DNA of 64,000 nt from Calditrichales bacterium MX18-03 (GCA_021083345.1 JAJGRE010000005.1:186001-250000), one strand, 5' to 3'. Positions 1 to 64,000 are shown, counted from the first letter of the stretch. A program made the numbers and translations. The notes: generated by a model not told the origin, from the sequence alone.

Positions 1-1889
1 TTTTGATTGCACCCTATGAGAATATGTACCATCTGTCAGTTGAACTCATTGAGCATTATGGATACAGCAATGCAGAGGCTATAAGGGGCGATTTGCATGA
101 AGGGGTAAAAGCAGCGCACCAAGCTGTGGATAACGGCGCAAAGGTGTTGATTTCAAGGGGTGGCACCTTTACACTGATCAAAGAGTCCATTAATGTGCCC
201 GTCGTGGAAATTCAGACCAGTGCTTACGACGTCTTTGCCAACATGAAGCATATCGTCGGGAAGAATGAGCCTTTTGCTATCGTAGGGCATAATAATATCA
301 TCTACGGGTATGACCTGATCAAGGACTTTGTAAAGCAGGTAAAGAAGGTAGATATCGAGCGGGGTGAAAGCGTTGAACAAAAGATCAGACAGTGTGCGGA
401 GGACGGCATCAGGCTGTTTGTAGGCGATGCTGTTGTGAATAATGCCTGCAATAAGCTGGGGTATACCTGCTTCCTGCTGGAAAGCGGACGGGACTCTATA
501 CGAAGCGCCATAGAGGAAGCTAAGCGGATACTGGTTGCTTCGAAGAACGAAATAGAGAGGTCAAAGCGTTATATGGCGCTTATTGACTATGTTCATGACG
601 GTGTTATTGCAACAGACAATGAAAACCGCATTTTGCTCTTTAACTCGGTAGCTCAAGAGATTTTAGGCATACCCAAAGAAGACACCATCGGGCGCAATAT
701 TGGGGAATATATCGGGCTGGGTACTGCCCTGGAAGAGGTTGCACAAGGCAAAGCACTGATGGATGAGGTGCGGAAAATCAGGGAGACACTGGTGACCATC
801 AGCAATATCCCCATTGAAGTGAATAATGAAGGGAAGGGCTCGGTGGCTGTATTCCAAAACATCAAGACGCTGCAGAGCATGGAAGCTAATGTAAGGGTAA
901 AGCTGCTGCAAAAGGGGTTTGTAGCCAAGCACACCTTTGAGTCTATTGTTCATAAGAGCGCAGCCATTGAACACTGTATTTCCATAGCAAAAAAATTCAG
1001 CCGGTATGACTCCAGCGTCTTGATCGAAGGCAACTCAGGCGTTGGGAAAGAGCTTTTCGCGCAAAGCATACATAACGAAAGCAGAAGGAAAACGGGACCT
1101 TTTGTAGCGATAAACTGTGCAGCCTTGCCTATTTCTTTGATTGAAAGCGAGCTTTTCGGCTATGTGGAGGGGGCTTTTACCGGAAGTAAAAAGGGCGGCA
1201 AGGCAGGGGTGTTTGAGCTGGCTCATAAAGGTACGATATTTTTGGATGAAATCAGTGAGCTGCCCGTCGATGTGCAGGGGCGGCTGCTGCGCGTGCTGCA
1301 GGAGAGGGAGGTGGTCCGCCTGGGTGACGATAAGGTGGTACCCCTTGATGTACGCATCATCTGTGCAACAAACCGGGATATCAAAGAAATGGTTCAAGCG
1401 GGATCCTTCCGTCGGGATTTGTTTTACAGGATCAACACCTTGTCTTTTTACATACCCCCTTTGGCCCAGCGCAAAGAAGATATAGAGGTCATCGCCCGGC
1501 ATTTTCTTCAGCGGTATTGTAAAAAGTATTCCAAGAAAATCGACGGTTTCACCAAGGGCGCCACGGATTTTCTAAACAGTCATGATTATGAGGGAAATAT
1601 CCGGGAACTTCAAGGAATGATTGAAAGGGCGGTCATCATCTGTGAAGATACCATGGTGACAAGGAGTGATCTGAACAGCAGAGAGGCTGAGCAACAGGCT
1701 GTCAGGGAAAAAGCGGCCGGCGACCTTATTCCAGCCGGACTTGCAGAGGATATGCCCAGCTTGCAGGAGCTGGAGCAACGCTATATTTCGAAAGTATACG
1801 GCATGAACGGGAATTCGACGTCAAAAACTTGTGAAGTATTAAAAATAGATAGAACCACGCTATGGCGCAAAATGAAAAAACCACAGTGA
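1..1889 (+). CDS. Sigma-54-dependent activator with PrpR-type sensor domain (5' partial)
   Basis: Enhancer-binding transcription activator, cytoplasmic. The frame is open from the window edge; the first in-frame start-like codon (TTG at 3) already lies inside the conserved IAPYE strand of the PrpR N-terminal fold, so the true start is a few codons upstream. Order: PrpR_N ligand domain (about residues 1-175, with ISRGGT), PAS domain (about 190-300), sigma-54 AAA+ domain with Walker A GNSGVGKE (about 342-349), the sigma-54-contacting GAFTGS loop (about 388-393) and Walker B TIFLDE, then a C-terminal Fis-type helix-turn-helix ending TSKTCEVLKIDRTTLWRK. Family members such as PrpR respond to organic acids. 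The next genes form a sugar-acid-type operon preceded by three dyads and a -24/-12 promoter, so it very likely activates that operon. Ligand unknown. Confidence 0.93.
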   Translation, partial: LIAPYENMYHLSVELIEHYGYSNAEAIRGDLHEGVKAAHQAVDNGAKVLISRGGTFTLIKESINVPVVEIQTSAYDVFANMKHIVGKNEPFAIVGHNNIIYGYDLIKDFVKQVKKVDIERGESVEQKIRQCAEDGIRLFVGDAVVNNACNKLGYTCFLLESGRDSIRSAIEEAKRILVASKNEIERSKRYMALIDYVHDGVIATDNENRILLFNSVAQEILGIPKEDTIGRNIGEYIGLGTALEEVAQGKALMDEVRKIRETLVTISNIPIEVNNEGKGSVAVFQNIKTLQSMEANVRVKLLQKGFVAKHTFESIVHKSAAIEHCISIAKKFSRYDSSVLIEGNSGVGKELFAQSIHNESRRKTGPFVAINCAALPISLIESELFGYVEGAFTGSKKGGKAGVFELAHKGTIFLDEISELPVDVQGRLLRVLQEREVVRLGDDKVVPLDVRIICATNRDIKEMVQAGSFRRDLFYRINTLSFYIPPLAQRKEDIEVIARHFLQRYCKKYSKKIDGFTKGATDFLNSHDYEGNIRELQGMIERAVIICEDTMVTRSDLNSREAEQQAVREKAAGDLIPAGLAEDMPSLQELEQRYISKVYGMNGNSTSKTCEVLKIDRTTLWRKMKKPQ

Positions 1890-1890
1890 T

Positions 1891-1945
1891 GTTGCATATC
1901 GAAACTGAGTTGCAAAATGCAATAAAACAAGTTGCAATAAGCAAC
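1891..1945 (+). promoter_or_regulatory. Three GTTGC-N5-GCAAC dyads, probable activator (UAS) sites
   Basis: Three 15-bp sites follow the activator's stop codon: GTTGC-ATATC-GAAAC (1891-1905, one mismatch), GTTGC-AAAAT-GCAAT (1909-1923, one mismatch) and GTTGC-AATAA-GCAAC (1931-1945, perfect). Start-to-start spacings are 18 and 22 bp, roughly two helical turns, and the array lies about 130-180 bp upstream of the sigma-54 promoter. That is the usual geometry for enhancer-binding proteins. Assignment to the adjacent activator is inference. Confidence 0.8.
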
Positions 1946-2070
1946 GGATTATTGTCCCGAAGAATATGAATGAAGAGCGGCTGGGTTTGTTTGGGCAGAA
2001 TTGCCCTGAAACCCGGCCGATTTTTGTATATAAACGGAAACAATGGTGCCTTCTTACATGGGCACGACGC

Positions 2071-2086
2071 TGGCACGGAACTTGCT
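2071..2086 (+). promoter_or_regulatory. Sigma-54 (-24/-12) promoter
   Basis: TGGCAC-GGAAC-TTGCT matches the sigma-54 consensus TGGCAC-N5-TTGCW at every fixed position, with GG at 2072-2073 and GC at 2084-2085. Transcription should start near 2097. This leaves a leader of about 70 nt to the kinase start at 2170 and argues against using any start upstream of the promoter. Confidence 0.9.
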
Positions 2087-2169
2087 CTTATAGTTATATG
2101 AGACACGGCAAAGAACGCACCCATAATGTTGGATGGGGCTTTATTGCAGGAGGAACGGAGCTGTTACAT

Positions 2170-3411
2170 ATGATTATTATCGCAGATGATTTGACGGGGG
2201 CCAATGATACCGCCGTACAATACAAAAAATACGGTTTTTCCACCATTGTGAAGGTTGTACACGGGGCGAAGGACGAATGCGGCTTTTGCAAGGATTATGA
2301 TATTCTTTCCATCAATGCCGATACAAGACCCTTGAGCAGCGAAAAGGCATATGAAAAAGTATATGCCATCACAAAACAAGTGTCCGATGACAGCATGGAT
2401 TGCCTTTACAAGAAAATCGACTCTGTCCTGAGAGGAAATCCGGGCTCCGAGCTTGATGCGGTAATGGATGCCATGAGTTGCCGGCTGGCCATCGTCGCAC
2501 CAAGCTTCCCGGAAACCGGAAGGCTGATCGAAGACGGCATCCTGTCGGTGGGGGAAAGAAGCATTAATGTGGTGGAGGTTTTTTCAAAAGGTATGAAGCG
2601 TAAAGTGCAAGGTATTCATTTGGATACGGTGCGGTGCGGTGCAGAGAAGCTTATGGCGCATATCGTCCTGCATCAGACCGAGGGCAAAGAGGTGTTTGTA
2701 CTGGATGCCTGTACGGACGAGGACTTAAAAATCATTAAAGACGCTTCCAAGCTGATTGAGGGAAAAAAAGTGCTATGCGGCTCCGCGGGCCTGGCAAAGC
2801 AGCTGAGCATGGACCGTGCGGCAGAAAAGCAGGGTGGTGCTGCTCATCCCGGCATGGAAGATAAAAATCGCGTCGTAATGGTTGTTATAGGATCCCGGAC
2901 CAACGTTACGGCGCTGCAGGTAGAGCGGGCTTCCGAATACTACGGAGTACCGATTATAAAGGTGGAAACAGGGAAAATTATTGACGGGATGCAGCAGGCG
3001 GAGACGGATCGGTGTGCAAAGCAACTTCTGCAAGAGACGGAAAAAGGACAAGACCTGGTTATCGTAGCAGTAGACAGCCTGTTTGAGGAATATGCTCTGG
3101 TACTGAAAAACAGCGACGAGGAATACGGACAGGCCCTGAACATTGTAGAAGCACTGGGCAATATTGTAAAGAGGGTATATGGCGAAATCAGTCCGCACTC
3201 GATTATCTGCTCCGGCGGCGATACTTCCTTTCAGATCTGCAAGGCATTTGATGCCTGGGGCATTGAGCTGATGGATGAGATCATGCCGGGTGTCCCGGTG
3301 GGGAAGATGGTGGGCGGCCAGGCGGATTCAACGCTGATCGTGACCAAATCCGGCGGCTTCGGTGCCGAGGATGTCATGATCCGGATCATCGAATACCTGC
3401 GCAGTGATTAA
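2170..3411 (+). CDS. Four-carbon acid sugar kinase family protein (DUF1537)
   Basis: Probable ATP-dependent kinase of a sugar acid such as threonate or erythronate (413 aa), first gene of the sigma-54 operon. It starts MIIIADDLTGANDTA, the diagnostic N-terminal motif of the DUF1537/OtnK-DtnK family, with a catalytic-type Asp pair. The C-terminal half carries the nucleotide-binding GSRTNVTALQ and ICSGGDTSF segments and ends near PVGKMVGGQADSTLIVTKSGGF, typical of the family. ATG 2170 is preceded by GGAGG about 14 bases upstream. In-frame codons back to 1966 lie before the promoter and were rejected. Family members make the 4-phosphate of C4 acids for a PdxA2-type dehydrogenase, which is encoded two genes downstream. 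Exact substrate not determinable from sequence. Confidence 0.88.
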   Translation: MIIIADDLTGANDTAVQYKKYGFSTIVKVVHGAKDECGFCKDYDILSINADTRPLSSEKAYEKVYAITKQVSDDSMDCLYKKIDSVLRGNPGSELDAVMDAMSCRLAIVAPSFPETGRLIEDGILSVGERSINVVEVFSKGMKRKVQGIHLDTVRCGAEKLMAHIVLHQTEGKEVFVLDACTDEDLKIIKDASKLIEGKKVLCGSAGLAKQLSMDRAAEKQGGAAHPGMEDKNRVVMVVIGSRTNVTALQVERASEYYGVPIIKVETGKIIDGMQQAETDRCAKQLLQETEKGQDLVIVAVDSLFEEYALVLKNSDEEYGQALNIVEALGNIVKRVYGEISPHSIICSGGDTSFQICKAFDAWGIELMDEIMPGVPVGKMVGGQADSTLIVTKSGGFGAEDVMIRIIEYLRSD

Positions 3412-3440
3412 AAAACGAAACATGGATGGGAGTGATAAAG

Positions 3441-4595
3441 TTGATCAACTATCAAATGAAGATTCCTTCCTGTATGTACGGCGGTGAGGGATGTGTGGAT
3501 AAGCTGAAGGACATCGTCGCCAAGGAAAAAGCCCGGAAGGTCATCGCTTTTACCGATAAAGGCGTAAGAGGTGCAGGCCTTTGCGATGCGGCGCTGGACA
3601 TCATAACGGCAAGCGGTGCTGCCTTTGACATCATTGACAGTCTGAAGCCAGAGCCCAGCATTTATGATGTGGAAACCATGATGAAAGAGGTTGTGGGTGC
3701 AAAAGGTGATTTGATCGTTGCCATTGGCGGCGGCAGTGTCATGGATGCTGCCAAGCTGGCCTCAGTCCTGATGGGAGCAGATTATACTGTGTTTGACCTG
3801 GTGAATGATCCTGCATTGGCCCAGAAGAAGATGAAATCCGTCATGATCCCGACCACCTGCGGGACCGGCTCAGAGGCAACCTGCAACGCCATTGTCGCCA
3901 TTCCTGAGGAAAGTACCAAGAAGGGGATCGTCAATGACAATCTGATACCGGACTACGTGATATTGGACCCCGGTATGATCGCAAAGCTGCCCAAGGCCAT
4001 CATAGCAGCCACGGGGGTTGATGCATTGGCTCATGCGGTCGAATGCTTTACCTCAAAAAAAGCCACACCCTTCAGCGATACCTATGCGCTGGCATCGGCA
4101 AAGCTGATTTTTGCAAACCTGAAAGAGGCATATGCCGATGGCGGCAACATGGAGGCAAAGGCAAACCTGCTGCTAGGCGCATTTTACGGCGGTGCAGCCA
4201 TTAGCGGCTCTGGAACAACGGCGGTGCACGCACTGGCTTATCCCTTGGGCGGGAAATACCACATTGCTCACGGCGTTTCAAATGCCATCCTTTTTGCCCA
4301 TGTCATGGCATTTAACAAAGATGCTTGTGCAGAGCGGCTGGCAATGCTCTGCGACGCCATCAGCCCGGAGATGGCATACAAGGCTGTGGGTGAAAAGGCA
4401 CAATATGTGATAGAGCGCATCGTCGATATCGTTAAGTTCACGGAGATACCTGTCAGTCTGGCACAGTTCGGTGTCAGACCGGAGGATATTGATTTCCTGG
4501 TGGAAGCAGGAAGCAGCCAGCAAAGGCTGCTGGTCAACAACATGAAGGCGCTAAGCCTGGACGATATCCGAGAAATATATAAAAAAGTAATGTAG
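3441..4595 (+). CDS. Iron-containing alcohol dehydrogenase
   Basis: Group III NAD(P)-dependent dehydrogenase, cytosolic, about 384 aa. The Rossmann-like part has the dinucleotide signature AIGGGSVMDAAK. The metal-binding half has GVDALAHAVECF and a later pair of histidines in AVHALAYPLGGKYHIAHG, matching the Asp/His/His/His iron site. I prefer the TTG start at 3441 because GGGAG lies 8 bases upstream; ATG 3426 in the same frame has no clear ribosome site. It sits between a sugar-acid kinase and a PdxA2-like dehydrogenase, so it may oxidise or reduce a hydroxyl or aldehyde intermediate of the pathway. Its TAG stop is the first three bases of a palindromic element. Confidence 0.88.
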   Translation: MINYQMKIPSCMYGGEGCVDKLKDIVAKEKARKVIAFTDKGVRGAGLCDAALDIITASGAAFDIIDSLKPEPSIYDVETMMKEVVGAKGDLIVAIGGGSVMDAAKLASVLMGADYTVFDLVNDPALAQKKMKSVMIPTTCGTGSEATCNAIVAIPEESTKKGIVNDNLIPDYVILDPGMIAKLPKAIIAATGVDALAHAVECFTSKKATPFSDTYALASAKLIFANLKEAYADGGNMEAKANLLLGAFYGGAAISGSGTTAVHALAYPLGGKYHIAHGVSNAILFAHVMAFNKDACAERLAMLCDAISPEMAYKAVGEKAQYVIERIVDIVKFTEIPVSLAQFGVRPEDIDFLVEAGSSQQRLLVNNMKALSLDDIREIYKKVM

Positions 4596-4755
4596 TACTC
4601 TGTTAACCCTAATTCTATATATTATCGCCGGTTAAATTTCCGTAGTACTGCGTTGTCGTCACTCGCAATACATAGAGTATTACTCACTCCTCCGCCTTGT
4701 CCTACGAAAATTTTCCTCGCCGAGTAATACATAGTTTAGAGTTAACAGAGTACTA
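4593..4755. repeat. MITE-like palindromic element, 163 bp
   Basis: The ends are perfect 15-bp inverted repeats: TAGTACTCTGTTAAC (4593-4607) and GTTAACAGAGTACTA (4741-4755). Imperfect complementarity continues inward for roughly another 30 bp on each side (TATTATCGCCGG against CCTCGCCGAGTAATA; AAATTTCCGTAG against CCTACGAAAATTTT), so the transcript could fold into a long hairpin. There is no coding capacity. The element separates two operon genes and supplies the stop codon of the upstream one. TA at both ends could be a target duplication. Type of element (MITE or REP-like) is inference; no second copy was seen in the window. Confidence 0.8.
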
Positions 4756-4782
4756 GCTGCAATGGTTTTGGAGGTTAATCAA

Positions 4783-5820
4783 ATGAAAGGCAAAAAAATC
4801 CTGGGAATCACCATGGGTGATCCTGCCGGCTGCGGCCCGGAAATAACGGTTAAAGCGCTGGCGAGAAAAGAGATCTACGATATGTGCAACCCCATCGTCA
4901 TTGGTGACGCCGGTATGATGAAGGATGCTATCCGGGTTGTAGGTGCAAAGGATATTGAAATACACAAGGTGGGCGATGTGAAGGATGCAAAATTCCAATT
5001 CGGCATAATCGACGTCCTGCATCTTGATCTTGTAGATATGAGCACGCATCAGTATGGGAAGGTATCTGCCGCAGCGGGAGAGGCGGCTTTCCAGTGTGTC
5101 AGGAAAGTCATTGAACTGGCTCTGGCAGGGGAAGTTGATGCCACTATTACAAATCCGCTGAATAAGGAAGCCATCAACCTGGCCGGGCATCATTATTCGG
5201 GGCACACGGAAATCTATGCCGACTTGACCGGCACCCGAAATTACTCCATGATGCTGGCCCATGAAGACCTGAGGGTGGTACATGTTTCTACACATGTATC
5301 CTTAAGGGAAGCATGTGAAAGAGTAAAAAAAGAAAGAGTGTACGATGTTATCAAGATTGCCCACGATGCATGCAAGCGGCTGGGGATTGACAATCCCAAG
5401 ATCGGTGTTGCCGGACTGAACCCGCATGCAGGTGAAAACGGATTGTTTGGAACAGAGGAAAAGAATGAGATTGAACCGGCCATAAAAATGGCCCAGGCTG
5501 AAGGGGTCCTTGCTGAAGGACCGCTTCCGGCAGATTCCGTGTTCTCCAAAGCAAGAGGCGGATGGTATGATATTGTGGTGGCCATGTACCACGACCAGGG
5601 ACACATCCCATTGAAGGTTCTCGGCTTTGTTTACGACAACAAGGCAAAACGGTGGAGCGATATTAGCGGGGTCAATATCACCCTGGGTTTGCCCATCATC
5701 AGAAGCTCCGTAGATCACGGGACAGCCTTCGGCAGAGCCGGGCAGGGGCTGGCAAATGAAACAAGTTTAATTAACGCCATTCATTATGGTGTTCAATTAG
5801 CAACAAACAACAAAAACTAA
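4783..5820 (+). CDS. pdxA2: PdxA2-type 4-phospho-acid-sugar dehydrogenase
   Basis: Predicted NAD-dependent, metal-dependent oxidative decarboxylase (345 aa) of the PdxA family. Motifs: GDPAGCGPEI near the N-terminus, ITNPLNKEAINLAG, GHTE and VVHVSTH metal/substrate histidines, YHDQGHIPLK and RSSVDHGTAFG near the C-terminus. True PdxA acts on 4-phosphohydroxy-L-threonine in vitamin B6 synthesis, while PdxA2 paralogues beside DUF1537 kinases oxidise threonate or erythronate 4-phosphate to dihydroxyacetone phosphate and CO2. Context points to the second role. ATG 4783 has GGAGG 8 bases upstream, so the in-frame ATG at 4762 was rejected. No other pyridoxine gene is nearby. Confidence 0.88.
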   Translation: MKGKKILGITMGDPAGCGPEITVKALARKEIYDMCNPIVIGDAGMMKDAIRVVGAKDIEIHKVGDVKDAKFQFGIIDVLHLDLVDMSTHQYGKVSAAAGEAAFQCVRKVIELALAGEVDATITNPLNKEAINLAGHHYSGHTEIYADLTGTRNYSMMLAHEDLRVVHVSTHVSLREACERVKKERVYDVIKIAHDACKRLGIDNPKIGVAGLNPHAGENGLFGTEEKNEIEPAIKMAQAEGVLAEGPLPADSVFSKARGGWYDIVVAMYHDQGHIPLKVLGFVYDNKAKRWSDISGVNITLGLPIIRSSVDHGTAFGRAGQGLANETSLINAIHYGVQLATNNKN

Positions 5821-5841
5821 AAAGGGAATGGGGGAACTATA

Positions 5842-6909
5842 ATGAAAATGTTCAAGACAAGAAGACTGATTGCTCTCGCTCTGGTCATCGTCATGATGTT
5901 TGCCGCAGCGGCTTGCGGCAAGACAGAAACAGCACAGGCTCCGGCAGCTCCCGCAGAAGGAGAAGCTGCAGCGGCAAAACCCGAAAACCTGTTGTTTGCC
6001 ACTTACCAGGTTGGTTCATCAAACTACACCATTTCTGCAGGTTTAGGAACACTCTGGCAGAACTATCTCCCGACGGGTTCCATGATCGACATTCAGCCTA
6101 TCTCGCCTGGCGGAATGGGTGCACCATACCTTTTTGAAGAAGGAAAGGCAGATATTGCTTTTGTAAACGGAGCACCTGCAAAGTGGGCTTATGAAGATGG
6201 TTCACTGGGAAAACCGGCTACACAGAAGTTCAGGGCACTTGTCGGAAGCATGACCAATGTATCGGCGGTCAACTTCATGACAAAAGCTTTTATGAAAAAG
6301 TATGGCGTCAGCACAATCGAAGAAGTTATTGAAAAGAAGATTCCGATCAGGATAGGGTGCAGCCCTAAAGGCTCAATGGATGAGCGTGTTGTCAACATGA
6401 TGCTTGAGCATCTTGGTGTTACTTATGATGATATCAAGTCATGGGGCGGCGACGTCATCCATGGCGGTGGCGGCGACCTGTCAGCCCTTGTCAGAGACGG
6501 CAAGCTGGACTTTATGCTTGACCATACCTCCGCACAGTCCTCAACAATGACTGAGATTGCAATGACCTGCGACATACAGTTCACCCAATGGGGCGAAGAC
6601 CTGCTCAAGTATTTTGAAACACAAGGCTTTGAACGCATAAAGGTCCCTGCAAACTCCTGGAAGGGACAGGACAAGGAAATCATCAATGCCGGTACACCGG
6701 ATTGCATCTTCGTTGCAGCTGATATGTCCGACGAAGCGGCTTATGCCCTTGCAAAAGGCATTTGTGAAAAGAGAGATTATCTGGTAAACCAGTATTCATC
6801 CCTGGAGCCTTTTGACCCCAAGACTTGCTGGAAGCCGGAGAAAGTCGGCAATGTTCCGCTTCATCCGGGCGCAGAAAAGTATTTCAAGGAAATGGGTTAT
6901 ATGCAATAA
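5842..6909 (+). CDS. TAXI-family TRAP transporter solute-binding lipoprotein
   Basis: Extracytoplasmic binding protein (355 aa) that should deliver a carboxylate-type ligand to the fused permease encoded next. A lipoprotein signal peptide is visible: MKMFKTRR, a hydrophobic core, then AAAACG with Cys25 as the lipidation site. Mature protein begins with a low-complexity Ala/Glu linker, followed by ENLLFATYQVGSSNY, the typical TAXI (NMT1/THI5-like) opening. GGGGDLSALVRDGKLDFM lies mid-protein. TAXI receptors are few in characterised examples, so the ligand is unknown; operon context suggests a sugar acid or related acid. ATG follows AATGGGGGAAC. Confidence 0.92.
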   Translation: MKMFKTRRLIALALVIVMMFAAAACGKTETAQAPAAPAEGEAAAAKPENLLFATYQVGSSNYTISAGLGTLWQNYLPTGSMIDIQPISPGGMGAPYLFEEGKADIAFVNGAPAKWAYEDGSLGKPATQKFRALVGSMTNVSAVNFMTKAFMKKYGVSTIEEVIEKKIPIRIGCSPKGSMDERVVNMMLEHLGVTYDDIKSWGGDVIHGGGGDLSALVRDGKLDFMLDHTSAQSSTMTEIAMTCDIQFTQWGEDLLKYFETQGFERIKVPANSWKGQDKEIINAGTPDCIFVAADMSDEAAYALAKGICEKRDYLVNQYSSLEPFDPKTCWKPEKVGNVPLHPGAEKYFKEMGYMQ

Positions 6910-6924
6910 TATCCGTGAGAGCTG

Positions 6925-6967
6925 AAAGAGGACCCTTGAACACCCTGGTTTTTCATGGGTCCTCTTT
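6925..6967 (+). terminator. Intra-operon hairpin between TRAP receptor and permease
   Basis: Perfect 11-bp stem AAAGAGGACCC (6925-6935) / GGGTCCTCTTT (6957-6967), then TCTT. It lies between the binding-protein stop and the permease start. As a partial terminator or 3' stabiliser it would give more receptor than permease, common for binding-protein transporters. The T-run is short, so readthrough is expected. Confidence 0.7.
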
Positions 6968-6992
6968 TCTTAAAATGAGAAGAGGTGTCTGA

Positions 6993-8948
6993 ATGAGTAA
7001 GTATGCAGAAAAAATTGTTGCAAAGGCGGCTACAGAAGACGATCCGTTAGAGGTGAAAGGGCAAATCTCAAACCATCGTACCACGGTCATTGCAGTATTG
7101 TCTGTGGTTTTCCTGGTTTTTCAGGTTTATATCGGAGCGGTCAAGCCTTTGGATGCGTATATATCAACGCCCTTGCATATATGCCTTGCATTGGCCATTG
7201 CGATTCTATACAAACCGCTGGCGGACATGTACAAGAAAAAATGGTTATGGATCATTGACGGCGCTTTGCTTGCCGGCTTATTAACAACGGTTTACTACTT
7301 TGTAACGAACCTTGACCGTCTCATCTATAGAATCATGATGGTCGATGAGATGCTTCCGCTGGATTTGTTTTGCGCATACTTTATGTTGGTTGTCATTTTG
7401 GAAATCGTACGTAGGACGATGGGCTGGAATCTTTTTGTATTCATTCTGATTTTTATTGCGTATGCTTTTGTGGGCCAGCATCTGACAGGGCCATTGCGTT
7501 ACTATGGGATGAGCTGGCAGCAATTCGGCGAGATGCTCTTGCTGTCTCCGGACGGTATTCTAGGCACGCCGCTGGTTGCATCCGTTAATACCATTTTTTA
7601 CTTCCTTCTGTTTGGCGCATTCTTCTCAAAATGCGGCGGCGGACAGGTATTGATCGACCTGGGGATGAAGCTAAGTGACAAGACAGCCGGAGGTCCTGCA
7701 AAGGCTGCTGTCGTATCCAGCGGATTGATGGGCATGATCAGCGGCAGCGCTGTTGCCAATGTAACGTCAACCGGCGTGCTGACCATACCGCTGATGAAAA
7801 AAGCGGGCTATACGCCTGAACAGGCAGGTGCCATTGAAGCGGTAGCTTCTACAGGGGGGCAGATCATGCCGCCTATTATGGGTATCGGCGCCTTTATTAT
7901 GGCTGAGATGATTGGCGTCAGTTATGCTCAGATTGCCTTGTCGGCAGTGATTCCTGCACTTGCCTATTATGCATCGGTCTTTCTTCTGGTGCATAACCTG
8001 GCGAAGAAAAGAAAGCTTGAGACGGTCGGGAAGGAAGAAGTCAAGTATGTATCAGAACCGATCATACCGAGACTATATCAGCTCGCTCCGATCCTGGCTG
8101 TTGTTGCCCTGATCTTTATGGGCGCATCCTTGACACGTGCTGCTTTGGTAGGAACGGTGCTTTCCATAGCAGTCAGCATGTTTTCCACTGAAACGCGCAT
8201 GAACGGCAGCAGACTGCTGGAGGCACTGATGGACGGCATCAAACAGGCTGCAATGATCGCTATTCCGACTGCCGCTTGCGGCATCATGATCGGCATAGTC
8301 GTACGTTCGGGTGTTGCCAACAAACTGACAACGATTATCGCATCCGTAGGCAGTGCAAATCTGCTGCTTGCTTTGATGATCGGGATGGTCGGATGTCTGC
8401 TTCTGGGAATGGCCTTGCCTACGGTAGCGGCTTACCTTATAGCGAATATCCTGTTCTGCCCTACCATTATCAGCCTGGGTGTTCCCACGCTGCCTGCAAA
8501 TATGTTTATTTTCTACTTCGGTGTTATTGCACAGATTACACCGCCGGTATGCCTGGCCTCCTTTACGGCAGCGGGTATTGCCAAGGCGAATTCATGGAAA
8601 ACGGGATGGACGGCCTTTGCATATGCCATTGTTTCATTCCTGGTCCCATATGTTTTTATTTACCAGCCTGAAATTCTGCTGTTGGGCACTGTGACGGACA
8701 CGATTATTGCATCAATTGTAATGTCTATAAGCGTTTTCTTCCTGGCAGGCAGTGTTGCAGGATATCTGTTTACGCCGGTCAAGGCGGTTTGGATGCGGAT
8801 TTTCTTGTTCGTAATAGCAGTCATGATCATTGTACCGGAGACGCTATCGACGATAATAGGTGTTGGTGTAGGTGCTGTCGTAGCAGTCTTCTTCTACATG
8901 AAAGCACAGAGGGACAAGAAAGCAGCACTCAGAGAACTTGAGGCATAA
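6993..8948 (+). CDS. TRAP transporter fused 4TM/12TM permease (DctQM type)
   Basis: Integral membrane protein (651 aa) fusing the small Q and large M subunits of a TRAP transporter, the form typically paired with TAXI receptors. About 16 hydrophobic helices are apparent. The M-domain signatures appear in SSGLMGMISGSAVANV, STGGQIMPPIMGIGAF, LLGMALPTVAAYLIA and AQITPPVCLASFTAAGIA. It would use a sodium or proton gradient to import the ligand captured by the preceding lipoprotein. ATG 6993 has AGAAGAGGTG upstream. A partial terminator precedes it. Confidence 0.93.
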   Translation: MSKYAEKIVAKAATEDDPLEVKGQISNHRTTVIAVLSVVFLVFQVYIGAVKPLDAYISTPLHICLALAIAILYKPLADMYKKKWLWIIDGALLAGLLTTVYYFVTNLDRLIYRIMMVDEMLPLDLFCAYFMLVVILEIVRRTMGWNLFVFILIFIAYAFVGQHLTGPLRYYGMSWQQFGEMLLLSPDGILGTPLVASVNTIFYFLLFGAFFSKCGGGQVLIDLGMKLSDKTAGGPAKAAVVSSGLMGMISGSAVANVTSTGVLTIPLMKKAGYTPEQAGAIEAVASTGGQIMPPIMGIGAFIMAEMIGVSYAQIALSAVIPALAYYASVFLLVHNLAKKRKLETVGKEEVKYVSEPIIPRLYQLAPILAVVALIFMGASLTRAALVGTVLSIAVSMFSTETRMNGSRLLEALMDGIKQAAMIAIPTAACGIMIGIVVRSGVANKLTTIIASVGSANLLLALMIGMVGCLLLGMALPTVAAYLIANILFCPTIISLGVPTLPANMFIFYFGVIAQITPPVCLASFTAAGIAKANSWKTGWTAFAYAIVSFLVPYVFIYQPEILLLGTVTDTIIASIVMSISVFFLAGSVAGYLFTPVKAVWMRIFLFVIAVMIIVPETLSTIIGVGVGAVVAVFFYMKAQRDKKAALRELEA

Positions 8949-8998
8949 TATGCAATTTTTTAAAAGGCAAAGAAAAACGGGCAGGAGGCTGCAACAGA

Positions 8999-10516
8999 AT
9001 GTTAAAGCATGATGTAATCATAGCCTGCTCCGGCCTTGCTGCTCTTGCGACAGCTGCAAGGCTGCATGAGCTGGGGAAGAAGAATATCGCAATTTATACG
9101 ACGGATTTCGGTGGCACACCCTATATAGCCGCGATTAATTTCGTGCTCCCGGATAATCCATACGGAGACACGTCACAGCAGTATTATGAGGATATGCTGC
9201 AGGCAGGCTACCGGATCAACAACAAGAAGCTTGTCCAGGACATGACATCCAACACCTTTAGGGGCTATGAGCTTCTGCGGCGGTGGGATATCGAATTTGC
9301 CACAGAGAAAGACGGCTCCACAAAGCTCCGCCATGTTTCTGGTCATACTTATCCCCGATCCCTTTGCTGCACTACAGATTTGATCGGAGCGGAAATTATC
9401 AGGAAAATGGTAGGAAAACTGCAAAAATGCGGGGTTCTGATCAATAGAGGCTGTGAATGTGTGGGGCTGCTGTCGGAAGACGGCAAGATCCACGGCATCA
9501 CAGTGAAAGATGACAAGGGAAGCTGCTTCAATGCTTATGCCCCTGTCGTTGTGGCAGCCTGGGGCGGCGTCGGAAACTTGTTCGGCAAATCCACCTATCC
9601 TCAGGATATCAAAGGCAACACCCTTGCCATTGCCAGAGAAGCGGGCGCCAAGCTCGTCGATATCGAATTCCTGGAATATGAACCTATGGTAATCATGAGT
9701 CCGACAGGTGCTGTGGGTGAACCCTGTCCAACCGCCATGCTGGGAGAGGGCGCACATCTCTTGAATACCGAGGGAGAACGGTTTATGCTGAAGGTAAGAC
9801 CTCAAGGAGAAGCCGGATCTCCAAAGACACTGATCAACAAGGAGATCTGGAAGCAGGTTGATGCCGGAAAGGGCACACTCCATGGCGGGGTATACGTTGA
9901 TCTGCGGCACATTCCTTCCGAAACGCTGAAAGCCTACCCATGGTTCTATGACCGGCTGATGGAAAACGGCGTAGATCCCAACCGTGATCTGATTGAAGTA
10001 GGGCCTATGGCACATAGCTTTTCCGGCGGCGTTTATGTGGATGCACAGTATGAATCCACTGTTGAGGGCTTTTATGCCGTGGGAGAAGCCTGCGGCGGTG
10101 TGCATGGCGCCTGCCGCTGTGCGGGAAATGCCGCCAGTCAGGCAACCCTGTCGGGTCTGCTATGTGCAGAGGGCATCATGAAAAAGAAAAACAATACAAA
10201 GACAAAAGAATTCCCCATTGAATATTCACAGGACAAAACGGTATCCGGAACCTATATTCCACAGGTTAGAGAGCTGGCGGCAAAGGCGTTGGGCATTTAC
10301 CGCAACGGTAATATGCTGAAAAGCGCGCTTGAAGCGATGAAAGCGCTACGCGAAAAAGAGGATGTGAAGAAGGATACCGAAACCTATCAGACAGTAGTCT
10401 CCGTAATGCTGATGCTTCAGGCAGCCTTGCTAAGGGAAGAAAGCCGGGGAACGCATATGCGGACGGACCATCCCAATGCGCTGGATTGCTTTGAAAAAGA
10501 ACTAATTATTGAATGA
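8999..10516 (+). CDS. FAD-dependent oxidoreductase, fumarate reductase/NadB flavoprotein family
   Basis: Predicted soluble flavoprotein (505 aa) of the FAD_binding_2 family. The fold is indicated by the N-terminal beta-alpha-beta (DVIIACSGLAAL), the central VVVAAWGGVGNLFG segment and the C-terminal YAVGEACGGVHGACRCAGNA, which corresponds to the HGANRL region of fumarate reductases and L-aspartate oxidase. The usual GSGxAG dinucleotide motif is degraded to CSGLAA, losing two of three glycines. It has no signal peptide and no Fe-S partner nearby, so a quinone-linked succinate dehydrogenase is unlikely. Within the operon it probably oxidises, or reduces an enoate form of, the acid substrate; this is inference. 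AGGAGG lies 10 bases before ATG 8999. Confidence 0.82.
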   Translation: MLKHDVIIACSGLAALATAARLHELGKKNIAIYTTDFGGTPYIAAINFVLPDNPYGDTSQQYYEDMLQAGYRINNKKLVQDMTSNTFRGYELLRRWDIEFATEKDGSTKLRHVSGHTYPRSLCCTTDLIGAEIIRKMVGKLQKCGVLINRGCECVGLLSEDGKIHGITVKDDKGSCFNAYAPVVVAAWGGVGNLFGKSTYPQDIKGNTLAIAREAGAKLVDIEFLEYEPMVIMSPTGAVGEPCPTAMLGEGAHLLNTEGERFMLKVRPQGEAGSPKTLINKEIWKQVDAGKGTLHGGVYVDLRHIPSETLKAYPWFYDRLMENGVDPNRDLIEVGPMAHSFSGGVYVDAQYESTVEGFYAVGEACGGVHGACRCAGNAASQATLSGLLCAEGIMKKKNNTKTKEFPIEYSQDKTVSGTYIPQVRELAAKALGIYRNGNMLKSALEAMKALREKEDVKKDTETYQTVVSVMLMLQAALLREESRGTHMRTDHPNALDCFEKELIIE

Positions 10517-11424
10517 AAAGAGTGATGATCTTGAATATAGCTGGAATTATCCCTGCAATGGCTACGCCGATGTTTGAGGACGGCTCAATCAATGAGGCGG
10601 AGCTGAGGAATCAGGTAAACAGGCAGATCAATGCAGGTGCAAACGGAATCTTCTGTCTGGGTACCAACGGAGAAGCCTATATCCTGAGTAAGGAAGAAAA
10701 AATCAGGGTGATGGAGTTGTTCGTGGAAGAAGCGGAAGGCCGTGTGCCGGTATATGCAGGAACGGGCTGTGTGGGCACCCGGGATACCATAGAACTTTCG
10801 GAAAAAGCCAAGGAGATCGGTATTGATGCACTTTCTGTCATTTCTCCCTACTTCGCAGCCATCAATCAGACTGAGATATATGAGCACTACGCAGCACTGG
10901 CTGAATCGGTGGACTTGCCCATTATCCTGTATAATATGCCTGCGAGGACAGGAAACCATCTGGAATACACAACCGTAGCCAAGCTGGCGGCCAAATACAG
11001 GAATATCAGGGGCATCAAGGACAGCAGCGGGAATTTCGATAATATCCTGAGATATATCGAAAGCACAGATAAGAGCAGCTTCTCAGTGCTGTCCGGCAAT
11101 GACTCCCTGATCCTGTGGACCCTGATGGCAGGCGGTAAAGGCGGTGTAACGGCAGTGGCCAACATATTGCCTGAGATCATGGTGAGCATCTATCAATACT
11201 GGTGTGAAGGAAACTTTGAAAAAGCGAAGGAAGCGCAGGACGCCATAAGGCCCATCCGGGACTGCTTCAAATACGGCAATCCCAATTCCATCGTAAAAAG
11301 GGCAGCGAACCTGATCGGCCAGCCGGTAGGACCTTGCCGCAAGCCCTTTGGCATGGTTTCCAAAGAAGCGGATGCTGCAATTCTGGAGGCCATCAATACC
11401 TACTATGCGCAGTACTTGAAATAA
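10513..11424 (+). CDS. Dihydrodipicolinate synthase/N-acetylneuraminate lyase family aldolase
   Basis: Class I aldolase-type (beta/alpha)8 protein (303 aa). Motifs: GTNGEAYILSKEEK (pyruvate-binding loop), ILYNMPARTG with the active-site Tyr, and RGIKDSSGN with the Schiff-base Lys at about residue 169. Members include DapA, NanA and many 2-keto-3-deoxy-sugar-acid aldolases or dehydratases. Its last position but one in a sugar-acid operon suggests pyruvate-forming cleavage of a keto-acid rather than lysine synthesis. The start overlaps the flavoprotein stop (ATGA), implying translational coupling; in-frame ATG 10525 and TTG 10531 are alternative starts. Confidence 0.88.
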   Translation: MKRVMILNIAGIIPAMATPMFEDGSINEAELRNQVNRQINAGANGIFCLGTNGEAYILSKEEKIRVMELFVEEAEGRVPVYAGTGCVGTRDTIELSEKAKEIGIDALSVISPYFAAINQTEIYEHYAALAESVDLPIILYNMPARTGNHLEYTTVAKLAAKYRNIRGIKDSSGNFDNILRYIESTDKSSFSVLSGNDSLILWTLMAGGKGGVTAVANILPEIMVSIYQYWCEGNFEKAKEAQDAIRPIRDCFKYGNPNSIVKRAANLIGQPVGPCRKPFGMVSKEADAAILEAINTYYAQYLK

Positions 11425-11441
11425 GTTCTGAGGAGTTTATT

Positions 11442-11900
11442 ATGATCATAGCGGATTTGAAAAGCTTAACGCCCTACAAGGCGTTAAGCAGAAACATGGA
11501 ACTTGCCATAGACTACCTGGGGGAAATCGATTTTGAGACCATGGAAGATGGAAAATACCCGGTAGTAGGTGATGATATTTATGTTGTTGTCAGTACCTAT
11601 GCGACAAGGGAGCATGGGGAGAGCAAATATGAGGTTCATCGGAACTATATTGATATTCAGTGCCTTATCAGCGGGGAGGAACTGATTTACTGCAACGAGT
11701 TCTGCCGTATGGAGGCAGATGGCGACTATAACCCGCCGAATGACAAACAGAACCTTAAAGATCAGACAGGAGAGGTTGCTATTCATTTGAAGCCGGGCAT
11801 GGCAGCGGTTTTTTACCCCAATGATGCCCATAAAGCCTGCTGCAGGCTCCGGAATGAGCCGCAAAAGGTACGCAAGCTTCTGGTAAAAGTCAGGTTGTAG
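11442..11900 (+). CDS. YhcH/YjgK/YiaL family protein (DUF386)
   Basis: Small cytosolic cupin-like protein (152 aa), last gene of the operon. Recognised by YEVHRNYIDIQCLISG and MAAVFYPNDAHKA, the conserved metal- or sugar-binding segments of the family. Relatives sit in sialic-acid, diketogulonate (yiaL) and pectin or sugar-acid operons and are thought to act as anomerase- or isomerase-like helpers. This supports a sugar-acid substrate for the whole cluster. ATG 11442 has TGAGGAG 8 bases upstream; an extended in-frame start at 11334 would lie inside the aldolase gene and was rejected. Confidence 0.88.
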   Translation: MIIADLKSLTPYKALSRNMELAIDYLGEIDFETMEDGKYPVVGDDIYVVVSTYATREHGESKYEVHRNYIDIQCLISGEELIYCNEFCRMEADGDYNPPNDKQNLKDQTGEVAIHLKPGMAAVFYPNDAHKACCRLRNEPQKVRKLLVKVRL

Positions 11901-11941
11901 TTGATCGGCGATCCGAACCCATCATCGCACAGCCATAAGGA

Positions 11942-11976
11942 TAAGAGCTATGGGATAGGCTCCCATAGCTCTTACT
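11942..11976. terminator. Bidirectional terminator
   Basis: Stem TAAGAGCTATGGG (11942-11954) / CCCATAGCTCTTA (11962-11974), 13 bp and perfect, loop ATAGGCT. It lies between the end of the sugar-acid operon and the convergent acetyltransferase gene and marks the operon end. Confidence 0.85.
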
Positions 11977-11979
11977 TGT

Positions 11980-12435
11980 TTACACTATATTGATTTCCAT
12001 GCATATTTCATTGCAGTTGGGGAATTTGGGACAGTTGATGCAATCGGTCCACACCTTGCGGGGCATGGATTCCTTATCAATGATGCAAAAGCCTTGCTTC
12101 TCAAAAAAACCGGGCTGATAGGTCAGGGTGAAAACCTTCTGAACGCCCAGCGCTTTTGCTTCCTTCAGCATGTAATCCACCAGCTGCCGGCCTATTCCTT
12201 TTCCTGTTAAGCTGTCCTTGACTGCAAGCGACCTCAGCTCCGCCAAATCCTGCCACAGTACATGGAGTGCCCCTGCACCGATGACTTCACCTTCCGCTTC
12301 AATAATGACAAAATCACGGATGTTCTCATATAGCATGCTGCGGCTTCTTGAAAGCATCATGCTTTTATCTGCATAATAATTCACCAAATCGTGAATGGAT
12401 TCCACATCAGCCAGTATGGCCTTTCGAATAATCAA
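11980..12435 (-). CDS. GNAT N-acetyltransferase, ArgA-like
   Basis: Single-domain acetyl-CoA-dependent acetyltransferase (about 151 aa). The acetyl-CoA loop is present as AVKDSLTGKGIGRQLVDYML, followed by a beta-strand ending FFEKQGF. The C-terminus has a cysteine cluster, WTDCINCPKFPNCNEIC, seen in short clostridial N-acetylglutamate synthase (ArgA-type) proteins. Start choice: TTG at 12435 has AGGTG about 7 bases upstream; TTG 12441 is too close to that site. It is convergent to the sugar-acid operon and not part of it. The role in arginine synthesis is likely but unproven, as no other arg gene is in the window. Confidence 0.75.
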   Translation of the reverse strand: MIIRKAILADVESIHDLVNYYADKSMMLSRSRSMLYENIRDFVIIEAEGEVIGAGALHVLWQDLAELRSLAVKDSLTGKGIGRQLVDYMLKEAKALGVQKVFTLTYQPGFFEKQGFCIIDKESMPRKVWTDCINCPKFPNCNEICMEINIV

Positions 12436-12616
12436 TATCAATCACCTGCTTTTTAATAATATACTGACTATCATAGCAAAAAATGAATAATAATGCAATA
12501 ACATTGTATACTTCAACGCGAGAATATTGATCTTCTTATGTCAAGATATTTATAGAATTTTTAAAAAGGTATTGAAGGTTCTGAATGCGTGTGATAGTTT
12601 TATAATAGGAAATAAT

Positions 12617-12631
12617 ATTTCATAATGTGAG
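12617..12631 (+). promoter_or_regulatory. IclR-type operator before iclR (copy 1)
   Basis: TTTCA-TAATG-TGAGA, an imperfect dyad of the TTTCA-N5-TGAAA type, between a TATAAT box (12601-12606) and the regulator start. The 14-mer ATTTCATAATGTGA is identical to 13427-13440 before the kinase gene, so autoregulation is likely. Confidence 0.7.
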
Positions 12632-13399
12632 ATGAAGCAGATGATGAATAAAGGGGTACAAGTGCTAGACCGGGCACTGGATATATTGGAGCTGCTGGCG
12701 GTTGAAAAAGACGGACTTGGTGTGACGGAAATTGCAAACCGTCTTGGACTGAATAAAAGCACTGTTCACAGGATCCTTGCATCCATGGCGGAGCGCGGCT
12801 ATTTTGAGAAGACCAAGACCCGGGGGGAGTATAAAATTGGCCTGAAGCTTGTCGAACTCAGCAGCGTGTACCTCAACAGCGTCGAGCTGAAGACAGAAGC
12901 CAAGCCCTTTCTGTGGCAGCTTGCTTCAAAGCTGAACATGATCGTGCACCTTGCGATCCTGGACGGCAATGAAGCGGTTTACATCGAGAAAATCGATACG
13001 GTCAACAGTATCCGGCTATACTCACAGATCGGCAAACGCATCCCCGTGCATTGCTCATCCCTTGGCAAGTGCCTGTTATCCGGGTTTTCCGATGGTGAAA
13101 TCGGAAAAAGACTCAAGGCTTACAGCTTTGTCCGGTATACCGATCATACCGTGACGGATAAGGAAGAGCTGATCAGACAGGTCCGAGAGGTCAGAAGAAG
13201 AGGCTGGGCAGTGGATGATGAAGAGCATGAGAACGATGTCAGGTGCATTGGCGCCGGGATTATGGACTACAGGGGAAATGTCATTGCAGCGCTCAGTGTA
13301 ACGGGTACCTCATCCAGCATCACAAAAGAAAGAGAAGAGGAAGTGGCCACAATGGTTTTGGAAACGGCTGCAAACATCTCAAAGCGTCTGGGTCATTAG
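12632..13399 (+). CDS. IclR family transcriptional regulator (KdgR-like)
   Basis: Cytosolic DNA-binding regulator (up to 255 aa). N-terminal winged helix: VLDRALDILELLA, then GVTEIANRLGLNKSTVHRILASM. The C-terminal effector domain has HLAILDGNEAVYIEKID, PVHCSSLGKCLLSGF and an RRRGWAVDDEEHENDVRCIGAGI segment typical of IclR ligand pockets. It stands directly before KDG kinase and KDPG aldolase and shares a 14-bp operator word with them, so 2-keto-3-deoxygluconate or its phosphate is the likely effector. Start uncertain: ATG 12632, 12641 and 12644 are all in frame and lack a strong ribosome site; homologues begin near MNKGVQVLDRA. Confidence 0.9.
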   Translation: MKQMMNKGVQVLDRALDILELLAVEKDGLGVTEIANRLGLNKSTVHRILASMAERGYFEKTKTRGEYKIGLKLVELSSVYLNSVELKTEAKPFLWQLASKLNMIVHLAILDGNEAVYIEKIDTVNSIRLYSQIGKRIPVHCSSLGKCLLSGFSDGEIGKRLKAYSFVRYTDHTVTDKEELIRQVREVRRRGWAVDDEEHENDVRCIGAGIMDYRGNVIAALSVTGTSSSITKEREEEVATMVLETAANISKRLGH

Positions 13400-13414
13400 T
13401 TTTTTATCACAATA

Positions 13415-13442
13415 AAGTGAAACAGGATTTCATAATGTGAAA
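13415..13442 (+). promoter_or_regulatory. IclR-type operators before kdgK (copy 2)
   Basis: Two overlapping dyads: TGAAA-CAGGA-TTTCA (13418-13432) and TTTCA-TAATG-TGAAA (13428-13442). Both have TTTCA/TGAAA half-sites as in KdgR-like operators. The 14-mer at 13427-13440 repeats exactly the word before iclR. Confidence 0.75.
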
Positions 13443-13470
13443 CAAAATAGAGTAAAAAGAAAGGGGATTC

Positions 13471-14574
13471 ATGATGACGGTAATCAATGTCAAGTCAAAG
13501 GATAGCTGCAAGTACGACTGCATATCGCTTGGTGAAATTATGCTGCGGTTTGACCCGGGAGACGGGAGGATCAGGAACACAAGAGAATTCAAGGTATGGG
13601 AAGGCGGTGGTGAATACAACGTGACCAGGGGACTCAGGAAATGCTTCGGCATGAACGTCGCTGTAGTCACTGCTTTCGCAGATAACGACGTAGGAAGGTT
13701 GGTTGAAGATTTCATCCTGCAGGGCGGAGTGGACGTATCGCTGATTAAGTGGGTACCCTATGACGGAATTGGAAGAACGGTGCGAAACGGCCTGAATTTC
13801 ACTGAGCGGGGCTTTGGGGTCAGGGGTGCTTTGGGTGTGTCCGACAGGGGAAACACAGCTGCCTCTCAACTAAAAAAAGGCGATGTTGACTGGGAGTATA
13901 TTTTCGGGAAACTGGGATCCAGATGGTTCCATACAGGCGGCATATTCGCAGCCTTGTCGGATACGACACCGGAAGTGGTACTCGATGCAGTGCAGACTGC
14001 AAAGAAATATGGGACTATTGTGTCCTATGATCTCAACTACCGCCCCTCCTTGTGGAGCAGCATCGGCGGAAAGGCCAGAGCACAGGAAGTCAACTTGGAA
14101 CTGGCAAAATACGTAGACGTCATGATCGGGAATGAAGAAGACTTTACTGCCTGCCTGGGTTTCGAAGTGGAAGGAAACGATGAAAACCTGAAGGAACTGA
14201 ACCTGGATGGGTACAAGAAAATGATCGACGAAGTGGTACGCGCCTATCCCAACTTCAAAGCAGTGGCCACGACACTGAGGACCGTCAAGTCGGCAACCAT
14301 CAACGATTGGAGCGCCATATGCTGGGCAAACGGAGAGATTTACAAGGCCAATGACTATGACAATCTGGAAATCTACGACAGGGTAGGCGGCGGAGACAGC
14401 TTCGCATCCGGCCTTGTATATGGGCTGATGACCACAGGGAACCCGTTGAAGGCTGTCAACTATGGTGCCGCTCACGGTGCATTGGCAATGACAACGCCAG
14501 GGGATACCTCCATGGCAAACCTGAAAGAGGTTGAGAGCCTGATGAAGGGCGGAAGTGCAAGAGTACAAAGGTGA
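13471..14574 (+). CDS. kdgK: PfkB family sugar kinase, probable 2-keto-3-deoxygluconate kinase
   Basis: Predicted ATP-dependent phosphorylation of 2-keto-3-deoxygluconate to KDPG (367 aa, somewhat longer than the common 310-340). Ribokinase fold: SLGEIMLRFDPG at the start, GGGEYNVTRGLRKCFGM substrate motif, and the C-terminal RVGGGDSFASGL anion-hole motif with the catalytic Asp. The next gene is KDPG aldolase, 45 bases away. AAGGGG precedes ATG 13471. Substrate assignment depends on the neighbour; another aldonate or hexose is possible. Confidence 0.87.
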   Translation: MMTVINVKSKDSCKYDCISLGEIMLRFDPGDGRIRNTREFKVWEGGGEYNVTRGLRKCFGMNVAVVTAFADNDVGRLVEDFILQGGVDVSLIKWVPYDGIGRTVRNGLNFTERGFGVRGALGVSDRGNTAASQLKKGDVDWEYIFGKLGSRWFHTGGIFAALSDTTPEVVLDAVQTAKKYGTIVSYDLNYRPSLWSSIGGKARAQEVNLELAKYVDVMIGNEEDFTACLGFEVEGNDENLKELNLDGYKKMIDEVVRAYPNFKAVATTLRTVKSATINDWSAICWANGEIYKANDYDNLEIYDRVGGGDSFASGLVYGLMTTGNPLKAVNYGAAHGALAMTTPGDTSMANLKEVESLMKGGSARVQR

Positions 14575-14619
14575 GGACAAAGCAGGTATTAAGTGATAAT
14601 AACTGAAAGGATGGGTCAT

Positions 14620-15270
14620 ATGACAGGCAGAGAAGAGATCGTATCACGGATAAAGGAAGGCGGCCTGGTAGCAGTTGTAAGGGCTGAAAGCTCCGAACAG
14701 GCATTTCGGATAGCGGACGCCTGTATTGCCGGCGGGGTTGCTGCCATTGAAATCACGTTCACCGTTCCGGGGGCGGAGCTGCTGATCAAGGAACTGAAGC
14801 AGAAGTATCAATCAGGAGAGATCATTATCGGGGCAGGGACGGTGCTGGATCCGGAGACGGCAAGAACAGCCATCCTGGCCGGAGCAGAGTACATTGTCAG
14901 CCCATGCCTCAATGCAGAGACGGTAAAGCTCTGCAAGCGTTACCAAGTGGCATGCATGCCCGGCGCCATGACGGTAAAGGAAGTGGTGGAGTGTATGGAG
15001 GCAGGCGCGGACGTTGTAAAGATCTTTCCGGGCGAACTGTTTGGCCCGGCCATCATAAAAGCATTTAAAGGACCTCTGCCGCAAGCGGTCATGATGCCCA
15101 CCGGCGGCGTCAGCCTTGAAAATGTCGGAGAATGGATCAAAGCCGGTGCCGTTGCCGTAGGTGTCGGAGGAAACCTGACAGCCGGTGCCAAGAAGGGTGA
15201 TTATGAATCCATTACGGTTATAGCCAGGCAGTTTGTTGAGAAGATCCGGGAAGCACGGGCGAAAGCATAG
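14620..15270 (+). CDS. eda: Bifunctional KHG/KDPG aldolase
   Basis: Cleaves 2-keto-3-deoxy-6-phosphogluconate to pyruvate and glyceraldehyde-3-phosphate (216 aa, cytosolic, Entner-Doudoroff lower branch). Signatures: VAVVRAE near the N-terminus, AIEITFTVPGA with the catalytic Glu, GAGTVLDPE, SPCLN, and VVKIFPGELFGP with the Schiff-base Lys at about 134, then PTGGV. ATG 14620 is preceded by AAAGGATGG; an in-frame GTG at 14593 has no better site. Together with kdgK it makes the KDG branch. No uronate isomerase or dehydratase is in the window, so upstream steps lie elsewhere or use the DapA-family enzyme. Confidence 0.93.
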   Translation: MTGREEIVSRIKEGGLVAVVRAESSEQAFRIADACIAGGVAAIEITFTVPGAELLIKELKQKYQSGEIIIGAGTVLDPETARTAILAGAEYIVSPCLNAETVKLCKRYQVACMPGAMTVKEVVECMEAGADVVKIFPGELFGPAIIKAFKGPLPQAVMMPTGGVSLENVGEWIKAGAVAVGVGGNLTAGAKKGDYESITVIARQFVEKIREARAKA

Positions 15271-15352
15271 ACATGTAATGGAGAAATCGGTTTCCATTTG
15301 TGGTATAATAAGAGTACAACTACTTATATACCAGTTAATGGAGGCGGTTCCG

Positions 15353-15583
15353 ATGAAGAAAAAGCAAAACGTAAAAGTAACGGAGCAGGGCAATAAGATA
15401 ACCCTTACCTTTAACCCCAATCTGGTGGTCAAATCAGTGAGGAACTTTGATCCCGACAACGCAGCGCCCAAGGTTCACAAGGCAGGAAAAGGAAAGGGCT
15501 CCTACAAAAGAAAAGAAAAGCATAAAAGCAGGGACGGTGAAGATAGCTCACGTTCCTGTTTTTTATTCAGAATCAGGGAATGA
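15353..15583 (+). CDS. Small basic protein, unknown function
   Basis: Predicted 76-residue lysine-rich soluble protein with no family I recognise. GGAGG lies 8 bases before ATG 15353, and an extended -10 TGGTATAAT box sits at 15301-15309, so expression is plausible. The first 45 residues look ordinary (NKITLTFNPNLVVKSVRNFDPD), then a basic tail KAGKGKGSYKRKEKHK. The last 20 or so codons run through a terminator-like hairpin and T-run (15529-15564), and the stop overlaps the convergent L,D-transpeptidase gene by 11 bp. The tail may therefore be readthrough sequence or the product of a frameshift. Confidence 0.6.
   Translation: MKKKQNVKVTEQGNKITLTFNPNLVVKSVRNFDPDNAAPKVHKAGKGKGSYKRKEKHKSRDGEDSSRSCFLFRIRE
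15529..15564. terminator. Terminator-like hairpin with T-run
   Basis: CAGGGACGGTGA pairs imperfectly with TCACGTTCCTG across AGATAGC, followed by TTTTTT. It lies inside the 3' end of the small basic-protein gene and just beyond the stop of the convergent L,D-transpeptidase gene. Confidence 0.55.
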
Positions 15584-16253
15584 TTTCCACAGCAGTTCCC
15601 ATGGAAGCATATTGCCATATTATTCGGATATCGTCATCAGACAATGCAATGCAGCCAAGTGTCCAGTCATAGGAATTACCGCCGCCATGGATGCCGATCG
15701 CACCGCCGAGGGATGTATTCCAGGGAGGACATTCCCGATGCTCGATTGCGTACTTGATCTTATCGGAAGTATCCCGGTCAATAGCCCCTTTGCCCAAGCC
15801 CTGTTTTGCATCCTGGACATTGGGATAGCTTAATCCCAGGAAAAGTGTAAACTTGCTCTCCTTCAGCCTTGTACAGATATAATAACTGCCCTCCGGTGTT
15901 TTTGAATCCCCCTCCATCTGCTTATGTCCTACGGGAGAAGCGCCTAGCGCAATTCGGAATCTGCCGATCAGACGGCCATCGCCATACAGCTCCAAATTTC
16001 TTTCTGCCTTGTGGATAATTATGTGCACTTTTTCAGGCTTTACAGAAGGTGCATTATAGAAAAAACCTTCAGTTTCAGTTCTTACCATGCTTTCAACTGG
16101 ATTTTCCGTTTCAGCAGCAGGCACGGAAGTGCTTTCCTTAGGAATCAATATAAAAGGATATTCCTCTGCTTTTATGAGAAAGAGTGAGGAAAAAGTGATG
16201 AGCAGCATAAGCATCATAAGCCTTCCTCTAAACCGCTTATTTGAACTGTTCAT
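15573..16253 (-). CDS. L,D-transpeptidase (YkuD/ErfK family)
   Basis: Membrane-anchored extracytoplasmic enzyme (226 aa) that would form 3-3 peptidoglycan cross-links or attach proteins to peptide stems. An N-terminal signal anchor (MLMLLITFSSLFLI) is followed by a linker and the catalytic domain from about residue 75. Catalytic motif: GIHGGG with His189 and TLGC with Cys201. RIALGASPVGHKQMEGDSKTPEG is the conserved substrate-side segment. The residue before the catalytic GC is Leu rather than the common His. It is monocistronic, with an inverted repeat at its predicted start site. Confidence 0.9.
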   Translation of the reverse strand: MNSSNKRFRGRLMMLMLLITFSSLFLIKAEEYPFILIPKESTSVPAAETENPVESMVRTETEGFFYNAPSVKPEKVHIIIHKAERNLELYGDGRLIGRFRIALGASPVGHKQMEGDSKTPEGSYYICTRLKESKFTLFLGLSYPNVQDAKQGLGKGAIDRDTSDKIKYAIEHRECPPWNTSLGGAIGIHGGGNSYDWTLGCIALSDDDIRIIWQYASMGTAVEIIP

Positions 16254-16280
16254 GTAAACGCCTCCTGCGCTGAAAATGTT

Positions 16281-16311
16281 GTATTCGCCAGACGAATACC
16301 TTCTTATTATA
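16281..16311 (-). promoter_or_regulatory. Promoter and palindrome before L,D-transpeptidase
   Basis: On the minus strand a TATAAT box (16311-16306) precedes a perfect 7-bp inverted repeat GTATTCG-N5-CGAATAC (16281-16299) that overlaps the expected start site. It could be a repressor site or a 5' UTR hairpin. The -35 is weak. Confidence 0.45.
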
Positions 16312-16369
16312 AAATACGCCGATAGCTGTTAACATATACGGAACGAATAAAGTAATAGGGTCTGATACA

Positions 16370-16401
16370 ATAAGGGACTTCACTTGCGTGAAGCCCCTTA
16401 T
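16370..16401 (-). terminator. Terminator after membrane-protein gene
   Basis: Stem ATAAGGGACTTCAC (16370-16383) / GTGAAGCCCCTTAT (16388-16401), one mismatch, loop TTGC. It lies just downstream of the minus-strand membrane-protein gene. Confidence 0.7.
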
Positions 16402-16415
16402 GAAATGTAGGCTAT

Positions 16416-16892
16416 TTATAATGGCCGGGCCTTTCTGAGATTGAAAACGTAAATCGGGCCCATAAAGAAGAGAAGAACGCTCAATACCGTCATGACTGTG
16501 GCCTGATCGCCTTTGTAGCGCTTATAGAACCGGTACATCACCATAATGCTGAATACTGCGTATGCCAGGTTCAGCAGCATTTGCAGCAGGGTCCCCAGCA
16601 GCGGGACCGCTTCCAGGATACCCCCGGCTATGCCTACGGCTATCGGTGCCAGAGGGAGGACCAGTTCCAGCATGGGGACTGTATAGTTGCTGATTTTGAT
16701 CTCCTTGAGGATCTTGCCTACAATGTAGAGCTGAAGGAGCGGCACAAATGCAAACCAATCATTGCCCGTTCGTTCCGTTTTTGCCAAGCCGTAAAGACCG
16801 ATGGAAAAAAGTAAATAAAGACCAACGCCAAGGATAAAAAACAAGAATGCAGCAAAGCCGCCCACCGCAAGAAGCATGTTCAGATCGTCCAT
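16416..16892 (-). CDS. Multi-pass membrane protein, unknown function
   Basis: Predicted integral membrane protein (158 aa) with about four hydrophobic helices (residues ~6-32, ~70-90, ~92-115 and ~135-150). A conserved-looking cytoplasmic stretch KTERTGNDWFAFVPLLQLYIVGKIL follows helix 1; this GxDWFAFVPllq type of segment recurs in uncharacterised clostridial membrane proteins. ATG 16892 is chosen because AAAGGA lies 8 bases upstream; ATG 16901 abuts that site. No partner gene in an operon. Confidence 0.6.
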   Translation of the reverse strand: MDDLNMLLAVGGFAAFLFFILGVGLYLLFSIGLYGLAKTERTGNDWFAFVPLLQLYIVGKILKEIKISNYTVPMLELVLPLAPIAVGIAGGILEAVPLLGTLLQMLLNLAYAVFSIMVMYRFYKRYKGDQATVMTVLSVLLFFMGPIYVFNLRKARPL

Positions 16893-17126
16893 GATTACCA
16901 TTCCTTTCTAACCCATATCTTTCCAGCATTTAAGCTTCGCTATAATATATTCATCCAGGACCGATAAAATAACTCTTCAGACCGACAGGACTGAACTTCA
17001 TATACAACTGCGGTTGCGGCGTGGGCTTCTTGGGGAGCTCATCTTTCTTTAGTAACCGGAGATGGCCTATAGGCAATGAATCTGCTATAATACAGGTGAA
17101 CATCATATGCTGAAGGGGTGAGGAAT

Positions 17127-17897
17127 TTGATCAGACCTGTACAGCAACAGGAGCTTCCGGAGGTAAAAAAGCTGGTAATGCTTGACTGTGCACGCAATTA
17201 TTTTGTATGTCTTGGTTTGACAGCTGATGAGACACCTTTCGAAGAGATTCTTGGAGAATGGGATGAAAGCGGTACACTAAAGGCAGTGCTCTTTCAAAGG
17301 AAAACCGGAAACTTGCAGTTCTATGCACCAGGAGGATTTGATGTGGAGGGCTTTGCAGAAAAGATAAGTGAAATGGATTTCAAAGCAGTGATTGGTCCAA
17401 GCTCTTATTGCGATCGGTTTTTGGACAGGAAGCTGTTTACCAGGACTACCAATGGAGCCATCATTGCAAAGCGGGCTTTGGATGGCAGCTTGCCCAAGCT
17501 TTTTTTTCCGGAGGTGGAGCCTTTGGGGGTTAATGATCTGGATCAGGTTGTCAGGTTGTATGGGAAGGTATTCAGCGGGTTCAGCCCGGCAGCAGTCATG
17601 GAACAGAAGCTGAAAAACGGCAGGGGACGAGGTGTATGCATCCGGTATAACGGCGTGATCGTGAGTGTGGTGCAAAGTGAGTTTGAGATGCAGGACACGG
17701 CGCTGATTGTAGGCGTAGCCACCGACCCCGATTTTCAGGGGAAGGGACTGGCGTCCAAATGCCTTCAGGTGTTGTGCCATGAATTACTGTTCGAAGGGAA
17801 GTCGTTATATCTGCAGTATGATAACATGGCCGCAGGTAGAATATATGAAAAGCTGAGTTTCAGACCCATCGACCAGGTCAAGTATTATATACGTTAG
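17127..17897 (+). CDS. GNAT family N-acetyltransferase, two-domain
   Basis: Predicted acetyltransferase (256 aa). The C-terminal GNAT domain carries the acetyl-CoA loop VATDPDFQGKGLASKCL and ends IYEKLSFRPIDQVKYYIR. The N-terminal half looks like a degenerate GNAT-like domain that could shape the substrate site. TTG 17127 has AGGGGTGAGG immediately upstream; GTG 17118 in the same frame lies inside that site. A TATAAT box is at about 17088. Substrate unknown; stands alone. Confidence 0.75.
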   Translation: MIRPVQQQELPEVKKLVMLDCARNYFVCLGLTADETPFEEILGEWDESGTLKAVLFQRKTGNLQFYAPGGFDVEGFAEKISEMDFKAVIGPSSYCDRFLDRKLFTRTTNGAIIAKRALDGSLPKLFFPEVEPLGVNDLDQVVRLYGKVFSGFSPAAVMEQKLKNGRGRGVCIRYNGVIVSVVQSEFEMQDTALIVGVATDPDFQGKGLASKCLQVLCHELLFEGKSLYLQYDNMAAGRIYEKLSFRPIDQVKYYIR

Positions 17898-17986
17898 GCA
17901 TGAAAAAGACCTTTTCCTGATTTCCGAAAAGGTAATTGACAGGTTTTCAATATTAATGAGCAAAAATATGTAGGGGGGTGTATAAA

Positions 17987-18376
17987 ATGAAACTGTTTCT
18001 GAAAATTGTGTTGTCGATACTGATTCTTTTTGTACTGGTTGCAGGGGTTGGAGTCTTTGTTATGAGCAGGGGCCTGGATGCGGGACGCCAGATGGAAATA
18101 AATGAGGTGAACCTATCGGCCCTGGCAGACGGCACCTATGGCGGGAAGCATGAGGCGGGAAGGTGGACCAACGAGGTGCAGGTTACCGTTAAAGACCATA
18201 AGATTGTAAGTGTAGATATTGTGAAGGATGTTAAATATCCCAACCCTGAATGGACTGAGGCAATCATCAGTAGGATAATCGAAAAGCAGACCAACAAGGT
18301 GGATGGTGTTGCCGGGGCCACCGTTACCTGCAAGGCCTATCTGAAAGCCATTGAGAATGCATTGCAAAGGGAGTAA
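17987..18376 (+). CDS. FMN-binding domain protein with flavinylation motif
   Basis: Membrane-anchored or exported small flavoprotein (129 aa). One N-terminal hydrophobic helix (residues ~5-25) is followed by an FMN_bind domain. The motif DGVAGATVT (near residues 103-111) fits the Dxx(S/G)GA(S/T)xT signal at which ApbE links FMN covalently to a Thr. Such domains move electrons outside the membrane in RnfG/NqrC and extracellular reductases. Here it stands alone, with no ApbE or Rnf gene nearby. TAGGGGGG precedes ATG 17987. Confidence 0.85.
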   Translation: MKLFLKIVLSILILFVLVAGVGVFVMSRGLDAGRQMEINEVNLSALADGTYGGKHEAGRWTNEVQVTVKDHKIVSVDIVKDVKYPNPEWTEAIISRIIEKQTNKVDGVAGATVTCKAYLKAIENALQRE

Positions 18377-18517
18377 ACCGAATAGGCTGCTTGTTGTCCG
18401 CAAGAAAAAAATCCAATTTTCATATGGATATACAAAAATCACAAATATATCGCGGAATAAAATCAGAGCTTATACTGACAATAATATCATAATCTGTGAT
18501 TAAGGAGTGATTTTTAT

Positions 18518-18757
18518 ATGATTAAGGCGGAAGTCGCAATATATCCCCTTAAGACTGACAATGCAACAAAAGTAATAAATGATTCCATCAATACATTGAA
18601 GGGTGGCCGGATTGATTATACGGTCAATTCCATGAATACAGTGCTTAATGGATCGAAAGAAGACGTGTTCAACAGCATCAAAACCATGTTCTCCGAGGCC
18701 GAAAAAAGCGGCGGAGAAGTAAATATGGTTGTTACGATCGGAAATGCCAACGCATAG
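18518..18757 (+). CDS. YkoF-like single-domain thiamine/HMP-binding-type protein
   Basis: Small soluble ferredoxin-fold protein (79 aa). The sequence VAIYPLKTDNATKVIN, then MNTVLNGSKEDVFNSIKTMF and VVTIGNANA, resembles one half of YkoF-type thiamine/hydroxymethylpyrimidine-binding proteins. B. subtilis YkoF has two such domains. AAGGAGTGA lies before ATG 18518 and a perfect-stem terminator follows, so it is monocistronic. Ligand binding is inferred from family only. No TPP riboswitch was seen upstream. Confidence 0.7.
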   Translation: MIKAEVAIYPLKTDNATKVINDSINTLKGGRIDYTVNSMNTVLNGSKEDVFNSIKTMFSEAEKSGGEVNMVVTIGNANA

Positions 18758-18796
18758 CTGCGTAACAGCTTGAAAATCAAAAAAACTGAGAGTAAG

Positions 18797-18838
18797 GAAG
18801 CATGAATGAAGCGATGGGCTTTAAGCATGCTTCTTTTT
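18797..18838 (+). terminator. Terminator after YkoF-like gene
   Basis: Perfect stem GAAGCATG (18797-18804) / CATGCTTC (18826-18833), then TTTTTG. Confidence 0.8.
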
Positions 18839-18978
18839 GTTGCCATGTGACCTTTTGTAAAAATGACAAGTGTCAGCATCCAGGTTGTGTGTTTCTACAA
18901 GGGTTAATTATGTAAAACAGCAGGAAAAAAGCGGCCTGGCGTAGAAATATGCTATCATTGAGGAGGAGAGTGATAGAC

Positions 18979-19875
18979 ATGAACAACAAAGAATTTAGAG
19001 CCAGTATGCTTCTGCTGCTGACCGCGGCCATATGGGGATTTGCATTTGTAGCCCAAAGAATCGGCGCACAATATGTGGGCGCCTTTACATTTAACGGTGT
19101 CCGGTTTGCAATAGGCAGTGTTTCCTTAGTGCCGCTGCTTTTATTTATGCGGCGAAAACCTGATGAGAGCACTGAAATAAGCAGCAGTTTCAAGGACGCA
19201 GTACCAGCCGGTATCCTGGCAGGCTGCGTGCTTTTTCTGGCAGCTTCCCTGCAGCAGCTCGGACTGGCCTATACAACAGCCGGCAAAGCTGCCTTCATAA
19301 CGGGGCTGTACATTGTCCTGGTGCCGCTATTTGGCATATTCCTGAAGCAGCATATCCGATACATCACATGGGCCGGCGTGGTGCTGGCCATTATCGGACT
19401 CTATCTGCTCAGCGTTACCGAAAGCTTCACCATAGCCAAGGGGGACCTCATCGAAATCATCGGTGCAATCTTCTGGGCAACCCACATCCTGCTGATTGAC
19501 CACTACACAAAGAAAGTGGACGCACTGCAATTGTCCTTTGTCCAGTTTGCAGCCTGTTCAGTGCTCAGCCTTATGGCAGCGATTGTATTCGAAAAGATTT
19601 CGATGTACGCATTGTACCAGGCATTGGTGCCCATACTATACGGCGGCCTGCTGTCCGTGGGGGTGGCCTATACGCTTCAGGTTGTAGCGCAGAAACATGC
19701 GAAGCCTTCCCATGCAGCCATCATACTTAGCCTGGAAGCCGTTTTCGCTGCTATCGGCGGAACCCTCATTTTGGGAGAAAACCTGGGCATGAGAGGCTAC
19801 TTCGGCTGCGCCCTCATGCTGCTGGGAATGCTTTTTACCCAGATTCAAGGTCCCCAAGAATTGAAAGAAAGTTAA
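18979..19875 (+). CDS. DMT/EamA family exporter
   Basis: Ten-helix inner-membrane transporter (298 aa) made of two EamA repeats. Typical features: MLLLTAAIWGFAFVAQRIG in helix 1, PLFGIFLKQHIRYITWAGVVLAIIGLYLL and the second-repeat YTLQVVAQKHAKPSHAAIILSLEAVFAA. Members export metabolites, amino acids or drugs; substrate unknown. ATG 18979 is preceded by GAGGAGGAG; the in-frame ATG at 18949 lies before that site. Confidence 0.87.
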   Translation: MNNKEFRASMLLLLTAAIWGFAFVAQRIGAQYVGAFTFNGVRFAIGSVSLVPLLLFMRRKPDESTEISSSFKDAVPAGILAGCVLFLAASLQQLGLAYTTAGKAAFITGLYIVLVPLFGIFLKQHIRYITWAGVVLAIIGLYLLSVTESFTIAKGDLIEIIGAIFWATHILLIDHYTKKVDALQLSFVQFAACSVLSLMAAIVFEKISMYALYQALVPILYGGLLSVGVAYTLQVVAQKHAKPSHAAIILSLEAVFAAIGGTLILGENLGMRGYFGCALMLLGMLFTQIQGPQELKES

Positions 19876-19915
19876 AAAAGTGCAGGGTGTATTCAAAAGC
19901 ACCCTGCACTTTTTT
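19874..19915. terminator. Bidirectional terminator
   Basis: Stem AAAAAGTGCAGGGTG / CACCCTGCACTTTTT, with A- and T-runs on both sides, between the EamA exporter and the convergent peroxiredoxin gene. Confidence 0.9.
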
Positions 19916-20375
19916 ACATACCGGATAAGACCTGCAGCACCTCGTTAATATCAGGCAGCTCTTGAATGGGATATACTTTTACCCATCTAACGATGCCTTG
20001 CTCATCAATGATAATATTTGCACGCTCGGATATGCCTTTGGCTTCGATAAAGATGCCGTAATCCTGTGCGACCTTGCCATGGGGCCAGAAGTCTGCCGGA
20101 AGGCTGACATGATTGATGAGGAGTGCAGCAGCCCACACCTTCTTGCAGGGTGGCGCGTCCACGCTGAAGCCTAAGGGTACGGTGTTGAGGTTTTGAAAGG
20201 CCTGCCAGTTGACTTCCAGTGACCGCATCTGGTCGGTGCAGACTGCTGTCCATGCAAGGGGATGCCAGGACAGCAATACTTTTTTTCCTCTCAGCTCGGA
20301 CAGCCGGATAACCTGACCGTTCTGGTCCTTAAGAGAAAAGTCGGGTGCCTGTTCGCCAGCTTGAATAAGCTTCAT
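19914..20375 (-). CDS. Peroxiredoxin (AhpC/TSA family)
   Basis: Cytosolic thiol peroxidase (153 aa) that would reduce hydrogen peroxide or organic hydroperoxides. Thioredoxin fold opening GEQAPDFSLKDQNGQ. The peroxidatic Cys46 lies in PLAWTAVC, matching PxxxTxxC with the Pro, Thr and Cys retained. A second Cys at 77 (DAPPCKKVWA) could be the resolving residue. The Trp-rich variants resemble AhpE/Bcp-type proteins. Single-gene unit ending in a shared terminator. Confidence 0.88.
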   Translation of the reverse strand: MKLIQAGEQAPDFSLKDQNGQVIRLSELRGKKVLLSWHPLAWTAVCTDQMRSLEVNWQAFQNLNTVPLGFSVDAPPCKKVWAAALLINHVSLPADFWPHGKVAQDYGIFIEAKGISERANIIIDEQGIVRWVKVYPIQELPDINEVLQVLSGM

Positions 20376-20488
20376 GAATAAAACCCCCTTTCTTTTGCGA
20401 TTATATTTATCATATCATAGTTGTGCTAAAATTATAACAGCCGGTGGATGGTAAGGGTATGAGCGGCAGCCTGAAGATGTTTGGATAA

Positions 20489-20517
20489 TTGACATGAGGC
20501 AAAAAAATGACTATAAT
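20489..20517 (+). promoter_or_regulatory. Consensus sigma-A promoter of gpmI
   Basis: TTGACA (20489-20494), 17-bp spacer, TATAAT (20512-20517): both hexamers and spacing are perfect. Start expected near 20524, giving a 70-nt leader. Confidence 0.9.
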
Positions 20518-20593
20518 AACCATAAGTAAATTTGACCCGGTGAGCTAAAAAATGTCCCGGAAGGGAAGGATAAGATAGAACGGAGTGGTTGGA

Positions 20594-22168
20594 ATGGAAA
20601 AAAGACCTGTTGTACTGGTGGTAATGGACGGAATCGGTATCAATGAGGACGATTACGGCAACGCAGTCAAGGCTGCAAATACCCCGACACTGGATATGCT
20701 GATGAGCAATTATCCCAATATCGCCATAAAGGCCCATGGAACCGCCGTAGGTTTGCCCTCGGACGACGATATGGGCAATTCCGAGGTAGGACATAATGCA
20801 TTAGGCTGCGGACAGATCTACAGCCAGGGTGCCAAGCTGGTCAACGAATCCATTGCCAATGGGAAGCTGTACAGCTCGGATACGTGGCACAAATTAACCG
20901 GCAATTGCGTGGAGCACGGCTCTACTCTGCATTTTATCGGTCTTTTGTCCGATGGCAACGTTCACTCCCATATCGAACATCTCAAGTCAATGATTACAAG
21001 GGCCAAAGAAGATCATGTAAAGCAAGTCAGAGTGCATGTTTTGCTGGACGGGCGGGATGTTCTGGCAACCTCCGCACTGGAGTATGTGGATGATCTGGAG
21101 AAACTGCTCCGTACGCTCTCAGATGAGGCTTTTGATGGCAGGATCGCAAGCGGCGGCGGCAGAATGAAGGTCACCATGGACCGTTATGAAGCCAACTGGG
21201 ATATGGTGCGTCTGGGCTGGGAGACTCACGTGCTGGGCAAAGGCAGGCAGTTTGACAATGCCTCCGATGCCATATCCGTCTATAGGGATGAGCTGCCGGG
21301 CGTCATCGATCAGGACCTGCCGGCCTTTGTCATCGCCGAAAACGGCAACCCGGTAGGTACGATCAATGATAACGACAGCGTGGTATTGTTTAACTTCAGA
21401 GGTGACCGTGCTATTGAGCTCAGTATGGCTTTTGACTATGACCACTTTGACAAATTTGACAGGGGACCCCGCCCCAACGTTGTATACTGCGGGATGCTGC
21501 AATATGACGGAGACCTGAACCTGCCCAAGAACTATCTGGTGACCCCGCCGGATATTCAGAATACGCTGTCAGAGCTGCTGGTGAAAAACAATATCAGACA
21601 GTATGCCGTTTCTGAGACACAGAAGTATGGGCATGTGACTTACTTCTGGAACGGCAACAAGAGTGAAAAATTTGATGAAGCGCTGGAAAGCTTTGAAGAG
21701 ATTCCGTCAGACAGAGTATCCTTTGACGAACGGCCGTGGATGAAGGCTGCGGAAGTGACCGATAAGCTGATTGCTGCGCTGGAATCGGGAAATTACGACT
21801 TCCTGAGGGCAAACTATCCCAATGGCGATATGGTAGGCCACACAGGAAGCTTTAATGCTACGCGGATTGCCGTGGAAGCGGTTGACCTGTGTCTCACCAG
21901 GGTGCTGAGGGCCGTAGACGGGACAAATGCTATCCTGCTGATTACAGCAGACCATGGAAATGCTGACGAAATGTTTGAAAAGTCCAAAGGCGGCGTTGCT
22001 AAAGCAAAGACCAGCCATACGCTGAATCCCGTTCCCTTTATCATCTATGATAAAAAGCAAGCCCATGTTATCAAGACAGGCAGCTACGGCCTTGCCAATG
22101 TAGCGGCGACTGTCACGTCTCTGCTGGGGATTGACAAGCCAGACGCCTGGGAAGAGAGCATGGTCTGA
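20594..22168 (+). CDS. gpmI: 2,3-bisphosphoglycerate-independent phosphoglycerate mutase
   Basis: Glycolytic and gluconeogenic enzyme interconverting 3- and 2-phosphoglycerate (524 aa, cytosolic, two manganese ions). Alkaline-phosphatase-like fold: VLVVMDGIGIN with metal-binding Asp, then GNSEVGHNALG with the phosphorylated Ser at about residue 61, HSHIEHL, VHVLLDGRDV, and the C-terminal LLITADHGNADEM and KTSHTLNPVPFI metal-ligand segments. ATG 20594 has GGAGTGG upstream. It lies away from the gap-pgk-tpi-eno genes, and is followed after one base by a reductase gene, so they may be cotranscribed. Confidence 0.96.
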   Translation: MEKRPVVLVVMDGIGINEDDYGNAVKAANTPTLDMLMSNYPNIAIKAHGTAVGLPSDDDMGNSEVGHNALGCGQIYSQGAKLVNESIANGKLYSSDTWHKLTGNCVEHGSTLHFIGLLSDGNVHSHIEHLKSMITRAKEDHVKQVRVHVLLDGRDVLATSALEYVDDLEKLLRTLSDEAFDGRIASGGGRMKVTMDRYEANWDMVRLGWETHVLGKGRQFDNASDAISVYRDELPGVIDQDLPAFVIAENGNPVGTINDNDSVVLFNFRGDRAIELSMAFDYDHFDKFDRGPRPNVVYCGMLQYDGDLNLPKNYLVTPPDIQNTLSELLVKNNIRQYAVSETQKYGHVTYFWNGNKSEKFDEALESFEEIPSDRVSFDERPWMKAAEVTDKLIAALESGNYDFLRANYPNGDMVGHTGSFNATRIAVEAVDLCLTRVLRAVDGTNAILLITADHGNADEMFEKSKGGVAKAKTSHTLNPVPFIIYDKKQAHVIKTGSYGLANVAATVTSLLGIDKPDAWEESMV

Positions 22169-22169
22169 T

Positions 22170-23390
22170 ATGTTATACCGAGAATTGGGCAAAACAGGAG
22201 AAAAGACTTCCGTCTTGGGATACGGCTGCATGCGATTTCCGAGAAAAGACGGCAGGATAGACGAAGAGCGGACTGAAAAGCAGATCATATCTGCTATAGA
22301 GCAGGGCGTAAACTATTTTGACACGGCTTATATTTATCCCAATAGTGAAGCGGTCTTGGGAAAAATACTGGCTAAAGGCTACCGGGACAAGGTGATGATC
22401 GCGACAAAACTGCCCCTGCCGCTGGTCCATTCCAGAAAGGATATGGATACTATCCTGGAAAACCAGCTGAAACGGCTGCAAACGGATCATATCGACTATT
22501 ATCTGATGCACTCCGTGATGACCCTGGAAGGCTGGCAAAGGCTGAAGCAGCTGGGCGTTGAGGAATTCCTGGAGAAAGCAAAACAAGAAGGCAGGATCAA
22601 GCGGATCGGGTTTTCCTATCATGGAGAAAAGGATCAGTTCAAGCGTATTGTAGACGATTATCCCTGGGATTTTTGCCAGATTCAGTACAACTACATGGAT
22701 GAGAACTACCAGGCCGGGAAGGAAGGGCTGGCGTACGCTGCCTCCAAGGATCTCGGTATCGTGATCATGGAGCCGCTGCGGGGCGGGTTCCTTGTAGGGA
22801 AGATGCCCCGGGAGATACAGAATCTTTGGGATAGCGCCAAGGTAAAGAGAACACCCGCTGAGTGGGCATTACGCTGGATTTGGAACCATCCTGAAGTATC
22901 GGTAGTCCTTTCCGGCATGAACGAGGAGGCACATATTGCCGAGAACGTCAGAATTGCAAACAGTGCACATCCTCATTCCCTTTCTGCTGATGATCTGAAG
23001 CTGGTCAGCCATGTGAAAGCAACCTTTCAGCGAATGATGAAAGTCGGTTGTACGGGCTGCGGCTACTGCATGCCATGCCCGGCAGGAGTGAACATTCCCA
23101 GGTGTTTCGAAAGCTATAACGATAAACACCTCTTTGGCGATCCTTATGTTTTTGCAAAGTATATAGGTTTTACCAGCGGCTATGACGGCAGGAAGCCCTC
23201 CCATGCCTCTTTATGCCGTGATTGCGGCAAGTGCGAAAAGCATTGCCCTCAGAGCCTGCCGATACGCCAGCATCTGAGAGCTGTTTCCAGAGACCTGGAG
23301 GGCTTTTATTTCAAGCCGCTGGTGAGAATGATCCGGGGGTACTACAAGGTCCGCGGCATCATAAAAAACAAAGTAAAATTAAGGAAATAA
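22170..23390 (+). CDS. Aldo/keto reductase with C-terminal 4Fe-4S ferredoxin domain
   Basis: Predicted oxidoreductase (406 aa). The N-terminal AKR (beta/alpha)8 domain begins MLYRELGKTGEKTSVLGYGCMRFP and carries NYFDTAYIYPNSE with the catalytic Asp and Tyr and the AKR Lys in ATKLPLP. The C-terminal region has two cysteine clusters, CTGCGYCMPCPAGVNIP and CRDCGKCEKHCPQSLPI, for two 4Fe-4S clusters. Such fusions are common in Clostridia and may couple ferredoxin electrons to carbonyl reduction. It begins one base after gpmI's stop, without its own ribosome site, which suggests translational coupling. Confidence 0.9.
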   Translation: MLYRELGKTGEKTSVLGYGCMRFPRKDGRIDEERTEKQIISAIEQGVNYFDTAYIYPNSEAVLGKILAKGYRDKVMIATKLPLPLVHSRKDMDTILENQLKRLQTDHIDYYLMHSVMTLEGWQRLKQLGVEEFLEKAKQEGRIKRIGFSYHGEKDQFKRIVDDYPWDFCQIQYNYMDENYQAGKEGLAYAASKDLGIVIMEPLRGGFLVGKMPREIQNLWDSAKVKRTPAEWALRWIWNHPEVSVVLSGMNEEAHIAENVRIANSAHPHSLSADDLKLVSHVKATFQRMMKVGCTGCGYCMPCPAGVNIPRCFESYNDKHLFGDPYVFAKYIGFTSGYDGRKPSHASLCRDCGKCEKHCPQSLPIRQHLRAVSRDLEGFYFKPLVRMIRGYYKVRGIIKNKVKLRK

Positions 23391-23518
23391 GACAGAAATT
23401 CCTACGAATATTAGCCCTTAGAATGCAAAGCCTATAATCAGGTACAAAATTGTCCGTGTGCGTCCGAATCGTTTTCGAATGGTTTTGATGCACATTTGTT
23501 TTATAGGAGGTAATTGTT

Positions 23519-24394
23519 GTGGCACTAGTTGAGATACAGGGGCTTACAAAATATTACGGCAAACAGCGAGGCATCAGGGACGTCTCTTTCGATATAAAGG
23601 AAGGGGAAATATTCGGCTTTATAGGGCCCAATGGCGCAGGCAAAAGCACCACCATCCGGATCCTTTTGAATTTCATATATCCCTCCAGCGGCAAAGCAGC
23701 CGTTTTTGGCAAGGATGCAGCCAGGGACTCGCTGGATATCCGTAAAAATATCGGATACCTCCCCTCCGAGGTTTATTATTATGATGACATGAAGGTGTCG
23801 GAGCTTCTCAGATTTTCCTATGCGTTTTATAAAAAAGGCAGTCCGAAGAGAATGAAGGAACTGGCCGACCGGCTGGACCTGAACCTCAATAAAAGGATCG
23901 AGGACCTTTCCTTTGGGAACAAGAAAAAAGTGGGTATCATACAGGCGCTGCTCCACCAGCCAAAGCTTCTGATACTGGATGAACCCACCGGCGGGCTGGA
24001 TCCTCTCATAAGGAGCGCATTTTTTGAGCTTCTGAAGGAAGAGAATGAAAGGGGAGCCACCATATTCTTTTCATCCCATATCCTTTCCGAGGTTCAGAGC
24101 ATGTGCAGCAGAGTGGCTATCATCAAGGAAGGAGAATTGATCAAGGTCGAAACCATTGAAAACCTGATCCGGAACCAGTTCAAAAAGGTGACCATTACTT
24201 TTAGCGGCCAAAAGGGCAAGACCTTCAAAATCGAGGGAGGAAGGAAGCCGGAGTGGTCAGGCGATACTTTGCAGCTTCTCTATGGGGGAGAAATCAAAAA
24301 TATGCTGCAGATGCTGAACGAAACAGAAGTCAAGGACCTGCTCATTGAAGAACCGTCCTTGGATGAGGTCTTCATGCATTACTATGAGCATTAA
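23519..24394 (+). CDS. ABC transporter ATP-binding protein
   Basis: Cytosolic ATPase (291 aa) of an ABC-2 type exporter. Walker A GPNGAGKST, signature LSFGNKKKVG and Walker B LLILDEPTGGLDP are all present, with the switch His in FFSSHILSEVQ. The C-terminal 80 residues form the accessory domain of drug/Nod-type ABC-2 ATPases. GTG 23519 follows AGGAGG by 8 bases. The permease begins 12 bases after its stop. Antibiotic, bacteriocin or lipid export is possible. Confidence 0.93.
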   Translation: MALVEIQGLTKYYGKQRGIRDVSFDIKEGEIFGFIGPNGAGKSTTIRILLNFIYPSSGKAAVFGKDAARDSLDIRKNIGYLPSEVYYYDDMKVSELLRFSYAFYKKGSPKRMKELADRLDLNLNKRIEDLSFGNKKKVGIIQALLHQPKLLILDEPTGGLDPLIRSAFFELLKEENERGATIFFSSHILSEVQSMCSRVAIIKEGELIKVETIENLIRNQFKKVTITFSGQKGKTFKIEGGRKPEWSGDTLQLLYGGEIKNMLQMLNETEVKDLLIEEPSLDEVFMHYYEH

Positions 24395-24406
24395 GGAGGA
24401 AAAGAC

Positions 24407-25204
24407 ATGTTGATATATCGGCGTGAAATGAACCGGAACCGGAAGGCATTGATCATATGGACGCTGGTCATCAGCGGCATTGCCATACTGAACCTGCTGA
24501 TGTTTCCGGATGTAGCAAAACAGCAGGCAGCCATAGACCAGCTTATCAAGCAGATGCCCCCCGGTCTGATAAAGGCCTTTGGCATGGATCAGCTGAGCAT
24601 GGCAGATCCCTTGGGCTATTACGCCACAAAAGGCTACCTGATGATCATCCTCTTCGGCAGTATCTACGCAGTGATGCTGGCCGGAAACATGCTTTCAAAG
24701 GAGCATAATGAAAAGACCATTGAGTTTTTACTTTCCAAGCCCATTGGAAGAAGCGGCATCGTAACGGAAAAGCTGCTGGCTGTTTTTACCAACCTGCTTA
24801 TTTTTAACCTGGTCATCACGGCAGCAAACTATCTGGGCTTCTGGCTGGCTGAAGCAGAGTTCGACCTCCGCGTTTTCCTGTTGCTTTCCGCTGCACCGCT
24901 CCTGCTTCATTTGGTCTTTGCCAGCATTTCCTTCCTGCTGTCCAGCCGGATGAACAAGAGCAGGAACATTGTCTCCATTTCGCTGGGGCTGGTTTTTGTC
25001 ATGTATTTCATGGATATCCTGTCCGGCGTATCAGACAAGCTGGAAAATTTGAAGTACATTACCCCATATGAATATGTGGATGCAGTAGAGATCGTCGTCA
25101 GTAGAAGCATGAATCCGATTTATATCGGAATCATATCAGCTGTTATCCTCCTGTGCACCATCGCATCCTACCTGATTTATCAGCGGAGGGATATCGCAGT
25201 CTGA
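24407..25204 (+). CDS. ABC-2 type permease
   Basis: Membrane subunit (265 aa, about six helices) of the ABC exporter encoded just upstream. N-terminal cytoplasmic YRREMNRNRKALIIW, first helix from about 19, then the large extracellular loop and a SKEHNEKTIEFLLSKPIGRSGIVTEKL coupling segment, which is diagnostic for ABC2_membrane_2 permeases. GGAGG precedes ATG 24407. Its 3' end overlaps the convergent lipoprotein gene by 25 bp. Confidence 0.9.
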   Translation: MLIYRREMNRNRKALIIWTLVISGIAILNLLMFPDVAKQQAAIDQLIKQMPPGLIKAFGMDQLSMADPLGYYATKGYLMIILFGSIYAVMLAGNMLSKEHNEKTIEFLLSKPIGRSGIVTEKLLAVFTNLLIFNLVITAANYLGFWLAEAEFDLRVFLLLSAAPLLLHLVFASISFLLSSRMNKSRNIVSISLGLVFVMYFMDILSGVSDKLENLKYITPYEYVDAVEIVVSRSMNPIYIGIISAVILLCTIASYLIYQRRDIAV

Positions 25205-26124
25205 CGGAATCTCTCTACTTCATCGGTTAACTTGTAATCGTTCTTTTTCAGTATTTCCAGGTAGTCCTTCAGAACCGCCAGCAGCTTGCTGTTTTCGTCT
25301 TCATTGACTGCATTCAAATAAATATTCTTGGCATCGTCCGCCATGGTTTTCGTATCATAGCTGAAGAGAGGTGTATTATTGGTGCCGAAGAATATAAAGG
25401 TCAAATACTTTGCATGCAATTGTTCCATGTCCTTAATCTTTTGAGAGTCAGGGTACAGACGGATGAATTCCTCCTGCTCCAGGGCCCGCTCCAATACCTC
25501 GTCCCAGCCGATGACCAATGCGGCATCCTTGGCGGGGACTTGATCCGATTCGGCAGCCAGGATGTGGATGTACGCTTTCATATCCGGCGTTACGTGGGCA
25601 TTGTATTTCCTGTACGAAGCATAATCAAGGATGGGAAAAAACATGCCCTCAGCCGTTTCCACTTTGTATCCGCTATCCTTTGTTTCTGTCAAAAGGGTTC
25701 TCACCTGAAGGTCTTCGATGTTGTTCAGCTTTTTGATGTCAAATTCAGGAGAATACGCCGCAGCCAGCGTGTTCTGGATGTCGCTGCTGTAAAACTTTTC
25801 TTCCATTTCAGGCAGCCTCTGAATCTGCACTTCTTCCAGCCTGCTGATCATAATGGAAGCATTTTCTCCAGAAAGCGTTGATATATTCTGATCCACAAAC
25901 GCCACAATCTCAGTTAAAGCCGCACTCTTTTCGAGCAACCCATCAAATGCATTTATGATGGATTTCTGCTTCGCTTCCAAAGCCGCTGCCGAATTTTCTG
26001 TTATTTCCTGCTTTACAGCTCCGCTATCTTCTGGAATCTGCTGACTGTTTTTTGCAGAGCAGCCTGTTGCCACCGATAATGCCACCAGCAGCGCCATGCC
26101 AAATAATAAACCTTTTCTCACCAT
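25180..26124 (-). CDS. Lipoprotein of unknown function
   Basis: Predicted membrane-anchored extracytoplasmic lipoprotein (314 aa). Signal peptide MVRKGLLFGMALLVALSVATGC with lipidated Cys22. The rest is mostly helical with no motif I recognise, and a Ser/Gln/Glu linker after the Cys. ATG 26124 has GGGAGG upstream; 21 extra in-frame codons upstream were rejected because they would bury the signal peptide. Convergent to the ABC exporter, overlapping its 3' end, so no shared transcript. Confidence 0.75.
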   Translation of the reverse strand: MVRKGLLFGMALLVALSVATGCSAKNSQQIPEDSGAVKQEITENSAAALEAKQKSIINAFDGLLEKSAALTEIVAFVDQNISTLSGENASIMISRLEEVQIQRLPEMEEKFYSSDIQNTLAAAYSPEFDIKKLNNIEDLQVRTLLTETKDSGYKVETAEGMFFPILDYASYRKYNAHVTPDMKAYIHILAAESDQVPAKDAALVIGWDEVLERALEQEEFIRLYPDSQKIKDMEQLHAKYLTFIFFGTNNTPLFSYDTKTMADDAKNIYLNAVNEDENSKLLAVLKDYLEILKKNDYKLTDEVERFRQTAISLR

Positions 26125-26225
26125 TATTCTGCCTCCCGTATCTGTTCGTATAATAAAGAATCTCCAGAGATTTCTTTTCCAATACAATCAGACGTAAATT
26201 CATTCCGGCAGGTTCCATTGAAGAT

Positions 26226-26254
26226 AAAAGCCGGCAGTGATTTTGCCGGCTTTT
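26226..26254 (-). terminator. Terminator after alcohol dehydrogenase
   Basis: Perfect stem AAAAGCCGGCA (26226-26236) / TGCCGGCTTTT (26244-26254), T-rich on both sides. It serves the minus-strand dehydrogenase gene that ends at 26273. Confidence 0.85.
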
Positions 26255-26272
26255 GGTTGCATATACCAGATT

Positions 26273-27448
26273 CTATTGCTTTCGTGCCAGTTTCAAAATG
26301 CTGAGGACATCAGCCTTTCCAAGCTTAACGAAATTTCCAACCGTCGTTGTATCCGAGTTGGTGCACTTGCCGGCCATTTCATCCAATCTGTCATCGGTAA
26401 TGCCCAGCTCTGCCAGTGTAACCGGCAGCCCCAGAGACCTGTAGAAATCCTCCAGCCGTTTGATGCCGAGCAGGGCAGTCTCCTCAGGAGACCATACTGA
26501 ATAGTCCACATTCCAGACTCTCGCAGCAAACTGGGCAAACCGGTTGATGTCATGCCGGTACAGGTATTTCATCCAGGCAGGGAAGACAACGGACAAACCG
26601 GCTCCGTGGGCCACGTCGTATATGCCGCTCAATTCATGCTCGATGTCGTGAGAAGCCCAATCGCCTACCCTGCCTGTGTTCAGCAGGTTGTTATGGGCTA
26701 CTGTCCCGCCCCACATGACCTCCGACCACGCATCATAATCACTGGGGTTTTCCATGATGGCCGACACATTATGGATGATGGTTTTCATGGTTGCTTCTAT
26801 CAGCCGGTCCGTTAGCTCCACATGGAGGGTATTGGTGAAATACCGCTCCATAAGGTGCGCCAGAATATCGGATGCACCGCAGGCAATCTGGTACTTGGGA
26901 AGCGTAAAGGCCAGCTCAGGATTCAATATGGAAAACCTGGGATAGATCAGCTCGGAATTAACAGGCCGCTTATACCAGCCCTCCTCGTTGGTGATGACAC
27001 AGCCGGTGCTGGATTCGCTGCCGGCAGCCGGAATGGTCAATATGGTGCCCACCGGCAGGGCTGCCTGAGGCTCCGCCTTTCCGGTAAAAAAATCCCAGAC
27101 ATCGCCTTCGTAGAGGGCGCCCATGGCAATGCCCTTTGACGAGTCAATGACGCTGCCGCCGCCAACGGCCAGAACCAGCGCTATGCCATGGTCCCGGCAC
27201 AGCCGGATGCCCTCCCGGACCAGGCTGAGTCTGGGATTGGGTTTTACCCCCGGCAGCTCCACATAATCGACGCCTGCAGCTTTCAATGAGTTTGCAACCT
27301 TGTCGTAAAGTCCGCTCTGCTTGATACTGCCGCCGCCATAGTGCAGCAGTACTTTTTTGCCATAACGTGCTGCCTCAGCGCCGACCTGCCTTTCCATATC
27401 TTTTCCGAAAATAATTTTCGTTGGATTCTGGAAGATAAAATTCTCCAT
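26273..27448 (-). CDS. Iron-containing alcohol dehydrogenase, butanol dehydrogenase (YqhD/Bdh) type
   Basis: NAD(P)H-dependent aldehyde/alcohol oxidoreductase (391 aa). N-terminus MENFIFQNPTKIIFGKDME and GGSIKQSGLYDKV are characteristic of the YqhD/BdhA branch. Nucleotide motif AVGGGSVIDSSKG; metal-site residues in GASDILAHLMERYF, HDIEHELSGIYDVAHGAGLS. Relatives reduce butyraldehyde and other aldehydes, often for detoxification. ATG 27448 has AAGGAAG upstream. It is divergent from an HxlR regulator whose operator-like dyad lies in the shared region, so redox or electrophile control is possible. Confidence 0.92.
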   Translation of the reverse strand: MENFIFQNPTKIIFGKDMERQVGAEAARYGKKVLLHYGGGSIKQSGLYDKVANSLKAAGVDYVELPGVKPNPRLSLVREGIRLCRDHGIALVLAVGGGSVIDSSKGIAMGALYEGDVWDFFTGKAEPQAALPVGTILTIPAAGSESSTGCVITNEEGWYKRPVNSELIYPRFSILNPELAFTLPKYQIACGASDILAHLMERYFTNTLHVELTDRLIEATMKTIIHNVSAIMENPSDYDAWSEVMWGGTVAHNNLLNTGRVGDWASHDIEHELSGIYDVAHGAGLSVVFPAWMKYLYRHDINRFAQFAARVWNVDYSVWSPEETALLGIKRLEDFYRSLGLPVTLAELGITDDRLDEMAGKCTNSDTTTVGNFVKLGKADVLSILKLARKQ

Positions 27449-27576
27449 AAAACAACTTCCTTTCATAAATAATATTATATGTCTTTGCATAGGATGCTCA
27501 TTGATATTTAAACGTTTGCCCACTTATAGTATAATGGCTGTAGGCCCATTGGAAAAGAATGCACTTTATTGTTAGA

Positions 27577-27596
27577 TAGTAACCTTTAGGATACTA
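27577..27596 (+). promoter_or_regulatory. 20-bp dyad, probable HxlR operator
   Basis: TAGTA-A-CCT-TT-AGG-A-TACTA is self-complementary except for one central-flanking A/A pair. TAGTA/TACTA half-sites are typical of HxlR (DUF24) regulators such as YodB. It lies 20 bp before the HxlR start, in the region shared with the divergent dehydrogenase. Confidence 0.7.
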
Positions 27597-27616
27597 AGGA
27601 TGCGTGGAGGAAACAT

Positions 27617-28021
27617 ATGCTGGAAAAGAAGAAGCCGCAGACAGCGACCTGTGAAATTGAAGTGGCCTTTGCCGTGATGGGCGGCAAATGGAAGCCTCTG
27701 ATCCTTTGGTTCCTGGGCGAGCTGGGGACGCTCCGGTTCGGTCAGCTTCAGCACCTGATGCCGGAAGTGACGCACCGGGTCCTGACAAAGCAGCTGAGGG
27801 AGCTGGAAGAAAACCGGCTGATCCAAAGAAAGGTATACTCAGAGGTTCCGCCAAAAGTGGAGTATTCCATTACGGAAAAAGGCCGCGATGCACTTCCCAT
27901 ACTGGACTTGATGTGCGAATGGGCCAGCAGGAACCAGTATTTCGGGTATGAACTGAAATGCAATTTATGTGAGGAAGATTTAAGGCGGAAGCTTCTGCAG
28001 CATGCCGACCCGGAAGCTTAG
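27617..28021 (+). CDS. HxlR family winged-helix regulator
   Basis: Small dimeric DNA-binding protein (134 aa). Motif order: CEIEVAFAVMGGKWKPLILWFL, LRFGQLQHLMPEVTHRVLTKQLREL (recognition helix) and IQRKVYSEVPPKVEYSITEKG, the standard HxlR layout. A Cys at position 13 (TCEIEV) is the conserved N-terminal Cys that senses quinones, aldehydes or disulfide stress in HypR/YodB-type members; two more Cys lie near the C-terminus. Likely controls itself and perhaps the divergent alcohol dehydrogenase. Confidence 0.92.
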   Translation: MLEKKKPQTATCEIEVAFAVMGGKWKPLILWFLGELGTLRFGQLQHLMPEVTHRVLTKQLRELEENRLIQRKVYSEVPPKVEYSITEKGRDALPILDLMCEWASRNQYFGYELKCNLCEEDLRRKLLQHADPEA

Positions 28022-28062
28022 CAGCACCGATGCCGCCGGACGCGTTTATTCCGGATACGGCA

Positions 28063-28518
28063 TCAGTGGGTCTGAATGATATAAACGCCGGCAACCAGCA
28101 TAAGGATGCCCAAAGCTCTGTAAGGGTTAAAGAGGTGCAGCTGATTGCCGAAAATGCCGAAATGGTCGTAGATAACGGCCAAGGTGATCTGCGCTGCGAT
28201 TACCAGGCTGAACATATTGGCGAATCCGATTTTCGGTGAAGCGATAATGGCGGTGCAGACATAGAAGCCGCCCAGCAGCCCCCCTGTCCACATCCACCAA
28301 CTGGCTTGCTTGATGCCGGCTAGGGACGGAATGGGCTGCACTTTATACAATACAGTGATAAAATAGACTGCAGCAAGGCCCAGGGTTCCGACTGCGAAGC
28401 TTATGGCGGAAGCGAGAACGGGGCTTTCCACGAAAAAACGGAGCCTGCCGTTGATACCAACCTGCGTGGTCAATGCAATACCCGAAATGACAGATAAAAG
28501 GTAGAAGATGATTCGCAT
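28063..28518 (-). CDS. DMT family membrane protein (DUF606/YdcZ type)
   Basis: Five-helix inner-membrane protein (151 aa). Opening MRIIFYLLSVISGIALTTQVGINGRL and ending YRALGILMLVAGVYII, the layout of short DUF606 transporters that probably work as dimers. Substrate unknown. It is convergent with the HxlR gene and divergent from the nitroreductase. GGAGGGAAT lies upstream of ATG 28518 on the minus strand. Confidence 0.85.
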   Translation of the reverse strand: MRIIFYLLSVISGIALTTQVGINGRLRFFVESPVLASAISFAVGTLGLAAVYFITVLYKVQPIPSLAGIKQASWWMWTGGLLGGFYVCTAIIASPKIGFANMFSLVIAAQITLAVIYDHFGIFGNQLHLFNPYRALGILMLVAGVYIIQTH

Positions 28519-28620
28519 TGTCCGATTCCCTCCTTTGGCTTTTCAGATATGAAACAGAATGTCTCATTCTTTATTATAGAGTATTCTTATGGATATGTAA
28601 AACCTTGGCAGGATACAATA

Positions 28621-28649
28621 CGGTATGCAAGTATACACCCTGCATACCG
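28621..28649. repeat. Inverted repeat before nitroreductase
   Basis: Perfect 9-bp arms CGGTATGCA (28621-28629) and TGCATACCG (28641-28649), 11-bp spacer, about 30 bp before the nitroreductase start. Could be an operator or an RNA hairpin in the leader. Confidence 0.55.
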
Positions 28650-28679
28650 GAAGAAGAATTTGAAATGGAGGAAATCGAC

Positions 28680-29573
28680 ATGGATTGGAACGAAGATCTG
28701 GGAAAACTGGCACTGGAAAGGATGCAGAAGCGGGCATCCTGCCGCAGCTTTTCCCCACAGGATATTCCCGAGGATATCCTTAGAACCATTCTTGAAACAG
28801 GGACACATGCGGCAAGCGGTGGCAATCTCCAGCCATACTCCATCCTTGTGGTAAAGGATAAGGAAAAAAGGGCGAAACTGGCTGAGCTGAACATGGATCA
28901 GGAATTTATGGCGCAAGCGCCGGTCAATCTGGTCTTCCTGCTGGATTGGTACAAAAACGGCAGGCTGGCGAAAATCCAGAAAGCACCCTATACCGCCTAT
29001 GAAAGCTATATGCATTTCATTATCGGTGTGGAAGACGTGATGTGCGCGGCCCAGACCATAGAGACGGCTGCATGGCTGATGGGCATAGGCTCGGTGTATA
29101 TCGGCACCTCCAATTATGCCGGCAGGCAGTTAACTCAGCTGCTAGAGCTTCCTGAGCATACATATCCCGTTGTCATCCTGTCCTTGGGATATCCCAAGCG
29201 TGAGCTTAAAGTGCGTGAAAAACTGCCCTATGAGATGACGGTATTTGATGAAAGCTATCCCACACTGAGTGATGAAGAGATCGAAAGCGCCTTCTTGAAA
29301 AAGCACGGTACGCTGGACCGGGAACTGTCGAAGGTACCCGCAGTAAGGGAAGAAACACTGTCAACCCTTCGGCAGGCGCTGCTGACGACATACTCCCCAG
29401 AGGAAACGGAAGCCACATTGAATGAGATCCGCGAGAAAAACAAGTATGGTGAGTATCACTACCGCTTCGGTCTGCATTACCATGCTGCAGAAATGCTGGA
29501 AATCGGATCGGATGTGCTGGAACAAATGAAGGAGCAAAAGCTGCTGCCCTTCCAGAACAAGGGGCAGAAGTAG
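28680..29573 (+). CDS. Nitroreductase family protein
   Basis: Predicted FMN-dependent NAD(P)H oxidoreductase (297 aa), cytosolic, usually dimeric. FMN-phosphate motif RASCRSFSPQDIPEDILRTIL and THAASGGNLQPYSILVVKD near the N-terminus; GIGSVYIGTSN and PVVILSLGYPK in the second half. About 80 residues beyond the usual fold form a charged C-terminal extension rich in Glu and Lys. ATG 28680 has GGAGG 8 bases upstream; upstream in-frame starts would run into the divergent gene's leader. Confidence 0.88.
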   Translation: MDWNEDLGKLALERMQKRASCRSFSPQDIPEDILRTILETGTHAASGGNLQPYSILVVKDKEKRAKLAELNMDQEFMAQAPVNLVFLLDWYKNGRLAKIQKAPYTAYESYMHFIIGVEDVMCAAQTIETAAWLMGIGSVYIGTSNYAGRQLTQLLELPEHTYPVVILSLGYPKRELKVREKLPYEMTVFDESYPTLSDEEIESAFLKKHGTLDRELSKVPAVREETLSTLRQALLTTYSPEETEATLNEIREKNKYGEYHYRFGLHYHAAEMLEIGSDVLEQMKEQKLLPFQNKGQK

Positions 29574-29611
29574 AGGAAGCTATTGGGAAAAGTCATCCAA
29601 AACATGGTAGT

Positions 29612-29707
29612 TTGCTTTATTTTGAGAAATCGCCTATAATATTTCATTGAATATGGTATACTATACCTATATGGAAATACACCACCTTCCAAAAGGTGGT
29701 TTGCTTT
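29612..29707 (+). promoter_or_regulatory. Promoter followed by an early terminator: short RNA or leader
   Basis: TTGCTT (29612-29617), 17-bp spacer, TATAAT (29635-29640) predict a start near 29647. About 35 bases later an intrinsic terminator follows: ACCACCTT (29681-29688) / AAGGTGGT (29693-29700), then TTGCTTTTTT. A second small dyad GGTATA-C-TATACC (29655-29667) lies between. This would yield an RNA of about 60 nt, or act as an attenuator for the gene at 29781. The hairpin may instead just end the nitroreductase transcript. Confidence 0.55.
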
Positions 29708-29780
29708 TTTCTGCCTATGGGACACACCTGTGACGGACTGTATATGCAACGCAAAAACGTAGAATAAAGGAGAGTATCCG

Positions 29781-30257
29781 GTGAAAAAGAACTATAAAAT
29801 GAAAAAAACAGTATCGATGAAGCAGTTTGTTACTGAGTTTGGCGAAGATTTCTCCAAGCATATGAAGCAAAGACTGATGGAGCTGGGAACAAGATGTGTT
29901 CTGACGCGCAAGGAAGAAAGCAACATTCTTGATCTCAAGCATGTGGAGCATACCAAGTACGAGTGCAATGACAAGGACAAACCCGGAGGCTGCCGCAAGG
30001 AATATGCTTACGGGCAGTTTATTATGAATGAAGGCTGCATGTATTTCTCGGAAAACTGCGTCGAGACGCCCGATGTGATGCAGGCGCCGGTCATCAGCGA
30101 TATCTATGACCATCTGAACAGCCAGGAAATCTTAAACGGAGAAACAGTCAATGCCAAGAAGGTAGATGACGAAAACATCGACTATGTGGTAGACAAGATC
30201 CTGGAGGTATGTCCGGAGATGTCACCTGAGCATCTGGCAATCATTTCAAGGTACTAA
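29781..30257 (+). CDS. Hypothetical cysteine-containing soluble protein
   Basis: Predicted cytosolic protein (158 aa), family not recognised. Features: basic N-terminus with MKQFVTEFGEDFSKHMKQRLMELG, then five Cys between about residues 40 and 95 (TRCVLTRK, YECNDKDKPGGCRKEY, GCMYFSENCVE), spaced in a way compatible with metal binding or a redox pair. GTG 29781 has AAAGGAGAG upstream. The helicase gene starts 40 bases after it, so the two may be cotranscribed. Confidence 0.7.
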   Translation: MKKNYKMKKTVSMKQFVTEFGEDFSKHMKQRLMELGTRCVLTRKEESNILDLKHVEHTKYECNDKDKPGGCRKEYAYGQFIMNEGCMYFSENCVETPDVMQAPVISDIYDHLNSQEILNGETVNAKKVDDENIDYVVDKILEVCPEMSPEHLAIISRY

Positions 30258-30297
30258 GAGGCTTCATCATATCTTACGGCTATGGGAGATAGAGACG

Positions 30298-31752
30298 ATG
30301 TCTAAGAATAATTTCGAGCAATTCGGACTGAGCAGGGAAACCGTCAAGGCTTTAAGCAAGTTGGGCTACGAAAGCCCTACGGAAGTTCAGGAGAAAGTCA
30401 TCCTGCCGGCCCTCAGAGGCACTGACCTCATTGTAAAATCGCAGACCGGCAGCGGAAAGACAGCCTCCTTTGCAATTCCTTTATGTGAAAGGATCGCATT
30501 GGAGACGCGGGCTCCCCAAGTCCTGGTGATGACACCTACCAGGGAGCTTGCCGTGCAGGTAAAGGAAGATTTCTCGCACCTTGGCCGCTTCAAAAGGATC
30601 CGGTGTGCAGCTGTCTACGGGAAGCAGCCTATGGAGCTGCAGCGGAGGGAGTTAAGGCAGCGGGTGCATGTGGTGGTAGGCACGCCGGGAAGGACCCTTG
30701 ATCATATTGAGCGGCAGAATCTGATAACGGAAGAAATAAAGCATCTGGTTATCGACGAAGCGGATAAAATGCTGGACATGGGGTTCATCGACCAGGTAGA
30801 GGCCATTATCAAGCTCCTGCCTGAGAATAGGACCACCATGCTGTTTTCTGCTACGATGCCGGATAAGATAGAGGAAATCTGCAGCAAATACATGAGAAGC
30901 CCCAGGAAGATCGAAGTGACCTCCAAAGTGACCACAACGGAAAAAATCCGGCAGTATTATTACGAAACCGACGAAAGCAGGAAGTTCAGCCTTCTGAAAA
31001 AGATTATTTATACAGAAAAACCGGAGTCCTGTATTTTGTTCTGCAATACAAGGGAAAAGGTGACCGACCTTCTGGAAAGAATGAAGCAGGAAGGCTTCTA
31101 CTGCGAGGGATTGCACGGCGGGATGGAACAAGGCCGGCGTCTGGACGCCATACAGCGGTTCAAGCGGGGAGAGTTTCATTTTCTCATTGCCACCGATGTA
31201 GCAGCCAGAGGACTTCATATCGATGACGTAACCCATGTCATCAATTACGAGGTCCCTATGGAAAATGAAAGCTATGTCCACCGCATCGGCAGAACCGGAA
31301 GGGTGGAAAGCGAAGGCGTTGCGATAACCCTTGCAGCACCAAGGGAGCTGAGATTTTTGCATGATATAGAGGCCTATGTGGGGCACATGATTCCCATGAG
31401 AGAGCTGCCGTCTGATGCTGAAGCCGAACAAGGCAGGTCAGCTGCCGAATGGGCGTTCAAGACCAAGCCCAAGGCCAAGGTACAGAAGGTTGAAAGGCTG
31501 AACCGGGAAATCACAAAGCTCCGCATCAATGCCGGCAAGAACAAGAAAATGCGCCCGGGGGATATCGTCGGGGCTATCACCGGCATAGAAGGCGTCAGTG
31601 CGGATGACATCGGCATCATCGACGTACAGGATACTTGCACTTATGTCGAGGTATTCGGCAGGAACGGAGACCTCATCGCAAGAAAGCTTCAGGGCATGAC
31701 CATAAAGGGAAAGATGCAAACAGTGAAAAAAGTAAGGCACCGCAATGTATGA
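30298..31752 (+). CDS. dbpA: DEAD-box RNA helicase, DbpA/YxiN type
   Basis: ATP-dependent RNA helicase (484 aa) for 50S ribosome assembly. Q motif NNFEQFGLSRETVKAL, motif I SQTGSGKT, PTRELAVQ, DEAD box LVIDEADKMLDMGF, SAT motif LFSATMPD, then helicase C domain with ATDVAARGLHIDDV and HRIGRTGR. The C-terminal 75 residues (from about LRINAGKNKKMRPGDIVGAI) form the RNA-binding domain by which DbpA and YxiN recognise 23S rRNA hairpin 92. Followed by a strong terminator. Confidence 0.94.
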   Translation: MSKNNFEQFGLSRETVKALSKLGYESPTEVQEKVILPALRGTDLIVKSQTGSGKTASFAIPLCERIALETRAPQVLVMTPTRELAVQVKEDFSHLGRFKRIRCAAVYGKQPMELQRRELRQRVHVVVGTPGRTLDHIERQNLITEEIKHLVIDEADKMLDMGFIDQVEAIIKLLPENRTTMLFSATMPDKIEEICSKYMRSPRKIEVTSKVTTTEKIRQYYYETDESRKFSLLKKIIYTEKPESCILFCNTREKVTDLLERMKQEGFYCEGLHGGMEQGRRLDAIQRFKRGEFHFLIATDVAARGLHIDDVTHVINYEVPMENESYVHRIGRTGRVESEGVAITLAAPRELRFLHDIEAYVGHMIPMRELPSDAEAEQGRSAAEWAFKTKPKAKVQKVERLNREITKLRINAGKNKKMRPGDIVGAITGIEGVSADDIGIIDVQDTCTYVEVFGRNGDLIARKLQGMTIKGKMQTVKKVRHRNV

Positions 31753-31797
31753 TGCGTGTACGCGTTGCCTCGGAGCAAAATAACATAATCAAAAAAT

Positions 31798-31844
31798 GCC
31801 GGTACTGAAACAACGTCATTTGATTTCGGTTACCGGCTTTTTTT
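31798..31844 (+). terminator. Terminator after DEAD-box helicase
   Basis: GCCGGTA (31798-31804) pairs with TACCGGC (31831-31837), then TTTTTTT. The loop is 26 nt. Confidence 0.75.
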
Positions 31845-31862
31845 GCAAATCTGCAAAAGGCC

Positions 31863-31909
31863 TTGACAGAATGGATGATGAGGCGTACGATTATAGTGTG
31901 CATATGCAC
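31863..31909 (+). promoter_or_regulatory. Promoter with start-site palindrome for the DUF134 operon
   Basis: TTGACA (31863-31868), 17 bp, TACGAT (31886-31891). The predicted start falls on a perfect 12-bp palindrome GTGCATATGCAC (31898-31909), where a bound repressor would block initiation. The DUF134 protein just downstream is a plausible binder. Confidence 0.65.
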
Positions 31910-31930
31910 ATAACGAACGGGAGTGATTGG

Positions 31931-32305
31931 ATGCCAAGACCGAGAAAATGCAGAATGGTAGGGTATATACCACGTAATCCATGTTTTCACCCTCACTTAG
32001 GAAATACTGAAGAAGTAGTCTTGAGCATAGAAGAGGTTGAAGCAATACGGCTGGCAGATTTCCTGAACATGGAGCAGGATGCCGCCGCAGAGAGCATGGA
32101 TGTATCGCGGGGGACTTTCCAACGGATCATTAATGCGGCTCGTCAAAAGGTGGCTGATGCGCTTGTACATGGGAAAACCATCCGGATTGAGGGCGGAAAC
32201 TATGAGGTGATGAATGACCGGCCTTGCTGCAAAGAGCACGGCAGAAGGTGCAGAGATAATAGGTGCAATAAAAGGGATGATTGTGAAGGAGGTAATATGG
32301 AATGA
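31931..32305 (+). CDS. DUF134 helix-turn-helix protein, candidate metal-responsive regulator
   Basis: Predicted DNA-binding protein (124 aa). It starts MPRPRKCRMVGYIP, the DUF134 signature, and has an RNA-polymerase-sigma-like HTH: VEAIRLADFLNMEQDAAAESMDVSRGTFQRII. A Cys/His/Arg-rich tail (RPCCKEHGRRCRDNRCNKRDDC) offers five Cys and one His for metal or Fe-S binding. ATG 31931 follows GGGAGTG. Its end overlaps the next gene by 4 bases. A palindrome at the promoter and co-transcription with a NifX-like protein and permeases suggest it regulates this operon; not tested. Confidence 0.82.
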   Translation: MPRPRKCRMVGYIPRNPCFHPHLGNTEEVVLSIEEVEAIRLADFLNMEQDAAAESMDVSRGTFQRIINAARQKVADALVHGKTIRIEGGNYEVMNDRPCCKEHGRRCRDNRCNKRDDCEGGNME

Positions 32306-32679
32306 AAATTGCTGTAGCAACGGAGAATGGTCATGTATCGGGACATTTTGGAAAATGTGAGCAGTTTACAGTTTTTGAAACGGCAGGGAATCAGGTCGTT
32401 GGGAAAGCAGTGTTGGACACTAAAGCACACGGACATGGCATGCTGCCGCCTTTTTTGGCTTCAAATGGCGTGGAGACTGTGATTGCAGGCGGGATGGGAG
32501 AAGGTGCAAGACACAATCTGAATACCTTTGGGATCCGTATCGTAGCGGGAGCAACAGGACAAGTGGACGAGGCCGTACAGAAATTTCTGGAAGGAACATT
32601 AAAAGTGAGCGATAGCGGATGCCATGGTCATGGGCATGATGAACAGCACCAGTGCAATTGTCATGGCCACAAGGAGTAA
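32302..32679 (+). CDS. NifX/NifB-like (Fe-Mo cofactor family) protein with His-rich tail
   Basis: Small soluble protein (125 aa) of the dinitrogenase iron-molybdenum cofactor domain family: MKIAVATENGHVSGHFGKCEQFTVFE, GVETVIAGGMGEGARHNL and a GIRIVAGATGQVDEAVQKFL end. The C-terminal 20 residues contain seven His and two Cys (GCHGHGHDEQHQC). No nitrogenase gene is near; stand-alone members are often linked to metal or Fe-S handling. The tail suggests binding of Ni, Zn, Cu or Fe. Overlaps the DUF134 gene (ATGA) and precedes a permease by 3 bases. Confidence 0.9.
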   Translation: MKIAVATENGHVSGHFGKCEQFTVFETAGNQVVGKAVLDTKAHGHGMLPPFLASNGVETVIAGGMGEGARHNLNTFGIRIVAGATGQVDEAVQKFLEGTLKVSDSGCHGHGHDEQHQCNCHGHKE

Positions 32680-32682
32680 ACC

Positions 32683-33162
32683 ATGTTTACAGGTATTTTG
32701 TATCTGTTGGCGGCAGGACTGCTGCTGCTTTCTTTTCTGAAGGACAGGAGAAAGACTGCGACCGCACTGAAAAAAGCGTGGAAATCCTTTGAAAACATAC
32801 TACCGCAGCTGCTTTCAATACTGATTATCATAGGCATCATGCTGGCGATACTGAGTCCTCAGACCATTTCCGGCCTGATCGGCGCCCAGTCCGGATGGGC
32901 TGGCATGGTGATCGCCTCCATTATAGGGTCCATTACATTAATACCCGGCTTTGTTGCTTTTCCACTGGCTTCTGCTCTTTTGCAGAGCGGTGCAGGCTTT
33001 ATGCAGATTGCGGTTTTTATCTCAACGCTGATGATGGTGGGAATAGTGACGGTGCCTGTTGAAATCAGGTATTTCGGAAAAAAGGCGACGGCAGTAAGAA
33101 ACATACTGGCTTTTGCATTTTCATATGTAGTCGCAATCGCAATAGGGGTGGTGCTGGGATGA
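32683..33162 (+). CDS. Permease, first half of split ArsP/YraQ-like transporter
   Basis: Integral membrane protein (159 aa, about five helices). KAWKSFENILPQLLSILIIIGIMLAIL and SIIGSITLIPGFVAFPLASALLQSGAGF resemble one repeat of the predicted permease family PF03773 (ArsP_1/YraQ). Full-length members have two such repeats; here the second is encoded by the next gene, overlapping by 4 bases. The pair would make a heterodimeric transporter. Substrate probably a metal or metalloid species, judged by neighbours. Confidence 0.8.
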   Translation: MFTGILYLLAAGLLLLSFLKDRRKTATALKKAWKSFENILPQLLSILIIIGIMLAILSPQTISGLIGAQSGWAGMVIASIIGSITLIPGFVAFPLASALLQSGAGFMQIAVFISTLMMVGIVTVPVEIRYFGKKATAVRNILAFAFSYVVAIAIGVVLG

Positions 33163-33695
33163 AAAAATTGCTTGAAAGATATCGGTTTTTTCTGATTTTG
33201 GCTGCTGCAAACCTCGTTCTCTTGGTCATATCTCCGGCTATCGGGTGGAAAGCCTTAGGCCTTACAGGACAGAATGCACTGGAAATGCTGTCAGTCATAC
33301 CGCCGATTTTTATCCTCCTGGGTTTGCTGGATGTCTGGGTTGACCGGGAAATCATGATCAGATTGATGGGAGAAAAATCAGGGCTGACGGGAGCCGCCAT
33401 CGCATTCTTTTTGGGCTCGGCAGCCGCAGGTCCGCTGTATGCAGCCTTTCCGGTAGCGGGTGTCCTTTTGAAGAAAGGCAGCAAATTCTCCAATGTTCTG
33501 ATTTTCATCGGTGCCTGGTCAACGACCAAAATACCGATGCTCCTGTTTGAGACGACAGCGATGGGCTGGAAATTCATGCTGACCCGGTTCATGATCAACC
33601 TTCCGGGGATTGCATTCATTGCTTTTGCAACAGAGAAAATGCTGAAGGATAAGGAAAAAGAAAGCATCTACAGTCATTCTGCAGCACTGAATTGA
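33159..33695 (+). CDS. Permease, second half of split ArsP/YraQ-like transporter
   Basis: Integral membrane protein (178 aa, about five helices), partner of the preceding gene. VIPPIFILLGLLDVWVDREIMIRLMGEKSG and AIAFFLGSAAAGPLYAAFPVAGVLLKKG are typical of the other PF03773 repeat. ATG 33159 overlaps the upstream stop (ATGA), implying coupled translation and equal stoichiometry. Last gene of the DUF134 operon. Confidence 0.8.
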   Translation: MKKLLERYRFFLILAAANLVLLVISPAIGWKALGLTGQNALEMLSVIPPIFILLGLLDVWVDREIMIRLMGEKSGLTGAAIAFFLGSAAAGPLYAAFPVAGVLLKKGSKFSNVLIFIGAWSTTKIPMLLFETTAMGWKFMLTRFMINLPGIAFIAFATEKMLKDKEKESIYSHSAALN

Positions 33696-33790
33696 TGGAA
33701 GAGAGAAAATGCCGCTGGTAAAATCATGTTATTCTGTTATAATCTAATTAGCAGGTATGCCAAAGAAAAGCATGGAGGGATCATCAAACG

Positions 33791-34141
33791 ATGAAAGAAA
33801 AAAGAAAATTCGACAGGCTCCCGCTGAAACTTGAGCTGACCATCTCTTCACTATTTAAGCAGGATTATGATTTGATTTCCGGCATCAACGAGAACATCGA
33901 GGTCAAGGACATTTCCAAGACAGGCGTAGGTTTTACTTGTGCCCATGCCCTGCCCCTCAACTACTACTTTGATGCAAAGATACAGCTTACGGAGGATAAG
34001 TTTTTCTATGCCGTGTTGAAGATCATCCGGATGGAAAAGACCGATGATGGATATTTTGTCGGATGCGAGTTTGTCGGCTTGGCGGACATTCTCAGCATGC
34101 GGTTGGATGCTTACGGCGACGAACTGAGAAACAATAAATAG
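33791..34141 (+). CDS. PilZ domain protein
   Basis: Single-domain cytosolic protein (116 aa), probable cyclic-di-GMP receptor. The two ligand motifs are present: RKFDR (RxxxR) near the N-terminus and DISKTGVGF (D/NxSxxG) at about residue 38. GGAGGGATC precedes ATG 33791. It lies before a soluble chemoreceptor and 12 kb from an HD-GYP-type gene, so motility or surface behaviour is a possible output. Confidence 0.87.
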   Translation: MKEKRKFDRLPLKLELTISSLFKQDYDLISGINENIEVKDISKTGVGFTCAHALPLNYYFDAKIQLTEDKFFYAVLKIIRMEKTDDGYFVGCEFVGLADILSMRLDAYGDELRNNK

Positions 34142-34154
34142 GGCTATGAGAACC

Positions 34155-34204
34155 AACACCAGGTAGGAGGGCAGTGATTGCAATCCAACCTGGTGTTTTT
34201 TTAG
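34155..34204 (+). terminator. Terminator after PilZ gene
   Basis: Perfect stem AACACCAGGT (34155-34164) / ACCTGGTGTT (34188-34197), then TTTTTT. Confidence 0.85.
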
Positions 34205-34269
34205 TTGCCGCGGATTGGACGGCAGGCTATTTAGGACTGGAGTATGATATTCGCTTTTCTTATTGTTAA

Positions 34270-34298
34270 TTGTTTACTAATTTGATAGTATATATATA
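34270..34298 (+). promoter_or_regulatory. Probable sigma-A promoter of chemoreceptor gene
   Basis: TTGTTT (34270-34275), 17 bp, TATATA (34293-34298), about 50 bases before the start codon. A sigma-D motility promoter was not evident. Confidence 0.5.
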
Positions 34299-34350
34299 CA
34301 GAAAACGACGGAATAACACAAAAATAGACAATTTTTACAAGGAGGGAAAG

Positions 34351-35739
34351 ATGTTAAAAGGTGTTTTTGGGGAGAAAAAAGTCAGGCAAGAGAACCCGGG
34401 ACAGGCAAAAACATGGGTCAACCAGTTGTTGACGCTGATCCAGGACATGACACAGGGGAAAAGAACATACGCAGGAAAAGATGCGTTGGGGGACGAAGAG
34501 GCATCTGAGGCATGGAATGCCATGGTGGATAGCATCATGGAGGAAAAAAGAAAGTGCGTACTTTCAGTGAACGGTATGTTGGGTTACATGACGGACATGA
34601 CCTATGTAAAGGATATGATCAGCCAGGTGAGGGCGCAGAATGAGGCTTTGCATACGATGGCAGCAAGCGGAGAGGAGATGAGCGCCTCCATAGACGATGT
34701 AGCCAACCGTACACAGAGTGTGGTTGCCTTGGCCCGTGACTCTGCAAATCGGGCACAGGACGGAAAAAAGAGCATGGAAGAGACCTTTGCATTTATTCAA
34801 AGCGCTTTTGAATCTGTCAGAAGCGTCAATCAGGATATGACCGGTCTCATGGAAAACATGAAGCAAATAGAAGAGATTGTTGATATAATCAAGGGGATTG
34901 CCGATCAGACCAACATGCTGGCGCTGAACGCGGCAATTGAAGCGGCCAGGGCAGGAGAACAGGGGAAGGGTTTTGCGGTGGTTGCCGGTGAAGTCAGAAA
35001 GCTGGCGGAGAATACAAAGGATTCTGTTGGCAGCATCCAGAGCAAAATCGGCAACTTGAAGGGCAGACTGACAGAAGCCTCCGGACATACCGACAAAACT
35101 GCCTCCAGTCTTGAAAAAGGGAAAAACCTGATAGATAACGTCATCGTTTCAAATAATGAGATTGTAAAGTCGATACAAAAGGTTAATGAGGAAATCCTCC
35201 AGATAGCGGCCAACACTCAGGAGCAGACGGCAGTTACAGAAGAGTTCGCGCAGAAAACCAGTGAGTCCTCGCTGGCAGCTGGCTATATCCTCACCCAGTG
35301 TGATGAAACCGGAGCCGGTATCTTCAAGCTGAGCCAGATCAATAACGAACTGAGACTGAGCATGTTGAGCAAAGGAGCAGGTTTGGCAGCGGCCGACATG
35401 CTGGATATCTGCAAAACAGACCACCTGATGTGGCGGTGGCGCGTCTACAACATGATTCTGGGCTATGACAAGATCGATGTCAACACCATCGGCACCCATC
35501 AGGAATGCAGGCTGGGCAAGTGGTACTATTCGGAGGGCAAGAGCCTTTTAGAGCACAATCACACCTTCAAGGCCATGGAGCAACCCCATATAGAGCTGCA
35601 CGAACTGGCAAAGGAAGCTGCCGTTGCTTATTCCAGGAACGATCTGGCGGCCGCAGAGAAAGCGCTGGAAATGATGAATACCTGTTCTAAAAAAGTGATT
35701 GAGGCTCTGGATGAATTGAAAAAGCATTTGGGCAAATAA
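34351..35739 (+). CDS. Soluble methyl-accepting chemotaxis protein with C-terminal CZB domain
   Basis: Cytoplasmic chemoreceptor (462 aa); no transmembrane helix or periplasmic domain is visible. The signalling tip is [41 protein letters not shown], with flanking methylation/adaptation helices. The C-terminal part (about 355-455) is a chemoreceptor zinc-binding domain: [28 protein letters not shown] and [12 protein letters not shown] give the 3-His/1-Cys zinc ligands. CZB domains sense zinc or hypochlorous acid. AAGGAGGG precedes ATG 34351. No che genes are in the window. Confidence 0.92.
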
Positions 35740-35756
35740 ACTGCATGTTAAAAGCA

Positions 35757-35793
35757 AAATCCCGAACCATCTTAAAATGGTCTGGGATTTTTT
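35757..35793. terminator. Bidirectional terminator
   Basis: AAAATCCCGAACCAT (35757-35770) pairs with ATGGTCTGGGATTTT (from 35777), one mismatch, between the chemoreceptor and the convergent WG-repeat gene. Confidence 0.8.
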
Positions 35794-35798
35794 ATTCT

Positions 35799-37865
35799 TC
35801 AATGGAAAGCCTTCCAGAATGCCCCTGCGGTATAGATAATGGGTATGATTTCCGCATAGGTGATGCGGAAGGTTGGGAAGCCGGCAGCATAAGGCGCGAT
35901 TTCATAAGGCTCGAAGTAAATGTAAAGGGCATCCTCCTTTACATAGAAGGGCTGATCCGGCTTTATCCCTTTATAGGCATCCGGGAATACATACGAATAC
36001 TCGGGAATGTTTTTTATCTGCGTGCCTATAATGTCGCTCAGCACTTTCACATAGTTGCTGCCGGGCTTGAATAGATCCTTCAACCGGTAGAAGCTGCCGT
36101 TTGCCAGGTCAATATGGGGATAAATCTCCGTCGGCATACCGTGAGCAGCGCCAAAGGGAAAGTTGTAGCCGGAAAGCTGCAGCACCAGCAAGTCCTTTTT
36201 GAAGAATTCCACCGAGAAGTCTCCGGTATAGCTGTAATCAAGCTGTGCACTGCTTTCTACCGGTTTTACCTTCGACAGCTTTTTCAACTTGTTGTTAACG
36301 CTTTTTTGTGCTGAGCTGTTTTTCATTCCCGATACTTCAGGGTAATAGACCAGATAATCCATATTGGGTTTGTATTTCCCTTCAATCACTTTGTATTGGT
36401 TAGCTAGGGGGATGATATAGTTGGGGTGCCACACCACCTTGCCGGTACGATCCATGTAATAGGTCCGCATATCAATATTGGCTCTGATCAAGTCCCTTGT
36501 AAAGGACAAGGTACCGCTGCCGCTGACGACGGGCAGCAGCTTTGCAATTTTTCCGCTCTGATCTATGAAAAAAGTCTTCTTTTCAGTGGCGGCTGAGGCA
36601 TAGCCTTCCGAATAGTCGTTGACCTCCGTATAAATGAAGTCTGTAAGGAGTGCACCGTTGACGATGTCTGCAATGGCGTATTTAGAGCCCAGATAAGGTC
36701 TTTGCGGGTCCAAAGCCTTTCCAACTGCGGCCCGGTTCTCACCCAGCCTGTTGATGTAATTGTACTGGGTAGGTATGATGAAATTGCCTTTTGGATCGAT
36801 TAACCCATACTGGTTGTCGATGCCTTCGGAGAGGTTTACTTCGGCCCTTGCCTGGTCGAAAGGCAGTGCCATTGCATATTTTGGCGGCAGCACCACATTT
36901 CCGACGATATCGATATATCCATATTTACTGTTGAAATCCTGCTGGAAAGGCAAAAGTCCGTCACCGAGGTTGCCTACGGTACCATAATGATAGGTGTGCA
37001 GCACTTCACCATTGAGCCCGATCAGCGCGAATTGATTTTCCTTGAGCTTGACGACTGCTCTTCCGGCTATGAAGTTATTGGCTGACTCGTACTGCAGCGG
37101 GATGACCGCTTTACCTTGACGGTCCAGGTAGCCATAAAGGTAATTTCCCTGAGCATCGGTGTCGGCATACAAGGCCCGGCCTTCCTGATAATTACCGATA
37201 AAGCTGTATGCTCTGGGCGTGATAACGGTTCCGGATTGGTCAATGACCTTGAACCCGGCATCATCTATAACGGCAGCACGTCCCTCGTAGAATGGCAGAA
37301 TGCTGCTGTATACCGGCGGGACAACAAATCTGCCGGACCGGTCAATGAGACCGGTACCTTCGGGCTTTCCCACAATGGCAAGCCCGTTATCCTGAAAATC
37401 CATGGCGCTGTCATATTGCGGCTGGATGACAAAACGGCCCTGGTTGTCAAGGTATCCCCACTTGGCACCTTCTGAAGTCCTCTGTGCAGCAGGATAAAGC
37501 GGCACTGCCCCGCCTACTTTCACCAGTCTATCATCTTCTTCCCCAAGTATGTTTGCAAAGCTCTCACCTGTCCATTCCAGTATCTCAAGTCTGGACCCCA
37601 GGTCGTCATCCTGCCAGCCAATGACCAAGTGGCGTTTGTCCATTCGGGAAATCCTTGCCGCTTTCAGGTAATGGATGCGGCCGCCCTTGCCTTTGATATG
37701 GGCTATAGGCTGCCATATGCCATAAAAGCTTTTCAGTATGACAAGGCCGGTTTTCCCGTTTCTTATGTAGGCTGCAGCCATTTCCGGAACACCGTCGCCG
37801 TCCAGGTCCGCCAGCACGACAGGCAGCCTTTTGCAGGGTGATTCCGGTCCAATTGCACTCTTCAC
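35799..37865 (-). CDS. WG-repeat protein with C-terminal DUF3298-like domain
   Basis: Large repeat protein (688 aa). The N-terminus has an FG-GAP/VCBS-like segment with a calcium-loop motif DLDGDGVPEM. Residues ~130-470 contain about eight to ten WG repeats, visible as recurring GYLDxxGxxVIPxxY, GLIDxxGxFVVPPVY and GYIDIVGNVVLPPKY units. The last ~200 residues resemble the DUF3298/RsiV-type domain (GAAHGMPTEIYPHIDLANGSFYRLKDLF). No signal peptide is visible, unusual because DUF3298 proteins are often exported. GTG 37865 has AAGGAAGGGA upstream. Divergent from the nuoE-like gene. Function unknown; protein binding is likely. Confidence 0.85.
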   Translation of the reverse strand: MKSAIGPESPCKRLPVVLADLDGDGVPEMAAAYIRNGKTGLVILKSFYGIWQPIAHIKGKGGRIHYLKAARISRMDKRHLVIGWQDDDLGSRLEILEWTGESFANILGEEDDRLVKVGGAVPLYPAAQRTSEGAKWGYLDNQGRFVIQPQYDSAMDFQDNGLAIVGKPEGTGLIDRSGRFVVPPVYSSILPFYEGRAAVIDDAGFKVIDQSGTVITPRAYSFIGNYQEGRALYADTDAQGNYLYGYLDRQGKAVIPLQYESANNFIAGRAVVKLKENQFALIGLNGEVLHTYHYGTVGNLGDGLLPFQQDFNSKYGYIDIVGNVVLPPKYAMALPFDQARAEVNLSEGIDNQYGLIDPKGNFIIPTQYNYINRLGENRAAVGKALDPQRPYLGSKYAIADIVNGALLTDFIYTEVNDYSEGYASAATEKKTFFIDQSGKIAKLLPVVSGSGTLSFTRDLIRANIDMRTYYMDRTGKVVWHPNYIIPLANQYKVIEGKYKPNMDYLVYYPEVSGMKNSSAQKSVNNKLKKLSKVKPVESSAQLDYSYTGDFSVEFFKKDLLVLQLSGYNFPFGAAHGMPTEIYPHIDLANGSFYRLKDLFKPGSNYVKVLSDIIGTQIKNIPEYSYVFPDAYKGIKPDQPFYVKEDALYIYFEPYEIAPYAAGFPTFRITYAEIIPIIYTAGAFWKAFH

Positions 37866-37954
37866 GAGTATCCCTTCCTTTTTTTGCTCTTATAGTCATT
37901 ATACGCAGCGCCTGCTTAAGCGTTACCGTTCCGTGCGCTTATAAAAAAACAGTA

Positions 37955-37985
37955 GATAATCATTAAAAATAGATAATGATGATTA
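37955..37985 (+). promoter_or_regulatory. Fur-like AT-rich dyads
   Basis: GATAATCATTA (37955-37965) and GATAATGATGATTA (37972-37985) resemble the GATAATGATAATCATTATC Fur box in part, between the divergent WG-repeat and nuoE-like genes. The match is incomplete and the region is AT-rich, so confidence is low. Confidence 0.35.
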
Positions 37986-37999
37986 ATGTAGAATCAAAA

Positions 38000-38017
38000 T
38001 TGTTTGATATATAACAA
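38000..38017 (+). promoter_or_regulatory. Rex-like operator before the NuoEFG-like operon
   Basis: TTGTT-TGATATAT-AACAA is an 18-bp near-palindrome matching the outer halves of the clostridial Rex site TTGTTAANNNNTTAACAA, about 90 bp before the first gene. Rex senses the NADH/NAD ratio, fitting control of an NADH-linked complex. Inner positions AA/TT are not matched. Confidence 0.55.
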
Positions 38018-38107
38018 ATAAAACAGAATCGACACATTGTGCTATACTAATGAATATAATGGATGCTGTATGCCCAAGACAATCACTTAATACGGAGGGA
38101 TGCATGG

Positions 38108-38620
38108 ATGAACTGTTGTAATGGATGTCACAATCAAGGCTATGAAAAATTGAATCCTGTTTTTGAAAAATACAGGAACAAGCCGGGAAGCCTGATCAGC
38201 GTGCTTCAGGAAGCACAAGAGCTGTACGGTTATCTCTCAATGGAGCTGATGGACTACATCGCTGAGAATATAGGCGTCAAGCCTGCAAAGGTTCATGGGG
38301 TTGCTACGTTTTATACGCAATTCAGACTCAAGCCTGTAGGCAAATACCTGATTCTCTTATGCCAGGGAACAGCCTGTCATGTCAACGGCGCAGATGCGGT
38401 GAAGGAAGCCATCACCGAAGAGCTGAGTATTGAAGAGGGTGAAACCACATCGGACAACCTCTTCACTTTGAATAATGTTGCCTGTCTCGGCTGTTGCAGC
38501 TTATCGCCCGTCATGATGATCAACGGCGAGACCTTTGGGAAGCTGACGCCAGCCAAAACAAAAGAAATTTTGCGGGAATTCAAGGCAAGAGAAAGCAAGA
38601 GCGCGGAGGTGACGGCATGA
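38108..38620 (+). CDS. NuoE/HydC-like thioredoxin-fold [2Fe-2S] subunit
   Basis: Small iron-sulfur subunit (170 aa) of a soluble NADH-linked complex. The 24-kDa complex-I-type fold is shown by KPGSLISVLQEAQELYGYL, VHGVATFYTQF and four cluster Cys in CQGTACHVNG and CLGCCSLSP. ATG 38108 has GGAGGG upstream. The next gene (NuoF-like) overlaps its stop by 4 bases. In HydABC, NADH-dependent formate dehydrogenases and Sporomusa-type Nfn complexes the equivalent subunit passes electrons to or from the FMN subunit. Confidence 0.93.
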   Translation: MNCCNGCHNQGYEKLNPVFEKYRNKPGSLISVLQEAQELYGYLSMELMDYIAENIGVKPAKVHGVATFYTQFRLKPVGKYLILLCQGTACHVNGADAVKEAITEELSIEEGETTSDNLFTLNNVACLGCCSLSPVMMINGETFGKLTPAKTKEILREFKARESKSAEVTA

Positions 38621-40374
38621 TGAGACTGATCGTGGGGCAGGGCAGCTGTGGAAATGCTGCCGGTGCCAACAAGGTATACGCAGCAGCCGATCAATTGATC
38701 AAGCAGCAGGGACTGGATATCCGGCTGGAGTCCACCGGCTGCGTCGGCATGTGCTACCTGGAACCCATCGTGGAGGTTATCAATGAAGCCGGTGAAAGAA
38801 GCACCTTTGTCAGGGTGACGGAAGCATCGGTTGTCGATATTATCAATAATTACACTGGAGATAAGGCGGCTTTGGACGGCTTGAGCATTCCGCAGGAGGA
38901 CAAGAGCATACTGGACAAGCAGACCAGGATTGCACTCCGAAACTGCGGCAATATCAACCCCGAGGATATAGAGCAGTATATAGCGGGCGGCGGATATGCA
39001 GCCATAGAGAAATGCCTGCGCCACATGACACCGCAGCAGGTTATCGATGAGCTGAAAGTATCCAGCCTGAGAGGAAGGGGCGGAGCAGGCTTCCCCACCT
39101 GGTTCAAGTGGGATGCGGCCCGCAAGTCCCAGAGCAATGTGAAATACATGGTCTGTAATGCAGACGAGGGAGACCCGGGTGCATTTATGGACAGAAGTAT
39201 ACTGGAAGGCGACCCCCACAGCGTGCTGGAAGGCATGATGATAGGCGCATACGCCATCGGCGCAAAAGAAGGGGTTATCTATGTCAGAGCGGAATATCCC
39301 CTTGCCATCGTAAGGCTGAATATAGCCATCGAGCAGGCAAGACAGAAGGGCTTTCTCGGTAAGGACATCTTCGGAGGGACAGGCTTTGACTTTGATATCC
39401 GTATCAAGGCAGGGGCGGGCGCTTTCGTGTGCGGAGAAGAAACGGCACTGATCGCTTCCCTGGAGGGAGAACGGGGCATGCCCAGGCTGAAGCCGCCGTT
39501 CCCGGCGCAGAAGGGCTATTGGCAGCAGCCCACCAATATCAACAACGTTGAAACCTTTGCCAATATTCCGTGGATCCTGGATAAAGGCGGCGATCAATAT
39601 GCTGCCATTGGCACGGAGAAGAGCAAGGGAACCAAGGTTTTTGCCTTGACCGGCAAAATTAAAAAAGGCGGTTTGGTTGAAGTCCCCATGGGCATCAGCC
39701 TGAGAGAGATTATTTTTGGCATCGGAAACGGCATCGTCGGAGACAAGCAGTTCAAAGCGGTGCAAATGGGCGGTCCTTCCGGCGGATGTATTCCGGCACA
39801 ACTCCTGGACACGCCGGTGGATTATGAATCCATCACCAAGACAGGTGCCATCATGGGCTCCGGCGGGATGGTCGTTATGGATGAAACCACCTGTATGGTG
39901 GATATGGCCCGGTACTTCCTCGATTTTACGCAGAAGGAGTCCTGCGGCAAGTGCATTCACTGCCGGTTGGGCACCAAGCGGATGCTGGAGATACTGACAA
40001 GGATCTGCGAAGGCAAAGGCAAGGATGGTGACATCGCACTGCTGGAGGATCTGGCCAATAAGATCAAGGAAGGCTCCTTGTGCGGTCTCGGCATGACGGC
40101 GCCGAATCCGGTCCTCAGTACCCTGCGGTACTTCCGTGATGAATATGAACAGCATATCCATCATAAAAAATGTCCTTCGAAGCAGTGCAAGAGCCTGCTG
40201 CGGTATGAGATCCTCAAGGATGCCTGCACCGGCTGTACGCTTTGTGCAAGGAAATGCCCCGTAGGCGCCATTGCCGGCGAACGCAAGGCAGTCCATACCA
40301 TCGATCAGGAAAAATGCATCAAGTGCGGAAAGTGCTTTGACGTATGCAATTTCAGCGCCGTAACGGTAGATTAG
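38617..40374 (+). CDS. NuoF/HydB-like NAD(H)- and FMN-binding subunit
   Basis: Flavin subunit (585 aa). Order: N-terminal thioredoxin-like [2Fe-2S] domain (CGNAAGANKVY with STGCVGMCYLEP), the 51-kDa core with SSLRGRGGAGFPTWFKW and CNADEGDPGAFMDRSILEG for FMN/NADH binding and GAGAFVCGEETAL, the SLBB domain, the NuoF 4Fe-4S site ESCGKCIHCRLG, and a C-terminal 2x4Fe-4S ferredoxin domain (CTGCTLCARKCPVGAI and CIKCGKCFDVC). This fused layout is that of electron-bifurcating HydB-type subunits rather than respiratory NuoF. ATG 38617 overlaps the upstream gene; AGGTGA precedes it. Confidence 0.94.
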   Translation: MMRLIVGQGSCGNAAGANKVYAAADQLIKQQGLDIRLESTGCVGMCYLEPIVEVINEAGERSTFVRVTEASVVDIINNYTGDKAALDGLSIPQEDKSILDKQTRIALRNCGNINPEDIEQYIAGGGYAAIEKCLRHMTPQQVIDELKVSSLRGRGGAGFPTWFKWDAARKSQSNVKYMVCNADEGDPGAFMDRSILEGDPHSVLEGMMIGAYAIGAKEGVIYVRAEYPLAIVRLNIAIEQARQKGFLGKDIFGGTGFDFDIRIKAGAGAFVCGEETALIASLEGERGMPRLKPPFPAQKGYWQQPTNINNVETFANIPWILDKGGDQYAAIGTEKSKGTKVFALTGKIKKGGLVEVPMGISLREIIFGIGNGIVGDKQFKAVQMGGPSGGCIPAQLLDTPVDYESITKTGAIMGSGGMVVMDETTCMVDMARYFLDFTQKESCGKCIHCRLGTKRMLEILTRICEGKGKDGDIALLEDLANKIKEGSLCGLGMTAPNPVLSTLRYFRDEYEQHIHHKKCPSKQCKSLLRYEILKDACTGCTLCARKCPVGAIAGERKAVHTIDQEKCIKCGKCFDVCNFSAVTVD

Positions 40375-40394
40375 GGGGATAGGAGGAAATGCTT

Positions 40395-43300
40395 GTGGCA
40401 CAATTAAGATTGAATATAAATGGCAAGGAAGTGACCGGAGTAAAGGGGCAAACCATACTCCAGGTAGCACAGGAAAACGGGATCCACATCCCGACGCTCT
40501 GCTATGATGAAAGAGTTCAGATTTATGGCTCCTGCGGATTATGCGTTGTGGAGGTGGAAGGTATCCCGAAGCTGCTCAGGTCCTGCGCAACGGAAATAAG
40601 CGACGGGATGATCATCAAAACAGATACCGGCAAGCTGCGGGAATCCAGAAAGGTTGCTTTGGAGCTGCTGCTTTCCGACCATGTAGGCGACTGCCGCCCG
40701 CCGTGTGTACTGGCTTGTCCGGGCAACACCGACTGTCAGGGCTATGTAGGCCTTATTGCCAATGAGGAATACGATCAGGCACTTCAGCTGATCAAGGAAC
40801 AGCTGCCCTTACCGGCCAGCATCGGCAGAGTATGCCCCCATCCCTGTGAGGAGGCCTGCAGAAGGCAGCTGGTGGAGGAACCTGTTTCCATCGCCTTCCT
40901 GAAAAGCTTTGTAGCAGATATCGATTTGAAGCAGCCGGAGGCGTTCATTCCAGAACTGAAGCAGCCAACGGGTAAAAAAGTAGCCATTGTGGGCGGCGGA
41001 CCGGGCGGATTGACCTGCGCATACTACCTGGCTGTAGAAGGCCATAGTGCTGTGATCTATGATGCAATGCCCCAGATGGGCGGCATGTTGCGTTATGGAA
41101 TACCCCAGTACCGACTGCCTAAGGAAGTCTTGGACAAGGAAATCGGCATTATTGAAAAAATGGGCGTCAAGCTGATCAATAACGTGAGAATAGGTAAAGA
41201 TATAACCTTGGAGCACCTGAGAGAGCAATATGACGCGGTCTATGTGGCCATCGGTGCATGGAGCAGCGCCAAAATGGGCTGCAAGGGCGAGGATATGAAG
41301 GGTGTTATCGGCGGCATCGATTTTCTCAGGATGGTTGCACTGAATGAGCGGATCGAGCTGGGAAGCAGGGTCGCTATCGTGGGCGGCGGAAACACGGCAA
41401 TGGATGCCTGCAGGACGGCAGTCCGGCTGGGTGCAAAGGAAGTGTACCTGCTGTACCGCAGAACGGAAGAGGAGATGCCTGCTGAGGAGATCGAAATCAA
41501 GGAAGCCAAGGAAGAAGGCGTCATATTCAAGTTCCTGGTAAGCCCTATGGAAATCATTGAAGCGAACGGAAGCGCATCAGCTGTCCGGCTTCAGAAGATG
41601 CAGATGGGTGCACCGGATAAAAGCGGCAGAAGGTCTCCCGTACCGATAGAGGGAGCGGAGGAAATACTGGAAATTGACACCGTCATTTCCGCCATCGGCC
41701 AGGCAACGGATGCAAGTGGACTGGAAGAACTGGCATTGACGAAAAAGGGAACCATCAGTGCAGATGAAAATACCTTCAGCACCAGCATTCCCGGCGTATT
41801 CGCAGGTGGAGACGGCATCAACAAGGGTGCAAGCATCGCTATCCAGGCAATTGGCGACAGCAAAAAGGCTGCCGATACGATTTGCAGCTACCTGGAGGGA
41901 CAGATGATTCCGTACAAAGCGCCGTTCTATGTGGAGCGCAAGGATCTGACTGAGGAAAGCTTTGCAGACAAGCCCAAGCAGGCCAGGGCGCATATGCCTC
42001 ATATGAAACCCGAACAACGTTGCGGCAGCTTCGAAGAGGTCAACTTCGGCTTCAGCAGAGAGGAAGCTGTAAAGGAAGCGAAGCGCTGTCTTGAATGCGG
42101 CTGCCACGATGTATTTGAATGCAGGCTCCTTGAGCTGGCTAACCAATATGCAGTTGAGCCGCAGCGTCTTGAGGGCGAAGTACATCACAGGGATTTCGAG
42201 GACAACCATCCGTATCTGCTGAGGAATCCGGACAAGTGCATCCTATGCGGTCTCTGTGTTAGGGTCTGCGACGAAGTGATGGGCATATCGGCTTTAGGCT
42301 TGACGGAAAGAGGCTTTGACAGCATCGTAAAACCGGCTTTGAACAAACCGCTGAAGGAAACCGGCTGCATCTCCTGCGGTCAGTGCATCAGCGTTTGCCC
42401 CACCGGCGCACTGCAGGAAAGGCTGAACATCGAAAAATCCGTGCCGCTGAAGCTGGACAGCACCCAAACGGTCTGTTCCATGTGCAGCGTGGGCTGTAAG
42501 GTTGACTTGAATACAAAGGGCGACATGCTGGTACGTGCCGTACCGGTAAAAGGCAGCAAGACAGACAACGGTTTGCTTTGCGTCAAGGGCCGGTTCGGTT
42601 TCGATATAACGACAAAAGGCACAAGACTCAGGAAGCCGTTGATCAGGAAGAACGGCACGCTGACCGAAGTATCTATGGAAGAAGCGCTGCTGTACACCGT
42701 TAAGAAGGTACAAGGATTATCTTCGCGTTATGGCAGCGGCAGCATCGCCGTTACCGTATCCGACAGCTACACCAATGAGGCGCTTTTCCTGGCCAACAAG
42801 CTGGCAGCCGACGCAATCGGGACAGATAAGCTTTATTCCGTCAATGGTGTGCCGTCGGGCCTGAAAGCGGTGCTGGGCTTTGACGCCTCTGCCAACACGC
42901 TGGAAGAGCTTCAATCCACAGAAACCATCCTGCTGGTCGGGTCAGACATCATGCAGGAGCATACCATTGTAGGCTTGAAGCTGAAGGAAGCGATCAGGAA
43001 GGGCATCAGGCTAATCACCGTTAATCCGAAAGAAACGGATATGGATGAGTATGCATACCGGCGCTTTATGACAGAAGATTTCGGTTTGCTGAAAGAGATT
43101 GCAAAAGCGCTGTTGGATATGGGATGTGCGCCTAAGGGTAAAGTGGTCGGGTTTGAGGAATTGAAGGCATCCCTGGCAGGCATCGAAGCAGGAAGAGAAG
43201 CAAAGGAAATTGCCGAGCTTTACGGCAAGTCCAAAAAAGCCATGATCGTTTTTGCGCAGAACAACTTGACCGCAGAGGCTGCAAGCATGCTGGCCAACAT

Positions 43301-43967
43301 CGCGGTAATTTCGGGACATATCGGCAAGCCCAGAAGCGGTATCATTCAGCTGAAGGCCAATTGCAACAGCCAGGGACTTGTGGATATGGGCATCCGTACC
43401 GAAAGCGGCGAGCTGTTGGATGCAGTCAATGCGGGAGCAGTCAAAGGAATGCTGGTGTTCGGCGAGGATATGGAAGACATGGCGCTTGGAAAGCTGGAGT
43501 TCCTGATGGTTCAGGATACGCACCTGACAAAGACAGCTGAGCAGGCAGACGTAGTCATCCCCGGAATCGGCTTTGCCGAGTCCCAGGGAACCTTTACAAG
43601 CACCGAGAGAAGGATCCAGCAGCTGCGAAGAGCCATTGCACCGATATCGGGCGTGGAGAACTGGGATATCCTGATGAAGCTTTGTGCGGCATTCGGCGTG
43701 AATATGAAGTATAGCAAGCCGGAGGAAATATTCAGCCAGATAGCCCGCGAAGTACCATTCTATCGGAATGCAGCAGCACAGATGGGCGACAGCCTGTTCT
43801 GGCCGGTGGGCGGCAGTCCTGTATTGTATGAAAGCGGCTACGGAACAAAGGATGGAGCGGCAGCGCTGCAGACGGTGAGCGAAGCAAAGCTTTTCACGCA
43901 AAAGGCCAATACCGGTCATCTCGTCAATGATCTGATCGAACGGCTTAAAAAAGAAGAAATCATATAA
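40395..43967 (+). CDS. NuoG/GltD/molybdopterin-oxidoreductase fusion subunit
   Basis: Four-module subunit (1190 aa from GTG 40395, which has AGGAGG 8 bases upstream; ATG 40389 is only 2 bases from it). (1) NuoG-type N-terminus: [2Fe-2S] Cys in CYDERVQIYGSCGLC and the later SCAT, then His/Cys cluster HVGDCRPPC. (2) GltD/NfnB-like module (about 105-530): CPHPCEEACRR, FAD site VAIVGGGPGGLTCAYY, second Rossmann VAIVGGGNTAMDAC followed by YRRTEEEMPA (NADPH-type Arg pair), and FAGGDGINKGAS. (3) Two 4Fe-4S clusters, CILCGLCVRVC and CISCGQCISVCP. (4) MopB domain with CSMCSVGC-LLCVKG; the Sec/Cys-His of formate dehydrogenases is absent (YSVNGVPSG). It resembles Sporomusa-type bifurcating transhydrogenases. 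Confidence 0.88.
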   Translation: MAQLRLNINGKEVTGVKGQTILQVAQENGIHIPTLCYDERVQIYGSCGLCVVEVEGIPKLLRSCATEISDGMIIKTDTGKLRESRKVALELLLSDHVGDCRPPCVLACPGNTDCQGYVGLIANEEYDQALQLIKEQLPLPASIGRVCPHPCEEACRRQLVEEPVSIAFLKSFVADIDLKQPEAFIPELKQPTGKKVAIVGGGPGGLTCAYYLAVEGHSAVIYDAMPQMGGMLRYGIPQYRLPKEVLDKEIGIIEKMGVKLINNVRIGKDITLEHLREQYDAVYVAIGAWSSAKMGCKGEDMKGVIGGIDFLRMVALNERIELGSRVAIVGGGNTAMDACRTAVRLGAKEVYLLYRRTEEEMPAEEIEIKEAKEEGVIFKFLVSPMEIIEANGSASAVRLQKMQMGAPDKSGRRSPVPIEGAEEILEIDTVISAIGQATDASGLEELALTKKGTISADENTFSTSIPGVFAGGDGINKGASIAIQAIGDSKKAADTICSYLEGQMIPYKAPFYVERKDLTEESFADKPKQARAHMPHMKPEQRCGSFEEVNFGFSREEAVKEAKRCLECGCHDVFECRLLELANQYAVEPQRLEGEVHHRDFEDNHPYLLRNPDKCILCGLCVRVCDEVMGISALGLTERGFDSIVKPALNKPLKETGCISCGQCISVCPTGALQERLNIEKSVPLKLDSTQTVCSMCSVGCKVDLNTKGDMLVRAVPVKGSKTDNGLLCVKGRFGFDITTKGTRLRKPLIRKNGTLTEVSMEEALLYTVKKVQGLSSRYGSGSIAVTVSDSYTNEALFLANKLAADAIGTDKLYSVNGVPSGLKAVLGFDASANTLEELQSTETILLVGSDIMQEHTIVGLKLKEAIRKGIRLITVNPKETDMDEYAYRRFMTEDFGLLKEIAKALLDMGCAPKGKVVGFEELKASLAGIEAGREAKEIAELYGKSKKAMIVFAQNNLTAEAASMLANIAVISGHIGKPRSGIIQLKANCNSQGLVDMGIRTESGELLDAVNAGAVKGMLVFGEDMEDMALGKLEFLMVQDTHLTKTAEQADVVIPGIGFAESQGTFTSTERRIQQLRRAIAPISGVENWDILMKLCAAFGVNMKYSKPEEIFSQIAREVPFYRNAAAQMGDSLFWPVGGSPVLYESGYGTKDGAAALQTVSEAKLFTQKANTGHLVNDLIERLKKEEII

Positions 43968-43976
43968 GAGGACTCC

Positions 43977-44010
43977 AAATGGCATCTGCTCCGGCAGGTG
44001 CCATTTTTTT
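43977..44010 (+). terminator. Terminator of the NuoEFG-like operon
   Basis: AAATGGCA pairs with TGCCATTT, with an inner TGC/GCA pair, followed by a run of eight T. Confidence 0.85.
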
Positions 44011-44082
44011 TCACCCAAAAGGGAAAGCTATTGTTAAGGTGTACGGGTGTTGATATACTGAAAGCAAAGGAGCGTTGATATC

Positions 44083-44961
44083 ATGGAAAATGAATATGCG
44101 ATGCGGATCAACCAGGCCATTAACTATATTCATGACAACCTTGAACGGAATCTGACTGTTGAGGAGATCGCCAATCACTGCTGTTTTTCCAAGTATTACT
44201 TCAACCGGATCTTCAAATCAATAGTCGATGAAAGCATTTATTCCTTTATCAAGAGGTTGAAGCTGGAGGCCGCGGCCTTCAAGCTGAGGGCAAACAGTCG
44301 GATGGCCATAACGGATATCGCACTTTCGGTGGGCTACAGCCCGTCTAATTTCGCCACCGCCTTTAGGGACTATTTCGGCATCAGCGCATCCGATTTCAGA
44401 AAAAACCACAAGGTCCCGGTCAAGGATTCCTACCGGGATATTGCCGAGCATATCGCCAATATGAAGAAAAGGGACGGTTATTTTGAACAAGTGGATTCCA
44501 GGATAACCATAAGGCATTTTCCGGAGATGTATCTGGAATATGAACGGTTCATAGGCAAGTACGGCGACCTGAAGGAAGCCTGGGAGAAGTTCTGCAATGA
44601 GGTAAGTCTTAGACATACCTTAGGCGAAGCCAATAAGTTCATGGGGATTTCCTATGATGATCCCCTGATTACAGATGAAAACCACTGCATCTACGATATG
44701 TGCGTGAGAGTGGATCATATTAGGCACGTAAATGCCCATACACTGGAGGCAGGCCTATATGCCTGCTATGATTTCTATGACAAGCTGGAGCATATGGGCA
44801 AAGCCTTCAATGAAATTTTTGCGCTGTGGATGCCCTTCACACGGTATTGCATCGATTGCATGCCCCGCAGGCTCCCCATTGAGTTGTACCAGTCCCCTCT
44901 GGATGAGGAAGGGAAAATGCACGTCGAGATCTGTGTGCCGATTACGGAAAGCAGGTTTTGA
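44083..44961 (+). CDS. AraC family regulator with GyrI-like effector domain
   Basis: Transcription regulator (292 aa). N-terminal double HTH: RNLTVEEIANHCCFSKYYFNRIFKSIV and MAITDIALSVGYSPSNFATAFRDYFGISASDFRKNH. The C-terminal half (about 130-290) is a GyrI/Rob-type small-molecule-binding domain ending LPIELYQSPLDEEGKMHVEICVPI. Layout is that of Rob/SoxS-like multidrug regulators. AAAGGAG precedes ATG 44083. A MATE exporter follows after a terminator and may be its target. Confidence 0.92.
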   Translation: MENEYAMRINQAINYIHDNLERNLTVEEIANHCCFSKYYFNRIFKSIVDESIYSFIKRLKLEAAAFKLRANSRMAITDIALSVGYSPSNFATAFRDYFGISASDFRKNHKVPVKDSYRDIAEHIANMKKRDGYFEQVDSRITIRHFPEMYLEYERFIGKYGDLKEAWEKFCNEVSLRHTLGEANKFMGISYDDPLITDENHCIYDMCVRVDHIRHVNAHTLEAGLYACYDFYDKLEHMGKAFNEIFALWMPFTRYCIDCMPRRLPIELYQSPLDEEGKMHVEICVPITESRF

Positions 44962-44975
44962 AGCTTGGCCTTGAA

Positions 44976-45012
44976 AACAGGGACTTGATATGAACGGGTC
45001 CCTGTTTTTTTG
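44976..45012 (+). terminator. Terminator after AraC gene
   Basis: Perfect stem AACAGGGAC (44976-44984) / GTCCCTGTT (44998-45006), then TTTTTTG. Confidence 0.85.
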
Positions 45013-45095
45013 TCTTTTTCAGCACGGATTCAGAAGTTTTTTCTCTTTGGGGCAGGTAAAATGGTTACGAAGAAAAGAAAGAGAGGGTGTCCCAT

Positions 45096-46445
45096 ATGAG
45101 TGAAAAGATACAGAATGAAAGCTTGCTCAAGAAATTTTTAAGCTACGCCGTTCCCTGCATTATCGGTATGTTTCTGACTTCCTTTATTACGGTGGTGGAC
45201 GGCATGTTCATCGGCTGGAAGGTGGGTGAAAGAGGATTGGCCGCCGTTAATCTGACGCTCCCGATTCTATACCTGCTGCTGGGATTAACGATTATGGTGG
45301 GGGTAGGCGGTGTGACACTAGCCATGCAAAGCTTGGGGGAAAGGAATCCGGCAAGGGCCAATCAACGCTTTACTTTTACCGTCAAGCTCAATGCGATTGT
45401 CAATATACTGGTCATAGCAGCGGTTGCATTGCAGTTGGACCGCGTCCTGCATCTGCTGAACGCTGAAGGAGAAATGTTCACTTATGTAAAAGACTACTTG
45501 GGGACCATGGTGTTCTTTTATGGATTCATGATGATGAACATTACATTGGGTATGTTTATCCGCAGCGGAGGAAGGCCGCAGCTGTCATTACTGATCGGAA
45601 TCGCAGCCAACGGCATGAACATTCTGCTGGATTACCTATTCGTGATTCGTCTTGACTACGGCTTGAAAGGGGCTGCCTTGGCAACCGGCTTATCTGTCAT
45701 TCTTGCTTTCGGCCTGAGTGTTTTCTACTTCCTGTCCGGGAAGTCTGTTTTCAAGTTTGCGGGAGGGTCCTATGATCCGGAAGACCTTAAGAATATTTTG
45801 CTCAACGGCTCCTCCGAATTTATCGGCCAGATTGCCGTATGTATCACCACTTACCTCTTTAACCTTGTTATCATCCGCAGGATCGGTATCAATGGGGTTG
45901 CCGCATTTACGATAGTAGGCTACCTCTCCTTGATCCAGTATATGGTGCTGACAGGCATCGCCCAGGGTATGCATCCGCTGGTCAGCTATAGTTATGGCGC
46001 CAAAGACAGGGAATCCATTTCAAGGCTGCTGACAGTCGGGGTCAAAGCGTCTCTTCTGGTTGGGGCTGTAACCTTCTGCCTGTCCTTTGCGGCGACGGAG
46101 GGAATCATCGGTATATTCGCCCACGGCAACAGAGTGCTTATCGATACGGCGAAATACGGTTTGCGGATTTTTGCTTTGACCTTCCTGATCAATGGATATA
46201 ATGTGGTGGCTTCGACGTATTTTACTTCTTTAGGGGATGCCAAAACCTCAGCTCTGATCTCGGTGCTTCGAAGCCTGGTATTGATCAGTCTGTTTATCCT
46301 TGTGCTGCCGCATTTTATCGGGGAGACCGGAATATGGCTGGCGACGCCTCTGGCAGAAGCGGCAACCTTTGCCGTATCGTATGTTTGCTTGAGCAAATCC
46401 AAAGCAGAGCTGCTGTCAGCGGGAAACTGCACCGGTATGGTATAA
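45096..46445 (+). CDS. MATE family efflux transporter
   Basis: Twelve-helix cation-coupled multidrug exporter (449 aa). Opening YAVPCIIGMFLTSFITVVDGMFIGWKVGERGLAAVNLTLPI contains the conserved MATE P-x11-D region; mid-protein GIAQGMHPLVSYSYGA is diagnostic. ATG 45096 has GAGAGGGTG upstream. The preceding AraC/GyrI regulator is a plausible controller. Its stop is only 4 bases from the convergent kinase stop, with no terminator between them. Confidence 0.92.
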   Translation: MSEKIQNESLLKKFLSYAVPCIIGMFLTSFITVVDGMFIGWKVGERGLAAVNLTLPILYLLLGLTIMVGVGGVTLAMQSLGERNPARANQRFTFTVKLNAIVNILVIAAVALQLDRVLHLLNAEGEMFTYVKDYLGTMVFFYGFMMMNITLGMFIRSGGRPQLSLLIGIAANGMNILLDYLFVIRLDYGLKGAALATGLSVILAFGLSVFYFLSGKSVFKFAGGSYDPEDLKNILLNGSSEFIGQIAVCITTYLFNLVIIRRIGINGVAAFTIVGYLSLIQYMVLTGIAQGMHPLVSYSYGAKDRESISRLLTVGVKASLLVGAVTFCLSFAATEGIIGIFAHGNRVLIDTAKYGLRIFALTFLINGYNVVASTYFTSLGDAKTSALISVLRSLVLISLFILVLPHFIGETGIWLATPLAEAATFAVSYVCLSKSKAELLSAGNCTGMV

Positions 46446-46449
46446 GAGG

Positions 46450-49098
46450 CTAAACCAGATTTACAGAAAGCCTGACGGTGAAGGTGGTCCTTCCCGGTCT
46501 GCTCTCGACGGTAATATCGCCCTGATGCCGGCTGATGATCTTTTTTGCGATTCCCAGACCCAAGCCGCTGCCTTCCCCCTGCTTCTTTGTTGTAAAGAAA
46601 GGATCAAATATCCGGTCATGGATGGCCTCCGGTATCCCGGTGCCGCTATCGGTAATCCTGACGGTAATGTACCCGCCTTCCTGACAGGCGTCTATTTCCA
46701 AGGTTCCCTTATAATCCATGGCCTGCAATGCATTATGGATCAGGTTTGTCCATACCTGGTTCAATTCATCAGGAAAGCATTTTATTGCAGGCAGAGGGCT
46801 GTAGTTTTTGATGACCTCTGTACCTTGCTTGATTTGATTGTGATACAGCGCCAGTACGGTATCGATCCCTTCAGTGATGCTGGATTCTACCGGTATTCCG
46901 GTGCGGTCAAAATGCGCATAATTCTTAAGGGCATAGAGCATCTTGGAGGCCTTTCCCACTGCCATATCCATATTTTTAACATTACGCAGGATACCGGACA
47001 GCTCATAGCATACCTGCATGACAAAATGGCATTCAGGATGTGAGAAAAGCGGCAGGTACTTTTCCAGATGGTCGTAAATGCCGATATCAACCAGATTGTC
47101 GGCTGCGGTATCGCAGTGATCCAGACCCATAGCCGTTATCTGCTCCTGAAGCCTTTTGCGGTGCATACGCTCTTCCTTGGATGAAATCGTTATGTCCTTT
47201 TCCATTGAGCTGTGAAGCATCTCAAAGAACAGCTGCTGCAGCGGCAAGTCCAGGATCCTGAAAAGCGCCGGCAGCTTCTCGCCGATGGTATGGTGCATGT
47301 ACTCCGATATGTTGTTGATAGAGGCCTGGATAGCACCCAGAGGCGTGTTGATCTCGTGGGCAATGCCGGAAATCAGCTGCCCCAGCGCTGCCATCTTCTC
47401 CGATTGGATCAGGTATTCCTGGGTTTCCTGCAGGTGGTCCAGGGTATATTTCAACTCGTCAGCGGTGTTCTTCAGCTGCTCTGTTTTCTGTGAGTTGGTT
47501 ATAGCGATGGTAATATAGGAAGCCAAAGCCTTTAGGGTGTTCAGGTTCTGTTCCGTATAGGCGTTCTCCTTATAGCTTTGGACTGTGATGGTTCCCAGCA
47601 CCTTATCCTCTATGATAAGAGGATAATAGATCAAGCTCCGTGCAGGTCTGCTTACCGCATCGGTATCATCATCGGGGATCAAGGTTTGAGTTCCGTCATC
47701 CGCCAGATTGTTTATGAAAATATTTTTCCGTGTCCTGATACATTCTGCGGCTATGCTGTTTTCATCATGAATGGATGCTTTAAACAATGGGAGCCTTTTG
47801 GAATCCTCAATAAATATCTTATATTCAACCTGCTGGTTTGTCTCATCATACAGGCCGATGCCGAATACAGTGGCATCCATCAGTGTATTCATGGTATCGT
47901 AAATGGTGTTCATGATGGTTTCAATGTCCAGGGATGCCGTGATCTTCTGCCCGATTTCACTGATGACGGCGATATTGTTGTAGGATTCCTTCAGCTCCAC
48001 ATTTTTCAGCTTATAGATTTCAGCATCCTTTTTTGCCTGCTGCAGCTTGGAATCGGCAGAAAGTGCACTGATTTTGGTCTCCAGCTCCTGGGATACGATT
48101 TTGTTGTTCTGGTCAATATATTTTTTATAGTGATGCACAGCGTTTTCGAAACAGCCTGATTTCTCATAAGCTTCTGCAATCAGCTTGTGTATGTTTCCCA
48201 AAAGGAAGGCGGCGTTGATCTCGGTAGAAAGATCCAAGGCTGCGATGAGGCTGCTCAGGGCTCTGGGATAGTCGCCCAGCGTCAGGTAAAGGCTGCCCAG
48301 CTCTGCCAGTACCTCTGCATGGCCGTACTTGTTATTGGTCTTATTGCGGCAGTCCAAGCTCAGCTCCAGGTTTTTCAGGGCTTTATCCGTATCGTCTATA
48401 ATTTTGTAGATCCGGCCCAAGGCATAGTAGCAGTAGCCGATGGTGTTCATGTCACCGGATTCCTGAGCCTTCAGCAAGCCCTTCAGCGAATACTCCAGGG
48501 CTTTCCCGTTATCCCCCAGCTTGTGGTAGCACTCTCCGATGCTGCTCAAGATAATGCCGTAGATCGTGCTGCCGGATTTTTCACAGTAATGGACCGCTTC
48601 ATTGTAATACTTCAGGGCTTCTTCATAGACATTGATGACATCCTTGTAAATCTCGCCGATGTTGTTCAAGAAGAATACCGTCATGGGCGCATTGCCGGCT
48701 TCTCTGGAAAGGGTCAGCCCACTGAGATAAGCCTCCAGCGCTTTTTCCTTCTTGCCCAGCTTGCCGTAAGAGTGGCCAATTGCATTGAGGACTTTTATTT
48801 TTCCATCGGTATAGCTATTTTTTTCAAATACCTCAAGGATGGTATGATACTTGATCAGGGCTTCTTCGTGAAGATCCGCATAAGCGTCGTGGATCGTCAT
48901 ACCCAGTACGCTTTCAGCGCTGCCTATTTCATAACCGATTTTCGCCGACAGCCGGCAGGCCTCTGCCGACAGGTTCAGCGACTGCTGGCTGTCCAGCCTT
49001 CGAAGCTCCCATGACAGGCGGTTCATGAAGTCGATTCTGACCCTGGGATCGGTTGCCTGCTGAAGCTGCTGTTCAAGTTCCAAAATGGCTTCACTCAT
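46450..49098 (-). CDS. Cytosolic TPR-GAF histidine kinase
   Basis: Sensor kinase (882 aa) with no transmembrane segment. Residues ~1-345 form about seven tetratricopeptide repeats (for example LNAIGHSYGKLGKKEKALEAY and LGRIYKIIDDTDKALKNLE). A coiled coil and a GAF domain (~375-530) follow. The H-box is SGIAHEINTPLGAIQ with the phosphorylated His, then an unusually long helical spacer of about 190 residues before the N-box QVWTNLIHNALQAM. ATP-lid motifs are DSGTGIP and GEGSGLGLGIAKKI. Its start overlaps the receiver-HD gene by 8 bases, so all three signalling genes are one operon and probably one phosphorelay. Confidence 0.93.
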   Translation of the reverse strand: MSEAILELEQQLQQATDPRVRIDFMNRLSWELRRLDSQQSLNLSAEACRLSAKIGYEIGSAESVLGMTIHDAYADLHEEALIKYHTILEVFEKNSYTDGKIKVLNAIGHSYGKLGKKEKALEAYLSGLTLSREAGNAPMTVFFLNNIGEIYKDVINVYEEALKYYNEAVHYCEKSGSTIYGIILSSIGECYHKLGDNGKALEYSLKGLLKAQESGDMNTIGYCYYALGRIYKIIDDTDKALKNLELSLDCRNKTNNKYGHAEVLAELGSLYLTLGDYPRALSSLIAALDLSTEINAAFLLGNIHKLIAEAYEKSGCFENAVHHYKKYIDQNNKIVSQELETKISALSADSKLQQAKKDAEIYKLKNVELKESYNNIAVISEIGQKITASLDIETIMNTIYDTMNTLMDATVFGIGLYDETNQQVEYKIFIEDSKRLPLFKASIHDENSIAAECIRTRKNIFINNLADDGTQTLIPDDDTDAVSRPARSLIYYPLIIEDKVLGTITVQSYKENAYTEQNLNTLKALASYITIAITNSQKTEQLKNTADELKYTLDHLQETQEYLIQSEKMAALGQLISGIAHEINTPLGAIQASINNISEYMHHTIGEKLPALFRILDLPLQQLFFEMLHSSMEKDITISSKEERMHRKRLQEQITAMGLDHCDTAADNLVDIGIYDHLEKYLPLFSHPECHFVMQVCYELSGILRNVKNMDMAVGKASKMLYALKNYAHFDRTGIPVESSITEGIDTVLALYHNQIKQGTEVIKNYSPLPAIKCFPDELNQVWTNLIHNALQAMDYKGTLEIDACQEGGYITVRITDSGTGIPEAIHDRIFDPFFTTKKQGEGSGLGLGIAKKIISRHQGDITVESRPGRTTFTVRLSVNLV

Positions 49099-50443
49099 AG
49101 ATTTTCTCCTTTACGATAATCTCGAAAATATCCTTGTCAAGATTTCCGCAGCGTACCTCCGATTCGATGATGGCCAGGGCTTCAGCCTTTGATTTTTCCT
49201 TTCGATAGGGCCTGTCCGGTGATGTCAGCGCTTCATAGACATCCAGTATGGCCAGGATCCTGGCGGGGACGGATATCTCCTCACTGCGCAGTCCTCTGTA
49301 ATAGCCGCTTCCGTTCAGCCTTTCATGATGACTGGATGCGATGGCGGGCACGTTTTTCAGATGCGCCGGCCAGGGAATGTGCTTGAGTATATTATAGGTA
49401 AACTCGGCATGGGAACGGATAACGCTTCTTTCCTCTTCCGTCAGTGTGCCTCTGGGAACAGTGAGGTTCTTGACCTCAAACTCATCCAGCAGATTTTTTA
49501 CATTTCCGTCCACGTCGGTTATTTTTATTCTGGCTATTTCTTTGATCTTCCTGATTTCTTCTTCATCAAGCTGTTCCTTGCTGCTGGCCGTCAGGATCAG
49601 GTGCAGGTAATCCTGCAGATTCTCAAGCAGTTTGCTTTCATCGGCATCAAGGGGCTGTATTCGCTTCTTTTCCCAAAGGTAGGACCGGTACCAGATCAGC
49701 TTGTACTTTATCGCCATTTGCCTGTCCAGGGAGATGCGCTGCTCTTTAAGAAGGATCTGCTCCCTTACGCCTATCTTACCGATATCGTGAAGAAGTGCGG
49801 CATAATATAGCTCCTTTATCTCATTCTCCGAAAAGCTGGCGTCCTTAAAGCAGCCATAGTCCACGCGGTTTATCGCTTCCGCGGTTCTTACGGCGTATAA
49901 GGCCATGCGCTTAGAGTGCCCGGCAGTGGTGGTATCCCGGGTGTCCAGCGTTGCACCCATTGTCTCGACAAATGACTCCGTCCAGGCAATAAGTTCCATG
50001 TTTTGCTGCTGCAGCGCGTTGTTCTGCTCTTCGATTTTTCTGTCCTTATCATAGCTTTTTACCGCTTCTGTCACAGCCAGAAACAGGTCCTCCATCTCCC
50101 AGGGCTTTGCAATATACCGGTATAGGTTGGCGCGGTTGATGATATTGGTAACGCCATCCAGGGTGGCTTGTCCCGTCAGCAGGATCTTCATGGTTTCGGG
50201 ATGCTTCAGGTGTATACGGCTCAAAAGTTCGTCGCCCTTCATTCCCGGCATGATATAATCGGATATGACTAAAGGCACACCAACATTATCCCGATGCAGC
50301 TCGTCCAGGATCGCCAATGCATCTTCACCGTTTTCCGCAACCTCTATGTTATAATCCATGCCGATTCGGCCTTTTAACTGTTCTTTAAGGCTGTTCAGCA
50401 CAATTTTCTCGTCATCGACACACAAGATGGACTGCCTTCTCAT
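49091..50443 (-). CDS. Response regulator with HD-GYP-like output domain
   Basis: Receiver-output protein (450 aa). The receiver has the acidic pocket CVDDE, phospho-Asp in ISDYIMPG, LLTG and KPW. A coiled linker leads to an HD domain: GHSKRMA, LLHDIGKIG, IRSHAEF and SSHHERLNGSGYYRGL retain the His/Asp metal ligands of RpfG-type c-di-GMP phosphodiesterases. The canonical DGxGYP loop is NGSGYY, and about 90 residues of charged helix are inserted between LLKEQ and GTLTEEERSVIRSH. Activity is therefore uncertain. It overlaps genes on both sides (4 and 8 bases). Confidence 0.9.
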   Translation of the reverse strand: MRRQSILCVDDEKIVLNSLKEQLKGRIGMDYNIEVAENGEDALAILDELHRDNVGVPLVISDYIMPGMKGDELLSRIHLKHPETMKILLTGQATLDGVTNIINRANLYRYIAKPWEMEDLFLAVTEAVKSYDKDRKIEEQNNALQQQNMELIAWTESFVETMGATLDTRDTTTAGHSKRMALYAVRTAEAINRVDYGCFKDASFSENEIKELYYAALLHDIGKIGVREQILLKEQRISLDRQMAIKYKLIWYRSYLWEKKRIQPLDADESKLLENLQDYLHLILTASSKEQLDEEEIRKIKEIARIKITDVDGNVKNLLDEFEVKNLTVPRGTLTEEERSVIRSHAEFTYNILKHIPWPAHLKNVPAIASSHHERLNGSGYYRGLRSEEISVPARILAILDVYEALTSPDRPYRKEKSKAEALAIIESEVRCGNLDKDIFEIIVKEKIYE

Positions 50444-50841
50444 CGCTCAGCCTCCTTCAATGCCGCTTCAAGAATGTCAAAAAGCTCTTCCTCCTGCCAG
50501 GGCTTATGGATGCAGCAGTACAGATTGGCATGCTTGCGAGCATTCTCGATGGCCGCGGTATCGGCATGGCCTGTGAGCATCAGCTTGACAATTCCGGGGA
50601 AGCGCCGGTGGACCTCAATCAGGAACTCGTCGCCCTTGATACCGGGCATCAGCCAGTCAGATACGATGATAACGATTTTGACGCCCTGCTCTACCAGTTC
50701 CTCGATTATCTCAATGGCTTCATCGGCACCGGATGCAATTTCGCACCGGTAACTGCTTCCGAAGCGTCTCTTGATTTGTGACTTCAAACTGTCCAGTATG
50801 ATTTTCTCATCGTCCACACACAGAATAGCCTTATCCAGCAT
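50440..50841 (-). CDS. Stand-alone response regulator receiver
   Basis: Single receiver domain (133 aa) with CVDDEK, phospho-Asp in IVSDWLMPGIKGDE, MLTGHAD and HKPWQEEEL; no output domain. First gene of the receiver/HD-GYP-like/kinase operon. ATG 50841 has GGGGG 8 bases upstream; 22 further in-frame codons upstream were rejected. It is about 45% identical by eye to the receiver of the next gene, suggesting duplication. May act as phosphate sink or shuttle. Confidence 0.9.
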   Translation of the reverse strand: MLDKAILCVDDEKIILDSLKSQIKRRFGSSYRCEIASGADEAIEIIEELVEQGVKIVIIVSDWLMPGIKGDEFLIEVHRRFPGIVKLMLTGHADTAAIENARKHANLYCCIHKPWQEEELFDILEAALKEAER

Positions 50842-51065
50842 CGCATGTACCCCCAATAATTCATTTTGGATATCTTGCAGGGAAATAAGTCTGCAACTTT
50901 TTCCCATCTACTAGTATACCGATAAAAAACGACACCTCTATAATATCATGCTAGCATAGAATATGCGAAATTTCTATAAAAACAGGCCGCGCAGCCTTAT
51001 GATTTTATACAGCAGGGGGATATGGTATAATGGGATACAACAACTCGTAACTGGAGGTGGAATGA

Positions 51066-51962
51066 ATGGCTGGTAAGAATAAGGCTTGGCTGCTGCTGAC
51101 ATTGTGCAATCTGTTCTGGGCAGGAAATTATATATTGGGGAAATATGTCGTTGCAGAAATGACGCCGCTATGGATCACCTTCTCCCGTTGGCTGGCAGCA
51201 TCACTGCTGCTCCTTGGTATCGCACATTTCTACGAAAAGCCGGATTGGCGCGGCGTGGGAGCGGCATGGCCGACCTTGACCGGTATGGGTTTGCTAGGAA
51301 TTGTAGGCTACAATACCGTGCTTTATTCGGCGCTTAACTATACATCTGCAACAAATGCTGCTTTGGTCAGCGCGCTGAACCCCGGCGTGATGGTGGTATT
51401 CTCCGCTTTTTTGCTGCGGGAAAAAATATCGCGGATACAGGTATTGGGAATTGCCGTTTCCTTCACGGGGGTCCTTGTGGTGCTGACCGGCGGTGTTTTG
51501 CACCAGCTTCTGCAATTGGACTTCAACAGGGGCGACCTGCTGATGCTGGTGGCCATCCTGATGTGGACTTTGTACTCCATAATAGGCAAGCGCCTCACAG
51601 CTGTCCCGCCTGTCACGGCTACAGCGGCATCAGCTTTGATAGCTACACTGATAATGGCGCCGTTTGCAGCGGCACAGGGCATTGATGCCGGAAGCATCAG
51701 TCCTTTTACCATGGTTGGGATCCTGTATATCATCCTTTTCCCATCCATCTGTTCCTTCATATTCTGGAATATTTCCGTCAGAGAGGTCGGTGCAGGCAAG
51801 GCAGGCATTTTTCTCAACCTGATTCCGGTTTTCACGGCAGCCATCAGCTGGATGATGGGGGAGAGGATAACCGCAGCTCAAGTAATCGGCGGGCTGCTCG
51901 TATTTCTGGGTGTTTATTTGACTTCGGGACTGCTGGATAGAAGAATGGCAAGGAAAGCGTGA
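51066..51962 (+). CDS. DMT/EamA family exporter
   Basis: Ten-helix transporter (298 aa) with two EamA repeats: LLLTLCNLFWAGNYILGKYV at the start, NAALVSALNPGVMVVFSAFLLREKIS in repeat 1 and KAGIFLNLIPVFTAAISWMMGERIT in repeat 2, a canonical RhaT/YdcZ-like order. TGGAGGTGG precedes ATG 51066, and an extended -10 TATAAT is at 51026-51031. Substrate unknown. It differs clearly from the other EamA gene at 18979. Confidence 0.9.
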   Translation: MAGKNKAWLLLTLCNLFWAGNYILGKYVVAEMTPLWITFSRWLAASLLLLGIAHFYEKPDWRGVGAAWPTLTGMGLLGIVGYNTVLYSALNYTSATNAALVSALNPGVMVVFSAFLLREKISRIQVLGIAVSFTGVLVVLTGGVLHQLLQLDFNRGDLLMLVAILMWTLYSIIGKRLTAVPPVTATAASALIATLIMAPFAAAQGIDAGSISPFTMVGILYIILFPSICSFIFWNISVREVGAGKAGIFLNLIPVFTAAISWMMGERITAAQVIGGLLVFLGVYLTSGLLDRRMARKA

Positions 51963-52001
51963 AGGCAGCGCACTGGCCGTAAATAAGTGAAGGTTGTTTT
52001 G

Positions 52002-52054
52002 AAAGGCAATGCTGGGGCTCTATCGATTGCTTCAGCTGCAGCCTTTTTATTTTA
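52002..52054 (+). terminator. Possible terminator after EamA gene
   Basis: AAAGGC (52002-52007) pairs with GCCTTT (52041-52046), with inner GCTG/CAGC pairing possible, followed by TTATTTTATTTG. Imperfect stem. Confidence 0.5.
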
Positions 52055-52161
52055 TTTGTTTTTCCAATGTACGGCAGAAAGCGTGACACAACGCAAAACC
52101 GGAAATCTTTGATGAATATGGGGACAAGTCCGATTGGAGAAAATAAAGCTGAGGTGATGTT

Positions 52162-53004
52162 ATGAAAAAAAGATATTTTCCTATTTTGATACTCAGCGCT
52201 ATTGCCATTTCATTTTATTACGGACAGAAACCCCTGTCAGGCAGTGCTTTTTTCAATGCAAGGGCAAAAAATTATGAGATAACCATGAAGCAGGACTTAC
52301 AGTGCCTCATGGCGGCCTATCCCGAATATATCAAAGGCGTCGAAAAAAGCGATGAAGGAAATGTATTTTTGGTCATGAAGTCAGGCATAAGAATCCTTTA
52401 TGATGATAAGCGGGAAAAAAGCGCCGAAGAAAAAATAGCCGATCCTGATCTGCAGGATATGATGGAGCAGGAGTACAGCCTGTTTACAGACCAGAAGCTG
52501 AGAGGGAAAAACGATGACCCAGGGCGAGCAAGGGTCTATGCGCTTCTGAAAGAGGTATACGGCGCTTCACAGCAGCAGGTTGAAGGAAAATTGATAAATG
52601 TGAAAGCTGGAGGAAGGTTCTTCCAATTCAACAGGGAAAACCAAGCGGCAAAAGCTCTTCAATCTGCCATGCAGGAGCTGGCGCAGCTAGCCGAAACAAG
52701 GCCTGATGTCAGGGCGTGTGTTTTTCCCTGCAGCGGCACGTACAACTACCGGTATATTGCGGACACCAACCGCCTGAGCCCCCACGCCTTCGGCATTGCC
52801 ATCGACCTGGCCCGGGACAAGAGAGACTATTGGAAATGGGCATCCCGGGAACAGGGACAGAAAAGGCTGGCTTCTTATCCCAAAGAGATTGTCGAGATCT
52901 TTGAAAAGAACAACTTCATCTGGGGCGGGAAATGGGGACATTTTGACATACTGCATTTTGAGTACCGTCCTGAGATCATTTTAAAAGCACGGTTAAGCAG
53001 CTGA
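52162..53004 (+). CDS. M15 family peptidase (VanY/L-Ala-D-Glu peptidase-like)
   Basis: Predicted membrane-anchored cell-wall peptidase (280 aa). N-terminal signal anchor YFPILILSAIAISFYY. The zinc site of M15 enzymes is present: SPHAFGIAIDLA (SxHxxGxAxD) and KWGHFDILHFEYRPE with the C-terminal His; YNYRYI and GGKWGH fit the M15C subgroup. It would trim peptidoglycan stem peptides. GAGGTGATG precedes ATG 52162. A very stable hairpin follows its stop. Confidence 0.88.
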   Translation: MKKRYFPILILSAIAISFYYGQKPLSGSAFFNARAKNYEITMKQDLQCLMAAYPEYIKGVEKSDEGNVFLVMKSGIRILYDDKREKSAEEKIADPDLQDMMEQEYSLFTDQKLRGKNDDPGRARVYALLKEVYGASQQQVEGKLINVKAGGRFFQFNRENQAAKALQSAMQELAQLAETRPDVRACVFPCSGTYNYRYIADTNRLSPHAFGIAIDLARDKRDYWKWASREQGQKRLASYPKEIVEIFEKNNFIWGGKWGHFDILHFEYRPEIILKARLSS

Positions 53005-53036
53005 GAAAGGTCTGTCAAGTTGACAGACCTTTCTCA
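53002..53036. terminator. Very stable hairpin after the M15 gene
   Basis: Perfect 16-bp stem TGAGAAAGGTCTGTCA / TGACAGACCTTTCTCA with a 3-base loop. On the plus strand it is followed by AAAAAAGAGTTCTTTTTT rather than directly by T, so termination may rely on that second small hairpin. Confidence 0.65.
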
Positions 53037-53115
53037 AAAAAGAGTTCTTTTTTATAGGGGGGGTGCAATATACTAAATAAGATAAATAATGCGTTAAAGG
53101 CAGGGGTTTTGTAGC

Positions 53116-54231
53116 GTGAGGATTTTTTTTGCTGAGAAAACCAGGTACCGCGTCGTAAAATGGCTGCTTCCAATTGCATTACTGGTGCTTATTGGCCTGA
53201 ACATGTCCGAAGGGATGCTGATAAGTGTCTTTGAACCTAATGATGAAGCTGCGGATGCCATCCGTTACATTTTTGCAGTCAGGAATGAAGCCATCATAAA
53301 CGGCGATCTGGAATCGGTGAAATCCATGTACAATACGGCGACGAAATATGGAACCTGGGCCTACGAATATGAGGTCCGAAAGGTAAAGTATATACATAAT
53401 TGGGAAAAGAAGCAAGGCGTCAAGTTCATCGAGATAACGCCCAATGTGATGATCCGGAGCTTGAAGGATAAAGGTGACAGATTTTCCGCCAATATCGTCT
53501 GTTCTACGGAATATAAATACATATACGAAGACAAGCCGGAGGAACTGAACAGCTGCCGCATCGGAACCTATCATGCTCTGGACATCATGAAAAAAGAAAA
53601 TACATGGATCATAGCAAAGGAATGGTACAAGGATCCGTTTGCCGATTCCCTCAACTTGAATAGACTGAATGAGGAGACTGTTAAGCAGCATATCCTTTCA
53701 CAAGGGCCCCGCGACTTGTCCGGTATCCTTGAGAGGCGAAGAAATGCCGTTGCTTACGCCGATATGTACTGCGGCGCTGCAAGTGAAGAGCAATATGGGC
53801 ATAAGTATAACAAGAAATACCGGAATTACAACTCCCAGGGCGGCGACTGCGCAAACTTTGCATCCCAGATTCTTTTCGAAGGCGGCAAGTTCAGGAAGAA
53901 CAAGACCTGGAACCATGACCGCAATGGTGCAACGCGGGCTTGGGTCAATGCAGACGGCTTCAAAAGCTATATGGTCAACAGCGGGAGAGCCTCCGTCATA
54001 GCCTACGGCAGCTATGAGAAGGTATATAAGGCATCCTACAAGCTGCTGCCGGGTGATTTTGTGGCTTATGAGAAAAAAGGAGACATCACCCATATTTCGG
54101 TTGTAACAGATGCCGATTCAAGAGGATATGCGCTGGTAAGCTGTCATAATACCGATAGGAGCAGGGTCCCGTGGGATCTTGGGTGGAGCAACTCCAGCAT
54201 TCGCTTCTGGCTGGTCAGGGTTCATTATTAA
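53116..54231 (+). CDS. Amidase_6 domain protein, membrane-anchored
   Basis: Predicted extracytoplasmic CHAP/NlpC-like hydrolase (371 aa). One N-terminal helix (WLLPIALLVLIGLNM) anchors it. Residues ~30-190 form a stalk domain with no motif I recognise. The C-terminal domain (~205-370) is the putative amidase domain PF12671: RRNAVAYADMYCG, GGDCANFASQILFEGG with the catalytic-type Cys, LLPGDFVAYEKKGDITHISVVT with the His, and SCHNTD. Members are common in spore formers and may act in peptidoglycan or coat remodelling. Start is GTG 53116, the ribosome site being weak. Confidence 0.85.
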   Translation: MRIFFAEKTRYRVVKWLLPIALLVLIGLNMSEGMLISVFEPNDEAADAIRYIFAVRNEAIINGDLESVKSMYNTATKYGTWAYEYEVRKVKYIHNWEKKQGVKFIEITPNVMIRSLKDKGDRFSANIVCSTEYKYIYEDKPEELNSCRIGTYHALDIMKKENTWIIAKEWYKDPFADSLNLNRLNEETVKQHILSQGPRDLSGILERRRNAVAYADMYCGAASEEQYGHKYNKKYRNYNSQGGDCANFASQILFEGGKFRKNKTWNHDRNGATRAWVNADGFKSYMVNSGRASVIAYGSYEKVYKASYKLLPGDFVAYEKKGDITHISVVTDADSRGYALVSCHNTDRSRVPWDLGWSNSSIRFWLVRVHY

Positions 54232-54419
54232 TAACCTCCATATCAAAGCCTCCTGCAGCAAGGAGGTTTTTACTTTCTGCAACGAAACAGCTGCAGCAGG
54301 CTCGTCTGGCGTTTTATTATGCCTTCCTCACTCATATAAATATTTATAAGGTTACCTGAGTATCTTACATTGCGTCCCACGAATACAATATTAGCATGAG
54401 AGGGAGGGAGCTAAGGCCT

Positions 54420-56342
54420 ATGGAGTTTATCGATTTGATTCATAAAGATAGAGAGAAGCATAAGAAGCTGTCCTTCGAAGGGACCTTCCTGGACTATCTC
54501 GAGTTGGTAAAGAAAAACCCGTCCATGGTGAAGCTGGCGCATAAAAGAATGCACGATATCATCATCGAGAAGGGCTTTGAAGTGCTGAAACCGGAGGAAA
54601 ATGACAGGATAAGGAAGCTTCACGGCAACCAGACCATTACCAGGTATGCGTTCTTCAGGCCGGATTTTTACGGCATCGACAAGACGCTAATGAAGCTGGT
54701 GGACTATTTCCACTCTGCTGCCATGATGGGAGAGGAAGCCAGACAGGTGCTTTACCTGGTAGGTCCGGTGGGCTCAGGCAAGTCTTCCATTATGGAATCG
54801 CTGAAGAAAGCACTGGAGGGCAGCGAACCCATTTATGCGTTAAAGGGATGCCCTATGCGGGAGGAACCGCTGCATCTGATCCCGAAGCACCTTCGGAGGG
54901 AGTTCGAAGAAATCCTGGGTGTGAAGATCGAGGGAGACTTGTGTCCCATATGCCGTTACCGCCTGAAGGAGGAATATCAAGCCCAATATGAACGATTCCC
55001 TGTGATCAGTACGGATTTTTCCATACGGTCAAAAAAGGGTATCGGCGTGGTCCCGCCGGTTGACCCCAATAATCAGGATACCTCCGTCCTGATCGGTTCG
55101 GTGGATATTTCAAAAATGGACCTGTATCCGGAGGATGATCCCCGTGTTTTTTCACTGAATGGCGCCTTCAATGTCGGAAACAGGGGTGTCGTTGAGTTTA
55201 TAGAGGTCTTCAAGAATGATGTGGAATACCTTCATGCCATCATCACGGCGACTCAGGAAAAGTCCATTCCCACGCCCGGCAAGGGGTCCATGATCTACTT
55301 TGACGGCATCATCCTGGCTCACTCCAATGAAGCGGAGTGGAATAAGTTCAAGTCGGACCACACCAACGAAGCCATATTGGATAGGATCGTCAAGATCGAG
55401 GTGCCCTATTGCCTAGAGCTGAACGAAGAGATCAAGATCTATGAAAAAATACTGAAAAAGAGCAGCTTCAAATCCCATATTGCACCTCATACCATCGATA
55501 TTGGCGCTATGTTTGCCATCCTGACCCGGCTGACACCTTCAAACAAGGTGGACCCACTGGCAAAAATGAAGATTTATAATGGAGAAGAAATCGTAGAAAA
55601 GGGCATGACCAAAAAGATAGATGTAACGGAGCTGAGGGAGGAAGCTGGCTTGCGGGAAGGCCTGTCGGGCATATCCACCCGGTTTGTCATCAAGGCCATC
55701 GATACAGCCCTTACCAATTCGGAGCATGAGTGCATCAATCCCCTGAGTGTTATGGAAAGTCTGATCCGGGCCGTCAAGGAAACGGATATCGCTGAGGCTG
55801 AGAAGAAAAGACAGCTGGCTTTCCTGCAGGACACCATCCGCAAGGAATATAACAGGGTTTTGGAAAAAGAGATTACAAAGGCGTTTATCCATAGCTACAG
55901 CGAGCAGGCCGAGACACTTTTCAACAATTACCTGGATCATGCCGAGGCCTTTATCAACAAGACGAAAATGAAGGATAAGTCGACCGGCGAGCAGCTGGAA
56001 CCCGACCTGAAATTCCTGCGCTCCATAGAGGAGCAGATCGGTATTTCGGAGAGCGCGTCAAATGGCTTTCGGGCAGATGTTACCTCCTATATGTTTTACC
56101 TGATGCGGAAGGGCAGCAAGATCCATTATGCCTCCTACGAGCCGCTGAAGGAAGCCATAGAAAAGAAGCTCACAGCCTCTGTCAGGGAACTGTCCCGTGT
56201 GATTACCAAGGCCAACGTCAGAGACAAGGAACAGGACGATAAATTCGACGCCATGGTGCAGGAAATGAAGGCCAACGGCTACTGTGACCATTGCTGCAAT
56301 GTGATACTGAAGTATGCTGCCAACAATTTGTGGAAGGATTGA
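54420..56342 (+). CDS. prkA: PrkA family AAA+ serine kinase/protease-like protein
   Basis: Sporulation- and stress-associated AAA+ protein (640 aa, near the family norm), equivalent to B. subtilis PrkA and E. coli YeaG. Walker [15 protein letters not shown] is at about 114. Conserved features: [17 protein letters not shown], the CPICRYRL zinc-like pair, [40 protein letters not shown], and the C-terminal PrkA domain with [14 protein letters not shown] 54420 gives the standard start MEFIDLI. First of three tightly linked genes prkA-yhbH-spoVR, a conserved trio; in B. subtilis it is under early sporulation control. Confidence 0.96.
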
Positions 56343-56346
56343 TTTT

Positions 56347-57543
56347 ATGGCGATTTTCAGGGATTTCAATCCCGTTGATCACGACAGGGCAGTGGAGGAC
56401 AGAAGGCGGCACCGGCAGCTGGTAGAGGAGTCCATTAAAAAGAACCTGGCGGATATCGTGGCAGAGGAGAGTCTGATTGGTGAAAACAAAAACAAAAAAA
56501 TCAAGATACCCATCCGCGGCATAAAGGAATATCAATTCATATACGGTAAAAACATATCCGGCGTCGGCAGCGGAGACGGTTCCGAAAAGCGGGGCGACAA
56601 AGCCGGCAGTGGTGCAGAGGGAGGGCAGGGAAGCGGAGGTGCCGGCAACGAGGAAGGGGAGGACATTTACGAAACCGAGGTAACCGTAGAGGATATCTTG
56701 GGCTACCTCTTTGATGACCTGAGCCTTCCGGATCTGGATAAGAAGAAGTTCTCCGAGATCCTATCCGAGGATGCCAGAAAGCGTTCCGGCTATCAGCGGA
56801 ATGGGATACCGCCCAGGCTGGCAAAAAAACGCTCGGTGGTGGAGAAGCTGAAAAGGAGGCAGGCAGTAAAGCGGGCGGCAGAGACTGAGGGCATGGATCA
56901 AACGGAACTAGGCGAGCTATCGGCAGCCGGAAGGGAGGCAGGGCGTTTTCCGTTCAAGGAAGACGATCTCAGGTATAACCGGATGAAGGAGTCGAAAAAA
57001 AGGGAGTCCAATGCGGTGGTGCTTTGCATCATGGACGTGTCCGGCTCTATGGATGCTACCCGTAAATATCTGGCACGGTCCTTCTTTTTCATGCTCCATC
57101 AGTTTATAAAACTGAAGTATGTCAACGTGGAGGTTGTATTTATTGCCCATACCACCACCGCAAAGGTGGTAGGCGAAAACGAGTTTTTCCATAGGGGGGA
57201 GTCAGGCGGGACCTGCATCTCCAGCGGGTATGAAAAGGCCCTGGAGCTTATAGCGCAGCAATACAGCCCGGCTATGTGGAATATCTACGCCTTCCATGTC
57301 AGCGATGGCGAAAACTGGACGGATGACAATAACAAGGCAGTGGAAGCGGCAAAAAAGCTCTGCGGCGTATGCAACCTCTTCGGGTTTGCAGAAGTGATGC
57401 CCAGCACCTTTATTACCTCCATCAAAAGCAAGTTTGCAGCAACGGTAACATCCTCCAATTACATTGCCGCAACCATTCAAAAGAAAGAAGACTTGTGGCC
57501 CGCTCTGAAATCCATTTTAAAAAAAGAATTGAAAGCAGGTTGA
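56347..57543 (+). CDS. yhbH: YhbH/DUF444 family protein
   Basis: Sporulation-linked protein (398 aa, cytosolic), partner of PrkA and SpoVR. N-terminus [25 protein letters not shown] is typical. A Gly/Glu-rich disordered stretch (~85-115) precedes the conserved core, which has a von Willebrand A-like MIDAS motif [11 protein letters not shown] at about 227 and [15 protein letters not shown]. Homologues include E. coli YeaH. It starts 4 bases after prkA; spoVR starts 4 bases after it. Molecular activity unknown. Confidence 0.95.
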
Positions 57544-57547
57544 TGGC

Positions 57548-58915
57548 ATGACCTACACACTATCCGAGCTGCAGGGCTGGAGCGACAAGATTGAAGTGAT
57601 TGCGAAAGGAGCAGGCCTTGATTTTTATACACAGGAATTTGAAATCATCAGCTACAAGGAGATGCTGTCTTATGAAGCCTACATCGGCATGCCCTCTCGC
57701 TACCCTCATTGGAGCTTCGGCAAGGCTTACGAAAAGCTCAGGACGCTTTACCAATACAACCTAACCGGCCTGCCCTATGAGATGGTAATCAACTCAAACC
57801 CCTGCCTGGCGTATTTGATGAAGGACAATACCCTACTGCTTCAGATCCTCACCATTGCCCATGTGTACGGGCATAACGACTTTTTCAGGAACAACCGCCT
57901 CTTCAAGGACGGGACGGATGCCAAGTACACCCTGGAGATGTTTAAGAACCATGCGGATATGATCAAAGCCTATGTCAATGACCCCAGCATCGGCTATGAG
58001 AAGGTGGAACGGGTCCTGGATGCGGCGCATGCTGTCAAGCTGCAAACAGCCAGGGTTGCAGGCTTGCGGAAAAGAAACAAGGAGGAACTGAAGAAACAAA
58101 TCATGGAGGACTATAACAGGAAGGCCTCGCAGCGGCATATATTGGAGCCCTATGTGGAAATCATGCCGCCCGATATCAATAAAATACCTTTGGAGCCGGA
58201 GGAAGACCTGCTGCTTTTCATTTCAGAGTATGGAAAGCTGGAGGCTTGGGAAAAAAGCGTTTTGGATATCGTTAGGGAGGAAACAGGCTATTTCATCCCG
58301 CAGATTGAAACCAAGATTATGAACGAGGGCTGGGCCAGCTTCTGGCATTACCGCATCCTGAAGGAGCTGGAGCTGCCGGATGCACTGTACCTGGAATTTA
58401 TCAAACGGCACAATAGCGTTGTAACACCGGTCAGGGGGAGCCTCAACCCCTACTATCTGGGCTTTGAAATGTTCAAGGCTTTAGAGGAGCAGTATGGCGG
58501 GGAAAAAGTTTTTGAGGCAAGGGCTTTGGAACGGGACCAGTCCTTTATCAAGCGGTATCTGACACGGGCGCTTTGCGAGAAGCTGCATTTGTTCGAATAT
58601 GTAAAGGAAAAGAATGACTATGTCATAAGCGAAGTATCCGATGAGGACGGCTGGATGAAGATAAGGGATAGCCTCAGCAGCATGGCCGGCATGGGTATGG
58701 TTCCATTGATCCAGGTTGCTGACATGTCAAACCGGGACAGGACGCTGACACTGGAGCATGTGTTCGACGGGAGAGAGCTGGATAAGGCCTATGCGGAAAA
58801 AACGCTGAGGCATGTAGTAGAGCTGTGGGGGCATAAGGCTGCACTGAAGACAAATCTTAACGGGATCAATATTCTGATGATATGCAGCGAGGATATGAAG
58901 GTTTCTTATTCTTAG
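57548..58915 (+). CDS. spoVR: SpoVR family protein
   Basis: Cytosolic protein (455 aa) needed for spore cortex formation in B. subtilis; E. coli homologue YcgB. Signatures: GMPSRYPHWSFGKAYEKL, YEMVINSNPCLAYLM, HVYGHNDFFRNNRLF, EGWASFWHYRIL and NPYYLGFEMF. Third gene of the prkA-yhbH-spoVR operon. Presence of the full trio supports a spore-forming host, although Proteobacteria also carry it. A weak hairpin AACCACTT/AAGTGGTT (58940-58956) follows. Confidence 0.96.
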   Translation: MTYTLSELQGWSDKIEVIAKGAGLDFYTQEFEIISYKEMLSYEAYIGMPSRYPHWSFGKAYEKLRTLYQYNLTGLPYEMVINSNPCLAYLMKDNTLLLQILTIAHVYGHNDFFRNNRLFKDGTDAKYTLEMFKNHADMIKAYVNDPSIGYEKVERVLDAAHAVKLQTARVAGLRKRNKEELKKQIMEDYNRKASQRHILEPYVEIMPPDINKIPLEPEEDLLLFISEYGKLEAWEKSVLDIVREETGYFIPQIETKIMNEGWASFWHYRILKELELPDALYLEFIKRHNSVVTPVRGSLNPYYLGFEMFKALEEQYGGEKVFEARALERDQSFIKRYLTRALCEKLHLFEYVKEKNDYVISEVSDEDGWMKIRDSLSSMAGMGMVPLIQVADMSNRDRTLTLEHVFDGRELDKAYAEKTLRHVVELWGHKAALKTNLNGINILMICSEDMKVSYS

Positions 58916-59003
58916 GTTTGTCATTTATTAAGAAAGAGAAACCACTTGAAGTGGTTCTGTAAATAGCATAAAATAGAAATAGACTAAAAAGGGAGGTGCA
59001 GAG

Positions 59004-59129
59004 ATGACAGCCGTTGGCAGGTTCAGCATGATGGCCTATTTGGCAGAGACCCATGCGGTTATATCCGTTTTTGGCGTACAAGGGAGTATTGCGTCCAAAA
59101 TTGGATATTATGTAAACCTGTACAGGTAG
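59004..59129 (+). CDS. Candidate 41-residue leader peptide ORF
   Basis: Short ORF with GGGAGGTG 7 bases before ATG 59004, encoding MTAVGRFSMMAYLAETH and ending VNLYR. It lies in the 348-bp gap between spoVR and the MFS exporter. Downstream are a terminator hairpin and a competing pairing, an arrangement known from drug-inducible exporters in which ribosome stalling on a leader releases attenuation. There is no homology I can name; it could also be a small membrane-associated protein or chance. Confidence 0.5.
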   Translation: MTAVGRFSMMAYLAETHAVISVFGVQGSIASKIGYYVNLYR

Positions 59130-59131
59130 CG

Positions 59132-59197
59132 CTTTGCATTTCAGTGATGATAGGGATAGGACCTCTAAGCAAAGACACTGCTTGGGGGTTTTCATTA
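59132..59197 (+). promoter_or_regulatory. Terminator/antiterminator leader of the MFS gene
   Basis: Terminator stem CCTCTAAGCA (59162-59171) / TGCTTGGGGG (59179-59188, two G-T pairs), then TTTTCATTATTTTT. CTTTGC at 59132-59137, three bases after the leader stop codon, can pair with GCAAAG at 59169-59174 and so break the stem. A ribosome at the leader stop would cover CTTTGC; one stalled upstream would free it. Confidence 0.55.
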
Positions 59198-59263
59198 TTT
59201 TTGGATGCATTCGGCGGGAGGGCGTCAAAACCGGTTAAAAATCATATTTTGGGGGAATGCATC

Positions 59264-60448
59264 ATGGAACATCATGTTCAGTTAAAGAAAAATATAAGCA
59301 AAAACTATTTGTTCACACTTATCAGCAATGTGGATCTGACAAGAGGTATCTGGATGATCTACCTTGCCTCCAAAGGGATGAGCCTGACACAGTTGGGCCT
59401 TCTGGAGACGGTTTTTCATCTGACCTCCTTTACCATGGAGGTACCCACAGGCGCGGTAGCCGATCTATTCGGCAGAAAAACCAGCAGGGTCCTGGGAAGG
59501 GTTTTTTCATTGATCAGCGTCGTACTGCTGCTGCTTGCAGACAGCTTCCTGTGGTTCGCCATCTCTTTTGTCTTTACGGCACTGTCCTATAATCTGGAGT
59601 CCGGTGCAGGGGATGCACTGGTTTATGATTCCCTGAAGGAAATCGACGAGGAAGCTCAGTTCATGCGGGTCGCAGGAAACAAGGAAGTATTCTATCAGAT
59701 TGCAAGCACGGTTTCCTTTTTGGTGGGTGGTTACCTGGCAACCAAAAGCTATACGGTAGCCTTTATACTGACCATCATCATCGGGACTGCGTCACTGCTG
59801 CAATCCATGACCTTTAGAGAGCCAAGCATCGGAAAAAGGGAGCGGGCAAAAGAGGAAGGGAATATTTTCTTTGCACAGCTCCGTGAGAGTGCTGCCGTCG
59901 TCAGGAGCAACCCCAGAATCGGTGCGCTGATCGTATTCTGTCAGGTCATCCTGACCTTTTGCACCTGTATTTTCTTCTACCTACAGAACTATATGAAAGC
60001 GGGCGGCTATAGCGAAGCGACAATAGGGCTGGTTTATGCCGTTTCAGCCCTGGGAGCGGCTGTGATTGCACCTCAGGTCCACAGAATTGAAAGGCGCATT
60101 AAAGAGAAGGGTATCCTCATTGTCATGCCTTTTATAACCATAGGCTGCATCTGGGGTGTGGCCATGAGCCGTTATCACTACGCATTCTTTATCCTGCTGA
60201 TGCTCACAGAGAGCATTATCTATGTCGCCATGAGCGACTATATCAACAAGATGATTCCCAGTGAAAGCCGGGCGACCATTCTTTCTTTTGCCAGCATGGT
60301 TTTCAGTTTCTTTATGATTACGCTGTTTCCGCTGATAGGCTTGCTGGGGGACCGGTATTCCCTGGCGTTTGCCTTCATGTGCCTGGGCGTACTGGGCAGC
60401 ACCTTCGTCATATTGAACACCTTTATATTATTAAGAAAGACCAGGTAG
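59264..60448 (+). CDS. MFS transporter, drug-efflux type
   Basis: Twelve-helix major-facilitator exporter (394 aa). Motif A-like loop VADLFGRKTSRVLGR between helices 2 and 3, LTRGIWMIYLASKGMSLTQLGLLETVFHLTSFTMEVPTGA in the first two helices, and SALSYNLESGAGDALVYDSL typical of the macrolide/tetracycline-like branch. ATG 59264 has GGGGGAATG upstream; an in-frame start at 59144 would fall before the terminator and was rejected. Substrate unknown. It is preceded by a possible attenuation leader. Confidence 0.88.
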   Translation: MEHHVQLKKNISKNYLFTLISNVDLTRGIWMIYLASKGMSLTQLGLLETVFHLTSFTMEVPTGAVADLFGRKTSRVLGRVFSLISVVLLLLADSFLWFAISFVFTALSYNLESGAGDALVYDSLKEIDEEAQFMRVAGNKEVFYQIASTVSFLVGGYLATKSYTVAFILTIIIGTASLLQSMTFREPSIGKRERAKEEGNIFFAQLRESAAVVRSNPRIGALIVFCQVILTFCTCIFFYLQNYMKAGGYSEATIGLVYAVSALGAAVIAPQVHRIERRIKEKGILIVMPFITIGCIWGVAMSRYHYAFFILLMLTESIIYVAMSDYINKMIPSESRATILSFASMVFSFFMITLFPLIGLLGDRYSLAFAFMCLGVLGSTFVILNTFILLRKTR

Positions 60449-60452
60449 AAAA

Positions 60453-60482
60453 GAAGCCCGTCAGAATGGCGTGACGGGCTTC
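60453..60482. terminator. Bidirectional terminator
   Basis: Perfect 11-bp stem GAAGCCCGTCA (60453-60463) / TGACGGGCTTC (60472-60482), between the MFS gene and convergent fabF. Confidence 0.85.
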
Positions 60483-60485
60483 GCT

Positions 60486-61718
60486 TTATATGGATTTGAG
60501 GATCAAAGTGGCATTATGCCCGCCAAAGCCGAAGGAATTGGTCATGGCATAGCTGAGCTTTGCACTGCGCCCCACATTGGGGACATAGTCCAGATCGCAC
60601 TCCGGATCGGGTGTTTTATAGTTGATGGTTGGGGGCAGGAAGCTTTCTTTTAAAGCCAATGCCGTAATAATTGCCTCTATCGCGCCTGCAGCACCCAACA
60701 GGTGACCTGTCATGGATTTTGTGGAGCTCATCGGCAGCTGCCCGGCGTATGCACCGAAAACGGCCTTGACGGCTGCGGTCTCATTTTTATCATTCAGATC
60801 GGTAGAGGTTCCGTGTGCATTAATGTAGCTTATTTCCTCAGGCCTGATGCCGGCATCGTCAATGGCCTCTTGCATGCACCGGGCACCACCTTCTCCGCCT
60901 GCCGCTACTGCCGTTATGTGGAAGGCATCGTTGGTGCAGCCATAGCCTACCACCTCGGCGACGATATCGGCACCTCTGCGGAGCGCATGCTCAAGCTCCT
61001 CCAGGATCAGTACGCCGGCGCCTTCTCCCATGATGAAGCCGTCCCTGTCCAGGTCAAAGGGCCTGCAGGCCGTTGCCGGATCAGGGTTAGGCGTCATGGC
61101 CTTGTTGGCGCAGAAGCCGGCTAGAGCCAATCGTGTGATCGGAGCTTCCGTACCGCCTGCTATCATCACATCTGCCGCTCCCCGCTGGATGACCTTAAAA
61201 GCGTCTCCTACCGCATTGGTTGATGAAGCGCAGGCAGTGACAACGCACTCGATGAAGCCCTTGACACCGTATTGGATGGCGATTTGGCCGGCTGCCATAT
61301 TGGGGATCATCATCGGGATGAAGAACGGGCTTACCCGCCCGGCGCCTTTTTCCAGCAGTACCTTACACTGCCCCTCAAGGGTCTCCACGCCGCCGATCCC
61401 TGTACCCATCATGACGCCGACACGGCCCCGGTCAACAACATCCAGGTCCAGGCGTGAGTCCTCAAGAGCCTGCTTGGTAGCTGCTACCGCATACTGCGAA
61501 AACCGGTCCATTCTTTTGGCTTCCTTCCGGTCCATAAAAGCATTGGGGTCAAAATCCTTGATTTCAGCAGCGACTTTTGTAGGCATATCGGATACGTCTA
61601 CCCGTTCAATCAGGCCGATACCGGATTTTCCGCTTTTTACGGACTGCCACAGCGGCTCTTTTCCGAAGCCAAGGGAAGTGATGGCGCCTATACCTGTTAT
61701 GACAACACGTCTTCTCAT
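60486..61718 (-). CDS. fabF: Beta-ketoacyl-ACP synthase II
   Basis: Condensing enzyme of type II fatty acid synthesis (410 aa, cytosolic): elongates acyl-ACP with malonyl-ACP. Thiolase-fold motifs: [13 protein letters not shown], catalytic Cys at about 163 in VVTACASST, His in [12 protein letters not shown] and His in [12 protein letters not shown], with NSFGFGGHN at the end. GGAGGAATAACG precedes ATG 61718. It stands alone here, away from any fab cluster, so it may be a second KAS or serve a special pathway. No FapR operator was recognised upstream. Confidence 0.94.
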
Positions 61719-61887
61719 CGTTATTCCTCCTGCAAATAGAATTAATTGGATATTATTTACTGATGTCAGAATAACATTTATAATGATAATAAAATGAACA
61801 GATATTGCTTTTTCAAAAATTTGAGATTTTATTTCAGCACTTTACGTTGTTCATGAAGATGTGCTGCCCATAAAGAAAGGTAAAGAA

Positions 61888-62775
61888 ATGATCAATACAA
61901 GAGTTGCCCTGGAGGGGTGCGTCAATTATATCGAAAACAAGCTCCGTGACAAAATAACGCTGGATGAGATTTCAGCGCATGCCGGCATATCAAAATATTA
62001 TCTCCACCGGATGTTCAAATCGCTTACCGGAGAGTCCATTATCGAGTATGTACAGTCACGCAAGCTCACTTCCAGCATCAATGAGCTGGTGCATACCAAT
62101 ATGCGGATGATTGATATTGCCCTGGAATACGGGTTTGACCATGAGCAGTCCTATATCAGGGCTTTCCGGAAGAAATTCGGATATACGCCTTTGAAGGTTA
62201 GGTCGGAGCAGTTGTCCATCGAGATCACGGAGAAAATCAACCTCAACGACATCTTGTCTGTTGCTAATTCGGTTACCTATAAGCCGTTTTATATATTCAA
62301 GCAGAAATTCAGTATCATGGGCTGCAAGCACAAGATCCTGAGCAGATCCGGTGACAATACCGCCAATGCCTACGGCAAAGATTTTTTTTATAACAGCAGC
62401 CGGAAGATCACCAATGCAATCAATCCGAAAGTATACTACGGATATACGGATTGGAGCGGTTATGACGATGGGTACATCCATTATATCCCTTCGTTGGAAG
62501 TGAGCGACCTGAAGGCCATACCGGAGGGCTTGACCGGTATAGCCATACCGCCTCATAAATATGTGGTTTTCCGGTTTGTAGGCTTCTTCCGGCCGGACGA
62601 TATCAAAGGAAGACAGGTGGGACGCCTTATCGTTCACTTGTACCGAAAATGGATCACCGATTCGGGCTTTAAGTCCGCAGATACCTTCCGGTTTGAGCGG
62701 ATCGATACCGGCCTGTCCAACGACAACTACTGCGAGCTGGATATATACCAGCCTATAAAGGAATCCGGCGCATAA
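61888..62775 (+). CDS. AraC family regulator with effector domain
   Basis: Transcription regulator (295 aa). N-terminal double HTH: KITLDEISAHAGISKYYLHRMFKSLTG and MRMIDIALEYGFDHEQSYIRAFRKKFGYTPLKVR. The C-terminal part (about 150-295) resembles a GyrI-like ligand domain ending DNYCELDIYQPIKE. Same layout as the regulator at 44083 but clearly diverged. ATG 61888 follows AAAGAAAGG by 7 bases. Divergent from fabF; target unknown. Confidence 0.9.
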   Translation: MINTRVALEGCVNYIENKLRDKITLDEISAHAGISKYYLHRMFKSLTGESIIEYVQSRKLTSSINELVHTNMRMIDIALEYGFDHEQSYIRAFRKKFGYTPLKVRSEQLSIEITEKINLNDILSVANSVTYKPFYIFKQKFSIMGCKHKILSRSGDNTANAYGKDFFYNSSRKITNAINPKVYYGYTDWSGYDDGYIHYIPSLEVSDLKAIPEGLTGIAIPPHKYVVFRFVGFFRPDDIKGRQVGRLIVHLYRKWITDSGFKSADTFRFERIDTGLSNDNYCELDIYQPIKESGA

Positions 62776-62795
62776 GATAGCAGGAAGGAAACAAT

Positions 62796-62830
62796 ACGGG
62801 TGTGACAGCTTAATAGCTATCACACCCGTT
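62796..62830. terminator. Bidirectional terminator
   Basis: Perfect stem ACGGGTGTGA (62796-62805) / TCACACCCGT (62820-62829) between the AraC gene and the convergent multicopper oxidase gene. Confidence 0.8.
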
Positions 62831-62834
62831 TGGT

Positions 62835-64000
62835 CTATTCCGAAGGCTCTTTGTGAATATCTACCGGTACACAATCCTCTACGACATTAAAGGGGCGCAT
62901 CATATCGTGGTCTTCATGCTCCAGGATATGGCAGTGCCATACGAATTGTCCGATATGATCCTTGAAATGCATGATGATCCTGTTGGCCATGCCAGGCTCC
63001 GCTTTCACCGTATCCTTCCAGCCTCTCTCATAGATCTCCGGCTCTACCGCCGGGCCGATATACTCAAGAATGCCCTGCTGCTGATAGAGCTGCACGTTGA
63101 AGCGTCTGCGGTCAAGAATCCGGAACTGCACCAGGTGCACGTGGATGGGGTGCGGGAAGTTGGTCAGGTTCAGGATGTTCCAGGTCTCGATGCTGTCAAG
63201 CTCCGGCTTCTCGGTGACCGGGTCCTGCCACATCATGTTGTTCAAGAGCAGCATAGGTCTTCCATATTCGTCGGTTGTGGCACTTAAGGTCATTGTCCTG
63301 TGCTTTGCTGCCATGGCCTCATCCAGGTGATCCATAGGATACAGCTCCTCTGGAAGCTGACTGTGATCGGTGCCTTTAAGGGGGAGCACCACCCTGAACT
63401 GCAGGATGACACCTGTGTTGGGGCTGGGATCGGCGGCATTTAATAGGGTAATGCTCTGACCTTCAAGCGCTGAAAAGTCAATGATGATATCTGTTCTTTC
63501 TGCGGGCTCCAGTTCAATGGATGTCAGTTCAACCGGATGGTGCAGCAGCCCGCCGTCGGTGCCGATCTGGTAATAGCTCTGCCCGTTGGAAAGGCGCAGG
63601 GTATATCCTCTGGTGTTGGAAGCATTTAATATTCGGAAGCGGTATTTTCGCGGCTCCACCTCCAGGTAAGGCCATACTTTTCCGTTGACGGCAATGGTAT
63701 TGCCGATGAAGGCGGGTACTACCGAGGGCTTCACGCTGACGGGAAATGGCGGTGCATCCGGGTAAAAGAGGGAGCCGTCCGCATTGAAGGATTTGTCCTG
63801 GATCATAATGGGGATCTCGTAGGGTCCGCTAGGCAGCTTCAGTCTTTTTTCAAGGGTGTCGCGAATCAGGTAAAAGCCCGCAAGTCCGGCATAGACATTC
63901 AACCGGGTGATGCCCAAGCTGTGGTCGTGATACCAGAGGGTTGCAGCCTGCTGGTGATTGGTGTATTCGTAGACCTTGCGCTTGAAGCTTTTGCCGGTCA
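62835..64000 (-). CDS. Multicopper oxidase, CotA/bilirubin-oxidase-like (5' partial)
   Basis: C-terminal 388 codons of a copper oxidase; the gene continues past the window end on its 5' side. The frame is open to base 64000, reading TLWYHDHSLGITRLNVYAGLAG there. Copper ligands visible: the type 2/3 HDH in WYHDHS, HPIHVHLVQF, and the type 1/type 3 WHCHILEHEDHDMM at the C-terminus. Relatives are the CotA spore-coat laccase, bilirubin oxidase and phenoxazinone synthase. These couple substrate oxidation to reduction of O2 to water, notable in a probably anaerobic host and best explained by a spore-coat role. Signal peptide status cannot be seen. Confidence 0.92.
   Translation of the reverse strand, partial: TGKSFKRKVYEYTNHQQAATLWYHDHSLGITRLNVYAGLAGFYLIRDTLEKRLKLPSGPYEIPIMIQDKSFNADGSLFYPDAPPFPVSVKPSVVPAFIGNTIAVNGKVWPYLEVEPRKYRFRILNASNTRGYTLRLSNGQSYYQIGTDGGLLHHPVELTSIELEPAERTDIIIDFSALEGQSITLLNAADPSPNTGVILQFRVVLPLKGTDHSQLPEELYPMDHLDEAMAAKHRTMTLSATTDEYGRPMLLLNNMMWQDPVTEKPELDSIETWNILNLTNFPHPIHVHLVQFRILDRRRFNVQLYQQQGILEYIGPAVEPEIYERGWKDTVKAEPGMANRIIMHFKDHIGQFVWHCHILEHEDHDMMRPFNVVEDCVPVDIHKEPSE

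Follow-up and report, generated by a model that had tools for sequence, protein, structure and literature searches.

What does an operon do in which a four-carbon acid sugar kinase and a PdxA2-type dehydrogenase are accompanied by an importer, a flavoprotein, an aldolase and a further dehydrogenase? The 64,000-nt stretch of DNA analysed here (the window) carries eight such genes at 2170-11900, all intact, on the plus strand and each matched to its own Pfam family. Every gene named in the original prediction, which was made from the sequence alone, is among them, and the operon is almost certainly real and conserved. Each enzyme comes from a known superfamily, but several score too low for the equivalog models of named functions. 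We rate the locus as one for the catabolism of sugar acids that brings in a new subfamily of flavoproteins. No paper on this gene combination was found in the literature searched.

The first gene (2170..3411) encodes a DUF1537 four-carbon acid sugar kinase (PF07005 and PF17042). Its start is placed at the ATG at 2170 because the longer open reading frame, from 1966, reads back through a sigma-54 promoter. The second (3426..4595; PF00465/PF25137) encodes an iron-containing alcohol dehydrogenase (Fe-ADH), a proposed C4 semialdehyde reductase whose His motifs are kept in homologues. The PdxA2-type 4-phospho-hydroxyacid dehydrogenase/decarboxylase (4783..5820; PF04166) starts at 4783, with GGAGG immediately 5', or at 4762. 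A 161-nt multicopy repeat (4597-4757) lies within the operon, a feature absent from the original prediction. The next two genes encode a TAXI-type TRAP solute-binding lipoprotein (5842..6909) and a fused TRAP permease (6993..8948). They are followed by the genes for an FAD flavoprotein (8999..10516) and an aldolase of the DapA superfamily (10513..11424), which overlap by 4 nt, and by a YhcH/YjgK/YiaL-family gene (11442..11900, with the start refined to 11442). A KDG-kinase-like/KDPG-aldolase operon adjoins at 12632-15270.

Regulation and linkage across genomes

A PrpR_N/PAS/AAA+ sigma-54-dependent activator (Pfam PrpR_N, Sigma54_activat and HTH_8) is encoded upstream on the plus strand (3..1889). 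The full open reading frame is present in L033; it encodes 638 amino acids and places the true start some 28 nt before the window begins. Between activator and operon lie palindromes (1892..1945) that include the probable activator sites TTGCAAAATGCAA (1910) and TTGCAATAAGCAA (1932). L023 carries an identical palindrome, and L105, L106 and L059 have similar ones. The sigma-54 (-24/-12) promoter TGGCACGGAACTTGCT (2071..2086, plus strand) is the only exact match to the pattern in the window. With up to one mismatch allowed the number of matches is not above chance, so support for the promoter comes from its position and its conservation: promoters of the same form precede the cluster in L023, L105, L106 and L107, and a degenerate one does so in L059. 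In the L023 genome, a search ahead of the separate kinase-PdxA2 pair found no sigma-54 promoter. The activator, the promoter and the palindromes had been overlooked in the original prediction.

Profile searches for the flavoprotein covered samples of the class, the L023 family, the phylum and the order. A profile scan of genome contigs gave two flavoprotein loci, and five more orthologues came from the phylum and order samples; no further orthologue was found in the class sample (391 genomes) or the L023 family (58 genomes). The flavoprotein is thus present in eight genomes, which include other lineages of the phylum. Sampling shows it to be rare, with one carrier among 391 genomes of the class and five among 398 of the phylum. 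Matches in plasmid records are distant, at no more than about 31% identity among the best 20 of 130 records, and most of the annotated ones among those 20 are labelled L-aspartate oxidase.

The flavoprotein, aldolase, Fe-ADH, PdxA2 and kinase occur together at one locus in six of the eight genomes (the window, L105, L106, L107, L108 and L109), on one strand and within 6-14 kb; in L106 PdxA2 is found beyond the regulator. The L023 genome carries the five enzymes over two contigs, with the kinase-PdxA2 pair on L031, where PdxA2 is 77% identical to that of the window. The eighth locus is L024, a contig of 6.8 kb truncated at either end, on which the aldolase, TAXI receptor, TRAP permease, flavoprotein and PdxA2 are retained. 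With the five enzymes at a single locus in six genomes, and with a split genome and a truncated contig accounting for the other two, linkage far exceeds what chance would give, and the gene set is no random assembly. The original prediction had joined importer, flavoprotein, pyruvate aldolase and C4 kinase/PdxA2 into a single route, which unlinked genes at orthologous loci would have contradicted; instead, even distant lineages retain the five enzymes together. The wider gene set fared unevenly: the enzymes are conserved, but YhcH is optional, being found in three of the eight genomes, and the TAXI-TRAP importer, found in six, is replaced by unrelated, carbohydrate-type ABC importers in two (L108 and L109). 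We rejected the idea that the flavoprotein and DapA are alternatives, as tblastn finds DapA in L108 and L109.

The aldolase, Fe-ADH, PdxA2 and kinase also form a module without the flavoprotein in L061, L063, L060 and L059, and this four-enzyme module recurs in other Clostridia. The aldolase of L059 is diverged (30%). A further cluster, L070, has the kinase, PdxA2 and aldolase, and shares with L109 an MGH1-like glycoside hydrolase (49% identical). A BNR_2 protein in L063 had suggested a link to sialidases, which was rejected as its gene is not adjacent. Three of the five flavoprotein-free clusters encode a D-2-hydroxyacid dehydrogenase (L059 and L060 by Pfam, L061 by sequence). The importers of these clusters comprise a DctP-TRAP system (L061) and, assigned by eye, a major-facilitator-like (L060) and a tripartite-tricarboxylate-like (L059) protein.

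This variety bears on whether the genes make up a pathway at all. The locus might serve broad scavenging of sugar acids, its genes joined by nothing but shared induction; the kinase is the most variable of the enzymes in sequence, and both the importers and the extra dehydrogenases (Gfo/Idh, SDR and D-2-hydroxyacid dehydrogenase) differ among loci. We consider this very unlikely, as the same five enzyme subfamilies are strictly co-retained across distant lineages.

Aldolase, Fe-ADH and the C4 enzymes

The genome of the window contains three DapA-family genes, a canonical DapA elsewhere among them. The aldolase of the operon scores 231.8 bits against the DHDPS model TIGR00674 (cut-off 206.15). 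It shares with DapA (4-hydroxy-tetrahydrodipicolinate synthase) the fold family, the Schiff-base Lys, which is kept in all module aldolases, and the Tyr, which is also retained. In contrast to DapA, most module aldolases have PYF in place of PYY, KEASG is changed to KDSSG, and GTTGE is changed to GTNGE with the exception of L106; the window protein has GTNGE, PYF, ARTG and KDSSG. In a tree of DapA sequences the module aldolases of the window, L023, L024, L061 and L063 form one clade (support 100/98) that excludes the housekeeping DapAs; those of L060 and L070 are neighbouring with ambiguous placement, and that of L059 is a long-branch outlier. A housekeeping DapA identity is rejected by this tree and by the GTNGE and PYF motifs.

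A carboxylate-binding Arg is kept in all 12 core aldolases and is missing from L059. In true DapA this Arg binds the carboxylate of aspartate semialdehyde. Its retention suggests that the aldehyde product of the operon aldolase also carries a distal carboxylate, and would then be a C4 semialdehyde acid.

The kinase scores above the cut-offs of both DUF1537 superfamily domains, SBD_N (159.5 bits) and NBD_C (99.1 bits). Its best NCBIfam model is that of D-threonate kinase (NF047819), against which it scores 218.8 bits with an equivalog cut-off of 450. Identity among most module members is only 26-35%, and in view of this and of the score the kinase substrate may vary. PdxA2, the sole PdxA in the genome, exceeds the cut-offs of TIGR00557 (347.9 against 290.35) and PF04166 (363 bits against 27); with the D-threonate 4-phosphate dehydrogenase model NF002891 it reaches 353.2 bits, below the equivalog cut-off of 583. 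D-threonate catabolism by DtnK and PdxA2 uses the same kinase and dehydrogenase families, and D-threonate would be expected to yield DHAP and CO2. Compared with that system the operon adds a dedicated aldolase, a semialdehyde-type reductase, the flavoprotein and different importers, and its kinase falls under the DtnK equivalog cut-off.

Kinase and PdxA2 require a 3-hydroxy-4-phosphate C4 acid. The Fe-ADH is tied to this C4 trunk by its position next to PdxA2 in L059, L061 and L063. It is quite probable that the kinase and PdxA2 form a C4-acid trunk fed by the Fe-ADH. Most likely the Fe-ADH connects aldolase and kinase by reducing the C4 semialdehyde to a tetronate, since this is the simplest way to join the two using the enzymes present, and one well suited to an Fe-ADH. 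The gene was present as originally called, and had been given no role. Fe-ADH families catalyse many reactions, which counts against assigning one.

In known pathways the kinase and PdxA2 process tetronates by themselves, and the flavoprotein is a plausible oxidiser of 2-hydroxy acids. Both points suit a different arrangement in which one importer serves two parallel feeders: DapA would act on 2-keto-3-deoxy acids, and the flavoprotein and Fe-ADH would invert a stereocentre of an imported tetronate, by FAD-linked oxidation to a keto acid and NADH-linked reduction to the kinase substrate. We think this improbable. Every one of the eight flavoprotein genomes has DapA at the locus, also where the importer differs, and the Fe-ADH accompanies PdxA2 where the flavoprotein is missing (L061, L063 and L059); the pieces therefore behave as one series.

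The flavoprotein and the importer

The predicted model of the flavoprotein (pLDDT 74.7, a modest value) has the SdhA/FrdA/NadB fold over its full length, and Pfam identifies an SdhA-type domain at the C-terminus. With this model the fold search did not separate kinship to NadB from kinship to FrdA. The best-scoring NCBIfam models are those of L-aspartate oxidases, all with scores far below cut-off (258.1 bits against 452.75 for the NadB model). In the window protein Cys10 replaces the first Gly of the FAD-binding motif.

The active site is altered in the same way in all eight orthologues. The His of the FHPT motif is replaced by Glu228, the catalytic Arg of APRD by Lys276 and the SE of the next motif by Pro-Thr, and the Glu of the NadB motif REGGH is lost (Val or Ser). 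His339 and Arg373 are retained in all eight. By analogy with NadB and fumarate reductase, we take the two retained residues to grip one substrate carboxylate, while the pocket for a second carboxylate and the amine contact, the REGGH Glu, are gone; Lys276 occupies the place of the proton-shuttling Arg. The protein thus resembles L-aspartate oxidase and fumarate reductase in fold and in two carboxylate-binding residues, and differs from them in the remainder of the site. Because of Glu228, Lys276 and the lost Glu it is probably neither an L-aspartate oxidase nor a fumarate reductase.

Genes for iron-sulfur or membrane subunits are found neither in the operon nor among the ORFs listed for the orthologous loci, the operon has no cytochrome partner gene, and no electron acceptor for the flavoprotein is seen at any locus. 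NadB likewise has no partner subunit. These findings bear on a possible role of the flavoprotein as enoate reductase or desaturase, in which it would act at a C=C or CH-CH bond beside a carboxylate and so ready an unsaturated acid for aldol cleavage. The fold, the two carboxylate-binding residues common to FrdA and NadB and the SdhA-type C-terminal domain would fit such an enzyme. It is nevertheless a doubtful reading, given that the proton-shuttling Arg is Lys in all eight proteins, that the second-carboxylate His is Glu and that the operon has no iron-sulfur or cytochrome partner gene.

We infer, weakly, that the flavoprotein instead oxidises a C2 hydroxyl. If its product is a 2-oxo acid, a D-2-hydroxyacid dehydrogenase would be expected in the flavoprotein-free clusters, and the enzyme found there could be a non-homologous substitute for it.

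The TAXI receptor (TIGR02122; 113.6 bits, cut-off 84.35) and the fused permease (TIGR02123; 575.7 bits, cut-off 320.65) belong to the same families as the TAXI-TRAP importers of glutamate and 2-oxoglutarate. TAXI receptors often bind glutamate (PMC11574862, PMC12344293), and some bind 2-oxo- and 2-hydroxyglutarate (PMC12344293). This preference, together with the L-aspartate oxidase models, would favour an amino acid route, in which a NadB-like amino-acid oxidase supplies a 4-hydroxy-2-oxo acid to the aldolase. The main glutamate determinants of the receptor VcGluP are Y45 and Q93 (PMC11574862). In an indirect mapping, through an alignment of the related chain 9ibp, these columns hold Asn, Ser, Ala or Met and Asn in the TAXI receptors of the loci, so the glutamate-binding Tyr and Gln of the known importers are not kept. 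A receptor for glutamate, which would have undermined the original prediction, is thus unlikely by sequence. The REGGH Glu is lost throughout, and the operon has no aminotransferase or ammonia-handling gene; an amino acid route is accordingly a poor candidate, with little chance of being correct.

The YhcH-family protein (TIGR00022, above cut-off) is a possible sugar-acid anomerase. It scores 118.5 bits against the N-acetylneuraminate anomerase (NanQ) model NF040884, below the equivalog cut-off of 160.

A candidate pathway and its proposed substrate

The route that we infer from gene content and analogy, with its substrates, sequence of reactions and flavoprotein step, is as follows. TAXI-TRAP would bring the acid into the cell. 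Oxidation by the flavoprotein, with the C2 hydroxyl as the most likely site, would then give a 2-oxo-3-deoxy acid, and ring opening may be assisted by YhcH. From the 2-oxo-4-hydroxy acid the DapA-type aldolase would release pyruvate, leaving 2,3-dihydroxy-4-oxobutanoate as a C4 semialdehyde acid; true DapA uses aspartate semialdehyde, of which this compound is a hydroxylated analogue. Fe-ADH would reduce the semialdehyde to a tetronate, probably D-threonate, the DUF1537 kinase would convert this to its 4-phosphate, and PdxA2 would oxidise and decarboxylate the phosphate to CO2 and DHAP, an intermediate of glycolysis. That the operon, under control of its activator, breaks down an imported acid of sugar origin by this whole series of steps is a tentative proposal, to which we give somewhat less than an even chance.

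In the D-glucarate/galactarate pathway, GarL, GarR and GarK carry out retro-aldol cleavage to pyruvate and a hydroxy-semialdehyde acid, reduction and phosphorylation. The order of chemistry is that proposed here; however, the operon enzymes are non-homologous (DapA-type, Fe-ADH and DUF1537), and the fragment would be C4 rather than C3, followed by oxidative decarboxylation. Extending this logic of aldolase, reductase and kinase by one carbon makes the cleaved acid a C7 3-deoxy-2-keto-aldarate, and a C7 aldarate-type substrate is implied.

The imported acid is probably derived from plant sugars. D-threonate is a known substrate of the DUF1537 kinase/PdxA2 type. Dha (3-deoxy-D-lyxo-heptulosarate) of pectin RG-II (listed in PMC6353982) has its D-lyxo centres C4-C6 left, left and right in Fischer projections drawn by hand, and C3-C4 cleavage with reduction of the aldehyde would leave left-right from the carboxylate, which is D-threonate. 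This stereochemical fit is not proof, and we regard pectin Dha as an improbable candidate for the substrate type. A plant-sugar source would be consistent with the MGH1-like hydrolase and with the KDG-kinase-like/KDPG-aldolase operon next to the locus, neither of which proves it. Dha is already a 2-keto acid, and the flavoprotein would be superfluous for Dha itself; the acid imported in the eight flavoprotein genomes may therefore be a C2-hydroxy relative of Dha, or the flavoprotein may have another task. The fullest form of the proposal is a speculative one: a hitherto undescribed pathway for C7 3-deoxy-ald(ul)arates, Dha included, via D-threonate, with the flavoprotein as a new 2-hydroxy sugar acid dehydrogenase of FrdA/NadB fold that has Lys and Glu for Arg and His. 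The literature searched yielded no paper on how Dha is catabolised.

The operon represents a five-enzyme catabolic module that annotation now scatters into unrelated labels such as aspartate oxidase, DapA and PdxA. It offers testable functions for three poorly known groups: a distinct flavoprotein subfamily, a DapA subfamily and a class of TAXI receptors. If the Dha reading is true, the module would also fill a gap in pectin breakdown, as the route for one of its rarest sugars.

Features of the operon and its surroundings

The flavoprotein of the window operon contains a cysteine in place of the first glycine of the FAD-binding motif GxGxxA (window 9026-9028, codon TGC), at this position it differs from the orthologues inspected. 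The substitution is either a natural change or a sequence error. The operon also contains a palindromic, MITE-like repeat of 161 nt in the intergenic region between the Fe-ADH and PdxA2 genes (window 4597-4757). Across the genome this repeat recurs as about 14 copies of nearly full length, with 72-98% identity, and as additional fragments. Adjoining the operon is a sugar-acid operon (window 12632-15270) that encodes an IclR/KdgR-like regulator, a PfkB KDG-kinase-like protein and a KDPG/KHG aldolase.

Genes associated with other module clusters

An MGH1-like glycoside hydrolase (PF22422) is present within both the flavoprotein-bearing locus L109 (10751-12865) and the kinase, PdxA2 and aldolase cluster L070 (1-1629). 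The two hydrolases are 49% identical and come from distant genomes; they could serve to liberate the acid from a glycoside. Phosphotriesterase-like proteins occur alongside the versions of the module that lack the flavoprotein, at L060 (10576-11550) and L061 (2789-3763). These proteins are related to phospho-furanose lactonases, suggesting lactone substrates for these modules.

A distant relative of the flavoprotein

A more distant relative of the flavoprotein (34% identity) is found at L141 (G033:C13, 7871-13333); its active site is intermediate (FEPA, Lys). Beside it are an apparent IlvD/Edd-type dehydratase and an FdrA-like gene, as judged by eye. This gene set hints at further sugar-acid pathways that use the SdhA/FrdA/NadB-type flavoprotein fold.
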